Shown piece by piece: positions 1 to 55,031 of a stretch of 55,031 bases of DNA (its first letter is position 1; every line of letters starts with the position of its first letter). The DNA lies in assembly GCA_947643165.1 (NCBI GenBank), contig CANRVB010000016.1:1-55031 (forward strand), given 5' to 3'. Source of the stretch: an uncultured Porphyromonadaceae bacterium. Its GTDB lineage: Bacteria; Bacteroidota; Bacteroidia; Bacteroidales; Muribaculaceae. Under the pieces are notes generated by a model. It worked only from the letters and a program-made list of their open reading frames with translations. It did not search any database and was not told where the DNA came from. Both the position numbers and the translations under genes were made by a program.

Positions 1-642
1 GCGCTCATTTGCGATAACGCCGAAGACAAGAACAAGATCATGTGGTATGCGACGCAAGCGCGTGAGTCATACCCCTATTACCAGCATGAGGCGATCGGTT
101 ACAACTACCGGATGAGCAATATTTGTGCGGGCATAGGGCGTGGACAGATGACAGTGATCAATGATCATATAGCGCACCATAAGCATGTGCAAGAGCTTTA
201 CTGTGAGCTACTTAAGGATGTGGATGGAATTGCGATGCACTGCAATCCGTGGGCGGAGTCGGATTCCAACTTCTGGCTATGCACCGCGACGCTTGATAAG
301 GATCTGAGAATCAAGGGACAGGAGGATGCGTACAAGCAGGTAATCACGGGTGCCGTAGGGGGTGCCGCGGGGGTTATCCATGCGGCGTCGAGTGCTGTAA
401 CTGATTGTCAGCCAAATGATAACGTCGAGGGTCTGAGGGTGTGTCTTGACAGGGCCAACATAGAGGCGCGTCCGTTATGGAAGCCAATGCACAGACAGCC
501 AGTGTATTGCGATGCTCCAGCGTATGTAAACGGGGTCAGCGAAGATCTGTTCAAAGTAGGCATATGTTTGCCTGCGGGACCGTATGTCACGGACGACGAT
601 GTGCGCTACATTGTCGACACCATAAAGGAGAGTATCGTGTAA
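1..642 (+). CDS. DegT/DnrJ/EryC1/StrS-type PLP aminotransferase, C-terminal part
   Basis: The frame is open from base 1, so the 5' end lies outside the window and about 213 C-terminal residues are visible. The stretch GYNYRMSNICAGIGRGQ is typical of DegT/DnrJ/EryC1/StrS sugar aminotransferases, just after the PLP-lysine region. The closing part (ARPLWKPMHRQPVY, then KVGICLPAGPYVTDDDVRYI) matches the usual end of the fold, where the arginine contacts the nucleotide sugar. The family transfers an amino group to keto-sugar nucleotides for capsule, O-antigen or glycan synthesis. A glycine/alanine-rich stretch near residues 116-135 looks like an insert. The gene ends at a strong hairpin and is therefore the last of an upstream, probably polysaccharide-related, operon. 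The exact sugar substrate cannot be told. Confidence 0.88.
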   Translation, partial: ALICDNAEDKNKIMWYATQARESYPYYQHEAIGYNYRMSNICAGIGRGQMTVINDHIAHHKHVQELYCELLKDVDGIAMHCNPWAESDSNFWLCTATLDKDLRIKGQEDAYKQVITGAVGGAAGVIHAASSAVTDCQPNDNVEGLRVCLDRANIEARPLWKPMHRQPVYCDAPAYVNGVSEDLFKVGICLPAGPYVTDDDVRYIVDTIKESIV

Positions 643-667
643 GGATCACAGGAAATTTTTAACGGCT

Positions 668-710
668 GCAAAAGGAATGGCGCTTCTCTTTGAAGCGCCA
701 TTCCTTTTGC
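668..710. terminator. Bidirectional intrinsic terminator
   Basis: There is a perfect 19-bp stem (668-686 with 692-710) around a 5-base loop, with A/T-rich flanks giving U-rich 3' ends in both directions. It lies between the convergent aminotransferase and winged-helix genes. Confidence 0.85.
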
Positions 711-731
711 ATATACGGGTGGCTGTGTCGG

Positions 732-1013
732 CTACAGGTTAAGATATTCTTTAAGGGTGTTGACGTATTCTTCAAATGCGTTGCGGCCTTGTGCTGTGAC
801 CTGGCAGACGGTTCGGGTTTTCTTTCCGACAAATCCTTTTTCGATGGTGATGTATCCGGCGGTTGAAAGTTTGTCGAGCTGGACGCTGAGGTTGCCTGCG
901 GTTGCTTCGGTTTTTTCTTTCAGAAAGACAAAATCCGCCTGGTCAACGTTCATGAGTATTGACATTACGGCAAGACGTAGTTGGGAGTGCAACAGCGGAT
1001 CGAGTTCTTTCAT
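732..1013 (-). CDS. Winged-helix transcriptional regulator (93 aa)
   Basis: This short protein has the helix-turn-helix plus wing pattern of the MarR/ArsR-like HTH_34 group (winged helix DNA-binding domain). A helical start (LLHSQLRLAVMSILM) precedes a recognition helix (TAGNLSVQLDKLSTAGYI) and a basic wing (GKKTRTVCQVTAQGR). Such proteins usually repress their own operon. The start overlaps the stop of the upstream membrane-protein gene by ATGA, so the two are translationally coupled. Two copies of a 17-bp palindrome lie at the head of the operon and are the likely binding sites. No ligand-binding domain is visible, so the signal is unknown. Confidence 0.85.
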   Translation of the reverse strand: MKELDPLLHSQLRLAVMSILMNVDQADFVFLKEKTEATAGNLSVQLDKLSTAGYITIEKGFVGKKTRTVCQVTAQGRNAFEEYVNTLKEYLNL

Positions 1014-1642
1014 TTTGTCCCGGCTTTAATTTTGCGTGATATTATGAATGCGGGTAGTATAAACATGAGCAGGAAGCAGAGGATGTAGAGTGGGACTACC
1101 CAGGAGTAGAGGAGGGGTATCTGACAGAGGTTGCAGATGATGATGGCGAATCCTGAGAAGATGGAGAAGAGTCCGCCGAAGACGTAGGATTTCTCGCGGA
1201 GGAGCAATCCGCTGAAGGTAGCTCCAAGGCCAACGATGATGAATGCGTAGTAGAACATTGCGAGCCATGCCATGGGGTAGCCACATTGCTGTGCGATGAA
1301 GCAGGCGATTGTCAGTCCTATTGCAATATAACCAACGCATTTCCATAGTTCTTCGCTGATCTTGTCGAGGTAGGTCTTGGCGGTGCTATTGGCCTGCCGG
1401 CTGTTGGCGAGAATGATGTTGAGGGGGATGCCGATGACGGGTATGGCGAACCATATGAAGTTGAACCAGGGGTTATGGGTGGTTGAGAGGGTGATCCATG
1501 CGGCGGCGGCAGTGATGATGACGAGTGTGCCCCACATGACGGAGATGCGGAGGTCGGGTGAAGCTACGCGACGCTTTGTGCTTTGAATCATGGATGTGAT
1601 GAGCTCCATGCTTTCTTGTGGAGTAAGTTTCTTGTCTTCCAT
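1010..1642 (-). CDS. Hypothetical multi-pass membrane protein paired with a winged-helix regulator
   Basis: The protein has 210 residues: a soluble N-terminus of about 45 residues and then roughly six hydrophobic segments, ending in a basic tail (ISRKIKAGTK). No catalytic motif is recognised. The frame continues upstream to 1696, but I prefer the ATG at 1642 (MEDKKLTPQ) because the longer version would translate through the promoter-proximal palindrome at 1672-1688 and add an uncharacteristic N-terminus. It is the first gene of a two-gene operon with the regulator. Membrane protein/small winged-helix pairs of this kind are common in Bacteroidetes, but I know of no established function. Confidence 0.75.
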   Translation of the reverse strand: MEDKKLTPQESMELITSMIQSTKRRVASPDLRISVMWGTLVIITAAAAWITLSTTHNPWFNFIWFAIPVIGIPLNIILANSRQANSTAKTYLDKISEELWKCVGYIAIGLTIACFIAQQCGYPMAWLAMFYYAFIIVGLGATFSGLLLREKSYVFGGLFSIFSGFAIIICNLCQIPLLYSWVVPLYILCFLLMFILPAFIISRKIKAGTK

Positions 1643-1671
1643 ATCCGGGAGAATTTGAGGGTTGATAAATC

Positions 1672-1688
1672 GGTTTATAATATAAACC
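1672..1688. promoter_or_regulatory. Palindromic operator, copy 1
   Basis: GGTTTATAATATAAACC has perfect 8-bp arms around a central A. It lies in the 5' untranslated region of the membrane protein/winged-helix operon, 30 bases before the chosen start. It differs at one base from the copy at 1752-1768. It is probably bound by the winged-helix protein; this is an inference. Confidence 0.7.
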
Positions 1689-1739
1689 ATTGTCATCGGA
1701 AAAAAGAGCGGTCGCGCGTTGCCGCTCTGATTTCAGTTG

Positions 1740-1770
1740 CAAATTTAATACGGTTTATGATATAAACCAA
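1740..1770 (-). promoter_or_regulatory. Promoter of the membrane protein/winged-helix operon
   Basis: On the minus strand, TAAATTTG (1740-1747) fits the Bacteroidetes -7 element TAnnTTTG. TTG (1768-1770) fits the -33 element, with a 20-base spacer. The second palindrome fills nearly the whole spacer, which is a classic repressor arrangement. Confidence 0.65.
1752..1768. promoter_or_regulatory. Palindromic operator, copy 2
   Basis: GGTTTATGATATAAACC differs at one base from the copy at 1672-1688 and starts exactly 80 bp from it. It sits between the -33 and -7 elements of the minus-strand promoter. Confidence 0.72.
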
Positions 1771-1895
1771 ATTTTGAGGTGTTTTTTTTCAAAAAAACTG
1801 CAATTGAAGAATAGATGAGGGGGTATATATAAGAGGTTCGTATTTAATTGTAATAAAGCACAGCAGGATTTAAGCGATATGTGGATTATTATTGT

Positions 1896-1903
1896 TATAT
1901 TTG
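1896..1903 (+). promoter_or_regulatory. Candidate -7 element for the antitoxin/Fic genes
   Basis: TATATTTG matches TAnnTTTG, 30 bases before the HTH gene. No good -33 TTG is seen at the usual spacing. Confidence 0.4.
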
Positions 1904-1933
1904 CAAGTGATAATATTTGATTACTAATATAAA

Positions 1934-2299
1934 ATGAGGAAGGAAACTGCTGATATATTATCTCTATTGGATGGCTTTGCGCTATCTACGCCGGAGGATG
2001 ATGCTATGAAAATAGCCAACGACTTCCGGCAGCGCAGAGTGGAGAAGGGGTTTACACGCAAGGATGTGGCTGAGAAATCGGGGATTGCTCTGGGAAATAT
2101 TGCGCGTTTTGAGCAAAAGGGTCTTATATCGTTGAAAAATCTGATAGGTCTTGCCAAGTCGCTGGGCTATCTGCCGGAGATAAGGAATATTTTTGCAGAA
2201 CCTAAATTTTCGACGATGGAGGATCTGGAATTGATCCGCAGGAACTCGGGGAAGAAGAAAGCAGATCCAAAATCAAAGGAAAGGGGTAATAATGATTGA
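1934..2299 (+). CDS. XRE-family DNA-binding protein, HipB-like antitoxin
   Basis: The 121-residue protein has an XRE helix-turn-helix at about residues 35-85 (FRQRRVEKGFTRKDVAEKSG, then NIARFEQKG and LIGLAKSLG). A C-terminal tail of the form FSTMEDLELIRRNSGKKKA is characteristic of Bacteroidetes antitoxins that normally precede a HipA-type kinase toxin. The expected partner is not present: only a 41-codon frame overlaps its end, followed by a Fic gene. The protein would bind its own promoter and, in an intact system, neutralise the toxin. Here it is either an orphan antitoxin or has been recruited beside Fic. Confidence 0.8.
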   Translation: MRKETADILSLLDGFALSTPEDDAMKIANDFRQRRVEKGFTRKDVAEKSGIALGNIARFEQKGLISLKNLIGLAKSLGYLPEIRNIFAEPKFSTMEDLELIRRNSGKKKADPKSKERGNND

Positions 2300-2417
2300 C
2301 AAACTGACTGTAGATATAAAGAAACCGCATATTTTTTTCGATGACCAAGTGACTCATTTAAAACATATTGATAATGTTCCGGCGGTTCATATCCCTTTTG
2401 GTGTAGCAAATAAATAA
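2292..2417 (+). pseudogene. 41-codon remnant, possibly a truncated HipA-like toxin
   Basis: The ATG overlaps the stop of the HTH gene by 8 bases, exactly as toxin genes overlap HipB-like antitoxins, and the product starts MIDKLTVDIKK. That resembles the first beta strand of HipA N-terminal domains (such as MxxKLxVYxxG), but the following residues do not, and the frame stops after 41 codons. I infer the 5' tip of a toxin gene whose body was deleted when the Fic gene became its neighbour. The alternative is a small unrelated protein. It is 11 bases from the Fic start. Confidence 0.4.
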
Positions 2418-2428
2418 GTCTGGTAATT

Positions 2429-3541
2429 ATGAATTTCGATGAATACATACGCCAAGGCGAACCGCAGCAACGGGAAAAGGGGTATGCATGGCAGACGGCA
2501 ATCGGTTTGCAGGCAGTCGATAGACTGAAACCATCCGATTATCTTATAGAGACCGCACGCAAAGATATAGAGGGCGAAATTACGATTGACGAGGCGGAAC
2601 AGCTTATAAAGAGCTATTACCAGTCAAAAGAAGCTCGTACACCAGAGGATGACGAAATGCATGAGGCGGATACGGCTTCGACCAATATCCGCCGGCTGCT
2701 TACCGAAAAAACCTTTGCTTTTACGCTTGTGGGGCTAACCTCGATCCATCGTAGGATATTTGACGGTGTGTTCAAGTTTGCCGGTCAGATCCGCGATTAC
2801 AACATTACCAAAAAAGAGTGGGTACTGCGTGGGGATACGGTGTTGTATGTTTCAGCTCCCGACCTTCGCGATGCGATCGAATATGACTTGGAGCAAGAAC
2901 GCCAGTTTGACTATTCAAAAGTGGACAGGGATGGATTAGTGAGCCACATTGCCAAATTCGTATCGGGGCTGTGGCAAATCCATCCGTTCGGTGAGGGAAA
3001 TACACGTACGACGGCCGTGTTCGCGATTCTCTATCTCCGTTCTATGGGCTTTGACGTGACAAACGATTTGTTTGCAAGCCATTCGTGGTATTTCCGCAAT
3101 GCGCTGGTACGCGCCAACTATCAGAATGTGCAAAAAGGCATCATGCGTAATTCAAAATATCTGGAGCGTTTCTTCCGTAATCTGTTATTAGGCGAAAACA
3201 ATGAGTTGCGGAATCGGTATATGATTGTCGATTCATCCGAAGAGGATCGAATGGAACACGAAGACCGTACAAGTACCGAACAACCTGCCACCGTACAAGT
3301 AACCGAACAAGTCCGTGTTTTGCTGTCAGCTTTGTCAAGTGAACAATTATCATTAAAAGTATTGATGGGAAAAGTCGGGCTAAAGCATCGTCCGACATTT
3401 ATGGAGAATTATATAAGCCCTGCTTTAGAGAGTGGTTTTCTGAAGGTGCTGTATCCCGACAAGCCTAATCATCCGAGACAAAAATACTTGCTGACGGCAA
3501 AAGGCTTGGCGCTGTATAACGAAATCAAGAAAATGCGATAG
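2429..3541 (+). CDS. Fic-domain protein (AMP-transferase family) with VbhA-like N-terminal helix
   Basis: Fic enzymes transfer AMP (or other nucleotide groups) to protein hydroxyls. The 370-residue protein carries the Fic core motif HPFGEGNTRT starting at His185, preceded by the flap region (ITKKEWVLRGDTVLYVSAPDLRD). The motif departs from the canonical HxFxDGNGRxxR: the second Gly is Thr and the last Arg is absent. That is known among Bacteroidetes Fic proteins, but its activity is unclear. Residues 41-62 (ETARKDIEGEITIDEAEQLI) resemble the inhibitory helix of VbhA-type antitoxins (class II-like regulation), although the Ser/Thr of the strict motif is not at the expected place. A C-terminal winged-helix-like segment (about 290-370) follows. 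It ends at a strong terminator. Confidence 0.88.
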   Translation: MNFDEYIRQGEPQQREKGYAWQTAIGLQAVDRLKPSDYLIETARKDIEGEITIDEAEQLIKSYYQSKEARTPEDDEMHEADTASTNIRRLLTEKTFAFTLVGLTSIHRRIFDGVFKFAGQIRDYNITKKEWVLRGDTVLYVSAPDLRDAIEYDLEQERQFDYSKVDRDGLVSHIAKFVSGLWQIHPFGEGNTRTTAVFAILYLRSMGFDVTNDLFASHSWYFRNALVRANYQNVQKGIMRNSKYLERFFRNLLLGENNELRNRYMIVDSSEEDRMEHEDRTSTEQPATVQVTEQVRVLLSALSSEQLSLKVLMGKVGLKHRPTFMENYISPALESGFLKVLYPDKPNHPRQKYLLTAKGLALYNEIKKMR

Positions 3542-3628
3542 TCTGATAATTGCTGTCGTTTGTGCTTAAGCGGTGTTCGTTTTAAGCACAATAAAGAGAT
3601 AATCGGGATAGGAGTACCGTGAATATGC

Positions 3629-3667
3629 AAAAGCACTGTGTTAGGTCTGACCTAACACAGTGCTTTT
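3629..3667. terminator. Intrinsic terminator after the Fic gene
   Basis: A 17-bp perfect stem (3629-3645 with 3651-3667) has a 5-base loop that can close to 3 bases, A-rich on the left and T-rich on the right. It separates the accessory genes from the polysaccharide locus. Confidence 0.85.
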
Positions 3668-3820
3668 CTCGTTTTGGGGAGTTCGGCTTTATATTATCAA
3701 TTTCTTGATAACTCTTTTTATTCCGCAGTGGGCCGGTGTTTTGTTGGTTATGACAGCGGAAAGGCCGATGGAGGGTTGGAGGTGGTAATAAATCGAGTAC
3801 CGTCCTTAGTGGGGTGGATT

Positions 3821-3850
3821 TTGTTGGTAAGGAAAAATTTTTTAACTTTG
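3821..3850 (+). promoter_or_regulatory. Promoter of the polysaccharide locus
   Basis: TTG (3821-3823), exactly 19 bases, then TAACTTTG (3843-3850): a consensus Bacteroidetes housekeeping promoter. Transcription should start near 3857 and run into the UpxY-like gene after a leader of about 180 nt. I saw no flanking inverted repeats that would make it an invertible promoter. Confidence 0.8.
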
Positions 3851-4035
3851 CGGCTCCGATCGGTTCTTTTATGGGATGCGATCGGAGCTTTGTGGCTATT
3901 GATGGTCGAGATCGTTGTGTGTGTATGATTGTCGATGAGGTAGCGCCAATTTTGTCGAACTTTTCGACGCGGTTCTGTAACTTCTTGATGCACAACAGTG
4001 TGTGTGCTTGGGGAGGATAGGAATATTTTGCTGTG
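3851..4035 (+). promoter_or_regulatory. Structured 5' leader of the polysaccharide operon
   Basis: No convincing gene lies between 3668 and 4035; the open frames here have no recognisable features. At the expected transcript start is a 10-bp stem (3853-3862 with 3879-3888) with a 16-base loop. A second hairpin (3954-3959 with 3963-3968, loop CTT) lies further down. In Bacteroides capsule loci the UpxY proteins act on such leaders to prevent early termination, and this leader has the right position and length for that role. Confidence 0.55.
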
Positions 4036-4695
4036 ATGGGCGAGAATCTGCATTACAGGCCTGTGTGCTGTGTGAATAGGGAGCGGTTGTCGGGGGTGGA
4101 TGATGGTGAGCTACGCTGGGTTGTGATGCGTTCGCTGCAAAACAAGGTAGTGGTTACGGAGACTGGGGCTGATGGCCGGGAGGTGTATGTTAAGAGGTTC
4201 GGGTATGAGAATGCGGAGCGTTTGTTCTGTGAGTTTTTCATGCCGATGAAGGAGCTGATCTCGGTTGTGAGAGGTCGGCGTGTGATACGCCGTGAGCCGG
4301 CTATAGCGGGTATGTTTTTTGTGAGGGATTCGGTGGATAGGATCAGGGAGCTTTCGACGGGGCGTCTGGGCTTTGAGCTGAAGTATATGAGGGGTCGCGG
4401 TTACAGGGAGCCGGTGGTGATAAATGATGTGGAGATGAATGTTTTCATGAGGGCTATCGGGAGTGCCGAGGAGGTGCGTTTTTTCTCGCCGGATGATAGT
4501 GATCTGTGTGGCAAGATAGGGCGGCGTGTGAGGATATATAAGGATGAGAGTTGCTTTGAGGGCAGGATAATAAGTTTCCGTGGATCGAAGCGCCGGTGGC
4601 TGCGTATAGGAATAGATGGTTTTCTGGTGGCTGAGATGGATTTTGATATCGGTGCTCTGGAGCGGTCGGGTCAGGTGATAGAGCTTCTTGATTAG
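4036..4695 (+). CDS. UpxY-like (NusG-family) transcription antiterminator
   Basis: The product has 219 residues from the ATG at 4036; a GTG codon directly before it is an alternative start. The N-terminal half has the NGN pattern: LRWVVMRS in the first strand, then FFMPMKELISV, and AGMFFVRDSVDRI. The C-terminal part resembles a KOW domain (GRRVRIYKDESCFEGRIISF). The family binds the elongating polymerase and lets it read through the leader of its own locus. In Bacteroides fragilis UpxY proteins are locus-specific. The position, first gene after a promoter and leader and ahead of a polysaccharide cluster, fits well. No UpxZ-type inhibitor is seen. Confidence 0.85.
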   Translation: MGENLHYRPVCCVNRERLSGVDDGELRWVVMRSLQNKVVVTETGADGREVYVKRFGYENAERLFCEFFMPMKELISVVRGRRVIRREPAIAGMFFVRDSVDRIRELSTGRLGFELKYMRGRGYREPVVINDVEMNVFMRAIGSAEEVRFFSPDDSDLCGKIGRRVRIYKDESCFEGRIISFRGSKRRWLRIGIDGFLVAEMDFDIGALERSGQVIELLD

Positions 4696-4961
4696 AGGTT
4701 CGTGACCAGTGGAGGGATAATGTATGGATGTCTGGAGGATATTATTGCGTGTGGCGGGTGCTGCCGCGTGCAGGAGGATTGAAGAAATTATAGATAAAGA
4801 TTATCTCATACGGCTATGAATGAGCCGGAGATATGAGGGTATGTGTTTTTGGAGACGAGTAGCATATATGGCATTGACACCGGGTGTCGCCGGATAGCGA
4901 TATGTGTGAAGTGGCCCAGATAGGGGCTAATCATAAGATAAGTCAATTATAATCATTAGTT
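4696..4961 (+). other. Intergenic region between the antiterminator and the first biosynthetic gene
   Basis: These 266 bases hold no credible gene or consensus promoter. A short hairpin lies at 4876-4888 (GACAC/GTGTC). The biosynthetic genes are probably read through from the promoter at 3821. Confidence 0.5.
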
Positions 4962-6779
4962 ATGCAAGCTATTATATTGGCCGCAGGTATGGGCCGACGG
5001 TTGGGTGAATTCACAGCCGACAATACGAAATGTATGCTTGAAGTGAATGGAGTGCGTCTGATAGACCGTATGTTGGGCCAGCTCCATAATCTCAATCTGA
5101 CACGTATAATAATTGTGATCGGGTATGAGGGTCAGAAGCTGAAGAATTACATATCCAAGAATTATCCGTCGTGGCCGATAGTTTTTGTGGAGAATAGTGT
5201 GTATGATAAGACTAATAACATCTATTCGCTGTGGCTGGCCAGAGGGTTTATGGCTGAGGATGAGACATTGCTGCTTGAATCGGATCTGATATTCGAGGAT
5301 TCGGTGCTTGCGGCTGCGGTGGAAAGTGAATATGCGAACTGTGCTCTGATCTCCAAATATGAGACTTGGATGGATGGTACGATGGTTCGTATAGATGATG
5401 ATAACAATATCGTAAATTTCATACCGAAGAAGGCATTCAAGTATAGTGATACGGATTATTACTATAAGACGGTGAATATATATAAATTCTCGAGGGAGTT
5501 TATAGTGGATCATTATCTGCCTTTTCTGGAGGCGTATATACGGGTTCTGGGCGAGAATGAGTATTACGAGCAGGTGCTACGTGTGATCACGCTGATAGAT
5601 AATGCGGGTATGAAGGCGTTGCCTATAACGGGTAAGCATTGGTATGAGATAGATGATGTTCAGGATCTGCGGATAGCTGAGGCTATCTTTGCGGATCCTG
5701 AGGATAGATTAAGAAAGATACAGCATTCGTTCGGGGGATACTGGCGTTACCCGGGGATGCTTGATTTCTGCTATCTTGTGAATCCTTACTTTCCACGTGG
5801 GAGGATGATAGATGAGATGAAGGCTAACTTTGAGCCGCTGCTGCGTGATTATCCGTCGGGAATGGGTGTGAATTCGCTTCTGGCGGCAAAGTATTTCTCG
5901 CTCCGGCATGATTATGTTGTTGTGGGGAATGGCGCGGCTGAACTGATAAAGAGTCTTATGGGCTATGTAGATGGCCGGGTTGGTGTGATATATCCGACAT
6001 TTGAGGAGTATCCCAACCGGCTCGCTGCGGACAGGATAGTGGCTTTCCATCCATCTTCTCCTGACTTCGCCTATACGGCTGATGATCTGATAGATTTCTT
6101 CTCGGGAAATAATAAGGTGGAGAGCCTTCTTGTGGTGAATCCGGATAATCCGTCGGGTAATTTCATAGACCGTGAGGGGCTGGACAAACTGGCCGGATGG
6201 GCGTCGGAGACGGGGGTACGTCTGATCGTTGACGAGTCGTTTGTTGACTTTGCCAGCGATGCTGCCGGCACTACGTTGCTCCACAATGAGATATTGCAAC
6301 AGTATCCTACTCTGTGCGTGATGAAGTCGATATCGAAGAGCTATGGTGTACCGGGTCTAAGGCTTGGTGTTCTTGCTTCGGCTGACAGGGATATCATCAA
6401 CTTCATGCGTAAGGATGTGGGGATATGGAATATAAATTCGTTTGCTGAGTTCTATCTGCAGATATACGGAAAGTATGAGAAGGACTATGCGCGTTCGTGC
6501 GATAAGTTCCGAGAGGAGAGGACGCTGTTCGAAGCCGAACTTCATTCAGTCCCGAATTTGCGAGTCATCCCATCTCAGGCCAATTACTTCCTTTGTGAGC
6601 TTGAAAATGATCTTACATCAAAAGAATTGACTTTGCGTCTTCTCACAGACTATAACATTCTGATCAAGGATTGTTCATCTAAAAAGGGTTTTCCCAGCGA
6701 CCATCAGTATGTCAGAATCGCAATCCGCGACCGTAAAGATAACCACAAACTTGTAGAAGCACTCAAATCCATAATGTGA
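4962..6779 (+). CDS. Bifunctional nucleotidyltransferase (LicC-like) / PLP-dependent CobD/HisC-like enzyme
   Basis: This 605-residue fusion has two domains. Residues 1 to about 235 form a sugar-phosphate-type nucleotidyltransferase like choline-phosphate cytidylyltransferase LicC: LAAGMGRRLGEFTADNTKCM gives the G-rich nucleotide loop and conserved Lys, and LLLESDLIFED the metal Asp. Residues from about 245 form a class I/II aminotransferase fold: NPDNPSGNF, VDESFVDFASD, and the PLP lysine Lys459 in SISKSYGVPGLRLG. The VPGLRLG and DESFVDF strings look more like CobD (threonine-phosphate decarboxylase) than like histidinol-phosphate aminotransferase. I infer formation of an aminoalcohol phosphate and its activation as a CDP derivative for the LicD protein at 10419. 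Substrates are unproven, and plain transamination is possible. The stop overlaps the next start. Codon choice shifts to C-ending codons after about 6540. Confidence 0.82.
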   Translation: MQAIILAAGMGRRLGEFTADNTKCMLEVNGVRLIDRMLGQLHNLNLTRIIIVIGYEGQKLKNYISKNYPSWPIVFVENSVYDKTNNIYSLWLARGFMAEDETLLLESDLIFEDSVLAAAVESEYANCALISKYETWMDGTMVRIDDDNNIVNFIPKKAFKYSDTDYYYKTVNIYKFSREFIVDHYLPFLEAYIRVLGENEYYEQVLRVITLIDNAGMKALPITGKHWYEIDDVQDLRIAEAIFADPEDRLRKIQHSFGGYWRYPGMLDFCYLVNPYFPRGRMIDEMKANFEPLLRDYPSGMGVNSLLAAKYFSLRHDYVVVGNGAAELIKSLMGYVDGRVGVIYPTFEEYPNRLAADRIVAFHPSSPDFAYTADDLIDFFSGNNKVESLLVVNPDNPSGNFIDREGLDKLAGWASETGVRLIVDESFVDFASDAAGTTLLHNEILQQYPTLCVMKSISKSYGVPGLRLGVLASADRDIINFMRKDVGIWNINSFAEFYLQIYGKYEKDYARSCDKFREERTLFEAELHSVPNLRVIPSQANYFLCELENDLTSKELTLRLLTDYNILIKDCSSKKGFPSDHQYVRIAIRDRKDNHKLVEALKSIM

Positions 6780-7705
6780 TGAGATATATAACAAGCGAAC
6801 AAATAGAGGATCTTCAAATCAGTCCTTCCACTTGTGTCGATTGGGTTCGGGAAGCATTTCTTATAAAAAATAGGTGCCAATTGCCTCCAAAAATCTCACT
6901 TCATCCACGTGGTAATGATTTTGTGAATACGATGCCGTGTATTTTGCCTGAGGAATATCACTCGTTCGGCTGTAAGGTTGTGACACGCATAAAGGGCCAG
7001 CATCCGGCACTCAACAGTGAGATGATGATGTTTGACACCCTTACGGGCAAGATGACCGCGCTCGTCAATACAGATTGGATCACGGCCATGCGAACGGGAG
7101 CGGTAGCGGCGTTGGCTATCAATACATTGCGACGGAGTGATGCCATGGTGTATGCTTTCGTCGGGCTTGGAGTGATCGGGCATGCCACTCTCGACTGTCT
7201 GCTTGCCACAAATATGGATTCTTCAATTACCGTACGTCTTAAACGGTATAAAGATCATGCTGAAACCACTGTTTCAAAGTACTCTCACTTCAAGAATGTA
7301 ACATTTGAAATAGTCGATACGATGGAAGATCTTGTTGAAGGGGCCGATGTCGTGGTATCATGCATAACCGATGCAGATGGACTGCTTGTTGATGATACTG
7401 ATTTATTCAAACCCGGAGTATTGGTTGTGCCCGTCCACACTCGCGGATTCCAGAATTGTGACACTGTTTTCGACAAGGTATTTGCTGATGACGAGGGACA
7501 TGTGCGTGGATTCAAATACTTCAGCCAATTCCGTAGATTTGGCGAAATAGCTGATGTGCTCTCGGGTAAAATACCAGGGCGCGAGTCAGACTCCGAGCGC
7601 ATTCTGTCGTATAACATAGGTCTTGGCCTCCATGATGTGTATTTCGCAAATAAGATCATAAATAATATGAAAAGTATTACCCCCCCCCCCTGTGTAGATA
7701 TTTGA
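6779..7705 (+). CDS. Ornithine cyclodeaminase/mu-crystallin-family protein with 3' poly-C tract
   Basis: The 308-residue product belongs to the OCD/mu-crystallin family of NAD(P)-dependent imine-forming or imine-reducing enzymes, which also includes SbnB-type opine-like dehydrogenases. Visible features are RIKGQHPALNSEMMMFDTLT and DWITAMRTGAVAALA (typical substrate-site region), the nucleotide-binding GLGVIGHATLDCLL, and ADVVVSCITDADGLL. The ATG at 6779 overlaps the TGA of the preceding gene by one base. The 3' end runs into eleven C residues, giving a terminal SITPPPCVDI. One extra C would instead add sixteen residues and stop at 7738-7740, overlapping the next gene by ATGA. Product and substrate are unknown; the neighbours suggest an amino acid or aminoalcohol derivative for the polysaccharide. 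Confidence 0.84.
   Translation: MRYITSEQIEDLQISPSTCVDWVREAFLIKNRCQLPPKISLHPRGNDFVNTMPCILPEEYHSFGCKVVTRIKGQHPALNSEMMMFDTLTGKMTALVNTDWITAMRTGAVAALAINTLRRSDAMVYAFVGLGVIGHATLDCLLATNMDSSITVRLKRYKDHAETTVSKYSHFKNVTFEIVDTMEDLVEGADVVVSCITDADGLLVDDTDLFKPGVLVVPVHTRGFQNCDTVFDKVFADDEGHVRGFKYFSQFRRFGEIADVLSGKIPGRESDSERILSYNIGLGLHDVYFANKIINNMKSITPPPCVDI
7680..7690 (+). repeat. Homopolymeric C11 tract inside a coding region
   Basis: Eleven consecutive C residues lie 15 bases before the present stop codon of the OCD-family gene. Tracts of this length are prone to slipped-strand mispairing. Twelve or nine Cs would open the longer frame to 7740. Confidence 0.9.
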
Positions 7706-7736
7706 TTGTTAATCTATTAAGTGCTAAGACGGCCGC

Positions 7737-8786
7737 ATGATTATGACCAGTATAAAAACGATCTGTATATGTGGCGGCGGTGGACAATGTCATGCTATAG
7801 CGCCATGGCTTACAAATAAAGGTTACACTGTAAATATCTTGACCAGTCGTCCGCAAGAGTGGAACCGAGATTCATTTAAATATAATACTCCAGATGGTAT
7901 CTCCCACATAGTTAGCCTTGGTAAAATATCCAATCAGCCGGAAGATGTAATTCCAGATGCTGATGTTGTAATATTGACGGTCCCAGCTTTTTCTAATGAG
8001 AATGAATTAAAGTCAATAAAGCCATTTCTTAAGAAGAATGCTTTCGTGGGAGGAGTATTCGCTTCAAACGGATTCTTTTTCTCTGCGGATGATGTGTTAG
8101 GCGATCAATTTCCACTGTGGGGTTTTCAGAGGGTTCCATTTATCGGAAAGGTTAAAGAATACGGAAAGGAAGGCAACATATTGGCGTATAAGACAGAATT
8201 TGTCATAGCTGTAGAGAACTGTCGTCAGGAACAAAAAGAAGCTTTCAGAAAATGGGTTGAAGCGGCATTTGGACAACCGACCAAACTAATGTCCCATTAT
8301 CTAGAAGTTACTCTCTCTAACAGCAATCCTCTTCTGCATCCTGCTCGCATATATACTTGGCTAATGGGTTGGAATGGCGAAGTATTGGAAGACAATCCAC
8401 TCTTTTATGAAGAATGGACAGATGAGGCGTCTCAGGTTTATATTGATATCGATTATGATTTGCATAATTTGATCAAAAAACTTCCCATAGATAATGAATG
8501 TCTTCCATATGTTTTGGATTACTATAACCAAATGGATGCCCATTCTTTAACACTGAAGCTTCAGTCGATAGAATCATTTAAAAATATCCGCATGCCGGTT
8601 AAAAAGGTTGATGGTGGGTATGTTCCTGACTTTACGAGCCGATATTTTGCAGAAGATTTTCTATACGGATTACGTTTCGTATATGATTTGTCAAAAAAAT
8701 ATAATGTTTCGACTCCGATGGTAGACAAAGTGTATCAGTGGGGGTTGAATCTTATTAGTAAAAATGGCGGAAACACTGGGAAGTAA
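7737..8786 (+). CDS. NAD(P)-dependent octopine/nopaline (opine) dehydrogenase-like protein
   Basis: The 349-residue protein has a Rossmann start (TICICGGGGQCHAIAPWLTN) and the continuation DADVVILTVPAFSNENEL, as in the NAD/NADP octopine/nopaline dehydrogenase family. The C-terminal domain contains SNSNPLLHPARIYTWL; opine dehydrogenases carry a catalytic His in a comparable N-x-x-x-H segment. The family reductively joins the amino group of an amino acid to a 2-oxo acid. A second ATG at 7743 is an equally good start. It is relatively AT-rich compared with the first gene of the locus. It follows an OCD-family gene, and the pair suggests formation of a secondary-amine (opine-type) building block. 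Confidence 0.82.
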   Translation: MIMTSIKTICICGGGGQCHAIAPWLTNKGYTVNILTSRPQEWNRDSFKYNTPDGISHIVSLGKISNQPEDVIPDADVVILTVPAFSNENELKSIKPFLKKNAFVGGVFASNGFFFSADDVLGDQFPLWGFQRVPFIGKVKEYGKEGNILAYKTEFVIAVENCRQEQKEAFRKWVEAAFGQPTKLMSHYLEVTLSNSNPLLHPARIYTWLMGWNGEVLEDNPLFYEEWTDEASQVYIDIDYDLHNLIKKLPIDNECLPYVLDYYNQMDAHSLTLKLQSIESFKNIRMPVKKVDGGYVPDFTSRYFAEDFLYGLRFVYDLSKKYNVSTPMVDKVYQWGLNLISKNGGNTGK

Positions 8787-10197
8787 AGCGGCGAAAGGAG
8801 CTATATGGGCTACAATTGACCGCTTCGGGTATCTGGGATTGCAATTTTTTGTCAATCTCATATTGGCACGTCTTTTGATGCCAGATGATTTCGGGGCTGT
8901 CGGGATGCTCTTGATCTTTATAGCGGTGTCAAATGTGCTTGTTGACAGTGGCTTTGGATCGGCTCTTGTACAGAAAAAGACTCCTACGCAGACGGATTAT
9001 TCTACGGTATTGTATTGGAATATAAGTTTTTCGGTGTTGCTTTATGCTGTGTTGTTTGTGCTGTCTCCGTTGATTGCTGATTTCTTCAAATATCCGATCC
9101 TGCGGCCTGTGCTTCAGGTATATGGAATTGTGTTAATTACAAATGGAGTCAGTTCAATTCTGTTGGCCCGACTCCGCAAGCAGCTTGCTTTCAAGCAGAT
9201 CGCAATTTCCGATCTCTCAGCCTATATGATAGCATCATGTATGGGTACGTATCTGGCTTATCACGGATATGGGGTATGGAGTCTTGTAGGATTGCAGATA
9301 GCCTATGGTGTGATACTGATAGGAATGTTGTGGTCAGTTTCGCGATGGAGACCGTCGCTGGAGTTCTCGAAAGAATCATTGCGCCAGCTTTTCGGATTTG
9401 GGGGTTATATAATGGCAGCCTCAATACTGCAGGAAGCATGTAAGAATCTTCAGGGAATTATAATTGGCAAAAAATTTTCGGCTACCCAGATGGGGTATTA
9501 TTCCCAGGCGGCAAAGCTGGAGCAGGTAAGCAGCACATCGCTTCCGCAGGTCATTGTGCAGGTGATGTATCCGGTTTATTCTGCAATTCAGGATGATGCG
9601 GAGCGGCTGGTGAGTGTGTTGCGTATGAATATACGCGTGATCTCGTTCGTTGCGTTTCCAATTGTTTCCATTCTCATAATTGCTGCCAACCCGATCATAA
9701 TAGGGCTTTATGGTGAAAAGTGGCTGCCTTCGGTGCCATATTTCCAAGTGCTGTGTGTAGGGGGATTTTTCACTTGTCTACAAAACATAAATTTCTATGC
9801 GGTAGCGGCTGTAGGAAAAAGCCGAGCTCTGTTCAGATGGAGTTTTTATAAGTGGGGATTTCTCCTTGTGGCTCTTCTTGTGGGTGCTATATTTGGAATG
9901 TATGGTATTTTATGGGGGATGGTGTTGAGCAATATCAATATCTATCTTGTCAATGCATATCTGACAGCCAAATATGTTGAACTGACATTCGCACAACAGA
10001 TACTGACACTTCTTCCAGTAGCTGGGGTATGTGGATCGGCAGTGATGATTTCGCTTTTGATAACGGCAGTTGGCTTTCATTTTACAGTTGCAGTCGCTAC
10101 GTTTATGATAGTGTACTTCGGTCTGAGCATACTCCTGCGGCTTAGAGCGTTGAGGGATGCGATAGCGCTTTGTCGCAGACTTATGAATCGTCGTTAA
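8764..10197 (+). CDS. Wzx-type oligosaccharide flippase (MOP superfamily)
   Basis: The 477-residue protein has about 12-14 hydrophobic segments. Its N-terminus (KGAIWATIDRFGYLGLQFFV) and LLMPDDFGAVGM are typical of lipopolysaccharide-biosynthesis flippases of the polysaccharide transport family. Such proteins move undecaprenyl-linked repeat units across the inner membrane before Wzy polymerisation. The start overlaps the end of the opine-dehydrogenase-like gene by 23 bases, marking one transcript. Confidence 0.9.
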   Translation: MAETLGSKAAKGAIWATIDRFGYLGLQFFVNLILARLLMPDDFGAVGMLLIFIAVSNVLVDSGFGSALVQKKTPTQTDYSTVLYWNISFSVLLYAVLFVLSPLIADFFKYPILRPVLQVYGIVLITNGVSSILLARLRKQLAFKQIAISDLSAYMIASCMGTYLAYHGYGVWSLVGLQIAYGVILIGMLWSVSRWRPSLEFSKESLRQLFGFGGYIMAASILQEACKNLQGIIIGKKFSATQMGYYSQAAKLEQVSSTSLPQVIVQVMYPVYSAIQDDAERLVSVLRMNIRVISFVAFPIVSILIIAANPIIIGLYGEKWLPSVPYFQVLCVGGFFTCLQNINFYAVAAVGKSRALFRWSFYKWGFLLVALLVGAIFGMYGILWGMVLSNINIYLVNAYLTAKYVELTFAQQILTLLPVAGVCGSAVMISLLITAVGFHFTVAVATFMIVYFGLSILLRLRALRDAIALCRRLMNRR

Positions 10198-10208
10198 TCC
10201 CTGGTTTA

Positions 10209-10234
10209 GGAGTATACATATGGAGTATACATAT
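10209..10234 (+). repeat. Two tandem copies of a 13-bp unit
   Basis: GGAGTATACATAT occurs twice head to tail in the gap after the flippase gene. Each copy contains the palindrome GTATAC. Its role is unknown. Confidence 0.7.
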
Positions 10235-10281
10235 ATATCAACAAAGTATTCAGTAATTAAAATCAAGAATAATAAAGGTTG

Positions 10282-10416
10282 ATGAAGGGGCTGGCTCAGT
10301 GGAATGTGCAGCTCGTGTTAGAGTGTGTGGCATATTATGAGATAAGTTATCGTTCGATAGCTTTCGAGTGCTATGAGGTGCCACAGATCCGTCCTTTCTC
10401 ACGTCCTAAAAACTGA
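10282..10416 (+). CDS. 44-codon open frame, possibly a gene remnant
   Basis: The frame starts with ATG and stops 2 bases before the LicD start. The product contains VLECVAYYEISYRSIAFECYEV and ends RPFSRPKN. It may be the tail of a degraded gene: the IAFE and RPF strings faintly recall the FEREAY...RPF ending of small Bacteroidetes proteins of unknown function. The tight spacing before licD favours translation. Function is not recognised. Confidence 0.35.
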   Translation: MKGLAQWNVQLVLECVAYYEISYRSIAFECYEVPQIRPFSRPKN

Positions 10417-10418
10417 CT

Positions 10419-11225
10419 ATGATAGATCCTGAACTACAGGCCGAACTGCGGCAGCGCTTCAATCCGGATGGGTCGGAGCTGCGAAAGATGCAATTGCGTA
10501 TGCTTGAGATGCTGAAGTATATCGACCGCATATGCCGGGAAAATGATATAAAGTATTGGCTGTCATCGGGTACGTGTCTTGGCGCTGTGCGCCACGGGGG
10601 CTTCATACCATGGGATGATGATGTGGATATAGAGATGCTTGAGGAGGACTATAAGAAGTTGATCATGGTTCTTAATGAATCAAAGCATCCGTCGTATGTT
10701 CTCCAGACTCATCGGACGGATCCAGGGTATTATCTGGACTTTGCGAAGCTGCGGGATGTAAGTACGCAGATTCAAGAGACTTTTGGGGTTGACTCGAGGT
10801 ATAAATATCAGGGTCTATTCATCGATATATTTCATCTATCCGAATCGGGGTCATCAAAGATTCATTATATCTGTGGCCGACTAAGGGTATTGGAGAATTA
10901 TGTACGCCGCTGGTCCATGAGGTATTCACGTTTGGGGGATGCGATATTCTGGTCGCTGCACTTCGTTGACAATATAGTCATATCGCTAAGCCGTCCATTT
11001 GATAGGATAGGATCGAATGGAGATAGGCTTCGCCATACGTTGGGAATCTCATTTTTGGCTCCACGATGCAAATCGGATATTTTCCCACTTAAACGTGTGA
11101 AATATGAAGATGTCATGATGCCTGTGCCGGGTAATTATGATGCATATCTGACCGCTATGTACGGTGATTATATGGAGATGAAGCAGACGCACATGCATTT
11201 AAATAATAGTCATCAGAAGCAATAG
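10419..11225 (+). CDS. LicD-family phosphodiester transferase
   Basis: The 268-residue protein has the LicD signature at about residues 45-70: YWLSSGTCLGAVRHGGF, then IPWDDDVDIEM with the metal-binding acidic residues. LicD proteins transfer phosphocholine or related phospho-alcohols from CDP donors to sugars of surface polysaccharides. The same locus encodes a LicC-like nucleotidyltransferase domain (4962), so the donor is probably made in this cluster. No choline kinase or choline transporter is seen, which argues for a donor other than CDP-choline. Confidence 0.88.
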   Translation: MIDPELQAELRQRFNPDGSELRKMQLRMLEMLKYIDRICRENDIKYWLSSGTCLGAVRHGGFIPWDDDVDIEMLEEDYKKLIMVLNESKHPSYVLQTHRTDPGYYLDFAKLRDVSTQIQETFGVDSRYKYQGLFIDIFHLSESGSSKIHYICGRLRVLENYVRRWSMRYSRLGDAIFWSLHFVDNIVISLSRPFDRIGSNGDRLRHTLGISFLAPRCKSDIFPLKRVKYEDVMMPVPGNYDAYLTAMYGDYMEMKQTHMHLNNSHQKQ

Positions 11226-11274
11226 ATTTCAGTTCTGTGATTATTTGAGCGCACACCAGAAGAAATATAGCCTT

Positions 11275-12633
11275 ATGCTTAAGATATCGGGAAAGAATTT
11301 GATAATAGTTCTGATCTTAGGTCTAATATGTTTTATTTTTGCATACATAGAAGGTCTTGATTCGACGTTATACTCGTTGTTGATTCTAATTAATAGCTGG
11401 ATCGCAATTTATAGTATGCTTAAGAAGTCATGTTATCCATACTCTATTGGGAAACTTGCGAATTTCTTCATACTTGTATTCTTTATATTGGCAAACGCTA
11501 TACAATTCGCTCATCATTCCAAAGTTGTAACATTTGCAATTTCATTTGCAGAATCTGATTATTGTTGGTTTCAAGTATTAGTATGTTGTATACTCTTGTC
11601 TTATAATTTTATCCATGACTATTGCTTTCAAAACTATTCACATAAAAGCGATAACAAGAATATATATTCTGCTTCCGAGAAAAAATTGATTGCGATATCA
11701 GTAATAAGTTTTATTATACTATTAGCATATAATCATTTCAATATCATGACTCTACTATTCAGGGGCATGACATCTGAAATGGTCCAACAATATGAGGTTG
11801 TAAGAAACAGCGACATATCATCCTCATCAGCTCTTATATTTGACAAGGTCTTAAGACCAATTCCCTGGTGCTCATTTATTGTGGCGTTATGTTGTGGATG
11901 TAGCAAGCGGATTAAGTCATTATTATTCATATTGGCACTCCTTTCGGTGTCCCCGATTGGTGTCAGTCGAAATGCAGCGGCAATATATTGGTTGCCAGTG
12001 GTCATCATACTATTCACAAAATATATCAAGGGGAATCGTTTTATTTATCTAATGTTATTCGGGATGTTCATTGTATTCCCATTCATGGACAATTTTAGAT
12101 ACTTTTCCGGTGACATCAGGTTTAAATTTTCAATGGATTATCTTGATACCATGAATATGGATGCCAGTCAAATGTTCATGTCTGTATTAAAATATGATAT
12201 TGTTACTTATGGGCGTCAACTACTTGGTGTTGCATTGTTTTGGGTACCAAGGTCAATATGGCCAACTAAGCCAATAGGTAGTGGTGCATTTGTTGCTGAA
12301 AGTTGTAATGGTTGGTTCAACAATGTATCAATGCCATATTTTGCGGAGGGTTATCTCAATTTTGGATTATTAGGATTGATATTATTTATAATTGTTGCTG
12401 GTATTATTTCGGGTAGATTAGATGCCAGATACTGGTATAATCCTGATAGATTCAGAAATCCAAATGTAGGATTTTATCTAATTGCACTTGGGGCTACTAT
12501 TTTTATAATGAGAGGTGATCTTTTAAGTAGTTTTGCTTATACAGTGGGTACATTAATCTCGTATTATATAGTTGTCCGATTAACAGTTTCTAAGTCTAGG
12601 AAAATAGGTGACACAATAGAAAAATGGGTATGA
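11275..12633 (+). CDS. Wzy-like polysaccharide polymerase (oligosaccharide repeat unit polymerase)
   Basis: From the ATG at 11275 the product has 452 residues; an in-frame TTG at 11245 would add ten. It has about 11-12 hydrophobic segments and a long periplasmic-type loop (from RYFSGDIRFKFSMDYLD through VPRSIWPTKPIGSG to MPYFAEGYLNFGLLG). The WPTKPxGSG and EGYLNFG strings are common in O-antigen/capsule repeat-unit polymerases. It would join repeat units in the periplasm. It is markedly AT-rich against the following gene, as is usual for wzy. Its 3' end overlaps the next gene by 10 bases. Confidence 0.83.
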   Translation: MLKISGKNLIIVLILGLICFIFAYIEGLDSTLYSLLILINSWIAIYSMLKKSCYPYSIGKLANFFILVFFILANAIQFAHHSKVVTFAISFAESDYCWFQVLVCCILLSYNFIHDYCFQNYSHKSDNKNIYSASEKKLIAISVISFIILLAYNHFNIMTLLFRGMTSEMVQQYEVVRNSDISSSSALIFDKVLRPIPWCSFIVALCCGCSKRIKSLLFILALLSVSPIGVSRNAAAIYWLPVVIILFTKYIKGNRFIYLMLFGMFIVFPFMDNFRYFSGDIRFKFSMDYLDTMNMDASQMFMSVLKYDIVTYGRQLLGVALFWVPRSIWPTKPIGSGAFVAESCNGWFNNVSMPYFAEGYLNFGLLGLILFIIVAGIISGRLDARYWYNPDRFRNPNVGFYLIALGATIFIMRGDLLSSFAYTVGTLISYYIVVRLTVSKSRKIGDTIEKWV

Positions 12634-13745
12634 GGATAATGGTGAATTGCTCGGCGGTGCACACCGGGGGGAGTCTTCAGGTGGCGGCATCGGTGTGTGA
12701 GCTGCTTGAGAGGTATGGTGAGCACTGGTTTGTGGTGGTGCTGTCGTCGGAGTTGGCCTATTTGCAGGGTCGTCTGCAGGGTTATGGGAATGTGGAGACG
12801 GTGGTATATGATGTGCCTAAGGGTGTGCTGGCGGTATTGTCGGGCAGAAACCGGGTGCTTGACGGGTTGGTGTCGGAAAGGTCGGTGGATGTGGTGCTGA
12901 CTGTTTTCGGGCCGTCGAAGTGGCGTCCGAAGGTGCCACATTTGTGCGGGTTTGCGAGGGCACACATGCTGTTTATGGATTCGGTATGTTTCAGGCGGTT
13001 ACCGGTGTTGAAGCGCATGAAGGAGCGGCTGTTTTATCGTGTGGTGAGATGGGATTTCGCCCGGGGCGCGGATGCGTTTTTTACGGAGAATGAATATATA
13101 TCGCGGCTGTTGGAGCAATCGATGCCCGGGCACAGGGTGTGGACTGTGACTAATTATTACAATCAGGTTTTTGACGACAGAAGCCGATGGGTGGAGCGAC
13201 GGCTGGAAGGGTCGGATGATGTGCGGTTTTTGTGTGTGACGGCAAATTATCCTCATAAGAATCTGAGGATTGCTATAGATGTGGCGCGGATATTGAAAGA
13301 ACTCCGGCCGGAGCTGAAATTCAGGTTTGTGTTCACGGTGAGCGGTAAGGAGTTTGCTGTAGCTGATGATGTGAAGGAGCATTTTGAATTGATCGGCAGG
13401 GTGGGTATAGAGGAGTGTCCGTCGCTGTATGAGCAGGCTGATGTTATGTTTCAGCCGTCGTTGCTGGAGTGTTTTTCGGCAACTTATCCTGAGGCTATGC
13501 GAATGGGTGTGCCAATAGTCACGACGGATCTGGAGTTTGCGAGGGGGCTTTGCGGTGATGCGGCGCTATATTATTCGCCTGAGTCGGCTGAGGAAGCGGC
13601 ACATGCGATTGTAAGGCTTCTTGACGACGGGGATCTGCGACAGTCGCTGATAACAGCGGGGAAGGATCAATTGAAACGGTTTGATACTTCTGATGTCAGG
13701 GCAGAGAAGCTTGTGAGGCTGTGCGAGGATTTGAAAAAGGTATAG
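12624..13745 (+). CDS. Glycosyltransferase, GT-B fold (family 1/GT4-like)
   Basis: The 373-residue protein begins MVNCSAVHTGGSLQVAASV, a typical GT4 N-terminus. The C-terminal domain has LCVTANYPHKNLRIAIDVA (acceptor to donor domain transition) and the donor-site sequence EQADVMFQPSLLECFSATYPEAM, matching the E-x7-E motif. It would add one sugar of the repeat unit on the cytoplasmic side. A second ATG lies two codons downstream. The gene is G-rich compared with the preceding wzy, suggesting separate origins. Confidence 0.88.
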   Translation: MGMRIMVNCSAVHTGGSLQVAASVCELLERYGEHWFVVVLSSELAYLQGRLQGYGNVETVVYDVPKGVLAVLSGRNRVLDGLVSERSVDVVLTVFGPSKWRPKVPHLCGFARAHMLFMDSVCFRRLPVLKRMKERLFYRVVRWDFARGADAFFTENEYISRLLEQSMPGHRVWTVTNYYNQVFDDRSRWVERRLEGSDDVRFLCVTANYPHKNLRIAIDVARILKELRPELKFRFVFTVSGKEFAVADDVKEHFELIGRVGIEECPSLYEQADVMFQPSLLECFSATYPEAMRMGVPIVTTDLEFARGLCGDAALYYSPESAEEAAHAIVRLLDDGDLRQSLITAGKDQLKRFDTSDVRAEKLVRLCEDLKKV

Positions 13746-13761
13746 TGGTAACACTATATTT

Positions 13762-14844
13762 ATGATAAAGAGTAATTCTGTCATAAGTATGGAAACAAAC
13801 AAATGTAAAATCTGCGGGGAGCGGGAGGCGACAAAGACAAATTCGCATCTGTTGCCTGCATTTCTGGAGGCTGTAGTGGGCAGTTATGACCACAGCTATA
13901 GGAGGGATCGGGATGTGCTGATCACCAAGACAAAATATTCTACCCGGATACATACGGGGGCGCTGCCTTCGACTGAATATGAGCGGCTGTTTGATCAGGA
14001 TAAGCTGACAGATGAGCGCATCAAGAATGAGCTGTCGGATAATCCATGTGCGGTAGATTATATTTTCTGCCCGCAATGTGAGTCGGCGTTGAGCGATGTG
14101 CTTGAGTCGAAATATCCGGAACAGCTGAAAACCGGGAGGCCGGTGGACAGGCGTCTTTCGTTTTTCTTCTGGCTGTCGGTGGTGTGGCGGATGTCGGTCG
14201 GCGGAATATTCGGATTCCGTTTGCCAGAGGATATAGAAAATAAACTGGGCAGGAGTCTCGACAGCTATATGAATGGCGGCCTTGACGATGATGCTGTGGA
14301 CCGGTTGATAGAGAAGACGCCTTTCTGCTACAAGTTGTTTCAGTGCAAGGATTATTGCCGCAATCCTGAGCATGGTGGAATGATACACTGCTGGCTGTCG
14401 GATTCGCGGAAATCGCTGATGTGTATGATCGGTGATTTTGGCCTTGAGGTGTGCTTTGCAAAGGAATTTAAGAGTGAGAGTCTTGAATATTTTCTCAATA
14501 AGGCAGTGATTGATGAAGCTCCGCTCAATACGGGCATGGCTGATGAAGAGATATATCATGTCAGCGAGGAGCTGTGGCAGGCGACTCATAAAGGCTTTAT
14601 TGCTCATGGTAAACGTGTAATCGCCGAAGGATATTTAGAAACTCTTGCCCGGATATGGGAAACGATGAAGGCTGAAGGCTGCATAGTGTGTGATGGAGGA
14701 ATGCCTTGGCCGATGGCCATGTGGATATTGAAGGAGATGCTGGATGATAAGGACGTGAAAATGGGCGACAAGCATACACCGGAGCGCTGGCATCATTTGG
14801 TGTGCATGGCTCTTGAGCATCCGGAGTTTTGGAATGGAAAATAA
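13762..14844 (+). CDS. Hypothetical protein with a CxxC treble-clef-like zinc finger
   Basis: The 360-residue protein starts with CKICGEREATKTNSHLLPAF and, about 85 residues later, has FCPQCESAL. The CxxC ... SHxLP ... CxxCE order resembles HNH-like or treble-clef zinc fingers found in uncharacterised proteins. More cysteines (FQCKDYC) follow. The remainder has no motif I recognise and no signal peptide. An internal ATG at 13789 is an alternative start. It lies between two polysaccharide genes and overlaps the next coding region by 11 bases, so it is transcribed with the locus, but it is not an obvious polysaccharide enzyme. Confidence 0.7.
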   Translation: MIKSNSVISMETNKCKICGEREATKTNSHLLPAFLEAVVGSYDHSYRRDRDVLITKTKYSTRIHTGALPSTEYERLFDQDKLTDERIKNELSDNPCAVDYIFCPQCESALSDVLESKYPEQLKTGRPVDRRLSFFFWLSVVWRMSVGGIFGFRLPEDIENKLGRSLDSYMNGGLDDDAVDRLIEKTPFCYKLFQCKDYCRNPEHGGMIHCWLSDSRKSLMCMIGDFGLEVCFAKEFKSESLEYFLNKAVIDEAPLNTGMADEEIYHVSEELWQATHKGFIAHGKRVIAEGYLETLARIWETMKAEGCIVCDGGMPWPMAMWILKEMLDDKDVKMGDKHTPERWHHLVCMALEHPEFWNGK

Positions 14845-16018
14845 AGAAATAATGATGAATAACGGAAGAAAGAAGGTATTTGTGTCCGGCTGCTATGATA
14901 TGCTGCATTCGGGCCATGTGGCGTTTTTCAAGGAGGCGTCGCGTTATGGAGATCTGTATGTAGGTATAGGTTCTGACGCGACTATAGAGGAGCTTAAGCA
15001 CAGGAAGACGGTCTATTCGGAGAAGGAGCGTCTGTATATGGTCAAGTCGATCAGATATGTTACTGATGCGTATATCAATCCGGGGTCGGGGCTGATGGAC
15101 TTTGTCGATACGATAGAGCGTGTGAGGCCTGATGTGTTTGTGGTCAATTCGGATGGCGGAAATGATACGAAGCGTGAGTTCTGCCGGGAGAGGGGAATAG
15201 AATATGTCGTGTTGGAGCGGCAGCCTGACGCGGGTCTGGAGGCCCGGTCGACCACGTCGCTCCGGAAGGGTGTGAAATCGCATTTGCCATATCGTATTGA
15301 TCTGGCGGGGACATGGATTGATCAGCCGTATGTGTCGGAACATGGTGCTGGCTGGGCCATAACGGCCTCCATCGAGCCTACGATGGAGTTTATGGAGCGG
15401 GGAGGTATGTCGACGTCGACGCGCAATGCTGCCAGGAAGATATGGCCTTATGAGCTGCCCAATTACAATGAGGAGATGCTGGCGAGGCTGTTGTTCTGTT
15501 TTGAGAACGATCCGGAGAACGAGGGGCATATCTCGGGAGCCCAGGATGCGATAGGTATCTGTATGTCGGGATTGACAAGGCATTATTACAATGGTCATTA
15601 TTGGCCGGCGAAGATTGAGTCGTGTCATGACGATGATGTGCTGTCGTGGCTTGAGGAGCATGTTTGTCTTGTGGAGATGTTTCCGCGTAGGCCGGGATGT
15701 TCTGTGGTGGAGGGCAAGAGCATAAGTCCTGAGAAGGTTGCTTCGCTGACAGGTGCGGCTGAACGCTGCTGGAATGCGTTGCTTGAACGCAATCTGCCGG
15801 AGTTTGCCGAGGCGTTCCGCGATTCTTTCAATGCCCAGGTGTCGATGTTTCCGGCTATGATGCAGCCCGGAGTCCAGGAGTATATAGACCGCTATAAGGA
15901 TAAGGCTCTGGCATGGAAGATGCTGGGAGCAGGGGGCGGTGGATATTTGGCTCTTGTTGTGGAGAGGATTCCTGAGGATGCTATCAAGATTAAAATAAGG
16001 CGAAAAGATACGTTCTGA
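14834..16018 (+). CDS. Nucleotidyltransferase fused to a GHMP-kinase-like domain
   Basis: The protein has about 394 residues from the ATG at 14834. The first 135 or so residues form a cytidylyl/adenylyltransferase: VFVSGCYDMLHSGHVAFFKEA carries the HxGH nucleotide-binding motif, and ERLYMVKSIRYV the following helix, as in HldE-C or glycerol-3-phosphate cytidylyltransferases. The rest looks like a GHMP kinase (HddA or fucokinase type): LPYRIDLAGTWID at its start, ISGAQDAIGI, and KMLGAGGGGYLALV near the end. The usual Ser-rich ATP loop (PxGLGSSS) is not evident; MSTSTRNAA occupies that region. A role in making a nucleotide-activated sugar or alditol for the polysaccharide is likely; the substrate is unknown. 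Confidence 0.8.
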   Translation: MENKEIMMNNGRKKVFVSGCYDMLHSGHVAFFKEASRYGDLYVGIGSDATIEELKHRKTVYSEKERLYMVKSIRYVTDAYINPGSGLMDFVDTIERVRPDVFVVNSDGGNDTKREFCRERGIEYVVLERQPDAGLEARSTTSLRKGVKSHLPYRIDLAGTWIDQPYVSEHGAGWAITASIEPTMEFMERGGMSTSTRNAARKIWPYELPNYNEEMLARLLFCFENDPENEGHISGAQDAIGICMSGLTRHYYNGHYWPAKIESCHDDDVLSWLEEHVCLVEMFPRRPGCSVVEGKSISPEKVASLTGAAERCWNALLERNLPEFAEAFRDSFNAQVSMFPAMMQPGVQEYIDRYKDKALAWKMLGAGGGGYLALVVERIPEDAIKIKIRRKDTF

Positions 16019-16081
16019 TCCGGGAGCGTTGCGATAAATATTTGCTGATCTTATAAACATCGTCTAAAATTTATACCATAT

Positions 16082-16849
16082 ATGAAGATATCTGTCATCA
16101 CAACGACATGGAATAGTGCGTCAACAATATCAGATACGATAGAGAGTGTATTGAGGCAGACGTATTCGGATTTTGAGCATATTATTGTCGATGGAGGGTC
16201 AACTGACGGTACGTTGGAAATAATAAAAAGCTACGAACCGAAGTATGACGGTCGTCTGCGCTATATATCCGAAAAAGACAACGGTATATATGACGCAATG
16301 AACAAGGGTATCAGGATGGCTACGGGCGATGTTGTCGGGATATTGAACAGTGATGATTTCTATAGGGACAAATATGTGCTCAAAGATATAGCAGATGGCA
16401 TTGGCGGACATGATGCGGTTTACGGAGATCTGATATATGTTGATGATAAAGATACAACAAAGGATGTACGTAAATATTCATCGAAAGGATTTAAACTGTG
16501 GAAATTTAAACTTGGGTTGATGCCTGCACATCCATCATTCTATTGTTTGCGAAAAGTGTATGATGAATGTGGGCTATATGTTACAGATCTACCTATTGCG
16601 GCTGATTTTGATTTTATTATCCGCAGTATGTATTTGCATGGTATAAATGCGAAGTATATATGCCGTGATTTTATATCGATGCGGGTAGGTGGCGTATCTT
16701 CATCAGGTTTTAAGAGCTATATCCAAAGTCTTAAGGACAGGAAGAAAGTATTCAGACGCAATGGCCTTTCTACTAATTACGCTTTGCTGACCGTCGGCTA
16801 TTTAATAAAGATCGGGCAGTTGCTGAAGTTTAAAATAAAAGTAAAATAA
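16082..16849 (+). CDS. Family 2 glycosyltransferase (GT-A fold)
   Basis: The 255-residue protein begins KISVITTTWNSASTISDTIE and has the canonical IIVDGGSTDGTLEII and the metal-binding DxD-type LNSDDFY. The middle (YGDLIYVDD, then PAHPSFYC) is typical of the WcaA/WcaE-like group. It would transfer one sugar in the cytoplasm. It starts 63 bases after the preceding gene. Confidence 0.9.
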   Translation: MKISVITTTWNSASTISDTIESVLRQTYSDFEHIIVDGGSTDGTLEIIKSYEPKYDGRLRYISEKDNGIYDAMNKGIRMATGDVVGILNSDDFYRDKYVLKDIADGIGGHDAVYGDLIYVDDKDTTKDVRKYSSKGFKLWKFKLGLMPAHPSFYCLRKVYDECGLYVTDLPIAADFDFIIRSMYLHGINAKYICRDFISMRVGGVSSSGFKSYIQSLKDRKKVFRRNGLSTNYALLTVGYLIKIGQLLKFKIKVK

Positions 16850-16870
16850 TAACCGAATCATTTAATAGTG

Positions 16871-17770
16871 ATGGAATCATTGCTTTTTACCGGAGCGTCT
16901 GGGTTTCTGGGCAATAACATATTGCCGATTTTAAAGAGACAATATGATGTGATGACTTTGGGGCATTTGCCTGTTGATGACATAACTGTGAATCTGGCAA
17001 AGGATGTTCCGTTATTACCACAACATTTTGATGTAGTTCTACATGCGGCGGGTAAAGCACATGTAGTACCAAGGACTCCGGAAGAGGAGAAGCTCTTTTA
17101 TGATATTAATTACGATGGGACAAAGAACTTATGCTCGGCGTTAGAAGCTGTCGGAGTCCCGAAGTCTCTGATTTTTATCAGCACAGTAGCTGTATATGGA
17201 TGTGAATCCGGAGATCTGATATCGGAGGATCATCCTCGTAACGGGAACAGCCCTTATGCAAAAAGTAAGATCATGGCAGAGGATTTCCTGACTGAATGGT
17301 GCTATAAAAATGGAGTTATACTGACAATACTTCGCCCATCCTTACTTGCAGGACTCAATCCACCGGGGAATTTAGGGGATATGATTCGAGGCATAGATAA
17401 AGGTTTCTATGTGAATATTGCAGGAGGTAATGTGCGGAAGAGTATTCTTATGGCTGATGACATTGCGGTTTTGGTCGATTTGTCGAAAGATCGGGGCGGC
17501 ATTTATAATGTATGTGATACCGAACAGCCGTCTTTCGGAGAATTATCAATAATAATAGCAAAACAATTGGGTAAGCGGCAACCATTATCCATACCCTATT
17601 GGATAGCCAAGAGTCTTGCTCGTGTAGGTGATTTCATGGGCGGTAAAGCACCAATAAACACCCTCAGACTGTCTAAGCTGACACAATCGCTTACTTTTTC
17701 CAATGAGAAGGCATTGTCAGAATTGGGTTGGCAGCCATTGAAAGTAGTTGAGCACTTCAAAATCAAATAA
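16871..17770 (+). CDS. NAD-dependent epimerase/dehydratase (extended SDR, WbpV-like)
   Basis: The product has 299 residues from the ATG at 16871; a GTG lies directly before it. It has the Rossmann motif TGASGFLGNNIL, HAAGKAHV, and the catalytic set ISTVAVYG with YAKSK (Ser/Thr...Tyr-x3-Lys). The gene directly precedes a WecA/WbpL-type transferase. This pairing is known for 4-ketoreductases (WbpV/FnlB type) that finish UDP-QuiNAc or UDP-FucNAc, so it may make the first sugar of the repeat unit. The exact product is inferred. Confidence 0.85.
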   Translation: MESLLFTGASGFLGNNILPILKRQYDVMTLGHLPVDDITVNLAKDVPLLPQHFDVVLHAAGKAHVVPRTPEEEKLFYDINYDGTKNLCSALEAVGVPKSLIFISTVAVYGCESGDLISEDHPRNGNSPYAKSKIMAEDFLTEWCYKNGVILTILRPSLLAGLNPPGNLGDMIRGIDKGFYVNIAGGNVRKSILMADDIAVLVDLSKDRGGIYNVCDTEQPSFGELSIIIAKQLGKRQPLSIPYWIAKSLARVGDFMGGKAPINTLRLSKLTQSLTFSNEKALSELGWQPLKVVEHFKIK

Positions 17771-17773
17771 AGG

Positions 17774-18748
17774 ATGATTTATGCGATAGTTTTTGTGATG
17801 CTGGTTCTGCTTGAACTGGCATACTTTCGTGTGGCCGATAGGTTCAATATTATCGATAAGCCGAACATGCGTTCATCGCATACTTCCATTACGCTTCGTG
17901 GTGGAGGTATTGTGTTTTTGTTCGGGGCATGGCTCTATGCGGCTTTCTATGGCCTTGACTACGGGTGGTTTCTTCTGGGGCTGACACTCATAGGATTGGT
18001 GAGCTTTGTGGATGATATTCATTCGCTGCCCGACTCGGTGAGGCTTGTGGTTCAGTTCATAGCTATGTTCCTGATGTTCTATCAGTTTGGTATCCTCACT
18101 CTCAATGACTGGTGGATGGTTCTGATTGGTCTGATAGTCTGTGTAGGCATAATAAACGCGTACAACTTCATGGATGGGATCAACGGCATAACCGGAGGTT
18201 ATTCGCTTGCCGTAGTTGCACCGATGATTTATCTCAATTATAAAGATGGATTCATTGATATGCCGTATCTATATATTACAGCATTATCATTGTTGGTGTT
18301 CTGCTTCTTCAATTTCCGCAAGAAAGCGAAGTGCTTCGCCGGCGACGTCGGCTCAATCACCATCGCTTTCATCATGCTTTTCGCCCTTGGCAAACTTATT
18401 CTCCAGACAGGTGATTTCTCCTATATAATCTTCCTTGCGGTATATGGAGCGGATGCGATCCTCACGATATGTCATCGTATACAACTGCACGAAAACCTTG
18501 GCGAGGCACACCGCAAACATGCTTACCAATTGATGGCAAACGAATTGAAAATAGCGCATGTGAAAGTTTCGCTTCTGTACATGGTGATTCAGCTCGTCAT
18601 ATCGTTCGGCATGATTTTCTGCCCAATAAACCATTATATCTTTCTGGGCATGACCATCATCGTTCTCCTTGTCGCGTATCTCTTATTCATGAAGAAGAAT
18701 TATCATCTTCATGAGGCCTATCTCAAAACCAAACAAGTTCACTCATGA
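17774..18748 (+). CDS. Initiating glycosyl-1-phosphate transferase (MraY/WecA/WbpL-like)
   Basis: The 324-residue integral membrane protein has the WecA/MraY-family motifs: MRSSHTSITLRGGG, the acidic LVSFVDDIHSLPDS, NAYNFMDGINGITGG, CFAGDVGSI, and the His loop GEAHRKHAYQLM. About ten hydrophobic segments are visible. It would transfer a HexNAc-1-phosphate to undecaprenyl phosphate and start repeat-unit synthesis. It follows the SDR gene by 3 bases and overlaps the next by ATGA. From about 18300 the codon choice changes to C-ending codons. Confidence 0.92.
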   Translation: MIYAIVFVMLVLLELAYFRVADRFNIIDKPNMRSSHTSITLRGGGIVFLFGAWLYAAFYGLDYGWFLLGLTLIGLVSFVDDIHSLPDSVRLVVQFIAMFLMFYQFGILTLNDWWMVLIGLIVCVGIINAYNFMDGINGITGGYSLAVVAPMIYLNYKDGFIDMPYLYITALSLLVFCFFNFRKKAKCFAGDVGSITIAFIMLFALGKLILQTGDFSYIIFLAVYGADAILTICHRIQLHENLGEAHRKHAYQLMANELKIAHVKVSLLYMVIQLVISFGMIFCPINHYIFLGMTIIVLLVAYLLFMKKNYHLHEAYLKTKQVHS

Positions 18749-19134
18749 TAGTCAACGACGAACTTCTTGATAAAGTAACGGCTGAGGCAGAGGCAAGTCC
18801 TCGCCTTCGTATGAATTATAACCTCCACGAAAGCCTTGATGCAAAGGCCCAGCGACTCATAAATGTGCTGCTACCCGGCACACCGCTGCCGATACATCGC
18901 CATCGCCACACGGCTGAAACATACGTGCTACTACGCGGCAAGATGTTTGTGGTGTTCTACAACGATCTCGGCGTCCAAATAGAGCGCTACCTCCTCGATC
19001 CAACTCAAGGCAATTATGGTGTGCAGATCCCTGCGGGCCAATGGCATGGCATTGAGGTAATCGAGCCATCGGCTATCTTTGAGGTCAAAGACGGGCCATA
19101 TACGCCCATAGAGCCTGGGGATATGCTCGATTGA
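18745..19134 (+). CDS. wbuC: WbuC-family cupin metalloprotein
   Basis: The 129-residue single-domain cupin has the metal-binding string PIHRHRHTAETYVLLRGKM and the second His in PAGQWHGIEV. WbuC proteins occur at the ends of O-antigen and capsule clusters; their reaction is not established. The start overlaps the preceding stop by ATGA. It is the last gene of the locus, followed by a terminator. Confidence 0.88.
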   Translation: MIVNDELLDKVTAEAEASPRLRMNYNLHESLDAKAQRLINVLLPGTPLPIHRHRHTAETYVLLRGKMFVVFYNDLGVQIERYLLDPTQGNYGVQIPAGQWHGIEVIEPSAIFEVKDGPYTPIEPGDMLD

Positions 19135-19161
19135 GGTATTGAAATACAGAAATAAATATGG

Positions 19162-19194
19162 CGATGGCAACTTCAGTAGATGAGGTTGCCATCG
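19162..19194 (+). terminator. Terminator closing the polysaccharide locus
   Basis: A 10-bp perfect stem (19162-19171 with 19185-19194) has a 13-base loop and is followed by TTGTGTT. It lies 27 bases after the wbuC stop. Confidence 0.65.
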
Positions 19195-19342
19195 TTGTGT
19201 TAGGGCGGGGGGATTTGGAGCGTTGGCAGGATTATTGTTTTGGCATGCATGGGGTGGCAATTGAAGGGTGCTCCCACTGCCATTGGGGTAGGATATTATA
19301 GTGCCATTATCTGAGGTGCTTGGCTGGAGAATATTATGGCTG

Positions 19343-20167
19343 TCAGAGTATCCATGCCGGTTGCTTGGGCTTGCTGAAGTATTCAGACAGAATTGGGGCA
19401 AATGGTGAGCTATAGGAACGTGCACCGGTGGGGCATGTTTTGACGCAGGCGCAGCATTTGATGCATCTGGCGGGATCGACGTCAGGCTGGCCGGGTTGGA
19501 TTGCGTCGGTCGGACAGGCGTCATAACATGTTCCGCAATCATCGCACAGGTCGATATCAAGGGCGGGTAGTTGCGGAGTGGGATTTTCGGTCTGTCGCTT
19601 TGTGTATGACATGACGAAATTGCGGAATGCGGTGATGGATTGTTGGGGTGCGGGTTGATCTTTGAGTAATGAAATATCGACAGGTGACAGAGATCGGCCG
19701 GCTATACGTGCGGCAATTTCGTCACCAAAGCGGTTGGCTTCGGCTATATCGTGCTGATCGGGTCTGTGGTGGGCTATGGGGGTGTGGGCGGTTGAATAGG
19801 AGTGTTCACCTATGAAGGCGCCAGCTCCGCAGACTATAAATCCTCTGTCGGACATAAATGAGGCAAGGTCGGCTATTGCATTTTCAAAAGCGCGGTTGCC
19901 ATATACAGCTATGAGTATGCAAGAGGTGGATGTTCCTCGGAGATGGTCGATACGCTGTTTGAAGAGTGGGGCAATCTGTCCTCCATATACCGGGGCGGCA
20001 ACAATCAATATATCGTCGGGCGCAAAAGTGGCGCTGCCGGTATGCGTAAATGTGGCGTCGTGCTGAGTGACGTGCAGTCGGGTACGGTCAGTTATTCCGT
20101 TGCATACTGCTTTTGCGATGGCGGCGGATGTGCCGGTAGGGGAAAATGTGATGGAATGGATGTTCAT
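19343..20167 (-). CDS. EFR1-type flavodoxin-ferredoxin protein
   Basis: From MNIHSITFSPTGTS the product has 274 residues. A flavodoxin-like N-terminal part has the FMN loop FSPTGTSAAIA and VAAPVYGGQIAP. The C-terminal part carries two [4Fe-4S] ferredoxin motifs, CDDCGTCYDACP and CIKCCACVKTCP. Such proteins shuttle electrons in anaerobes; the partner is unknown. The frame extends upstream to 20293, but the flavodoxin fold starts at 20167 and a good -7 box lies at 20194-20201. Confidence 0.88.
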   Translation of the reverse strand: MNIHSITFSPTGTSAAIAKAVCNGITDRTRLHVTQHDATFTHTGSATFAPDDILIVAAPVYGGQIAPLFKQRIDHLRGTSTSCILIAVYGNRAFENAIADLASFMSDRGFIVCGAGAFIGEHSYSTAHTPIAHHRPDQHDIAEANRFGDEIAARIAGRSLSPVDISLLKDQPAPQQSITAFRNFVMSYTKRQTENPTPQLPALDIDLCDDCGTCYDACPTDAIQPGQPDVDPARCIKCCACVKTCPTGARSYSSPFAPILSEYFSKPKQPAWIL

Positions 20168-20193
20168 GCAGGTATATGATAGGTATTTGTCTA

Positions 20194-20201
20194 CAAAGTT
20201 A
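20194..20201 (-). promoter_or_regulatory. -7 element of the flavodoxin-ferredoxin gene
   Basis: TAACTTTG on the minus strand lies 26 bases before the chosen start. No -33 TTG is seen at the ideal distance. Confidence 0.45.
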
Positions 20202-20240
20202 GTAAAACGGAGGGATAATACCATTGAGGAGCAAATGTAT

Positions 20241-20271
20241 TTGCGTTTGCGCTCACTTAATCGTAACTTTG
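20241..20271 (+). promoter_or_regulatory. Promoter of rlmD
   Basis: TTG (20241-20243), 20 bases, TAACTTTG (20264-20271); the GTG start follows 27 bases later. Confidence 0.6.
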
Positions 20272-20298
20272 CAGTAAAATCAAAAGATCTCAAAACAA

Positions 20299-21738
20299 GT
20301 GGGACGTAAGCGTAAAGAATTACCGTTGCTGACCGATGTCAGCATTACAGCCGTTGCCTCGGAGGGCAATGCGATAGCCAAGTGGCCTGATACTGATATG
20401 GTTGTGTTTGTGCCTTTCGGTGCACCCGGCGATGTGGCAGATATAAAGATAGACCGTCGCAAGCATAGATATGCCGAGGGTCATATAGCGGAGATGAAAG
20501 TGCCGTCGCCTATAAGGGTAGCGCCTAAGTGCGAGCATTTTACAGTGTGCGGTGGATGCCGGTGGCAACATCTGCCTTATGAGTATCAGCTTGAACAGAA
20601 GCAGCAACAGGTGGTTGATGCTCTGGACCGTATCGGTAAGGTAGTTCATCCGGCGGTGTCGCCAATCATGGGTTCCAAAGAGATATGGGAATATAGAAAT
20701 AAACTGGAGTTTACGTTCAGCAACCGCAGCTGGCTGACATTTGAGCAGATGGCGAGCGGCCGTGAGTTTCCGGACCGTGATGCAGCGGGTTTTCATATTC
20801 CTGGGGCTTTTGATAAGGTTCTGGATATAAATAAGTGTCATCTGCAGGAGGATTTCTCCAACAGACTACGTCTGTTCATAAAGCAGTATGGCAAGGATCA
20901 TGGATTCAGCTTCTATGATCTGCGTGCGCAGAACGGCTTGCTGAGAACACTGATGGTACGTACGGCATCGACGGGTCAGAAGATGGCCGTGATGGTATTC
21001 GGTGAGGACGACCGTGAAAAGATAGAAGCGCTGATGGGGGCTGTGGCGGCTAATTTCCCGGAAATCACGTCGCTGATGTATGTGATAAATCTGAAGGTGA
21101 ATGACACTATTTCCGATCAAGAGATAATAGTGTACTCCGGATTGCCATATATAGAGGAGGAGATGGAGGGATTGAAGTTCAGGGTCGGACCAAAGTCGTT
21201 CTATCAGACTAATTCACGGCAGGCATACGAATTGTATAAGGTGGCACGCGATTTTGCGTCGCTCAGCGGCAATGAACTTGTGTATGATCTGTATACCGGA
21301 ACCGGAACGATAGCAAATTTTGTGGCTAGGAATGCAGCCAAGGTGATAGGTATAGAGTATGTCGCAGATGCCATAGAGGATGCGAAGATCAATTCGGCAG
21401 TCAATGGAATAGATAATACGCTCTTTTATGCGGGCGATATGAAGGATGTACTGACTGATGAATTTGTAGCGAAGCATGGCCGTCCGGATGTCATGATAAT
21501 AGATCCGCCGCGTGCAGGAATGCATCAGGATGTGGTGAACGTGATTTTGCGCACGTCGCCCGAGCGGCTGGTATATGTGAGCTGTAATCCGGCTACCCAG
21601 GCCAGAGATCTGGCATTACTGTCGGAGAAATATGAGATTGATGCTGTCCAGCCGGTAGATATGTTTCCGCATACGCAGCATGTAGAAAATGTGGTGCGGC
21701 TTTCTCTAAGAGGCACGATGGATACGGTTGACAAGTAG
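20299..21738 (+). CDS. rlmD: 23S rRNA (uracil-C5)-methyltransferase, RlmD/RumA family
   Basis: The 479-residue protein starts at GTG (GRKRKELPLL); no ATG is available before the TRAM domain (about residues 10-65). It then has an iron-sulfur cysteine set (CEHFTVCGGCRWQH), the SAM-binding LVYDLYTGTGTIANFVA, IDPPRAGMHQDVV, and the catalytic Cys429 in VSCNPATQARDL. It methylates a uridine of 23S rRNA with SAM; whether this is U1939 or another site cannot be decided from sequence. A two-base gap joins it to the CYTH gene. Confidence 0.9.
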   Translation: MGRKRKELPLLTDVSITAVASEGNAIAKWPDTDMVVFVPFGAPGDVADIKIDRRKHRYAEGHIAEMKVPSPIRVAPKCEHFTVCGGCRWQHLPYEYQLEQKQQQVVDALDRIGKVVHPAVSPIMGSKEIWEYRNKLEFTFSNRSWLTFEQMASGREFPDRDAAGFHIPGAFDKVLDINKCHLQEDFSNRLRLFIKQYGKDHGFSFYDLRAQNGLLRTLMVRTASTGQKMAVMVFGEDDREKIEALMGAVAANFPEITSLMYVINLKVNDTISDQEIIVYSGLPYIEEEMEGLKFRVGPKSFYQTNSRQAYELYKVARDFASLSGNELVYDLYTGTGTIANFVARNAAKVIGIEYVADAIEDAKINSAVNGIDNTLFYAGDMKDVLTDEFVAKHGRPDVMIIDPPRAGMHQDVVNVILRTSPERLVYVSCNPATQARDLALLSEKYEIDAVQPVDMFPHTQHVENVVRLSLRGTMDTVDK

Positions 21739-21740
21739 TC

Positions 21741-22211
21741 ATGAGCAAGGAGATAGAACGTAAGTTTCTGGTTAAGGCGGGAGTTGATCCCGCCTTACTT
21801 GGTGGTGAGGCTGTCGTTATGGTTCAGGCATATCTATCGACGGATCCACGCGCTACAGTGAGGGTGAGAATAGCAGGAGACAGAGCGAAGCTGACTGTGA
21901 AGGGGCTTAATAATGGTATAGAACGGGATGAGTGGGAGTATCCGATACCCACCGCCGATGCCCGGGAGATGATAGCCCGTTGTGCCTCGGACAAGGCCAT
22001 TGTTATAGAGAAGACGAGATTCAAGGTAGGGCGTTGGGAGGTAGACAAGTATGACGGGGCGCTCGCCGGACTGGTTGTCGCGGAGATAGAACTGACTGAC
22101 GGTGATGAGAAAATAGAACTTCCCGACTGGGTTGGCCGGGAAGTAAGCGGTGATGTCCGATATTACAATAGTGTGCTTGCTGATAAGGGTATGCCGACGT
22201 CAGAGGTCTGA
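21741..22211 (+). CDS. CYTH-domain protein (probable inorganic triphosphatase)
   Basis: The 156-residue protein opens with the ExExK signature as EIERKFL and has TVRVRIAGDRAKLTVKG and EIELTDGDEKIELP, the alternating charged strands of a CYTH tunnel fold. Bacterial members of this size are usually metal-dependent triphosphatases; adenylate or thiamine-triphosphate activity is also known in the family. It is convergent with lon, with only 8 bases between. Confidence 0.88.
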   Translation: MSKEIERKFLVKAGVDPALLGGEAVVMVQAYLSTDPRATVRVRIAGDRAKLTVKGLNNGIERDEWEYPIPTADAREMIARCASDKAIVIEKTRFKVGRWEVDKYDGALAGLVVAEIELTDGDEKIELPDWVGREVSGDVRYYNSVLADKGMPTSEV

Positions 22212-22219
22212 AGCCGGTA

Positions 22220-24646
22220 TCACTCGACGGTCAACGGGGATCCTGCCTTCTCATCAAGAAGAGCTATAGCGAGGACTTCTGATACGTCGGAAACATATTC
22301 GAAATCAAGTCCGGTGAGATATTTCTCGGGAATGTCCTGAACATTTTTACGGTTTTCCTCGCTCAATATGATTTTGTTGACTCCGGCTCGCTTTGCGGCA
22401 AGGATTTTCTCCTTTATGCCTCCAACCGGCAATACGCGTCCGCGGAGTGTTATTTCGCCAGTCATGGCGATCCGAGGCGCTACTTTGCGTCGGGTTATTG
22501 CCGAAGCGATCGATGTAGCCATAGTTATACCGGCCGATGGTCCGTCTTTCGGAATAGCGCCTTCGGGCACATGTATGTGGATCTGATATTGTTCAAAGAT
22601 GCGCTTGTCGATACCGAGTGATTCAGCATGGCTTCTTACATATTGAAGAGCGATGGCAGCCGATTCTTTCATGACATCGCCAAGTTGGCCTGTAATCGTG
22701 ATTTTTTCACCTTTACCTTGGGCCAACGCAGTCTCAATGTAGAGTATCTCGCCGCCGGCAGCGGTCCAAGCCAGACCGGTAACAACACCTGCGTAATCGT
22801 TTCCTTCGTATCTGTCGCGGCTGAAAGTGGCTACTCCAAGCAGCGCTTGCAGATCGTCGGTCTTGACTTCGGTGGGGAATCGGGTTCCCTCCACACGTGC
22901 AAGCACGGCCTTTCTCATCAGAGATGCGAGTTGTTTGTCGAACTGGCGCACACCACTCTCGGCCGTATAACCTTCGATAATGGCAGTCAGAGCTTCGGAG
23001 GATATATTGAATTCCTCGGGTGTGAAGTTATGCTCTTTGAGCAGGCGCGGTATGAGATGGCGGCGTGCTATCTCGATCTTTTCTTCAAGCAGATATCCTG
23101 ATATGTCAATAATCTCCATTCGGTCGAGCAGAGGCTGCTGAATGGTGGACAGGGTATTGGCTGTCGCTATGAAGAGGACATGCGAAAGATCGTAGTCGAC
23201 ATCTACATAGTTATCATGGAATCTGCAATTTTGTTCCGGATCGAGAATTTCGAGCAATGCCGCAGCGGGGTCGCCCTTGAAGTCGGAGCCGATCTTGTCG
23301 ATCTCGTCAAGCAGCAGGACAGGGTTGGCTGATCCTGCACGGCGCATGGCATCGATTATGCGTCCAGGCATAGCACCTATATAAGTACGCCGGTGACCTC
23401 GCAGTTCGGCCTCATCGTGCAGTCCACCAAGCGACACTCTCTGGTACTTTCGTCCGAGAGCTGCCGCTATAGAGTGGCCAAGGGATGTCTTTCCGACACC
23501 CGGCGCTCCAACAAGACATATTATAGGTGCGCGGCCATCGGGTGTGTTCATCAGCACCGCGAGCTGCTCGACAATGCGCTCTTTTACTTTTTCGAGTCCG
23601 AAATGGTCGGCATCAAGAATATTTCTGGCTTCTGCAAGATTTGTAGACAAGGGATCAATGGAGCCCCAAGGCAAATCGAGCAATAATTCCAGGTAGCTGT
23701 AGAGTACGGAATAGTCCGGACTCTGGGGGTTAAGCCGTGCGAGTTTTGCAAACTCGCGGTCGAATACACGTCGGGCATCGTCGGTCAAAGCAACGTTCTC
23801 GGAGCGGGCCTTCAGCTTGTCGGCTTCATCATCTCCGCCATACAGCTCAGAGCGGATAGCTTCCATCTGTTGCTGGAGAAAAGCGTTGCGCTGCTGCTCA
23901 TTCATGTTCATGGCGGTGCGCTTGCGAATCTCCTCGACTATGGATGCCATCTCGGTAAGGTGAGATAACTTTGACAGGAGTTTATAGCTACGTTCTTTTA
24001 TGGAGTTGCAGCGTAGCAATTCCATCTTGTCGGCAGGTGCGAGAGGGGAGTGTGTAGCTACGAGATTTATAAGTCCGGTCTCGTCGGAGTAATTCTCAAT
24101 ATTGAATAAAAGCTCGTTTGGCTCTTCGTTTGCCGTTTTCTTGATCAGCTCGATGGCTGTGTCGCGTACAGACGATGCAAGACCCATAAACTCTGGGTCG
24201 GAAGCAGCGGCTTTCTCATTGATCGGTTTGACTTGTGCCGCCAATGAAAATGAGTGATCGGATGATGCGGGACCTATGATCCTGAATTTTCCTCGGGCTC
24301 GCATTATGGCAGTGCGTGATCCGTCGGGCAGATTGAAAACTTTGAGAATATCGGCTACGACACCATAATCATAGAGTTGCGACAGGTTGTCGACTGTTTC
24401 CAGTTCGGCATCAAGCTGACACACGATTCCTACCGGTATTGATGACTCTGATGCGTGCATGGCAGTCTCGACCGATGGTTTTCGTGCCAGTTGTATTGGA
24501 AATGTGACGCCAGGAAAAAGCACCAGATTCCGTGTGGCAATTATTGGCAGCGCGTCGTAATCGGGATCGGTGTTCAGTTTGGATGCATCTATGTCTATCT
24601 GACCCAAAGAAAGTATTTTTGAGTTCTGGTCATCGTTTGCGGCCAT
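22220..24646 (-). CDS. lon: ATP-dependent Lon protease
   Basis: From [10 protein letters not shown] the product has 808 residues, the usual length. It has the N-terminal substrate domain ([19 protein letters not shown]), Walker [10 protein letters not shown], Walker [11 protein letters not shown], and the proteolytic Ser704 in [10 protein letters not shown], followed by the conserved [20 protein letters not shown] with the catalytic Lys. It degrades misfolded and regulatory proteins in the cytoplasm. The open frame continues upstream to 24850, but that part covers the promoter region and is not protein-like. Confidence 0.96.
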
Positions 24647-24708
24647 GTCAGTACAGTTTTCCGGATTATTGAAATTGTTATTGCCTATTGGACTGGCAAA
24701 ACGGGGTG

Positions 24709-24716
24709 CAAAGTTA
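24709..24716 (-). promoter_or_regulatory. -7 element of lon
   Basis: TAACTTTG on the minus strand lies 62 bases before the lon start. The -33 element is weak. Confidence 0.5.
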
Positions 24717-24780
24717 AGAAAAAAATTGCAATAAACACTTATGTCTGTTGGCAATGCCGTATAAGTATGTTGTGTAACAT

Positions 24781-24799
24781 CTGGCAAAATGATTGCCAG
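24781..24799. promoter_or_regulatory. Palindrome overlapping the fusA2 -33 region
   Basis: CTGGCAA, 5 bases, TTGCCAG: perfect 7-bp arms. The right arm contains the -33 TTG of the promoter at 24793-24822. It is a candidate operator; the regulator is unknown. Confidence 0.5.
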
Positions 24800-24822
24800 T
24801 CGGGCAAAACTGCTTATATTTA
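24793..24822 (+). promoter_or_regulatory. Candidate promoter of the EF-G2-like gene
   Basis: TTG (24793-24795), exactly 19 bases, TATATTTA (24815-24822), one base off TAnnTTTG. A leader of about 80 nt follows. Confidence 0.55.
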
Positions 24823-24907
24823 GACCGTGATTGGGAAGCAAGAGTGACAAACTCGTTTTCCAGCCACATAAAAAACAGGAAATTCTACACCATAAACTTC
24901 TAATATC

Positions 24908-27070
24908 ATGAAAGTTTATCAGACCAATGAAATCAAAAACATAGCCCTGCTCGGAAGCAAGGGCTCGGGTAAGACCACACTCGCAGAGTCGATGCTCTAT
25001 GAGTGTGGAGTGATAAAACGTCGCGGTACTATCGAAGCAAAGAATACGGTAAGCGATTATTTTCCCGTAGAAAAGGAATATGGATACTCAGTATTCTCGA
25101 CAATATTCTATGCCGAGTTTCTCGGAAAGAAGCTCAACGTGATAGATTGCCCTGGTGCGGATGATTTCGTTGGAAACGCCATCACGGCGCTCAACGTGAC
25201 AGACACCGGTGTTATACTTATCGATGCCCAGTATGGTGTAGAGGTCGGCACACAGAATATATTCAGGACCTGCTCGTCGGTAAAGAAGCCTGTAATATTT
25301 GCTATCAACCAGCTTGATGGCGAAAAGGCCGACTATGAGAACGTATTGGAACAAATGCGTGATATCTTCGGCCCGAAGATCACTCCGATACAGTATCCCT
25401 TGCAGTGTGGTCCTGGCTTCAATGCCATGATCGATGTGCTCCTCATGAAGAAGTATTCATGGGGTCCGGATGGTGGTGTGCCTACGATCGAGGAGATCCC
25501 GGAGGAGGAAAAAGAGCGTGCACAGGAATTGCATCAACAACTTGTGGAGGCTGCCGCCGAGAACGATGAGACTCTGATGGAGAAATTCTTCGAGCAGGGT
25601 CACCTGACCGAAGATGAGATGCGCGAAGGTATAAGAAAGGGTCTGATAGACCGGTCGATATATCCGGTATTCTGTGTGAGCGCACTTAAAGACATGGGTG
25701 TCCGCCGCATGATGGAGTTCCTGGGCAATGTCGTACCATTCGTTGAAGATATGCCGGCTCCGGTAAATACTGCCGGTCAGGAGGTTAAACCCGATTCCAA
25801 TGGACCGCTGAGCTTGTTTGTATTCAAGACCACCATCGAACCGCATATCGGCGAGGTGAGCTATTTCAAGGTTATGTCGGGCACTCTCAACGCCGGTGAT
25901 GACCTTGAGAACATCGACAGAGGCTCCAAGGAACGTCTGGCTCAGATATTCTGTGTTTGCGGTCAGATAAAGACGCCTGTCGACAAGCTATGTGCCGGTG
26001 ATATAGGCGCTACTGTGAAGCTTAAAGATGTGCGAACCGGCAATACTTTGGACGCAAAGGGTTGTGACTGGACATATGACTTCATAAAATATCCTGCTCC
26101 GAAATATCAACGTGCCATACGCCCGCAGACAGAGAGCGATGCGGAGAAACTGTCGGCCATACTTACACGTATGCATGAAGAGGATCCGACGTGGGTAATC
26201 GAGCAGTCGAAGGAACTCAAACAGACCATTCTGAAGGGGCAGGGCGAATTCCATCTCCGTACTCTGAAATGGCGCGTTGAAAACAACGACAAGTTGCCGA
26301 TTGTGTTCGATGAACCTAAGATACCCTATCGTGAGACAATCACCAAGGCTGCGCGTGCCGATTACCGTCACAAGAAACAGTCCGGTGGATCAGGCCAGTT
26401 CGGCGAAGTACATCTGATCATAGAACCTTATACCGATGGAATGCCTGCACCTACAAGCTATCGTTTCGGCAATCAGGAGTATGTAATGAAGGTGCGTGAC
26501 ACCCAGGAGATACCTCTTGACTGGGGTGGCAAACTTGTAGTGTGCGACTGTATTGTCGGTGGTGCGATTGATTCACGTTTCATCCCGGCGATAGTGAAGG
26601 GCCTCATGGACCGTATGGAGCAGGGTCCGCTGACCGGATCGTACGCCCGCGACGTCAGGGTATGTATATATGATGGCAAGATGCATCCGGTAGATTCTAA
26701 CGAGATATCATTCCGTCTTGCGGGCCGCAACGCATTCAGCGAGGCATTCCGCAATGCCAATCCCAAGATACTTGAGCCTGTATATGATGTAGAGGTGATA
26801 GTGCCGAGCGATGCTATGGGCGATGTGATGGGTGATCTGCAAGGACGTCGTGCCGTGATAATGGGTATGTCGAGCGACAACGGCTTTGAAAAGATCCAGG
26901 CACGTGTTCCGCTGAAAGAGATGTCGAGCTATTCTACAGCTCTCAGCTCTATCACAGGTGGCCGCAGTTCGTTTACAATGTCGTTTGCAGACTATGAGCT
27001 TGTTCCTGGCGATGTTCAAGAAAAGCTTCTTAAGGCTTACGCTGAGAAGACAGCCGGAACTGAAGATTGA
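24908..27070 (+). CDS. fusA2: Elongation factor G paralogue, EF-G2 type
   Basis: The 720-residue protein has the five-domain EF-G layout, but its GTPase motifs are altered. The P-loop is intact (GSKGSGKTTL, residues 16-25). The G3 motif reads DCPGADDF, so Ala84 stands where EF-G has the catalytic His (DTPGHVDF), and the G4 site is NQLDG instead of NKMD. Domain IV (KKQSGGSGQFGEVHLIIEP) and domain V are well kept. Bacteroides EF-G2 was reported to promote translocation without GTP hydrolysis and to matter in carbon limitation and gut colonisation. The altered motifs here agree with that. It is divergent from lon and ends at a strong terminator. Confidence 0.9.
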   Translation: MKVYQTNEIKNIALLGSKGSGKTTLAESMLYECGVIKRRGTIEAKNTVSDYFPVEKEYGYSVFSTIFYAEFLGKKLNVIDCPGADDFVGNAITALNVTDTGVILIDAQYGVEVGTQNIFRTCSSVKKPVIFAINQLDGEKADYENVLEQMRDIFGPKITPIQYPLQCGPGFNAMIDVLLMKKYSWGPDGGVPTIEEIPEEEKERAQELHQQLVEAAAENDETLMEKFFEQGHLTEDEMREGIRKGLIDRSIYPVFCVSALKDMGVRRMMEFLGNVVPFVEDMPAPVNTAGQEVKPDSNGPLSLFVFKTTIEPHIGEVSYFKVMSGTLNAGDDLENIDRGSKERLAQIFCVCGQIKTPVDKLCAGDIGATVKLKDVRTGNTLDAKGCDWTYDFIKYPAPKYQRAIRPQTESDAEKLSAILTRMHEEDPTWVIEQSKELKQTILKGQGEFHLRTLKWRVENNDKLPIVFDEPKIPYRETITKAARADYRHKKQSGGSGQFGEVHLIIEPYTDGMPAPTSYRFGNQEYVMKVRDTQEIPLDWGGKLVVCDCIVGGAIDSRFIPAIVKGLMDRMEQGPLTGSYARDVRVCIYDGKMHPVDSNEISFRLAGRNAFSEAFRNANPKILEPVYDVEVIVPSDAMGDVMGDLQGRRAVIMGMSSDNGFEKIQARVPLKEMSSYSTALSSITGGRSSFTMSFADYELVPGDVQEKLLKAYAEKTAGTED

Positions 27071-27092
27071 TGAGATCTGACTTATTTAAATA

Positions 27093-27133
27093 AAGGAGGC
27101 CGATGTGCATAAGAATTGCGCATCGGCCTCCTT
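27093..27133. terminator. Bidirectional terminator between fusA2 and the thiamine operon
   Basis: A 16-bp stem with one G-U pair (27093-27108 with 27118-27133) closes a 9-base loop between the convergent genes. Confidence 0.75.
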
Positions 27134-27170
27134 CGTTATATCAATATAATTTGACAATCAAATAGGATAA

Positions 27171-27992
27171 TCAATGCCATAAGTTATGGAAATGACATAC
27201 GGGGCCGTGTCCCTTTCCGATAGAATATTCAGCACCTGCAGCTATAGCGGCATTGATATATTCTTTGCCTGAGCTGACAGCCATATCGAGATCGGCTCCT
27301 TTGGCAAGCCATGCAGCGATGGCTGAGGACAGTGTACATCCGGTGCCATGTGTATTGGGGGTATCGATCCTATCGGTAGTAAAGTGCAGGAAGTGATCAT
27401 CTTCTGCATTATAGAACACATCGGTCAGTTTGTCATCGACAAGATGGCCGGCTTTGAGCATAACCGATACTTTGCTGTCGGGGTATAAAGCTGACAGCTG
27501 CCGGGCTGCGTCTTCCAACTGGTCCTGATGATTGATCGTCATTCCGAGCAACATTGACGCTTCCGGCAGATTGGGTGTGATGATGCGGCAATAAGGCATC
27601 AGTTCATCACGCAGTGTGCGTATTGCATCGACTTCAAGCAAGGGGTCTCCTGAAGTTGCAACCATCACCGGATCGAGCACTATGTTTCTGACTTCCGGGT
27701 ATTGGCGCAATGTCGACAGAACTGTGCGGATGAGCGATGAGTTGTGCAGCATACCTATCTTTACGGCATCGGCTCCAATATCGGATAAGACTGAGCGTAT
27801 CTGTCCGGCTACAAAATCATCGGGTATGGAATGTACGCCATACACACCGCAGGTATTCTCATCGACTACGGCTACAATGGCAGATGAACCGTATACACCG
27901 AGAGCCGAAAAAGTTTTCAGATCGGCTTGTAGTCCGGCTCCACCTGAGGGGTCTGATCCAGCTATGGTCAGAGCTGTTGTATATTTCTTCAT
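27171..27992 (-). CDS. thiD: Hydroxymethylpyrimidine/phosphomethylpyrimidine kinase
   Basis: The 273-residue ribokinase-fold protein has TIAGSDPSGGAGLQADLKTF at the N-terminus (HMP binding) and the anion-hole motif NTHGTGCTLSSAIAA near the C-terminus. It phosphorylates HMP and HMP-P to HMP-PP for joining to the thiazole. It is the last gene of the operon, 3 bases after tenA. Confidence 0.95.
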   Translation of the reverse strand: MKKYTTALTIAGSDPSGGAGLQADLKTFSALGVYGSSAIVAVVDENTCGVYGVHSIPDDFVAGQIRSVLSDIGADAVKIGMLHNSSLIRTVLSTLRQYPEVRNIVLDPVMVATSGDPLLEVDAIRTLRDELMPYCRIITPNLPEASMLLGMTINHQDQLEDAARQLSALYPDSKVSVMLKAGHLVDDKLTDVFYNAEDDHFLHFTTDRIDTPNTHGTGCTLSSAIAAWLAKGADLDMAVSSGKEYINAAIAAGAEYSIGKGHGPVCHFHNLWH

Positions 27993-27995
27993 GCT

Positions 27996-28652
27996 TTATC
28001 TTATTTCTTCAGGCCAATTTAGGTTGATGTAAGCGCTATGCCAGAATAGCCACTCCATGCGTGTACACTCAACAAAGATGTCGGACATCTGACGCCTGAT
28101 ATCGGGTGAGGCATTTTCGGCCAGACGGTTACATATGTCTATCGCGATAGCGGTTGATTTGTCGAATGTGGGATCTGAGTAGGTCGCTATCCAGCTGCTG
28201 TATGGGTTTGATGGCATACTGTGTGATGCGATATGTTTTCCTACACGCTGATACACCCAGAAGCATGGCAGTACGGCAGCAGCTTCCACCTCTACAGGCG
28301 CTTGCGATTGAGCTGTGAGAAGAGATGTGTACATCAGGCATGCCGGGGACATATTTTCGGGCCGTGACGTAAGAAATGATGAGTGCAGGGCCCGCTCAAC
28401 AGCTACACCGTCGAGGGCGAACTGCAGAAAGGCATCGGTCATGTCGCGGTCATCAAGGCGCGATGCTATATGAGACAGGACCTTGCAATATTTGCCCAAA
28501 TATAGACTGTCCTGACCGATATAGCGTTCGAAGATATCTTGGTCGAGGGTTCCATCGGCAAGATGACAAACGAACGGCAAGTTGAGAATTGCTCTGTATA
28601 TATGGTCGGCAAGAGCCCAGGATTGCTCAGCCCAGCTGACTTTATCTGTCAT
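27996..28652 (-). CDS. tenA: TenA-family aminopyrimidine aminohydrolase / thiaminase II
   Basis: The 218-residue all-helical protein has the TenA pattern: LPFVCHLADGTLDQDIFERY, IGQDSLYLGKYCKVL, LPCFWVYQRVGK, and the late HSAYINLNW. A Cys of the catalytic region is not assigned with certainty. The family recovers HMP from degraded thiamine (aminopyrimidine hydrolysis). In an operon without thiC this salvage route may be an important pyrimidine source. Confidence 0.88.
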   Translation of the reverse strand: MTDKVSWAEQSWALADHIYRAILNLPFVCHLADGTLDQDIFERYIGQDSLYLGKYCKVLSHIASRLDDRDMTDAFLQFALDGVAVERALHSSFLTSRPENMSPACLMYTSLLTAQSQAPVEVEAAAVLPCFWVYQRVGKHIASHSMPSNPYSSWIATYSDPTFDKSTAIAIDICNRLAENASPDIRRQMSDIFVECTRMEWLFWHSAYINLNWPEEIR

Positions 28653-28658
28653 AGATAA

Positions 28659-29357
28659 TTATTTGAATGCTGTTATAGCTACGTAATCGCCCGACTGATA
28701 ACCTTCGCTTGGATCCTCTGGTGTATTGTCGGAGTAGATTGGATGTGTAGTTAGAGTTTGTTTAAATTTCAGATCGGTGAATCCGTTGGCCTTAAGAAGA
28801 TCCACCTTTTCGGCTGTTGTCCGCCAGTTGGCGACATTCACCAGTTCTATGGGATACGGATTGACCGGATATGTATCTTTGAGCAATGGATGATTCCATG
28901 TGCCGAGAGCTTTGGCCAAATTGTAGAGTATTCCATAGGAACTCTCTTTGGGCACGTCAATCAGAATTATCCGTCCGCCCGGCCTGAGAGCTTTATATAC
29001 TTTCTTGATAACAAGTCCGAGATCGGAGATGTAGCCAGGACATCCGTTGAACAGTATCGTATCGTATTTATTCTCCGGATAATTGAATTCTTCGGCAGTA
29101 GCGACCGTTACGTTCATGCCACGTTTGACGGCTATTTCTGCCATTGCATGCGATGGTTCGACACCATCGTCTACGCAGATATCGTAATCCTTGCGCAGCA
29201 TCATCTCAAACAGACCGCTGCCGCAGCCTACAGAGAGAATCCTGCCGGCATCTTTGAGCGTTGACGCGACAAGCCGTATTTCCGAGTCAAGCACGTTGCG
29301 GTTTTCGAGAAACCAGGCATCGTATTCCGATGCGTATTTATCAAATCCTTTACTCAT
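28659..29357 (-). CDS. Class I SAM-dependent methyltransferase in the thiamine operon
   Basis: The 232-residue protein has the SAM-binding ILSVGCGSGLFEMML, the second-strand acidic DDGVEPSHAMAE, FNGCPGYISDLG, and ALRPGGRIILIDVP after the GxG-type motif. The fold is UbiE-like. It sits between thiF and tenA with 5-6-base spacers, clearly within the operon, yet no step of known thiamine synthesis needs a methyltransferase of this type. It may repair or detoxify an intermediate, or act on a thiamine-related compound. Confidence 0.85.
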   Translation of the reverse strand: MSKGFDKYASEYDAWFLENRNVLDSEIRLVASTLKDAGRILSVGCGSGLFEMMLRKDYDICVDDGVEPSHAMAEIAVKRGMNVTVATAEEFNYPENKYDTILFNGCPGYISDLGLVIKKVYKALRPGGRIILIDVPKESSYGILYNLAKALGTWNHPLLKDTYPVNPYPIELVNVANWRTTAEKVDLLKANGFTDLKFKQTLTTHPIYSDNTPEDPSEGYQSGDYVAITAFK

Positions 29358-29362
29358 GTTGT

Positions 29363-30061
29363 TTAGAAATCAATAATCATTGTTTGAAGAGATAGCGTGT
29401 CTATGGTGAACAGTCTGCCTTCGAGGGTGGTGCCATATCCAGAAAGCAATTTTATAGCTTCGTTGGCTTCGAGTGAGCCGATAACGCCAGGGAGAGGACC
29501 TATTACTCCATTCACCTTAGGCTTGAGTGAGCACAAATGGCTTCGGTCGGGATAAAGTTCGGTATATCTTCGGCCCAAGGTGTGGTTGAACACACTCAAT
29601 TGACCGCAGAATTCGCCTATCGACCCATATATCCACGGTTTGTGTAAACTGGCACATGTGTCATCTATCAGGTATCGTGTCCTGAAGTTATCGGTACAGT
29701 CTATCACCAGGTCGCAGTTTGATATAAGTCTGTCGGCATTTTCGGGTGTAATACCCTCAGCCTCGATATGAATGGTTATCTCACTGTTGAGAGACAAGAG
29801 ACGTTGGCGCGCGCATTCTACCTTAGGGCGGTCTACCTCATTTTCACAATAGAGGACCTGTCGCTGAAGATTGGATAAGCTCACTACGTCAGGATCGGCA
29901 AGGATAAGGGTACCTATGCCTGCTCCGGCCAGATAGGTTGAGACGCATGATCCAAGGCCACCGACTCCAACTATCAAAACTCTTGATCCGGATAGACGTT
30001 TTTGACCTTCCATGCCGATTTCATCAAGCATGGTCTGTCGGGAATATCGCTGAAAGTCCAT
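29363..30061 (-). CDS. thiF: ThiF-type E1-like adenylyltransferase lacking zinc cysteines
   Basis: The product has 232 residues from MDFQRYSRQTML. It has the ATP loop LIVGVGGLGS, LSNLQRQVLYCENEVDRPK and VIDCTDNFRTRYLIDD, all typical of ThiF/MoeB. It adenylates the ThiS C-terminus so that sulfur can be added. Where E. coli ThiF has the zinc-binding CxxC (CYRCLWPD) this protein has RYTELYPD, and no second CxxC follows, so zinc binding seems lost; one Cys (SHLCSL) remains nearby. An ATG at 30091 is an alternative start that would overlap thiH. Confidence 0.88.
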   Translation of the reverse strand: MDFQRYSRQTMLDEIGMEGQKRLSGSRVLIVGVGGLGSCVSTYLAGAGIGTLILADPDVVSLSNLQRQVLYCENEVDRPKVECARQRLLSLNSEITIHIEAEGITPENADRLISNCDLVIDCTDNFRTRYLIDDTCASLHKPWIYGSIGEFCGQLSVFNHTLGRRYTELYPDRSHLCSLKPKVNGVIGPLPGVIGSLEANEAIKLLSGYGTTLEGRLFTIDTLSLQTMIIDF

Positions 30062-30074
30062 ATATGGGTATCTG

Positions 30075-31205
30075 TCAATTGGATTTTGCATCAGCAATGT
30101 CGAACACGCGGTCCCAATCTTTCCAGACCGGTTCGCGGCCGAGGCGACGCAGATCTTCCGCGACCATATCGGGCGATGCACTGTCGCTTATTGCAAATTG
30201 CTCGAGGGCGTCCACATGGGTTGCGTAGCCACCCGGTTCTGTCCGCGATCCTGCGCTCATGGTTGTCACTCCGAGTGTGGCCATATTGTTGCGGAATTTA
30301 TGGTCCTCGCGTGTGGAATATGAGATGTCGACATCCGGATCGAAGATCCTGAAGGCAAAAGTCAGCTGCGCGAGTTCTCTGTCGCTCATCACAACGTTTG
30401 GCTGGAACCCGGATTCAGATGGACGCATACGGGGGAAATTGACCGAATACTTTGTGCGCCAGTAAGTCTTGCGCAGGTATGAAAGGTGTCTTGCCATCAT
30501 TGTGACATCCGTACGCCAGTCTTCAAGGCCTATAAGAACCCCCATTCCGATTTTATGAACTCCAGCCATACCCATCCGGTCGAAACCGTTCAGCCTCCAC
30601 TCAAAGTTGCTTTTCATGCCTGCCGGATGATATATTTTATATCGGTTGCGGTTGTATGTCTCCTGAAAGCATACGACGCCGTTCAGTCCGGAATACGTGA
30701 GCCGCTTATAGTCGTCAGTGCTCAGAGGCATAACTTCAATGGTGAGGTTGCTGAAATAAGGGCGGCAAACCTGAAGTGCTTTTTCCAGATAGTCTGTACC
30801 TGCAAGTTTCGGATTTTCTCCGGTCACGAGCAACAGGTTTTCAAAAGGTCCGAGCTTCTTTATGGCTTTGCATTCTTGTTCTATCTCCTCCGGCGTCAAA
30901 ATGACACGTTTGAACTTATTATGATGATTGAATCCGCAATAAACACATGAGTTGGTGCATGAGTTGGTGATATATAGCGGTATGAACATCGATATTGTTT
31001 TACCGAAGCGTTGTTCGGTGATGGCACGGCTTTTGCGGGCCATTTGTTCAAGATATGGAGCGGCTGCGGGCGATATGAGAGCCATGAAATCGTGGTCGTC
31101 AAGATGACTTTTTGTCAAGGCCCGTTCGACATCCGCCGATGTCATGGCCATGATCATATCGGTCGTGGCGTTCCAATCGTATTGGTCGAGTACGTCAGAA
31201 AACAT
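30075..31205 (-). CDS. thiH: 2-iminoacetate synthase (radical SAM tyrosine lyase)
   Basis: The 376-residue protein has the radical-SAM cysteines in TNSCTNSCVYCGFNHHN, then LVTGENPKLAG, and the conserved CFQETYNR. It cleaves tyrosine to dehydroglycine and p-cresol for thiazole formation. It lies directly after thiG, where Bacteroides operons often place thiC first. The presence of ThiH rather than ThiO fits an anaerobe. Confidence 0.95.
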   Translation of the reverse strand: MFSDVLDQYDWNATTDMIMAMTSADVERALTKSHLDDHDFMALISPAAAPYLEQMARKSRAITEQRFGKTISMFIPLYITNSCTNSCVYCGFNHHNKFKRVILTPEEIEQECKAIKKLGPFENLLLVTGENPKLAGTDYLEKALQVCRPYFSNLTIEVMPLSTDDYKRLTYSGLNGVVCFQETYNRNRYKIYHPAGMKSNFEWRLNGFDRMGMAGVHKIGMGVLIGLEDWRTDVTMMARHLSYLRKTYWRTKYSVNFPRMRPSESGFQPNVVMSDRELAQLTFAFRIFDPDVDISYSTREDHKFRNNMATLGVTTMSAGSRTEPGGYATHVDALEQFAISDSASPDMVAEDLRRLGREPVWKDWDRVFDIADAKSN

Positions 31206-31210
31206 AGTTG

Positions 31211-31978
31211 TCAGTCAAGAAAGGATGTTAATGGGCTGGAAGCTTGCGCACTATCGCATACTGCGCCAAGTCCTGCCTCAAATGCTTCACGTCCGGCTAT
31301 TGTAGCCTGGGCAAAAGCTTTAGCCATGCGTACCGGATCGGCTGATACGGCTATCGCTGTATTGACAAGCACTGCATCAGCTCCCATCTCCATGGCCTCT
31401 GCTGCGTGGGATGGTGCGCCAAGTCCTGCATCTACAACTACCGGTACGCGGCTCTGTTCTATTATTATGCGCAGCATATCGCGTGTCACCAATCCCTTGT
31501 TCGAACCGATCGGTGCGGCCAGTGGCATGACAGTTGCCGCTCCGGCATCTTCAAGTCGCTTGCATAGTACCGGATCAGCCTGTATGTATGGCAGCACGAT
31601 GAATCCCATGGCTGCGAGTTTCTCGGTAGCTTTAAGAGTTTCTATCGGATCGGGCAGGAGATAGCGTGGATCGGGATGGATCTCCAGTTTCAGAAAATTG
31701 GTTCCGAAAGCTTCGCGGGCAAGTTGTGCTGCAAAAATTGCTTCTTCGGCATTTCTTACGCCCGACGTGTTTGGTAAGATCTGTACACCATCGGTTAAGA
31801 TATGACGCAGCATGTCATCTTCGCGGTTGTCCATGTCAATGCGTTTCATGGCTACTGTCACCATCTGTGATTCAGATGCCTTTATTGCTTCGGCCATTAC
31901 ATGGTTGCTTTTGAACTTTCCGGTACCCACAAAGAGTCGCGAACAAAACTCTTTGCCACCTATTATAAGATTGCTCAT
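31211..31978 (-). CDS. thiG: Thiazole synthase
   Basis: The 255-residue TIM-barrel protein has [33 protein letters not shown], and the Schiff-base/phosphate region [20 protein letters not shown] with VNTAIA. It builds thiazole phosphate from DXP, dehydroglycine and ThiS-thiocarboxylate. It is 5 bases from thiH and 7 from the thiE fusion. Confidence 0.95.
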
Positions 31979-31985
31979 CTGTTTA

Positions 31986-33179
31986 TTATTTGGATTGATT
32001 TATCAAATTGATTATTCCGGCAGTCTCGGCAATCGGATCGGGAGCGTTTATGATACACCCGCTCATGGCAATGCCGTTCACGCCAGTCCGTATCACTTCA
32101 CTTATATCGGAAGCCGTAATGCCACCTATTGCTACAATCGGAGCGCTTATGCCGTTTTCTTTCAGGAAGCCTGTAGCCAGTCTGTAGCCATTAAGCCCAA
32201 GCACCGGGCTTAGATTCTTTTTTGTGGTGGTGAAGCGGAATGGACCGTATCCTATGTAATCGGCTCCCGATCTTAGCGCTTCCATAATATCGTCGGTAGT
32301 ATTTGCTGTCGCGCCTATTATAGTGTGCGGTCCTAGAATATGTCGAGCTTCAGAAATCGCCATATCGTTTTTCCCCAGGTGAACACCATCGGCTCCGCAT
32401 ATTTCAACCAGCTCCACGTGATCGTCCAATATAAAGATCGAATTATGTTTCCGACAGATATCCGCAATCTCTTTTCCGGCAGATATGATCTGTTGCTCGG
32501 ATGCATTCTTCCAACGTAACTGTACCCATCTGCAGCCACCTTCGATTGCCTCGCGTACCTGTCGTATGGCATCAGTTTCAGATGAGGGATGAGTGATGAA
32601 CTGGAGTTTGAATTTATCGATGTCGATATTCGTGCGCCACGCGCCTGAAAGCATTGCAGCCCCATCAAATCCGGCATCTTCTACAGTACCTGTCAAGTCA
32701 TCTGTAATTCCGCCGAGAGCTATGATGGGTACACGTCGCTCGCTTTTGAGCATGGAGTCAAGCTCATGTCTATTGAAACTATTGCTATAGCCCGGCTTTG
32801 ATAAGCTTGAGTATATGGGGCTAAGAGTCGCGTATGTGTAATCCTCAGCCTTTGAACATTCCTCAATAGAATGCAGTGATATGCTGACACGACCGTGCCA
32901 TTTTTCCGGACGCAATGGATTGCGCGAATTCAGATGGATTCCACCTATCCCATTTTGCGAAGCCATTTCAAAATGGCTATGTAGAGTAAGGCGGTGTCTC
33001 ATATCCGGATCAATATCACGGATAAGCGAATCCATTTCTACGGAAGTCGCATCTGGTTTCCGTATGTGCACGAAGTCAAATTTGTCATTACGCAACACCG
33101 ACTCTATGTATCCCGCCTCGTTTTTATAAAAGTAGGGCGGGGTAATGGCAATTCGTATAAACTTTTTATCAGCCACCAC
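31986..33179 (-). CDS. thiE: TenI-like domain fused to thiamine-phosphate synthase
   Basis: The 397-residue fusion has two related barrels. Residues 1 to about 195 are TenI-like ([44 protein letters not shown]); TenI is a thiazole tautomerase. Residues from about 200 are Thi[57 protein letters not shown] and IVAIGGI. ThiE couples HMP-PP and thiazole phosphate. The N-terminal half is diverged; whether it is catalytic cannot be judged. Its start overlaps thiS by 11 bases. Confidence 0.92.
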
Positions 33180-33372
33180 AAACCGCCTTTATGACAATTA
33201 TATTCAATCCGTCGGTCAATGGACAGTTGTTCCATTCCGAACGGCTGATCACAGAGCTGTTGATGGCAACAGCCATACCCGGAACATCAAGGCCTTCATG
33301 GGCCAGCAGTTGTGCAAGAGTGGTGATTGAATCATTCACCTCAATCTCACGGTTATTGATTTCTACTTTCAT
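33169..33372 (-). CDS. thiS: Sulfur carrier protein ThiS
   Basis: The 67-residue ubiquitin-like protein starts MKVEINNREIEVND and ends in the required Gly-Gly (AVCGG), the site adenylated by ThiF and thiocarboxylated. The open frame extends upstream, but the family start and the distance from the riboswitch fix the ATG at 33372. It is the first gene of the operon. Confidence 0.93.
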   Translation of the reverse strand: MKVEINNREIEVNDSITTLAQLLAHEGLDVPGMAVAINSSVISRSEWNNCPLTDGLNIIVIKAVCGG

Positions 33373-33458
33373 ATAATGAATTGGTATTAAAGGAAAGTAG
33401 CACGCGAGAGAAGCGCATGATGTGGCAACTATTGATATCGCCAGCGGAAGAAGATTAT

Positions 33459-33562
33459 TCAAGTCCTTTCGTCGGTACTAACCGAATCAAGTTCCAAGGG
33501 TAAACAAGCTTTACGGCTTGTTTTCTCAGCCCGCTATCAGGTAGGGCACCCCTCTTGAGTGT
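33459..33562 (-). promoter_or_regulatory. TPP riboswitch (THI element)
   Basis: On the minus strand the conserved parts appear in order: GAGGGGUGCCC, GCGGGCUGAGA, an extra hairpin (ACAAGC...GCUUGU), then ACCCUUGGAACUUGAU, CGGUUAGUACCG and CGAAAGGA, closed by a CUCAAG/CUUGA stem. Binding of thiamine diphosphate would switch off the operon. The 86 bases to thiS show no clear U-tailed terminator, so control of translation is plausible. Confidence 0.95.
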
Positions 33563-33574
33563 AAACTTTCGGTG

Positions 33575-33582
33575 CAAAGATA
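33575..33582 (-). promoter_or_regulatory. -7 element of the thiamine operon
   Basis: TATCTTTG on the minus strand lies 12 bases before the riboswitch. A TTG at 33604-33606 gives a 21-base spacer. Confidence 0.6.
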
Positions 33583-33630
33583 CGTATAACTATCAGGTTT
33601 TGGCAAATATTTCTCAAAAAAAGAACAAAA

Positions 33631-33672
33631 AAAATCACTCCGCATGGCTTGTTGGCCGTGCGGAGTGATTTT
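33631..33672 (-). terminator. Intrinsic terminator of the small DNA-binding protein gene
   Basis: An 18-bp stem with one G-T pair (33631-33648 with 33655-33672) is followed on the minus strand by a run of eight T. It separates this gene from the thiamine promoter. Confidence 0.85.
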
Positions 33673-33726
33673 GATGAATTGCTCAACAATGTTGAGACTG
33701 ATGAGATACGTTCTCCTCGTAAAGCA

Positions 33727-33984
33727 TTATTCGTTTTCGAGACCCTTGATGATCTCTACTGCCATATCGTAGATTGTTTCATCGTCAAGCACAACGATAC
33801 CACCGTCGGGACCCGGTTCTATATGCACTCCGGCATTTTTGCCAAATTCGTAGTTGGCACCTCCGAAATAGTTGCGCACGGTCTGAACAGTTACATTCAG
33901 CTTGTCGGCTATCTGATGTGTGGCACCATCGGGCAGACTGTCTTTGAGTCGGCGCAGCTCGTTGAAACTGATAGTTTTAGCCAT
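33727..33984 (-). CDS. Small HTH DNA-binding protein conserved in Bacteroidetes
   Basis: The 85-residue protein has a helix-turn-helix at about residues 20-40 (GATHQIADKLNVTVQTVRNY) and an acidic C-terminus (DDETIYDMAVEIIKG). It resembles small, abundant Bacteroidetes DNA-binding proteins of unproven role. It is transcribed alone, with its own terminator. Confidence 0.75.
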   Translation of the reverse strand: MAKTISFNELRRLKDSLPDGATHQIADKLNVTVQTVRNYFGGANYEFGKNAGVHIEPGPDGGIVVLDDETIYDMAVEIIKGLENE

Positions 33985-34115
33985 AGTAGTATGGATTTAT
34001 AAGGGTTAATATTGTTCGGTGAGGATGAAAAGATGCCTAAATTTAGATATTCTTTGTGAGACAGTGAAATTATATTGGAGAAAAATGATATGTTTTACAA
34101 CATAATGTCGCTAAT

Positions 34116-34898
34116 TCAAATTATTTCAATGTCTGTCGACTTGATCCACGCGCGGTGGGAATTGTCAATTCTCACGTCATACCATTTCACCCCGGTCGTA
34201 TCGTTGACGGCACTGACAGAGTCGATGATCGATATGCGTGTTCCTTCGTGAAGCAGCATGGCCTCTTCGGTCCGGTCTTTAGGTTGGCGTGGAGAGGTTG
34301 AGAGTATCGCCGATTTCGATATTATTACACCCTCCGTTTTTGATGTTGCTATTCCGGCAGCCCGCAGTGTCATTATTACGGCAAAAGCAGTGAAGACTGT
34401 GAGGAAGATAGCCGAAAAGAATCCTGTTTTGCGCAGCAATACGGTAGATGTGAACAAATATATGGCCACCGATGCCAGCATAAGCGCGAACGCGGTAAAT
34501 GCTATCCAGGCCCATGTGTCAGGCGACACCATTGTGGCTATACCGTCGGTAGTGTTTGAAATAAAGCTACCTTTGTCAGCAGGGCGGTCTATGCACTTTG
34601 ATTTGACAAATGCAAGATTCGCTCTGGTGTCATGGTTCGATGGGTCAAGACGCAACGATCTTTCATAGGCAAGTATGGCTTTGCCAAGATTTCCCAGTCG
34701 ATATTCCGTATTACCGATATTATACCATAGAGTGGCCGATGTTCCGTATTCGGTTGCCGCTTGTTGATAAAGACTGAGGGCTGTGGTATAGTCATCGGCG
34801 GTATATGCTGAATCGGCACGCGATATGATATTCTCCGAATGGAGCGATACTACAGCCACAACTATCGCAGCTATGATTATATTGATTCGTCTAAGCAT
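34116..34898 (-). CDS. batE: BatE: TPR protein of the aerotolerance operon
   Basis: The 260-residue protein has a signal-like N-terminus, TPR repeats over about residues 25-110 (LWYNIGNTEYRLGNLGKAIL), two membrane segments (about 130-200) and a C-terminal SH3-like part (GVKWYDVRIDNSHRAWI). It is the last gene of the Bat operon. The exact biochemical role of Bat proteins is unknown; loss of the operon reduces aerotolerance in Bacteroides fragilis. Confidence 0.88.
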   Translation of the reverse strand: MLRRINIIIAAIVVAVVSLHSENIISRADSAYTADDYTTALSLYQQAATEYGTSATLWYNIGNTEYRLGNLGKAILAYERSLRLDPSNHDTRANLAFVKSKCIDRPADKGSFISNTTDGIATMVSPDTWAWIAFTAFALMLASVAIYLFTSTVLLRKTGFFSAIFLTVFTAFAVIMTLRAAGIATSKTEGVIISKSAILSTSPRQPKDRTEEAMLLHEGTRISIIDSVSAVNDTTGVKWYDVRIDNSHRAWIKSTDIEII

Positions 34899-34931
34899 TT
34901 CTGATTTGACTGTCAGTGTTGATCAAATGTA

Positions 34932-36746
34932 TTATTTTACAGCTTTAAGGCGTTCGATGTCGTTGATACAACCAACGGCCTGTTCATACAACTCTTCAGG
35001 TTGTACAGCTGCCGACGGTGCATATCGTGCCATCTCACACGTATCAATAACCGGTACAAGCCGTGACGCTGCTTCCGATCCAGACTCTCCGAATCTCGTT
35101 TCGAGTGCGGCGGTCACATTGTCGCGGGTAAGTTGAGACGCCGGAATGGCGAGTTTATCGCTGAGATATCCCCACATGGCTCGCAGCAATTCTTCATGGA
35201 ATTTATCAGCTTTTTTCTCATCAAGAAGTTTTCGGGCTGTCTTCAGTCTCATACGGGCTACTTTGCTGGCTTTGGCAGTACGCTGACCTGTTACGTCTGC
35301 CATTGCGCGTACATGACGGCCATATACTGCGATAGCGACTATTAGCGCGGCAAGCGCTATGACATAAAGAAGCCAGTACCATACCGTGTCGGCCAGTAGA
35401 GTGTGGCTTTTAGTTAGCTGTTTGTCTCCATTATGTATATGAAGAATGTCTGTGTTTTTTGCCTCGATATCCTGTCTGGCTGCTTCCGACTGTGTAGACA
35501 GCCCCTGTGCAACACGGATATCATAACCCGGCATATCGATTGTCTGGTAGTGTCCTGTCGACGGATCGAAGTATACAAACTTATTGTTGCCTATCTTGAA
35601 ATCGCCTACTTTAGTGGGTACGAATGTATATTCTATTGTCATCGTTCCCGATACATTTCCTCCCGAAACTCTGGTCTCGGTTTCTGCCTTAGGCGTGTAC
35701 TGCTCAAATTCCGAGGGAAAGTCGATCACAGGTTCCTTTAAGTACTTTATATTGCCGCTGCCGGTAATTACGGTAAGTAGTGTGGCTGGATCATTTGTAC
35801 GGAAACTGTTGCCTACAAGACGGCTCTCCACATTAAATTTTCCGACAGCTCCGGTGAAGCCGGCGGGTTGAGGCTGGGGGAGTGGCATTACGTCGACCGA
35901 AGCGGTGTTCGAACTTACCTTGATCTCACGTTCTGTAGGATTACGCATGGAGAAGAGCCCCATGTCAATCTGCTCGAACTGTACGACGCTTATATCATAG
36001 TTGCCAGAATTGATAGTGAGTTTTCCTGACTTTTGAGGGAATATTATGCACTTCTTCAGGACAGCTGTGCGGTAGTTCTGCCCATTGTATGTTTCAACTT
36101 CGTTTAGCGAAGGTGTCACATCAAGTTCTTCTATCAGAAATCCGTCGAAGCTCGGTTGTATGGTAGGACGGAAAGATGATATGTTATATTTAGTGTATAG
36201 TTTTATCGTGCATTCTATCGGCTCTTGTTCGTATACTTTTGGTTTTGATAGAATGATACGGACAATCACATCGTTCGACGATACCGAGCGATCGCTTGAT
36301 TGAGTGTCGATATCATCTATGTTGACATCTGGTCGGCCGCTACCCGGTTGGCTTGCTCCTGATTGTCCGGGTACAATGGTAAGCTTGACAGGACGTGTGG
36401 TATATCGTTTGCCACCGTCTCTTATTGAAGCCTCGTTGATCGTATATTGTCCCGGAGTTTCAGCCAGATAGTAATACGTGAAATCGACCGACATCGATGA
36501 AGATGTCACACCATTGATCATCTGGTAGCTCTGGCGTGTGCTCTGGGCCGGTCCATATAATTGCTTACATCCGCTGATGGGACTGACTTTTAGATCTGCA
36601 GGATCGCTACCATTTGTGAGTCGGTACGTCACAGCGAATTTTTGACCCTGCTGAACCCGGTCGGGAGCCTGCACACTGAAAGATGTCTGTGCAACAGCGC
36701 CCAGAATGGAAGCAAGAATCAGAACTGTGGTTATTATAATACGCAT
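34932..36746 (-). CDS. batD: BatD: periplasmic/inner-membrane aerotolerance protein
   Basis: The 604-residue protein has a signal peptide (ILASILGAVAQTSF), BatD beta domains with VQAPDRVQQGQKFAVTYRL and FSVDFTYYY-type patterns, a transmembrane helix near residue 450 (WYWLLYVIALAALIVAIAVY), and a cytoplasmic tail that is basic and helical. It follows batBC by 43 bases. Confidence 0.9.
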   Translation of the reverse strand: MRIIITTVLILASILGAVAQTSFSVQAPDRVQQGQKFAVTYRLTNGSDPADLKVSPISGCKQLYGPAQSTRQSYQMINGVTSSSMSVDFTYYYLAETPGQYTINEASIRDGGKRYTTRPVKLTIVPGQSGASQPGSGRPDVNIDDIDTQSSDRSVSSNDVIVRIILSKPKVYEQEPIECTIKLYTKYNISSFRPTIQPSFDGFLIEELDVTPSLNEVETYNGQNYRTAVLKKCIIFPQKSGKLTINSGNYDISVVQFEQIDMGLFSMRNPTEREIKVSSNTASVDVMPLPQPQPAGFTGAVGKFNVESRLVGNSFRTNDPATLLTVITGSGNIKYLKEPVIDFPSEFEQYTPKAETETRVSGGNVSGTMTIEYTFVPTKVGDFKIGNNKFVYFDPSTGHYQTIDMPGYDIRVAQGLSTQSEAARQDIEAKNTDILHIHNGDKQLTKSHTLLADTVWYWLLYVIALAALIVAIAVYGRHVRAMADVTGQRTAKASKVARMRLKTARKLLDEKKADKFHEELLRAMWGYLSDKLAIPASQLTRDNVTAALETRFGESGSEAASRLVPVIDTCEMARYAPSAAVQPEELYEQAVGCINDIERLKAVK

Positions 36747-36789
36747 AAACTTGAATGGTTGAAATATGTATGGAGCGGAACAAATACTA

Positions 36790-38634
36790 TTACCAGGGAT
36801 TGGTGACTTTCTTGCGTCTTACTTCCTGGCCCTTACGACGCTCGGCTTCAACGCGGCGACGTGTGGCAGCCTCCTCATTTTCCATAGCTTTTAGAATCTG
36901 GTCGGCGTTGGCATCGCTCATGCCCTGATTCTGCTTTTGAGGTTGCTGCTTATCTTTTTGTTGCTGTTGCTGCTGTTGGTCTTGGTCCTTGTCCTTGTTG
37001 TCGTTATTATTGTTTTGATTTTGATTCTGCTGGTTCTGCTGTTGCTGATCCTGGTTCTGGTTTTCGTCATCTTTGTTCTGGTCCCTGTTCTTATCATCGT
37101 TCTGCTGATCCTGCAGACGAAGCTGTGCAAGGCGGAGATTCTCCCGGGCCTTGTCATTATCCGGATTGCGACGCAGAGCATTCTTATATTGGTCAATGCT
37201 CTGTTGGTAATTCTCTTGGTTGAAGGCAAGATTTCCGAGGTTGTAGTATGACAGTTCGGCTATACTCTGGTCAGTTGCTTCCTTTGCCAGTTTCGACAGC
37301 ATCTGCTGGGCCTGGGCGATAGGATTGTTGCCTGCATTCGGATCGGCTGATCCGGCTTGACGTATATACGCGGCCGCCAGATTGAACATGGCAGCCTCGC
37401 TGCCTGGATTAGCTTCCAAAGCCTTCTTATACATGACTTCAGCTTCTGCAAAGCGTTTCTCCTTGTATAGCTTGTTGCCGTCAGCTATGTAATTACGCTC
37501 ATAGCGGTTGGTTGCGGACGGTTTGTTTTCATCTGCCGCAAACATCGGTAATGTAGCTGTCGACATGATTATAATGGCTATGACGCGTGATGTCTTAGTA
37601 AAGAAATTTATGCCACGTAGCCATGATATCTTACGATATGGTATAATAGTATCAATCATCAGCAACAGAAGTGCGATTATAGCAAAAACAGGAAACAATT
37701 CTGCGGCTGGCGATGATGTCAGACGCTGATATTCGGCCTTTTTTAATTTGCTGAGCTGATCGTTAAGCTCGTTGACAACCGATGGACTTGCCCCCGACAG
37801 ATATACGCCTTTTCCGGCCTTCGCGATTTCGCTTGCTGTCTCCTGATCAAGTTTGGTGACAACAGGCGCCCCATTTTGATCAAGCATATATTGTCCGCGT
37901 TTGCCTTTGACCGGGATCGGCGCACCATTTCCGCTGCCCACACCGATCACATCTACCTGAATGCCGGCAGAGGCCGCACGAGCCGATTCGGCTACGGCGT
38001 CATCCTCAAAATTCTCACCATCGGTGATGATTATGATGGCCTTGTCACAGTCGGAATCAGGAGTGAACGATGTCATAGCCATATCGATGGCTGCGCCAAT
38101 AGCTGTTCCTTGTGTCGGGACCATGTCTGTCGACAGGTCGTTGAGAAACATTTTAGCCGATATATAGTCCGATGTGATAGGGAGCTGGGTATAGCTTTCT
38201 CCGGCAAAGACAATAAGACCCACCTTATCATTATTCATCTTGTCGATCATCTTCTCCAATATGAATTTTGCCCGCTGAAGGCGGCTTACACCATTGGGGT
38301 CATCGGTAGATGAGGCCATCATCGAGTTGCTGACATCAAGGCATATCATGACTTCTATGCCTTTGGTCGATTCCTGCTCGGTAGACTCAATCTTTGATGG
38401 CACTACCGGGCGTGCTATTGCAATGATGATCAATGCGAGAGCGAGCAACTCTATGGACAGCTTGATCCATCCGGTATACCGTGATGCTTCAGGCATCAGG
38501 CTGCGGATGACCGAGATGTTGCCGAATCGGCTCAACTTTTTACGCCGGCTTATCCGAGTCATGAAATAAAGTATCACTATGACAGGGATGGTCAGTAGCA
38601 GATACAGATATTGAGGATTTGCGAAACTTATCAT
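36790..38634 (-). CDS. BatB-BatC fusion: VWA domain plus TPR domain
   Basis: The 614-residue protein begins with two membrane helices, then a von Willebrand A domain with the MIDAS DVSNSMMAS, a further helix pair around 310-370, and TPR repeats (about 380-500: MFNLAAAYIRQAG, AELSYYNLGNLAFNQENYQQSI). The tail (about 500-570) is very rich in Gln, Asn and Asp, and the end is basic (RRKGQEVRRKKVTNPW). In many genomes BatB and BatC are separate genes; here they are one. Confidence 0.9.
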   Translation of the reverse strand: MISFANPQYLYLLLTIPVIVILYFMTRISRRKKLSRFGNISVIRSLMPEASRYTGWIKLSIELLALALIIIAIARPVVPSKIESTEQESTKGIEVMICLDVSNSMMASSTDDPNGVSRLQRAKFILEKMIDKMNNDKVGLIVFAGESYTQLPITSDYISAKMFLNDLSTDMVPTQGTAIGAAIDMAMTSFTPDSDCDKAIIIITDGENFEDDAVAESARAASAGIQVDVIGVGSGNGAPIPVKGKRGQYMLDQNGAPVVTKLDQETASEIAKAGKGVYLSGASPSVVNELNDQLSKLKKAEYQRLTSSPAAELFPVFAIIALLLLMIDTIIPYRKISWLRGINFFTKTSRVIAIIIMSTATLPMFAADENKPSATNRYERNYIADGNKLYKEKRFAEAEVMYKKALEANPGSEAAMFNLAAAYIRQAGSADPNAGNNPIAQAQQMLSKLAKEATDQSIAELSYYNLGNLAFNQENYQQSIDQYKNALRRNPDNDKARENLRLAQLRLQDQQNDDKNRDQNKDDENQNQDQQQQNQQNQNQNNNNDNKDKDQDQQQQQQQKDKQQPQKQNQGMSDANADQILKAMENEEAATRRRVEAERRKGQEVRRKKVTNPW

Positions 38635-38663
38635 TTTTTGAGCTTATAGTGGAAGAGAAGAGA

Positions 38664-39650
38664 TTAGGGAATAGAGCGGAGCACAGTGTTACGGGCTATC
38701 AATTCGAGCAAGAGCAGGCAAAGAGCCAATATTGCCCAGGGAAGATAGTTGTCCTCTGTATGTGAGTAATTACGCACATCGATCTGACTCTTCTCAAGAG
38801 TGTCGATCTCCTTGAATATAGATGCAAGGACATTATTGTCGGTTGCACGGAAATATTTTCCTCCGGTAGTAGTAGCAATGGATTTCAGAGTCTCTTCATC
38901 TATTACAACCGGCATATTCACATACTCTATGCGTCCGAATTCGTTCTCAGCAGGAAATGGTGCCATACCATTTCGGCCGATACCTATGGTATATACTTTT
39001 ATTCCGTATTTTTTTGCAATCTCGGCCGCGGTCTTGGGCGCGACAACTCCGGTATTGTTCGATCCGTCGGTTAGCAATATGATGCTCTTGGACTTGGCTT
39101 TACCATCCTTGATACGGTTGATCGACGTTGCCAGACCATCACCTATGGCGGTGTTATCCTGCAACATTCCCATGCGTATGTCGTTGATATAATTTATCAG
39201 CATAGCCCGGTCAGTTGTCATCGGTACGGCGGTGAAACTTTCTCCTGCAAATATAACCACACCGATGTTGTCGGATTCGCGACCTGCTACAAACTTTGAA
39301 GCAACTTGTTTAGCCGCCTCAAATCGGTCGGGTTTGAAATCTCGGGCAAGCATCGATGATGATATATCAAGTGCCAGCACAATATCAGTACCCTCTGTCG
39401 CTGTTGTGCTCCACTTGTCTCTTGTCTGGGGCCGGGCAAGCACTACTATGAGTGTAGCTATGGCCAGCAGGCGCAGTCCGAACATGGAATGCAGCAGCAA
39501 AGCTCGGAATGATGTTCCGCTCTTGGCAAACGGCCGGATAGTGGATATGGCAAGAGACGCGTTCAATCGCCCCCGTTTCCATATGAACCATCCAATATAG
39601 GGAACCAGAATAAGCAGCCCCCATAAATACTCGGGATGTGCAAAAATCAT
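38664..39650 (-). CDS. batA: BatA: VWA-domain membrane protein
   Basis: The 328-residue protein has N-terminal membrane helices, a VWA domain with the complete MIDAS DISSSMLARD, and the later LLTDGSNNTG, followed by a C-terminal membrane segment (LPWAILALCLLLLELIA). The start overlaps the preceding gene by 4 bases. Confidence 0.92.
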   Translation of the reverse strand: MIFAHPEYLWGLLILVPYIGWFIWKRGRLNASLAISTIRPFAKSGTSFRALLLHSMFGLRLLAIATLIVVLARPQTRDKWSTTATEGTDIVLALDISSSMLARDFKPDRFEAAKQVASKFVAGRESDNIGVVIFAGESFTAVPMTTDRAMLINYINDIRMGMLQDNTAIGDGLATSINRIKDGKAKSKSIILLTDGSNNTGVVAPKTAAEIAKKYGIKVYTIGIGRNGMAPFPAENEFGRIEYVNMPVVIDEETLKSIATTTGGKYFRATDNNVLASIFKEIDTLEKSQIDVRNYSHTEDNYLPWAILALCLLLLELIARNTVLRSIP

Positions 39651-40651
39651 GGCTTTTGACTCTTTTTAATTGTGGGTTCCGGTTTTTCGGTTGCTTGTGT
39701 GTCCTGCTGTGTTTCGGGCTCGGGCTGAGGACGTGTATCTTCAACAAACTGCGTAGCCGAACGCATAGCCGCCACATTGTCATCGGGAAGAGGACGTACT
39801 TTGGCGAATTTCACAAAATCTGCCATTTCCAACACCTTGATAAGCTGTTGTTCTGACATACGGGTGGTCTCGTTTTTGCGTATGGCATGACGTATCTGTG
39901 TAGTGGTCATCTCCATGGCGTTAATACCAAATCGTCGCTGAAGATATACACGCAGAATATCGGTGAGCCGTGTGTAATACTGCTTTTCCTCACCACGTTC
40001 ACACAGACTCTCGCTTTTGAGCTGATCAAGTTGGCGTATGGCCATTTCATATGGCGGTTCTTCCGGCTTGACTGCAACAGGAAGTATCGTTCCTTTTTTC
40101 TTATATCTGAGCCACAGGTATCCTCCGGCTGCAAGAGCAAGCAGCGCGATTAGGATCCATAGACCGTAGTCAGCCATCCAGTCCGGGACATAATCAAGAA
40201 TCTGACGTTTCGGGTTGACTACATCAGCATAATCATGTACGGTCTTCAATGTGTCAACAGGAACGGGAAGAACCTTGAGGACAGGCCGGTTTGATATGAA
40301 TGTGTCACCTCCGTCTATATAAAGAACCGGGGGTAGTGTATATACCCCAGAATCAAACGACTGAACAATAATGTCACGCAACATCTGACGACGGCCATTG
40401 CCGAGGTCATTGTAAGTCGGATCGCCCACAGAGCTGATCTCAACATCTTGCCATATGGTATCGGGCAATAGCAGATCGCCTTCACTTCCGATCTCGCCGA
40501 GAACTTCAAGATGAAGTGTAGTCTGGCGACCCATAACAAGATTGGCAGAGTCAAGCGATGCTTTGACTGCTACCTGACGGTCAGCAGCTATCGTTGGAAA
40601 CGAAGCTGTCAGAACTGTGGCGCCTATGAGTATTTTTGCGAATATTTTCAA
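39647..40651 (-). CDS. Membrane-anchored protein of the Bat operon (DUF4381-like)
   Basis: The 334-residue protein has a signal peptide (ILIGATVLTASFPTIAAD), an immunoglobulin-like periplasmic part, one membrane helix (LWILIALLALAAGGYLWLRY, about 165-185) and a cytoplasmic part with QLDQLKSESLCERGEEKQYY, as found in the gene between DUF58 and batA in Bat operons. The Pro/Glu/Thr-rich end is probably disordered. Confidence 0.8.
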   Translation of the reverse strand: MKIFAKILIGATVLTASFPTIAADRQVAVKASLDSANLVMGRQTTLHLEVLGEIGSEGDLLLPDTIWQDVEISSVGDPTYNDLGNGRRQMLRDIIVQSFDSGVYTLPPVLYIDGGDTFISNRPVLKVLPVPVDTLKTVHDYADVVNPKRQILDYVPDWMADYGLWILIALLALAAGGYLWLRYKKKGTILPVAVKPEEPPYEMAIRQLDQLKSESLCERGEEKQYYTRLTDILRVYLQRRFGINAMEMTTTQIRHAIRKNETTRMSEQQLIKVLEMADFVKFAKVRPLPDDNVAAMRSATQFVEDTRPQPEPETQQDTQATEKPEPTIKKSQKP

Positions 40652-40674
40652 GGGTGGAATTATTTATTGTTCGT

Positions 40675-41577
40675 TCAATGACCTGATACACCGCGGCGAC
40701 GGAAAAGTGACATCAATGCCGATACATAGTCCTCATCGGTAGCGATGGATGCCACGTCTACTCGCGATTTGTTCATCGTATCCGACATCTGCTGCTGACG
40801 CTCATACCACCAGCGGCTATATGCCTGACGGATCTTTTTGGATGAGGTGCCTATCCATTTCTCTTTTCCGGTCTCCAGATCGGCCACACGTAGCAACCCT
40901 ATGTCGGGTAACTGGGTATCACGTTTATCATAGATCTGTATTGCAATGACATCGTGGCGGTTGCGGGCAACTGACAGAGCCTTGGAATAATCATGATCAT
41001 CGATAAAGTCCGATATGAGGAATGTTGTGGCACGCTTTTTCAGTGCGTCCGTAAAGTAACGCAATGCTGTGGCTATATCAGTATTGTTATTTTCAGGCGT
41101 AAAGTCGAGAAGCTCCCTGATTATGAACAGTATATGCTTTCTGCCTTTCTTCGGAGGAATAAACTTTTCGACTTTGTCGCTGAAAAATATCACACCTATC
41201 TTATCATTGTTCTGGATGGCAGAGAATGCTAATGTGGCTGCCACTTCAGCTATGATCTCCCTTTTATGTTCGCCTACAGCACCGAAAAGGCGTGATCGCG
41301 ACACATCGACCAGAAGCATCACTGTCAGCTCACGCTCCTCCTCATATACCTTGACGAAAGGGTGATTATGACGTGCAGTCACATTCCAGTCTATATCACG
41401 CACATCATCGCCATACTGATACTCGCGTACCTCGCTGAACATCATGCCGCGTCCTTTGAACGCAGTGTGATATTCTCCGGCAAATATGTTTTGTGACAAT
41501 CCGCGGGTCTTTATTTCAATTTTCCGGACTTTCTTAAGCAGTTCGCTTGCTTCCATAGGCTTCGTAAAGAAATACAT
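40675..41577 (-). CDS. DUF58-domain protein of the Bat operon
   Basis: The 300-residue protein has the DUF58 signature VREYQYGDDVRDIDWNVTAR, then a degenerate VWA fold (LLVDVSRSRLFG). A second Met (MEASELLKK, 41556) is an equally likely start. DUF58 proteins occur with MoxR ATPases, with which they may act as chaperone pairs. Confidence 0.9.
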   Translation of the reverse strand: MYFFTKPMEASELLKKVRKIEIKTRGLSQNIFAGEYHTAFKGRGMMFSEVREYQYGDDVRDIDWNVTARHNHPFVKVYEEERELTVMLLVDVSRSRLFGAVGEHKREIIAEVAATLAFSAIQNNDKIGVIFFSDKVEKFIPPKKGRKHILFIIRELLDFTPENNNTDIATALRYFTDALKKRATTFLISDFIDDHDYSKALSVARNRHDVIAIQIYDKRDTQLPDIGLLRVADLETGKEKWIGTSSKKIRQAYSRWWYERQQQMSDTMNKSRVDVASIATDEDYVSALMSLFRRRGVSGH

Positions 41578-41641
41578 ATAGCTGCCTGCTCATGCAGACA
41601 TACTGATGACGCTCACAATGAGATAGTTAGAGAATTACCTA

Positions 41642-42637
41642 TCAGGGCACCTCAACCTTGTCGAGGATCTCTGATATGATCTCATCGGTTGTAATATTCT
41701 GGGCCTCAGCCTCATAGCTCAGTCCTATGCGATGGCGGAGCACATCATGCGCCACAGCCCGCACATCTTCGGGGACAACGTAGCCTCTTTGGCGAAGAAA
41801 TGCGTATGAGCGGGCAGCGCGAGCCAGTGATATAGAGGCTCTTGGCGAAGCGCCGAAAGCTATGATATCCTTAAGATCTGATAAGGAATAGTCTGATGGA
41901 TAGCGAGTTGCGAAGACGATATCGACGATATATCTCTCAATTTTTTCGTCAAGATAAATCATGTCCACAACCTTCTGAGCCTCAATGATTTCCTCGGGAT
42001 GGAGCAAAGGGCGGATCTCGTGCTTGACCGGCGAAATGTTCTGCCGTATGATCTGGCGTTCGTCGTCTTTGGTGGGGTAGCTTATGATGACCTTAAGCAG
42101 GAAACGGTCGACCTGGGCTTCGGGGAGGGGATAGGTTCCTTCCTGCTCGATGGGGTTTTGTGTAGCCATAACCAGGAATGGCTCCTGGAGTTTGAAGGTT
42201 GAATCGCCGATAGTCACCTGGCGTTCCTGCATAGCTTCGAGCAGAGCGCTCTGCACTTTTGCCGGAGCACGGTTGATCTCATCGGCAAGTACGAAGTTGG
42301 CGAATATGGGTCCGCGTTTTATCTGGAACTGTTCTTTCTGCACACTATAGACCATTGTACCAACAACGTCGGCAGGAAGCAGGTCGGGGGTAAACTGGAT
42401 TCGGCTGAACTTGGCGTCGATGACTTGAGCGAGTGTTTTGATCGCGAGTGTCTTAGCCAATCCCGGAACACCCTCAAGGAGCACGTGGCCATTGGCAAGC
42501 AGTGCTATAAGAAGTGAATCAACAAGATGCTTTTGACCTACTATGGTCTGGTCGATTCCTTTGGTGACCAATGATACAAAATTGCTCTTTGAAGCAACAA
42601 GATCGTTCAGCTCTCTGATGTTTGCGTTATCGCTCAT
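41642..42637 (-). CDS. MoxR-family AAA ATPase
   Basis: The 331-residue protein has Walker A EGVPGLAKTLAIK, Walker B ANFVLADEINRAPAKVQSAL, and MATQNPIEQEGTYPLPEAQ with the arginine finger in QVDRF. It is the first gene of the Bat operon and probably remodels the VWA/DUF58 proteins. A -7-like box lies upstream at 42717-42724. Confidence 0.94.
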   Translation of the reverse strand: MSDNANIRELNDLVASKSNFVSLVTKGIDQTIVGQKHLVDSLLIALLANGHVLLEGVPGLAKTLAIKTLAQVIDAKFSRIQFTPDLLPADVVGTMVYSVQKEQFQIKRGPIFANFVLADEINRAPAKVQSALLEAMQERQVTIGDSTFKLQEPFLVMATQNPIEQEGTYPLPEAQVDRFLLKVIISYPTKDDERQIIRQNISPVKHEIRPLLHPEEIIEAQKVVDMIYLDEKIERYIVDIVFATRYPSDYSLSDLKDIIAFGASPRASISLARAARSYAFLRQRGYVVPEDVRAVAHDVLRHRIGLSYEAEAQNITTDEIISEILDKVEVP

Positions 42638-42716
42638 ATTGATTTATAGGTGTTTTGGGTAAGTCTTAGTGGTGAAAGAAAAACTTATTAGTCGCCTGTT
42701 TTTCATTCGGCAACTA

Positions 42717-42724
42717 CAAAATTA
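42717..42724 (-). promoter_or_regulatory. Candidate -7 element of the Bat operon
   Basis: TAATTTTG on the minus strand lies 79 bases before moxR. No -33 TTG is at the ideal spacing. Confidence 0.4.
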
Positions 42725-42796
42725 TATATTACAACAAAATAGAGAGCGAAATTGTGTGTTAATTTTGTCTATCAAAGTTAAAAACAGCATAATCAC

Positions 42797-44053
42797 CTAT
42801 ATTTCACCAGGTATCCCAAGCGCTTTCAGGGCCATCAGGAGGGCTTCGGATGTGGCTCTTTCGATGACGCGTTGTCTGGAGCCGGGAAGATGGAATGTCT
42901 CTGACATCATGCTGTCGCCAGGGCCAGCCACTGCGATACATACTGTCCCTACGGGTTTCTCAGGAGTGCCTCCGCCAGGACCTGCGATTCCGCTTGTCGA
43001 GATGGAAATATCGGTTTTCAGGGCTGTGCGGACTCCTGCGGCCATAGCCTCGGCAACGGGTATGCTTACAGCTCCATGTTCCGTGATCATTGCGGGATCG
43101 ACTTTCAATATGCCGGATTTCACACTGTTGGCATAAGCGACAACGCTGCCATTCATGGCTTCCGAACTGCCGGGTATAAGCGTGATCTGGTGTGCAATGT
43201 TTCCGCCGGTACAGCTTTCGGCTGTAGATACAGTCATTTTCCGTTTCTTAAGTTCTTCAAGCAGGATGGCGGCTGTGCTCATGTCGTTGTCGGATATGAG
43301 CCATTTGGCTACAAGATGTTTCAGCTGTTTGACAAAACGGTCGCTCTCGGATGTGAGGACCGAGGCGTCGGTGTGCCGACCATCGAGCCGTAGACGTATG
43401 ATTCCGGGTTTGGGAAGGTATGCCAGATGGAGATATCCAGGCAATGAGTCTTCATAGTCTTTCAGATGCTCGGCCAATGCCGATTCGCTGATTCCGGCTA
43501 CTATGAGGGTGGTATGGGTGGTGGAGATGTTGTTGTCGAAATGGTGAAGCAGTCTTGGCAGTACTTCAGATCTGAACATCTCTTCGGTTTCGAAAGGGAC
43601 TCCAGGCATAGAGACCAGAACTTTACCATCTTTCTGAAACCAGAAGAGGGGTGCGGTGCCAACTTTGTTTTGTATGATGATGGCGTTGTCGGGCACTATA
43701 GCCTGGTTCTCGGTTAGTTTGTTTAGAACCCGTCCTCTTTTGGCCATCACTGTCTTTACGTTGTCAAGCACGGCAGGGTCAAAATGGAGGCCACCTCCGA
43801 ATATTGAGCAGAGGGTGGGTTTTGTGATGTCGTCGGCTGTAGGGCCAAGGCCGCCTGTAGTCAGAATAACGTCGGTGGTCCGGAATGCCTGGTCTACGGC
43901 TTTACGTATGTCATCGGCATTGTCTGCGACTGTCATTACCTGATGTACTTCCCAACCGTAGGGGGCCATCATGCGTGCGAGCATTCCGCTGTTTGTGTCG
44001 GTGACTTGTCCAATCAGCAGTTCGTCGCCGATAGCTATTATTGAAACTTTCAT
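42797..44053 (-). CDS. cinA: CinA: nicotinamide-nucleotide amidohydrolase family
   Basis: The 418-residue protein has a MoCF/MogA-like N-terminal domain (AIGDELLIGQVTDTNSG, TTGGLGPTADDITK) and a C-terminal NMN-deamidase domain (STAESCTGGNIAHQI, with the catalytic Ser, and SGIAGPGGGTPEKPVG). It recycles NMN and hydrolyses ADP-ribose. It lies 14 bases after tsaD in the same operon. Confidence 0.93.
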   Translation of the reverse strand: MKVSIIAIGDELLIGQVTDTNSGMLARMMAPYGWEVHQVMTVADNADDIRKAVDQAFRTTDVILTTGGLGPTADDITKPTLCSIFGGGLHFDPAVLDNVKTVMAKRGRVLNKLTENQAIVPDNAIIIQNKVGTAPLFWFQKDGKVLVSMPGVPFETEEMFRSEVLPRLLHHFDNNISTTHTTLIVAGISESALAEHLKDYEDSLPGYLHLAYLPKPGIIRLRLDGRHTDASVLTSESDRFVKQLKHLVAKWLISDNDMSTAAILLEELKKRKMTVSTAESCTGGNIAHQITLIPGSSEAMNGSVVAYANSVKSGILKVDPAMITEHGAVSIPVAEAMAAGVRTALKTDISISTSGIAGPGGGTPEKPVGTVCIAVAGPGDSMMSETFHLPGSRQRVIERATSEALLMALKALGIPGEI

Positions 44054-44067
44054 CAGCTGGAGTTATT

Positions 44068-45087
44068 TTATTCAACGGTAATCCTTGCAAAAGGCACAGA
44101 GGAATATTGGCAGAATTCTTTGTCGAGATATTTGAAGTATCCGGCTGTCGCGACCATGGCAGCATTGTCGGTGGTGAATTCGCGTGCGGGGATGAATGCC
44201 TCGAGATTGTGGTGATCGCAATAGTCGGCCACGGCATTCCGGACGCCGGAATTGGCCGATACGCCTCCGCCTATCACTACTGTGCGCACTCCGGTTTGGC
44301 GAACGGCTTTGTCGAGTTTATCAATCAGAATGTCGACTATAGTGCTTTGCAGCGAGGCGGCGAGATCGGCGAGGTTATGGTTGATAAAATCGGGGTCGGT
44401 TTTCAAACCATCGCGTATAGTATATAGAAAGGAGGTCTTGAGACCGCTGAAGCTATAATCCAGGCCGTCGATATGAGGTTTGGCAAACCGGAATGCTTTT
44501 GGATTTCCCTGTGCGGCCAGTCTGTCGATATGCGGGCCTCCGGGATAGGGGAGTCCCATAACCTTGGCGCATTTGTCGAATGCCTCGCCGGCTGCGTCGT
44601 CGATCGTGCGTCCGAGTATCTCCATATCCTTGTAGCTCTTGGCGAGTATGAGCTGGCTGTTTCCACCTGAAACCAACAGGCACAGAAAGGGGAATTCAGG
44701 AACACGGTCATCAGGGTTGCGTTTGATAAATTGGGCGAGCACATGACCGTGAAGGTGATTCACATCGATAATCGGACATCTGAGGCCCAATGACAATCCT
44801 TTGGCAAAGGATGTGCCTACAAGCAGAGATCCGAGCAGGCCGGGGCCTCGTGTGAATGCAATAGCACTAAGATCGCCGGTGCTCACTCCGGCCCGTTTCA
44901 GCGCAGCGTCGACAACCGGGACAATGTTTTGCTGGTGTGCACGTGAGGCAAGCTCAGGCACGACGCCTCCATATTCTTCATGTACGGCTTGCGATGCGAT
45001 GACGTTGCTGAGCAACACGCCGTCTTTCACAATGGCAGCGGAAGTGTCGTCGCATGACGATTCTATACCAAGTATAACTGTACTCAT
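44068..45087 (-). CDS. tsaD: tRNA threonylcarbamoyladenosine transferase TsaD
   Basis: From MSTVILGIESSCDD the product has 339 residues, the family length. It has the metal-binding His pair HxxxH in ASRAHQQNI and VNHLHGH, and LCLLVSGGNSQLI and GGGVSANSG. It transfers the threonylcarbamoyl group to A37 of ANN-reading tRNAs. The open frame extends upstream to 45369, but that runs through the promoter. A consensus promoter lies at 45135-45164. Confidence 0.95.
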   Translation of the reverse strand: MSTVILGIESSCDDTSAAIVKDGVLLSNVIASQAVHEEYGGVVPELASRAHQQNIVPVVDAALKRAGVSTGDLSAIAFTRGPGLLGSLLVGTSFAKGLSLGLRCPIIDVNHLHGHVLAQFIKRNPDDRVPEFPFLCLLVSGGNSQLILAKSYKDMEILGRTIDDAAGEAFDKCAKVMGLPYPGGPHIDRLAAQGNPKAFRFAKPHIDGLDYSFSGLKTSFLYTIRDGLKTDPDFINHNLADLAASLQSTIVDILIDKLDKAVRQTGVRTVVIGGGVSANSGVRNAVADYCDHHNLEAFIPAREFTTDNAAMVATAGYFKYLDKEFCQYSSVPFARITVE

Positions 45088-45134
45088 TGGCTGGATGTAA
45101 AGTAAAGATATGAGTCGAAACAACGGCCCGGCTG

Positions 45135-45164
45135 CAAAATTACATAAAAAACATGATCGTACAA
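45135..45164 (-). promoter_or_regulatory. Promoter of tsaD-cinA
   Basis: On the minus strand TTG (45162-45164), exactly 19 bases, TAATTTTG (45135-45142). Confidence 0.75.
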
Positions 45165-45225
45165 AAAATAGATAATACATGGCACTTTGGTCAATCAATA
45201 GTGCGATCATTAAAAAATTTTTGAG

Positions 45226-45233
45226 TAATTTTG
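45226..45233 (+). promoter_or_regulatory. -7 element of typA
   Basis: TAATTTTG lies 36 bases before the typA start; a -33 TTG is not at the usual distance. Confidence 0.45.
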
Positions 45234-45268
45234 CAAGCTCTAAGAAAGGACAATATTCTGAGATTAAT

Positions 45269-47068
45269 ATGCAAAATATTCGCAACGTTGCCATTATAGC
45301 CCATGTTGACCATGGCAAGACGACATTGGTCGACAAGATGCTTATGGCAGGCCATCTGTTTCGCGACAATCAAGCCGCAGGCACCCTCATTCTTGACAAT
45401 AATGATCTTGAGAGAGAACGCGGCATAACGATCCTCTCGAAAAATGTCTCGATAGCTTATCGCGATTGTAAGATCAATATCATCGATACTCCCGGACACT
45501 CCGATTTCGGAGGTGAGGTGGAGCGCGTTCTTAACATGGCTGACGGCTGTCTGCTATTGGTAGATGCTTTTGAAGGTCCGATGCCTCAGACGAGGTTTGT
45601 GCTTCAGAAAGCCATTCAGATGGGTCTCAAGCCTGTTGTAGTCGTCAATAAGGTAGATAAGCCCAATTGCCGGCCGGATGAGGTTCAGGAGATGGTGTTT
45701 GACCTTATGTTCAGCCTTGACGCTACGGAGGACCAGCTGGATTTCCCGACAATCTACGGATCGGCCAAGGAGGGTTGGATGAGCACCGACTGGCATCAGC
45801 CCACTGATAATATAAAGGCGGTACTCGATGCCATAATAGATCATATTCCTGCGCCTACAACGATAGAGGGTCCGGCCCAGATGCTGATAACATCGCTTGA
45901 TTTCTCGAGCTATGTAGGCCGTATAGCTGTGGGCCGTGTTCACAGAGGTACACTGCGCGAGGGTATGGATATAGCTCTCTGCAAGAAGGATGGTTCGACT
46001 GTAAAACAGCGGATCAAGGAACTCCATACATTCGAGGGTATGAGCCGCAAGCGTGTGGAGAGTGTGGATAGCGGTGATATATGCGCTATAGTCGGTCTTG
46101 AAAATTTTGAGATCGGTGATACGGTGGCTGCATTCGACACTCCGGAGGCATTGCCACGAATAGCAATAGATGAGCCGACAATGTCGATGACTTTCACAAT
46201 AAACGATAGTCCTTTCTTCGGCAAGGATGGAAAGTATGTGACGTCACGTCATATAGGTGACCGTCTTGTGAAGGAGCTTGACCGTAATCTCGCGCTCAGG
46301 GTGGAGCGTTCGCCCATGCAGGATATCTGGAATGTGTATGGCCGAGGCGTGCTTCATCTCTCTGTGCTTATCGAGACTATGCGCCGCGAGGGTTATGAGC
46401 TTCAGGTAGGTCAGCCTCAGGTTATCATCAAGGAGATAGACGGTGTGAAATGTGAGCCTGTCGAACTCCTTACGATAGATGTTCCGGAGGAGTCGAGCTC
46501 GAAGATGATCGATATGGTGACACGCCGTAAGGGTGATCTGATCTCGATGACAACGCATGGGGATCGTGTGCAGATGGAATTCAATATTCCGTCGCGCGGT
46601 ATAATAGGTCTCCGCAATAATGTTCTCACCGCATCGGCCGGTGAGGCTATCATGGCGCATCGTTTCCTTGAGTATCAGCCTTGGAAGGGCGAGATAGAGC
46701 GCCGAACCAATGGCTCGCTGATCGCCATGGAGGCAGGTACGGCGTATGCCTATGCCATCGACAAACTTCAGGACCGTGGTAAATTCTTCATCTTCCCGCA
46801 GGAAGAAGTTTATGCCGGTCAGGTTGTCGGAGAAAATGCGAAGGACAAGGATATAGTGGTTAATGTGACCAAATCGAAAAAACTTACGAATATGCGTGCG
46901 AGCGGTGCTGACGATAAGGCCCGTATTGTTCCGCCAGTGGTGTTCTCGCTTGAAGAGGCTCTGGAATATATCAAGGCTGACGAGTATGTGGAGGTGACAC
47001 CGCATCACATACGTCTGCGCAAGATTATTCTTGACGAGCTTGAGCGCAAGCGTGCGAACAAGGAGTGA
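45269..47068 (+). CDS. typA: TypA/BipA ribosome-associated GTPase
   Basis: From [20 protein letters not shown] the product has 599 residues. It has the intact G1 (HVDHGKTT), G3 [15 protein letters not shown] with the catalytic His, and G4 NKVDK, then EF-G-like domains and the BipA C-terminal domain ([20 protein letters not shown]). It acts in ribosome assembly and stress adaptation. The in-frame extension back to 45179 would place the promoter inside the coding region and is rejected. Confidence 0.96.
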
Positions 47069-47093
47069 TATAATCATAGCACGGTAAATATAT

Positions 47094-47132
47094 AATCAGG
47101 GAGACGCGCTGAGGAGGTGCGTCTCCCTGATT
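47094..47132. terminator. Intrinsic terminator after typA
   Basis: A 14-bp perfect stem (47094-47107 with 47119-47132) with an 11-base loop is followed by GTTTA. Confidence 0.75.
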
Positions 47133-47330
47133 GTTTAGGGAGAGAATTATACGAGGGAGTGCAGAGGGCTTGTTAAAGGAGTGAAAATAGCAGGACGGGT
47201 GTCTTGTAATTTGTGAAAACGTGGGGAAAATCGGGATGGCGGTTGTTATAGCTTTATCAGCCACTACTATATGTAGATGGTGATGACACTAACTATTTAT
47301 AACGCTTTATCTCTCTCTTAGATAACTACT

Positions 47331-47852
47331 ATGAACACCTCATTATTTAAAAAACAGCTTCTTGGTCTGCAGACAAATCTCCTGAATTTCGCGTATACTC
47401 TCACGCTGAACCGTGACGATGCTTATGATCTGCTTCAGGATACCACGCTGAAGGCTCTTGATAATGAAGACCGATATGTTGATAATACCAATTTCAAGGG
47501 CTGGGTCTTCACGATAATGCGGAATGTATTCATAAATAATTACAGGCGTACGCAGCGGTCGAGTACGGTTGTCGACACTTCGGATGATTTGTTCCGTCTG
47601 AATGTGCCGGAAGAGTCCGGTCATAGTTCGCCGGAACAGAGTTACGCAGTAAAGGAGATAATGGGTGCCATCAATACATTCAGCTCTGGCTACCGTGTGC
47701 CATTCACAATGCACCTGGAGGGCTACCGTTATGCTGAGATCGCTAAAAAGATGGGTCTTCCGGTCGGTACGGTAAAGAGCCGTATCTACTATGCGCGTCA
47801 GCGGCTTCAGGCGGCATTGTCGGACTATGCGTTGCGGGATGATGTGGATTGA
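47331..47852 (+). CDS. ECF-type RNA polymerase sigma factor
   Basis: The 173-residue protein has sigma region 2 (LNFAYTLTLNRDDAYDLLQD, KGWVFTIMRNVFINNYRR) and region 4 (YRYAEIAKKMGLPVGTVKSR). No anti-sigma factor or transmembrane regulator is next to it, and the downstream gene is convergent, overlapping by 28 bases. Its target genes and control are unknown. Confidence 0.92.
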   Translation: MNTSLFKKQLLGLQTNLLNFAYTLTLNRDDAYDLLQDTTLKALDNEDRYVDNTNFKGWVFTIMRNVFINNYRRTQRSSTVVDTSDDLFRLNVPEESGHSSPEQSYAVKEIMGAINTFSSGYRVPFTMHLEGYRYAEIAKKMGLPVGTVKSRIYYARQRLQAALSDYALRDDVD

Positions 47853-49039
47853 TCGTTGCCGGAAGCGGATATATTGATATGTCTGGAGGCTTTGACTCCG
47901 AGCGCTTTGAGCTTTTCGGCACGTGAGAGGAGGTTTCCGGTGCCTTCGTAGAGTTTGCGCCGGGCTTCGGTGATCGCTGATTTTGATGCGTCGATCGACC
48001 TGTCGACTTTGGCCAGGTCGTCGACAAATGCAGCGAGCTTGTCGTACATCCGGCCGGCGGCTTCGGCGATCTCGACAGCATTTCTAACCTGTCGGTCATG
48101 TTGCCACATTTGTTCGATCAGCCGCAGCGCGGATACGATCAGCGTCGGCGAAACTATAAGTACCCCTTTGCAGCGTCCTCGTTCCCACAATGCGGGGTCG
48201 TATTGAAGCGCAGCCATATATGCGGCCTCGTTGGGGATGAACATCAGCACAAAATCGGTGCGCCGTTGACCAACGTAATTCTGGTAGTTTTTGGCGGCGA
48301 GTTCGTCGATGTGCCTCTTAACTGACTCTACATGGCGTCCGGCGGCATTGTGGATCTCCATGTCGTTGTCTGCGTTGGCCAGATCCATGAAGGCTGTGAG
48401 TGATACTTTTGAGTCGATGACAACCGCGCGTCCGTCAGGGTAGTTTACCACTACGTCGGGACGTAATAGCCGTCCGTCGACTGATCGGAGCGGTGTGCCG
48501 TCGCTGGATGCAGTGACCTGCACGAAGTATTCTTCATTTTTGCGTAGTCCTGATTTCTCGAGGATTGATTCAAGGAGCATCTCACCCCAGTCGCCTTGGG
48601 CCTTGTTGTTTCCCTTGAGGGCTGATACAAGGTCTCTTACTTCCTGTCCGGCGCGTTTGTTGGCTTCGATGAGATCGCGTATCCTGGCATCAAGGGCGAA
48701 ACGTTCGCGAGCTTCTGACGAGTAGCTGTCGGAAACGGCTTTCCGGAAATCGCGTATGTTCTCACTTAAAGGCCGGAGGATGTCGGAGAGTCTGGCTTCG
48801 TTGATGCGGTTGAGCCGCTCGGTCTGTACGCTGACAATATCGGAGGCCAAGGTGCGGAATTTCTCCGTGTCGTTTTCGGACTGGAGCTTCAGTTCTTCAA
48901 TCCGGACTTTGAACATGGCGGCACGCTCACGTTCGATTGATGCTACGCGTTGAGCTGCAGCTAATTTAGAGGCTGAGCGGATCGCATATATGGTAAGCGC
49001 CGCAGTGGTCAGCGCAAGGATGATGGTAAGTATTGTCAT
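47825..49039 (-). CDS. rmuC: RmuC-family DNA recombination protein
   Basis: The 404-residue protein has an N-terminal membrane helix (LTIILALTTAALTIYAI), a long coiled coil (about 25-110), and the RmuC nuclease-like domain (KAQGDWGEMLLESILEKSGL, RPDVVVNYPDGRAVVIDSKV, with the acidic residue and DSK of the PD-(D/E)xK fold). RmuC limits rearrangements at inverted repeats. The start at 49039 lies 6 bases from a -7-like TAACTTTG (49046-49053). Confidence 0.93.
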   Translation of the reverse strand: MTILTIILALTTAALTIYAIRSASKLAAAQRVASIERERAAMFKVRIEELKLQSENDTEKFRTLASDIVSVQTERLNRINEARLSDILRPLSENIRDFRKAVSDSYSSEARERFALDARIRDLIEANKRAGQEVRDLVSALKGNNKAQGDWGEMLLESILEKSGLRKNEEYFVQVTASSDGTPLRSVDGRLLRPDVVVNYPDGRAVVIDSKVSLTAFMDLANADNDMEIHNAAGRHVESVKRHIDELAAKNYQNYVGQRRTDFVLMFIPNEAAYMAALQYDPALWERGRCKGVLIVSPTLIVSALRLIEQMWQHDRQVRNAVEIAEAAGRMYDKLAAFVDDLAKVDRSIDASKSAITEARRKLYEGTGNLLSRAEKLKALGVKASRHINISASGNDQSTSSRNA

Positions 49040-49120
49040 AGTAGTGCAAAGTTAATTTTTTTCGGCAACATGAGAAATACTAAAAAAATTATAAGGTGAG
49101 TTATTGCATTCATTTGGTAA

Positions 49121-50641
<1,521 letters not shown>

Positions 50642-50676
50642 AAAATGTGATAGCCCGTCACTTACAGAGATATAAA

Positions 50677-50714
50677 AACTACGGAGCCGTACGATCAGGT
50701 ATGGCTCCGTAGTT
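50677..50714. terminator. Intrinsic terminator between guaB and the OmpA-like gene
   Basis: A 12-bp perfect stem (50677-50688 with 50703-50714) is followed by ATTTTTTT. It serves guaB and possibly the convergent gene. Confidence 0.85.
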
Positions 50715-50740
50715 ATTTTTTTGAGATAGTTATATATGGA

Positions 50741-51463
50741 TCAGATTACAGTGATCACTGCGCATCGGTCGGCGGCATCGGAGGCAAATTCGTGAGTCGG
50801 TCCGGCTCCTTTTGTCTTGATATGGTTCTTGCTTACGCCGTGGGATATGAGATAATCGCCTACTGACTTTGCGCGACGGTCGCTCAAGCGCTGGTTGTAA
50901 GATGGATTTCCGCTTTCGTCGGTGTAGGCCACTATTGTGACATCGCGACCGCTGTTGACAAGCGATGATGCCAGCTGGTTGAGGGCTTCGGTATCGGTCA
51001 CCTTGTCACCGTTTGTAGGGAACAGGTAGATGATGACCGGCTGGCGGTCGGTAGAAGAAGCGGAGGCTGAGCGAGTGGCGTTTGCTGCGGCGGCAATGCT
51101 GCCTGTAGCATAGCCATCGGTGTTGATGTCATCGAGGTTGCTTACAAGTATAACTTGATTCTGCGGGGGATAGGATGTGAGTTTCTGCATGCCACTGTTT
51201 ATTGCCAACGGGCGATTGTAGTTTTCGCTCTGGCCGCCTCTTGCTGCGAAAAACAGCAGTGCGCCAACCACTATTACAGCAAGCGCGAGTATGGCTGCTA
51301 CTCCACCCGACATGATACCTGAAGATTCGGGTATGTCTGAATTGTCGACTGCCGTCGGAGGATCGGGATTGCCGGTCACAGCATACTCTTCTGTATTTTC
51401 TACGAGAAGCGACGGTTCGTCGTGAGCCGAAAGGCGTCTGTCTATATTGTCTTCGGTCTTCAT
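50741..51463 (-). CDS. Membrane-anchored OmpA-C-like protein
   Basis: The 240-residue protein has an acidic cytoplasmic N-terminus of about 50 residues, one membrane helix (GGVAAILALAVIVVGALLFFAA, about 55-75), a low-complexity Ala/Ser linker and an OmpA/MotB-like domain (TIVAYTDESGNPSYNQRLSD, RAKSVGDYLISHGV). The domain binds peptidoglycan in the family. Here it is tethered to the inner membrane, not the outer. Confidence 0.83.
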   Translation of the reverse strand: MKTEDNIDRRLSAHDEPSLLVENTEEYAVTGNPDPPTAVDNSDIPESSGIMSGGVAAILALAVIVVGALLFFAARGGQSENYNRPLAINSGMQKLTSYPPQNQVILVSNLDDINTDGYATGSIAAAANATRSASASSTDRQPVIIYLFPTNGDKVTDTEALNQLASSLVNSGRDVTIVAYTDESGNPSYNQRLSDRRAKSVGDYLISHGVSKNHIKTKGAGPTHEFASDAADRCAVITVI

Positions 51464-51601
51464 AGTTGTGTGTGTGTTTAAGTGAGAGAATATTGATGTG
51501 GGAGGGAGGAAAATGAGCTGTCAGTGGTCTTTAGGATCAAATTCTTATCATATAAACAACCGTGAAACCGACAATGGATGTTTGTGGTGTGTGAAAATAG
51601 T

Positions 51602-52540
51602 TTAAATAATATCAAGCCCCTTGAAGATTGAACGAGCTTTGCGTGTGTCGTTGCTTATAGCTTTCTTTAGTTTTTCAAGGGAATCAAATTTACGCTCATC
51701 TCTGAGTTTTTCGATAAATTCGATGGTGAGACGTTCGCCATAGAGGTAGCCGGCATAGTCGAGAATATGGGCTTCGATAGAGATCGGGGCTTTATCGCCA
51801 TCGGCTTCGACTGTCGGGCGGTGGCCTATGTTGAGTATCGTTGGTCTCCTAACTTTGTCGGGAGTTGTTGTCAGTGCTGCATAAACTCCGCATCCTGGTA
51901 TGCAGATATTCTTGAAGTCGGGGACAATGTTGGCAGTCGGAAATCCAAGCGTCCGGCCGAGTTGCCTGCCGGGAACTACAGGTCCTTCGAGGGTGTAGTT
52001 GCGGCCAAGAGCGATGTTGGCCTGGTCGATGAGTCCCTGTGCCAGATTTGTCCGGATGATGGATGAGCTTACGGGAGATCCGATGCCTTTGTATTCGGGC
52101 GCCTCGAGTACTTCCATGCCTATTTCCCGTCCTATGGCCTGGTATTGTTGGAATCCATCTGTGCGGTTGTGTCCGAACCGGTTGTTGAAACCAACCACCA
52201 GTGAGTCGATGGCATAATTCTTGTGGAGCATCTTCAGGAAGCCGGCTGCGGGCATGTGGCGCATTTTCTCATCAAAGTCGAGGACGATAATGTCATCAGC
52301 GCCGGCTTGTTCGAGGCGCAGGAATTTCTCGTCCGGCTCCATGAGCATTGGTGGTGCGTCGTCGGGACGTACCACAGAGAGCGGATGATTGCGGAATGTG
52401 ACAACAGACGGAGTGAGATTGCGGCTGCGGGCTTCAAGGGATAGGTAGTCTATCAGGTATCTGTGGCCAAGGTGGACGCCGTCGTACATTCCTACGGCGG
52501 CAATACGTCTGCGCGAGCGGTTGCTTTTCTCAATAATCAT
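51602..52540 (-). CDS. ribF: Bifunctional riboflavin kinase/FAD synthetase
   Basis: The 312-residue protein has the FAD-synthetase N-terminal domain (AAVGMYDGVHLGHRYLIDYL with the HxGH motif, VVGFNNRFGHNRTDGF) and the riboflavin-kinase domain (PVVPGRQLGRTLGFPTANI). It makes FMN and FAD. It overlaps the upstream HAD gene by ATGA. Confidence 0.95.
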   Translation of the reverse strand: MIIEKSNRSRRRIAAVGMYDGVHLGHRYLIDYLSLEARSRNLTPSVVTFRNHPLSVVRPDDAPPMLMEPDEKFLRLEQAGADDIIVLDFDEKMRHMPAAGFLKMLHKNYAIDSLVVGFNNRFGHNRTDGFQQYQAIGREIGMEVLEAPEYKGIGSPVSSSIIRTNLAQGLIDQANIALGRNYTLEGPVVPGRQLGRTLGFPTANIVPDFKNICIPGCGVYAALTTTPDKVRRPTILNIGHRPTVEADGDKAPISIEAHILDYAGYLYGERLTIEFIEKLRDERKFDSLEKLKKAISNDTRKARSIFKGLDII

Positions 52541-53166
52541 GACAGGGATATATTCTTGCTGCGGAGGAGTTCGGCAAACTCATTGCCAGGTTCAACAAGC
52601 AGGGTGTCGAAGCCAAGTGCGGCAGCGGTGTTGAGATTGCTCTGAGAGTCGTCGATAAAGAGCGTTTCGGAGGGTATGATGTTGAGTTTGCGGCAGGCAT
52701 ATTCAAAAATACGGCTGTCGGGCTTCATGCTCTTGGCCTCGAATGATGTCACCACACCGTCGAAATATTCGTTGATTCCTCCGCGATCGTCGCGGCTGAA
52801 TTCGTCGGCGATCATAGCGTTCCACATTATAGGGTTGGTGTTGCTGAGCAGGTAAATGTTGTAGTTTTGCCTTAAGCGGCGGAGTGCGCTGAGCCTGTGG
52901 GACGGTATGCCGATGAGGAATTTCATGAATGCCTCATCTATCTGCCGGTCGGTGATGTCGGCCCCAAGGAAAGGTCGGAGGGCATCGTGAAATTGCTGCG
53001 GGGACATGGAGCCGTTCTCGATTCCTTGAAACGGTCCAGCCTGCACGTATTCGCCTAAAAATTGTTCGGGATGTGCCATACCCAATTTTTTGAATGCGTC
53101 TATACAGTTGGAACGTCGAATGTCCATTATCACGCCTCCAAGGTCGAAAAGCAGGTTCTTTATCAT
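52537..53166 (-). CDS. HAD-family hydrolase (phosphatase)
   Basis: The 209-residue protein has the nucleophile motif LLFDLGGVIMDI (the first Asp is catalytic), YLLSNTNPIMWN, the Lys in AKSMKPDSRIF, and FIDDSQSNLNTA. The YihX-type subfamily dephosphorylates sugar phosphates or FMN. Co-transcription with ribF suggests FMN- or riboflavin-related phosphatase activity, which is unproven. Confidence 0.88.
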   Translation of the reverse strand: MIKNLLFDLGGVIMDIRRSNCIDAFKKLGMAHPEQFLGEYVQAGPFQGIENGSMSPQQFHDALRPFLGADITDRQIDEAFMKFLIGIPSHRLSALRRLRQNYNIYLLSNTNPIMWNAMIADEFSRDDRGGINEYFDGVVTSFEAKSMKPDSRIFEYACRKLNIIPSETLFIDDSQSNLNTAAALGFDTLLVEPGNEFAELLRSKNISLS

Positions 53167-53235
53167 GATGTACTTATAATATTAATAATTAGTCCCGTCA
53201 GATGGTCGGTTGGGTAGTTGGTTGCAATTATGCTG

Positions 53236-53243
53236 CAAAGATA
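53236..53243 (-). promoter_or_regulatory. -7 element of the HAD-ribF operon
   Basis: TATCTTTG on the minus strand lies 69 bases before the HAD start. Confidence 0.45.
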
Positions 53244-53287
53244 AACATTAATCTGCAATAAATGTTGATTACGGTTTGTGTGAAATG

Positions 53288-53327
53288 ATATCGGCGCCCC
53301 GTGGTATTGCCGCCGGGTCGCCGATAT
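53288..53327 (-). terminator. Hairpin after the DUF1080 gene's neighbourhood, probable terminator
   Basis: ATATCGGCG (53288-53296) pairs perfectly with CGCCGATAT (53319-53327). It lies downstream of the DUF1080 stop on the minus strand and upstream of the HAD promoter. The following T run is weak. Confidence 0.5.
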
Positions 53328-53362
53328 AGAATTGATGAGTTATGAGGTAAAGGTGATGCTGG

Positions 53363-54649
53363 TCAGAGTTTTGTGATGCTCATGTTGCGCCAAAGCACTT
53401 TTATGCCTCCGCCATCGTGGATCTGCAGAGCGATTCGTCCTTGCGCTTTGCCAATCTTTTTGTCGGTGAAGTCGGCCATGGGTTGTCCGTTGAGCCAAGT
53501 CTGCACATGGTCGCCGACAACGCGAATACGCATAGTATTCCAATCGCCTTCTTTCAGGATGTCTTCTTTATCGTCGGGGATCTGAACGAGCCATCCGCGA
53601 CCGTAGCTCTCGTATATACCACCGGAGTCGTGTCCGTGAGGGGCTACTTCACACTGCCAACCGTGTACTTTTACGGGCGGCTCGATGAATGAGCGGAAGA
53701 ATATTCCGGAATTGCCGTTGGCCAGTTGCTTGAACTCCATTGTGAGGTCGAAGTCTTTGAAATATTCGTCGGTCGCCAGATAGCCATACTGTTTGTCGGG
53801 CCCGCTTTCGCACACCAGATTGCCATCTTCGTTCACATACCAGTTTTCAGTTCCATAGGCTGTCCAGCCATTGAGATTGCGTCCGTTGAACATTGCTTTC
53901 CGCTGATTTTCCTTACGGGGTAGCTGTTTGATCTTCAAGTTGCGGAAAGAGGCGGGGTAGCCGTGATCCTGCAGGCAAATGACTCCGCTTTCGGCGAGAC
54001 CATATTCGGGTGCCATCTCCCATTTGCCACTGTTCTTGCGCTTGAACCAGTCGTCGGTCCATGCTTCAAACTCCAGGATCTTATGGCCATTAAGCCAGTG
54101 CTCAACATGCCCGTTGTCGAATACTATGCGCGAGTTGTTCCATTCGCCCTGTGGGTTTACGACCATCGAGTCGGGATTTGGCAGGTGCATAGCATAGTCA
54201 ACTCCGAGCCTTTGCCAAGGCTCGAGCTTTGTGGGGGCATTTGTAGCCTCCCAACCGTCGTTGTCGATGAGTTGGTATTCAGGACCTGTCACATATGGTA
54301 CCTTGAAGTATGGGTCTTCTACAACATGATATAGCATGCCGGAGTTGCCGCCATAGGATAGTTTCCAATCCCAGTCGAGAATGAAATTGTCGAATTGCCG
54401 GTCGGTAACTATATATCCAGAAAGGTCGCTGCCATCGCCATGCGCCTGTATGCAGCCGTCTACTACACCCCACGGTTGTGTAAGCTCTGTTCCGTTGTAG
54501 TCGCGCCAGCCTTTCATGGTTTTGCCGTCAAACAACAACTCCCAACCATCGGCTTTCTCCTGAGCCGTGAGGGTATTGTTTTCCTTGGCCCCGCCATACG
54601 TCGGGACGCAGAGTGCAGCTAATAAGGGGGCTGCCAAGAGTTTGTTCAT
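53363..54649 (-). CDS. Secreted two-domain DUF1080 (3-keto-disaccharide hydrolase-like) protein
   Basis: From MNKLLAAPLLAALCVP the product has 428 residues with a signal peptide. It holds two copies of the concanavalin-like DUF1080 domain: about residues 35-245 (WELLFDGKTMKGWRDYNG) and 255-428 (MFNGRNLNGWTAYGTENW). The family includes enzymes acting on 3-keto-glycosides and sugar-binding members. It would work in the periplasm. A -7-like TATCTTTG lies at 54689-54696. Confidence 0.88.
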   Translation of the reverse strand: MNKLLAAPLLAALCVPTYGGAKENNTLTAQEKADGWELLFDGKTMKGWRDYNGTELTQPWGVVDGCIQAHGDGSDLSGYIVTDRQFDNFILDWDWKLSYGGNSGMLYHVVEDPYFKVPYVTGPEYQLIDNDGWEATNAPTKLEPWQRLGVDYAMHLPNPDSMVVNPQGEWNNSRIVFDNGHVEHWLNGHKILEFEAWTDDWFKRKNSGKWEMAPEYGLAESGVICLQDHGYPASFRNLKIKQLPRKENQRKAMFNGRNLNGWTAYGTENWYVNEDGNLVCESGPDKQYGYLATDEYFKDFDLTMEFKQLANGNSGIFFRSFIEPPVKVHGWQCEVAPHGHDSGGIYESYGRGWLVQIPDDKEDILKEGDWNTMRIRVVGDHVQTWLNGQPMADFTDKKIGKAQGRIALQIHDGGGIKVLWRNMSITKL

Positions 54650-54688
54650 GATAAATGTGATATTGAATGAGATAAAACGATTATAATA

Positions 54689-54696
54689 CAAAGATA
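54689..54696 (-). promoter_or_regulatory. -7 element of the DUF1080 gene
   Basis: TATCTTTG on the minus strand lies 39 bases before the chosen start. Confidence 0.45.
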
Positions 54697-54794
54697 AGCA
54701 AAAAAAGCGTTATCCGATCATCCCGGTTGCTGAAACGTTCAGACAAGATTGGCCAAAACAACAGAAGTAGCCGAATACGACGTGAAATTTTAAA

Positions 54795-55012
54795 GAAAAC
54801 AGTCCTCAACCAAACGGAGTGATTGAGGACTGCAAGGCGATAGGGCCGGCCTTAAATGGCTCTTAACCTTAAAAACCTTTGATTTATGAGATTAGAACTA
54901 TCTCTAAAGTTGGGTAAATGGCAGGTTAAAATTATAGTCCGCCGTTAACACTCGCAGGAACGTAAAATCTACCCCACAACTGGAGCGGTTGCTCCTGCAA
55001 AGGTTTTTGAGT
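54795..55012 (-). ncRNA. Candidate structured non-coding RNA
   Basis: No open frame of note occurs here. On the minus strand a -7 box (TATATTTG, 55014-55021) is followed by a closing stem of 11 perfect pairs between 54998-55008 and 54871-54881. Inside it are a GGAGC/GCTCC hairpin (54982-54995), a possible AGTTG...CAACT long-range helix and a GAGAT/ATCTC hairpin. After it comes an intrinsic terminator at 54800-54832. The size (about 200 nt) and the long closing stem recall 6S-like RNAs or the Bacteroidales-1 motif, but I cannot confirm a family. Confidence 0.55.
54800..54832 (-). terminator. Terminator of the candidate ncRNA
   Basis: A 10-bp perfect stem (54800-54809 with 54823-54832) with a 13-base loop is followed on the minus strand by TTTTCTTT. 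Confidence 0.75.
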
Positions 55013-55013
55013 T

Positions 55014-55021
55014 GCAAATAT
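55014..55021 (-). promoter_or_regulatory. -7 element of the candidate ncRNA
   Basis: TATATTTG on the minus strand fits TAnnTTTG. The -33 region is outside or at the very edge of the window. Confidence 0.5.
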
Positions 55022-55031
55022 AACTATTATC

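Follow-up and report, generated by a model that had tools for sequence, protein, structure and literature searches.

A putative Bacteroidales surface decoration module in which two unrelated opine-type reductases appear to be exchanged at one step

A surface-sugar locus on a contig from an uncultured gut Porphyromonadaceae bacterium (the window, meaning the whole 55,031-nt stretch that was analyzed) probably encodes a surface decoration module. Its core would consist of a nucleotidyltransferase–PLP enzyme (NTP-PLP) fusion and a LicD-family transferase, with optional N-alkylation by an octopine-dehydrogenase-family protein (ODH) or an OCD-family protein (OCD), and its predicted product is an N-(1-carboxyalkyl)aminoethyl phosphate. 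Judged by homology, the PLP domain of the fusion would remove the carboxyl group of O-phosphoserine, leaving ethanolamine phosphate, or that of phosphothreonine, leaving aminopropanol phosphate; the nucleotidyltransferase domain would form the CDP derivative of the aminoalcohol phosphate; and LicD would move the phospho-amine onto a sugar. At the variable step, the ODH or the SbnB-like OCD would join the free amine to a 2-oxo acid and reduce the imine, leaving the amine N-(1-carboxyalkylated). The Lic pathway (LicC/LicD) achieves phosphocholine decoration through CTP activation and LicD transfer. In the predicted module, too, an amine-bearing phosphate would be activated with CTP and transferred by a LicD-family protein, but the amine apparently comes from the PLP domain of the same protein rather than from choline, and an N-alkylating reductase is added.

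The fusion, OCD, ODH and LicD genes had been placed in one locus by a sequence-only reading, and we confirm four plus-strand open frames spanning 4962-11225 (Table 1). The flippase gene was absent from that description of the locus. A Pfam search with the antiterminator protein gave no match. The window's genome holds two fusions and two LicD genes, paired one with one, and the second copy of the module is without ODH or OCD alongside. For comparison with other genomes we used the best 80 of 541 stretches encoding some relative of the query; these loci are thus selected for their similarity to the window, and they share members with the family samples, several contigs having the same length. 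Two of them (L064, L100) are labelled Verrucomicrobia/Akkermansiaceae and two (L041, L054) Clostridia and Lachnospiraceae; these may be misbinned.

Table 1. Features of the locus, with coordinates in the window
Feature	Coordinates	Strand	Evidence and proposed role
UpxY-type transcription antiterminator, head of capsule-type locus (context)	4033..4695	+	NF033644 61 bits, under cut-off 100
NTP-PLP fusion protein, 605 aa	4962-6779	+	NTP_transf_3 + Aminotran_1_2
LicC/PntC-like nucleotidyltransferase domain, fusion residues 1-250	4962..5711	+	Proposed CTP:aminoalcohol-phosphate cytidylyltransferase
CobD-like PLP domain of fusion	5712..6779	+	Proposed phosphoserine (or phosphothreonine) decarboxylase
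OCD-family reductase	6776..7705	+	OCD_Mu_crystall PF02423 100.8 bits (cut-off 24); proposed opine-type N-alkylating reductase
ODH, octopine-dehydrogenase family	7737..8786	+	Octopine_DH PF02317 98 bits (cut-off 30); proposed N-(1-carboxyalkyl) synthase
Wzx-type flippase (context), between ODH and LicD	8764..10197	+	PF13440 305 bits
LicD-family transferase	10419..11225	+	PF04991 155.7 bits (cut-off 22.6); proposed phospho-amine transfer to sugar

What chemistry is the fusion likely to perform? Pfam recognizes NTP_transf_3 (40.9 bits, cut-off 27) and Aminotran_1_2 (108.4 bits, cut-off 19.7), and the kinship of the domains was judged by sequence profiles against PDB chains. The nucleotidyltransferase domain matches 6pd1 (nucleotidyl transferase/aminotransferase class V; 8e-13) and 1jyk (CTP:phosphocholine cytidylyltransferase; 1e-10). 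Residues R13, K23, E106, D108, D231 and D232 are present in all 73 aligned fusions (alignment A3, in which the window, L027 and L029 join 70 of the best 80 of 541 loci). The domain thus has the features of the LicC/PntC family, an NTP_transf_3 domain with active-site Arg, Lys and Asp. By their spacing, R13, K23 and D108 would be the counterparts of R16, K26 and D112 in PMC12275187, and CTP is the proposed substrate. A similar architecture occurs in Treponema denticola Tde1415 (PntC-AEPT; PDB 6pd1), where, according to PMC6697681, a cytidylyltransferase and a PLP enzyme act in phosphonate tailoring. Both proteins have a LicC-like cytidylyltransferase N-terminal to a PLP enzyme and share an aminoethyl-P product, predicted in the case of the window, but the PLP domain of Tde1415 is class V whereas that of the window is of the CobD/HisC type, and the window's genome has no PEP mutase over the cut-off. 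A phosphonate pathway for the window itself was rejected for this reason (22.2 against 31.5 bits, in a genome that is 88.5% complete).

For the PLP domain, the top NCBIfam model is CobD (TIGR01140, 169.8 bits) and hisC (TIGR01141) scores lower at 133.5 bits, both under their equivalog cut-offs of 290.55 and 276.55. The best PDB chain is 6oux, “threonine phosphate decarboxylase-like” (1.4e-41), which we take to be Sulfurospirillum SMUL_1544, followed by 3ftb (3.2e-31), named histidinol-phosphate aminotransferase by its depositors, and further by CobD 1lc5 (1.1e-29) and the histidinol-phosphate aminotransferase 8bj1 (1.8e-20). In A3, drawn from the best 80 of 541 loci, the Schiff-base Lys459 is kept in 71 of 73 fusions and absent from two, the PLP Asp424 is kept in 73 and Phe427 in 72, while the position of CobD Arg323 holds Lys in 65, Arg in six and Ser in two. 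The main residues of the CobD-like active site on which the sequence-only reading depended are therefore present, and decarboxylation of phosphothreonine or phosphoserine is proposed for this domain. The likeness to CobD 1lc5, 6oux and Cj1436 lies in sequence kinship to the first two and in the Schiff-base Lys, Asp and Phe positions; the window's enzyme differs from serine/threonine phosphate decarboxylases in being fused to a nucleotidyltransferase and in the prevalence of Lys at the Arg323 position.

The PLP domain could instead be a transaminase like Campylobacter Cj1437, yielding serinol phosphate or a similar compound and, with the rest of the scheme unchanged, an N-alkylated serinol-type group. 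There is precedent in C. jejuni, where Cj1437 makes serinol phosphate and a second PLP enzyme, Cj1436, makes ethanolamine phosphate (PMC11800397), and the matches to HisC models and chains, with 3ftb in second place, fit a transaminase as well. We nevertheless consider this unlikely. The top-scoring model is CobD and the best chain is decarboxylase-like, and Phe427 is as in 6oux, 3ftb and 1lc5, whereas HisC 8bj1 carries Tyr there. The genomic setting of the OCD also speaks against a serinol-type group. Two of the five OCD genomes in the order sample (G229, G239) are without the fusion, and in G229, the single genome with such a context, the OCD is the last gene of a PEP mutase–TPP enzyme–PntC/AEPT-like operon. 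An OCD that closes an aminoethylphosphonate-type operon points to an aminoethyl-P substrate and favors a plain aminoethyl group. A relative of this OCD in another genome (G687, L129) lies at a contig end and is uninformative on its neighbor.

The reductases themselves have the marks of opine-type enzymes. The ODH profile (A4; 51 sequences, of which 45 come from the 52 ODHs in the best 80 of 541 loci, one is the window's and five are from genomes of the order, among them L026 and L028, whose ODHs have no fusion next to them) aligns over most of its length with octopine dehydrogenase 3c7a (5.8e-55) and with N-(1-D-carboxylethyl)-L-norvaline dehydrogenase 1bg6 (2.4e-14). Residues of octopine dehydrogenase were counted along the profile alignment, and we take the Asp of its dyad to be Asp329. 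PMC2924402 describes a catalytic dyad of His212 and an Asp, an NADH-sensing Arg324 and Glu142 as guanidinium ligand, and states that agmatine binds like L-arginine. In the ODH clade, His201, Asp307 and Arg302 are kept in 51 of 51 aligned sequences (A4, mostly from the best 80 of 541 loci), giving the His-Asp dyad and Arg324 equivalent shared with 3c7a and 1bg6 and, with a domain above the gathering score, the features of the PF02317 family. By contrast, the guanidinium ligands Glu142 and Trp278 of the arginine-using octopine dehydrogenase proper are not kept in the clade: Gln131 and Arg132 replace Glu142 and Thr143 in 51 of 51 sequences of the same alignment, and the profile alignment has a gap across the Trp278 segment. 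The clade also differs from octopine dehydrogenase in its link to CDP-amine genes. Seven more distant ODHs lack the Gln131-Arg132 pair. One scan of viral contigs with the ODH protein gave no match, and a class-wide search at E 1e-60 found it in the window's genome only (0 of 394 others, some same-order genomes included).

The OCD profile (A5; all 19 OCDs of the best 80 of 541 loci plus the window) matches 4m54, a “putative ornithine cyclodeaminase” that is presumably SbnB, at 1.6e-24 over positions 46-300 of 315, and its Val-His aligns at the same place in that chain. The OCD/mu-crystallin family domain (PF02423) lies above the gathering score. What sets the window-type OCD apart from SbnB is an HTRGFQNCD-type motif and another genomic setting; in A5, again the best 80 of 541 loci plus the window, His221 of this motif, Lys67 and Arg106 are invariant (20 of 20), and the Arg223 position is R in 16 of 20. 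Asp219 of 1omo, in our understanding the catalytic residue of the alanine dehydrogenase branch, is not kept; it aligns with the Arg223 position, with a two-residue gap adjacent. A class-wide OCD search at E 1e-40 likewise returned the window's genome only (0 of 394 others, some same-order genomes included).

The neighborhood of fusion and reductase is more than chance. Among the best 80 of 541 loci, the two are adjacent or form a single protein in 70, and no more than 100 bp separates the end of the fusion from 46 of 47 unfused ODH genes and from 18 of 19 OCD genes. Five loci of this best 80 (L062, L065, L067, L103, L106) encode NTP-PLP-ODH in one frame of 943-946 aa, four of which were run against Pfam. 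In the own-family sample, 17 of 20 OCD places sit directly after a fusion; two others are orphans, and L146 has LicD-like genes without a fusion. Of the 17 close ODH places there (18 matches minus the distant G751:C39:99802), 13 adjoin a fusion, three of them with an OCD between, one runs off the end of its contig and three lie elsewhere in fusion-holding genomes. In the order sample of 295 genomes, the ODH clade occurs in six (own included), all among the 11 that carry the fusion (hypergeometric 5e-10, if genomes are independent); three of the 11 (G286, G101, G151) show neither reductase. The set is thus found together in other genomes, and adjacency, co-occurrence, the triple fusion and an ODH-LicD fusion support the idea of a single pathway of aminoalcohol-phosphate formation, nucleotide activation, opine-type N-alkylation and LicD transfer.

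The LicD genes bear on where the product goes. The CDP-activated, N-alkylated amine might end up as a lipid head group instead of decorating a polysaccharide, and some neighbors would suit this: a CDP-OH_P_transf protein is encoded directly 3' of the fusion-ODH pair in L029, and a deoxyxylulose-phosphate synthase gene lies beside that in L025. With the L029 gene counted in, a CDP-alcohol phosphotransferase-like gene occurs in L029, L047, L048, L054 and L158, which weighs against the decoration model. We consider a lipid destination improbable, given that 59 of the best 80 of 541 loci have a LicD gene no more than 5 kb from the fusion and that ODH and LicD share one 590-aa frame in one of them, L072. 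No LicD was found within 5 kb in the remaining 21 of these 80, 11 of which have a flank shorter than 5 kb; in L057 and L093, LicD lies 8.5-9.2 kb from the fusion. The distance search used 11 LicD queries, one of them (L117) out of frame. It would be more surprising still if ODH and OCD formed a free amino-acid derivative, attached by an amide and unrelated to the fusion's product, since, although O antigens are known to contain alanopine and N-epsilon-carboxyethyl-lysine (PMC10609480), the ODH is fused in frame to NTP-PLP, six of six ODH-clade order genomes hold the fusion, and the clade has replaced the guanidinium ligand Glu142 and gained an invariant Arg.

In the polysaccharide decoration that we prefer, ODH and OCD seem to fill the same position. 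Across the best 80 of 541 loci, the fusion is accompanied by ODH in 51 (including the five triple fusions, scored by Pfam/frame evidence), OCD in 18, both in one and neither in 10. On a quick tree of the fusions from these best 80 of 541 loci (with the window, L027 and L029 added, L029 being one long row, and the short fusions of L088 and L109 omitted), the OCD label requires 15 changes, at least 13 of them forced by starred branches. L074 and L081 have near-identical fusions, partnered by ODH and OCD, respectively. Because the partner switches repeatedly on the tree, ODH and OCD look like interchangeable options at one step, and related bacteria seem to exchange one capping enzyme for the other freely. 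The earlier proposal of two dehydrogenase-like N-alkylators is supported by the comparison of loci as regards an opine-type step, but the two are mostly alternatives for one slot; their interchangeability had been missed. As a general rule, obligatory successive steps by ODH and OCD were rejected on the split given above. The window, L064, L133 and L139 hold both reductases, so the two may not be strict alternatives, and successive steps may occur in such loci. The module seems to be a clear example of a pathway step at which members of two unrelated enzyme families replace one another.

What would the decoration be? With pyruvate, the ODH would give N-[(R)-1-carboxyethyl]ethanolamine phosphate. 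The sequence-only reading had regarded its decoration as undescribed, but this same structure is listed for Proteus mirabilis O-polysaccharides in a review (PMC9630907); it is known there as a structure and predicted here from genes. A search of the open-access literature found no genes assigned to this group, and the module, if the prediction is true, is a candidate route to the Proteus O-antigen component. As a whole, the earlier interpretation is partly supported. We give roughly even odds to a broader proposal of a combinatorial Bacteroidales decoration, in which the fusion makes CDP-ethanolamine (a role filled in one genome by a phosphonate operon), the unrelated ODH and OCD trade places in one slot so that the oxo acid or the stereochemistry of the cap varies, and the product is joined to the glycan by LicD; this would offer a gene model for the Proteus group too. 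Zwitterionic groups influence how the immune system recognizes Bacteroidales polysaccharides. If reductase swapping is real, close strains would differ in the zwitterionic N-carboxyalkyl aminoethyl phosph(on)ates that they display, and if the N-carboxyalkylated phosphoethanolamine module is recognizable, part of glycan chemistry could be read from genomes. Cultured carriers include Alloprevotella rava DSM 22548 (L056), Bacteroides cellulosilyticus DSM 14838 (L112) and Xylanibacter rarus 109 (L107).

The gene set in the window reads as a capsule-type locus. The four proteins proposed by the sequence-only reading are encoded by open frames on the + strand in the order claimed, and Pfam agrees with all four assignments: a fusion of a LicC-like nucleotidyltransferase with a CobD-like PLP domain (hereafter the fusion), a reductase of the OCD/mu-crystallin family (OCD), a reductase of the octopine dehydrogenase family (ODH) and LicD. 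Ahead of the set there is a weak match to a UpxY antiterminator (61 bits, cut-off 100); beyond it come a weak match to a polymerase (25.5 bits against a cut-off of 26.6) and a glycosyltransferase. A terminator-like inverted repeat (3629–3667; perfect, 19-base, 1-base gap) lies downstream of the frame 2429–3541. A CTP_transf_like protein (14813–16018) shows weak similarity to a fucokinase model in its C-terminal part and has copies 71–72% identical near the fusion–ODH pairs of loci L047, L054 and L158.

Features of the gene set in the window
Feature	Coordinates	Strand	Basis
Nucleotidyltransferase + class I/II aminotransferase domain	4962–6779	+	Pfam
OCD family	6776–7705	+	Pfam
Octopine dehydrogenase family	7737–8786	+	Pfam
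Flippase, between ODH and LicD	8764–10197		
LicD	10419–11225	+	Pfam

How constant is this set? Scanning named genomes for the fusion gave 541 stretches encoding a relative, of which the best 80, picked by likeness to the window, were taken as loci; the samples used here overlap. Among these best 80 of 541, a separate same-strand ODH lies beside the fusion in 46 loci, OCD in 18 (15 on the same strand, 3 on the opposite strand), both in one (L064) and neither in 10. In five further loci (L062, L065, L067, L103, L106) ODH is fused to the fusion protein in a single frame of 943–946 aa, and for four of the five Pfam assigns all three parts (nucleotidyltransferase, aminotransferase, Octopine_DH) to the same chain; in L072 a single chain carries Octopine_DH and LicD. 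Cultured strains with the fusion include Bacteroides cellulosilyticus DSM 14838 (L112, OCD type) and Alloprevotella rava DSM 22548 (L056, ODH type). Spacing in the same 80 loci is tight: the median distance between the fusion stop and an unfused ODH is −1 bp, with 46 of 47 within 100 bp, as are 18 of 19 OCD genes. LicD is within 5 kb of the fusion in 59 of the 80. Among the 21 loci that remain, 11 have less than 5 kb of sequence on a flank and 2 have LicD 8.5–9.2 kb away.

The window corresponds to contig 16 of a genome assembled in 46 contigs (2.64 Mb, 88.5% complete). This genome contains two fusions, and each of them is paired with one of its two LicD genes. The second fusion (contig 2, 67927–69732; locus L117, 7428–9233) is 57% identical; the one remaining LicD gene comes after it, and this pair has no neighboring reductase. 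Because this pair and 10 of the best 80 of 541 loci have no reductase beside them, the fusion and LicD seem to form a core yielding a plain phospho-amine, with the reductase as an option.

The reductase itself appears exchangeable. Across a tree built from 81 fusions, the ODH partner label changes 22 times (15 forced by starred branches) and the OCD label 15 times (13 forced), barely below the 24.5 and 16.5 obtained with shuffled labels. For example, L074 has ODH and L081 has OCD beside near-identical fusions; partners also differ between L051 (OCD) and L052 (ODH), and between L106 (fused ODH) and L068 and L076 (OCD). Since two unrelated reductase families are swapped in one slot (ALTERNATIVES), comparable chemistry is suggested, which would most simply be reduction of an imine formed from the pathway amine and an oxo acid. 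The two can also coexist, as they occur together in the window, L064, L133 and L139.

Both families were compared with solved enzymes. First, the ODH profile finds two opine dehydrogenases of known structure in the PDB: octopine dehydrogenase at 5.8e-55 and N-(1-D-carboxylethyl)-L-norvaline dehydrogenase at 2.4e-14. Counting along the profile alignment, His212, Asp329 and Arg324 of octopine dehydrogenase correspond to His201, Asp307 and Arg302 in 51 of 51 ODHs. PMC2924402 describes the Glu142 and Trp278 side chains of octopine dehydrogenase as holding the guanidinium of agmatine, bound as L-arginine is. In ODH, by contrast, Glu142 is replaced by Gln131 and the adjacent Thr143 by Arg132 (each 51 of 51), and the Trp278 segment is gapped in the alignment. 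The Gln-Arg pair is kept in three triple-fusion ODHs and the ODH–LicD fusion; seven more distant ODHs lack it. These replacements may have adapted the arginine pocket to an amine that carries negative charge, such as a phospho- or CDP-amine. A distant octopine-dehydrogenase-like protein of ~400 aa (L147, 12686–13894), ~5 kb from a fusion–ODH pair, has Gly-Leu at the place of the pair and possibly makes another opine-type product; similar proteins occur in L011–L016. Second, the best PDB chain for the OCD profile is pyrroline-2-carboxylate reductase (6t3e, 8.8e-29), followed by 4m54 (1.6e-24) and an archaeal alanine dehydrogenase (2e-21). We take 4m54 to be SbnB, whose substrate is an opine-like secondary amine. 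OCD His221 is invariant and aligns with a His of 4m54; in the profile alignment OCD has no counterpart of the catalytic Asp219 of alanine dehydrogenase.

Which amine would be modified? The best PDB match of the PLP domain is 6oux, labelled "threonine phosphate decarboxylase-like" and presumably a serine phosphate decarboxylase. Next come 3ftb, which its depositors named histidinol-phosphate aminotransferase, then CobD (1lc5) and other HisC entries; the top NCBIfam model is CobD. The main residues of the CobD-like active site expected from the sequence-only reading are present, with Lys459 (71 of 73 fusions), Asp424 (73 of 73) and Phe427 (72 of 73) matching CobD, although the position of CobD Arg323 is mostly Lys. 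A 2-aminoethyl group is favored by the context in one genome, G229, because OCD there comes immediately after genes for a PEP mutase (174.9 bits), for a TPP enzyme taken as phosphonopyruvate decarboxylase, and for a PntC-AEPT-type protein in which a nucleotidyltransferase is fused to a class V aminotransferase. No CobD-type fusion was found in G229, and the amine at hand would be aminoethylphosphonate (the phosphonate counterpart of ethanolamine phosphate) or the corresponding CMP ester. The window's own genome, at 88.5% completeness, has no PEP mutase above the cut-off.

The sequence-only reading knew of no description of the predicted decoration. It is not new chemistry, since a review gives N-[(R)-1-carboxyethyl]ethanolamine phosphate as a constituent of P. 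mirabilis O-polysaccharide (PMC9630907). For a Campylobacter capsule, according to PMC11800397, Cj1436 makes ethanolamine phosphate and Cj1437 serinol phosphate. PntC-AEPT, as outlined in PMC6697681, resembles the fusion in architecture but belongs to another PLP class. We infer all function in the module from sequence and gene context. No paper joining opine-type enzymes to CTP activation or LicD was found in an open-access library, and we therefore regard the exchangeable opine-type step in a putative pathway of Lic/Pnt kind as what is new.

Wider samples mostly place the reductases with the fusion. In a sample of 295 genomes of the order, counting the own one, 11 carry the fusion, which in G266 is split into two broken pieces. 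The close ODH clade occurs in 6, all among these 11 (hypergeometric 5e-10, genomes treated as independent); of the 5 genomes with the close OCD clade, 3 carry the fusion (4e-4). In this sample the fusion was not found in the OCD genomes G229 and G239, the latter with OCD beside a LicD gene on a 3.9 kb contig, and neither reductase clade was found in the fusion genomes G286, G101 and G151. In 395 genomes of the class, either clade was matched in the own genome only, at E 1e-40 (OCD) and 1e-60 (ODH). Among 149 genomes of the window's own family, 18 carry OCD, at 20 places in all, and 17 of these places immediately follow a fusion; the others are orphans in the own genome and L143, and a place with LicD-like genes in L146. 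The own-genome orphan (contig 9, 24445–25350; L125) is 61% identical to the window OCD, and the surrounding 19 kb has no match to the fusion, to ODH or to LicD. Directly upstream of OCD and LicD in L146, a frame (4980–6125) reads like LicD with a CTP_transf-type stretch, perhaps another activation route into the same reductase. ODH has 17 close places in 16 genomes of the family: 13 adjoin a fusion, three of these with OCD between; one (L159) is cut by a contig end; and those in L148, L150 and L160 lie away from a fusion that is present elsewhere in the genome. In L025 (10512–12318), the fusion is broken between its two domains and the neighboring ODH frame is intact.
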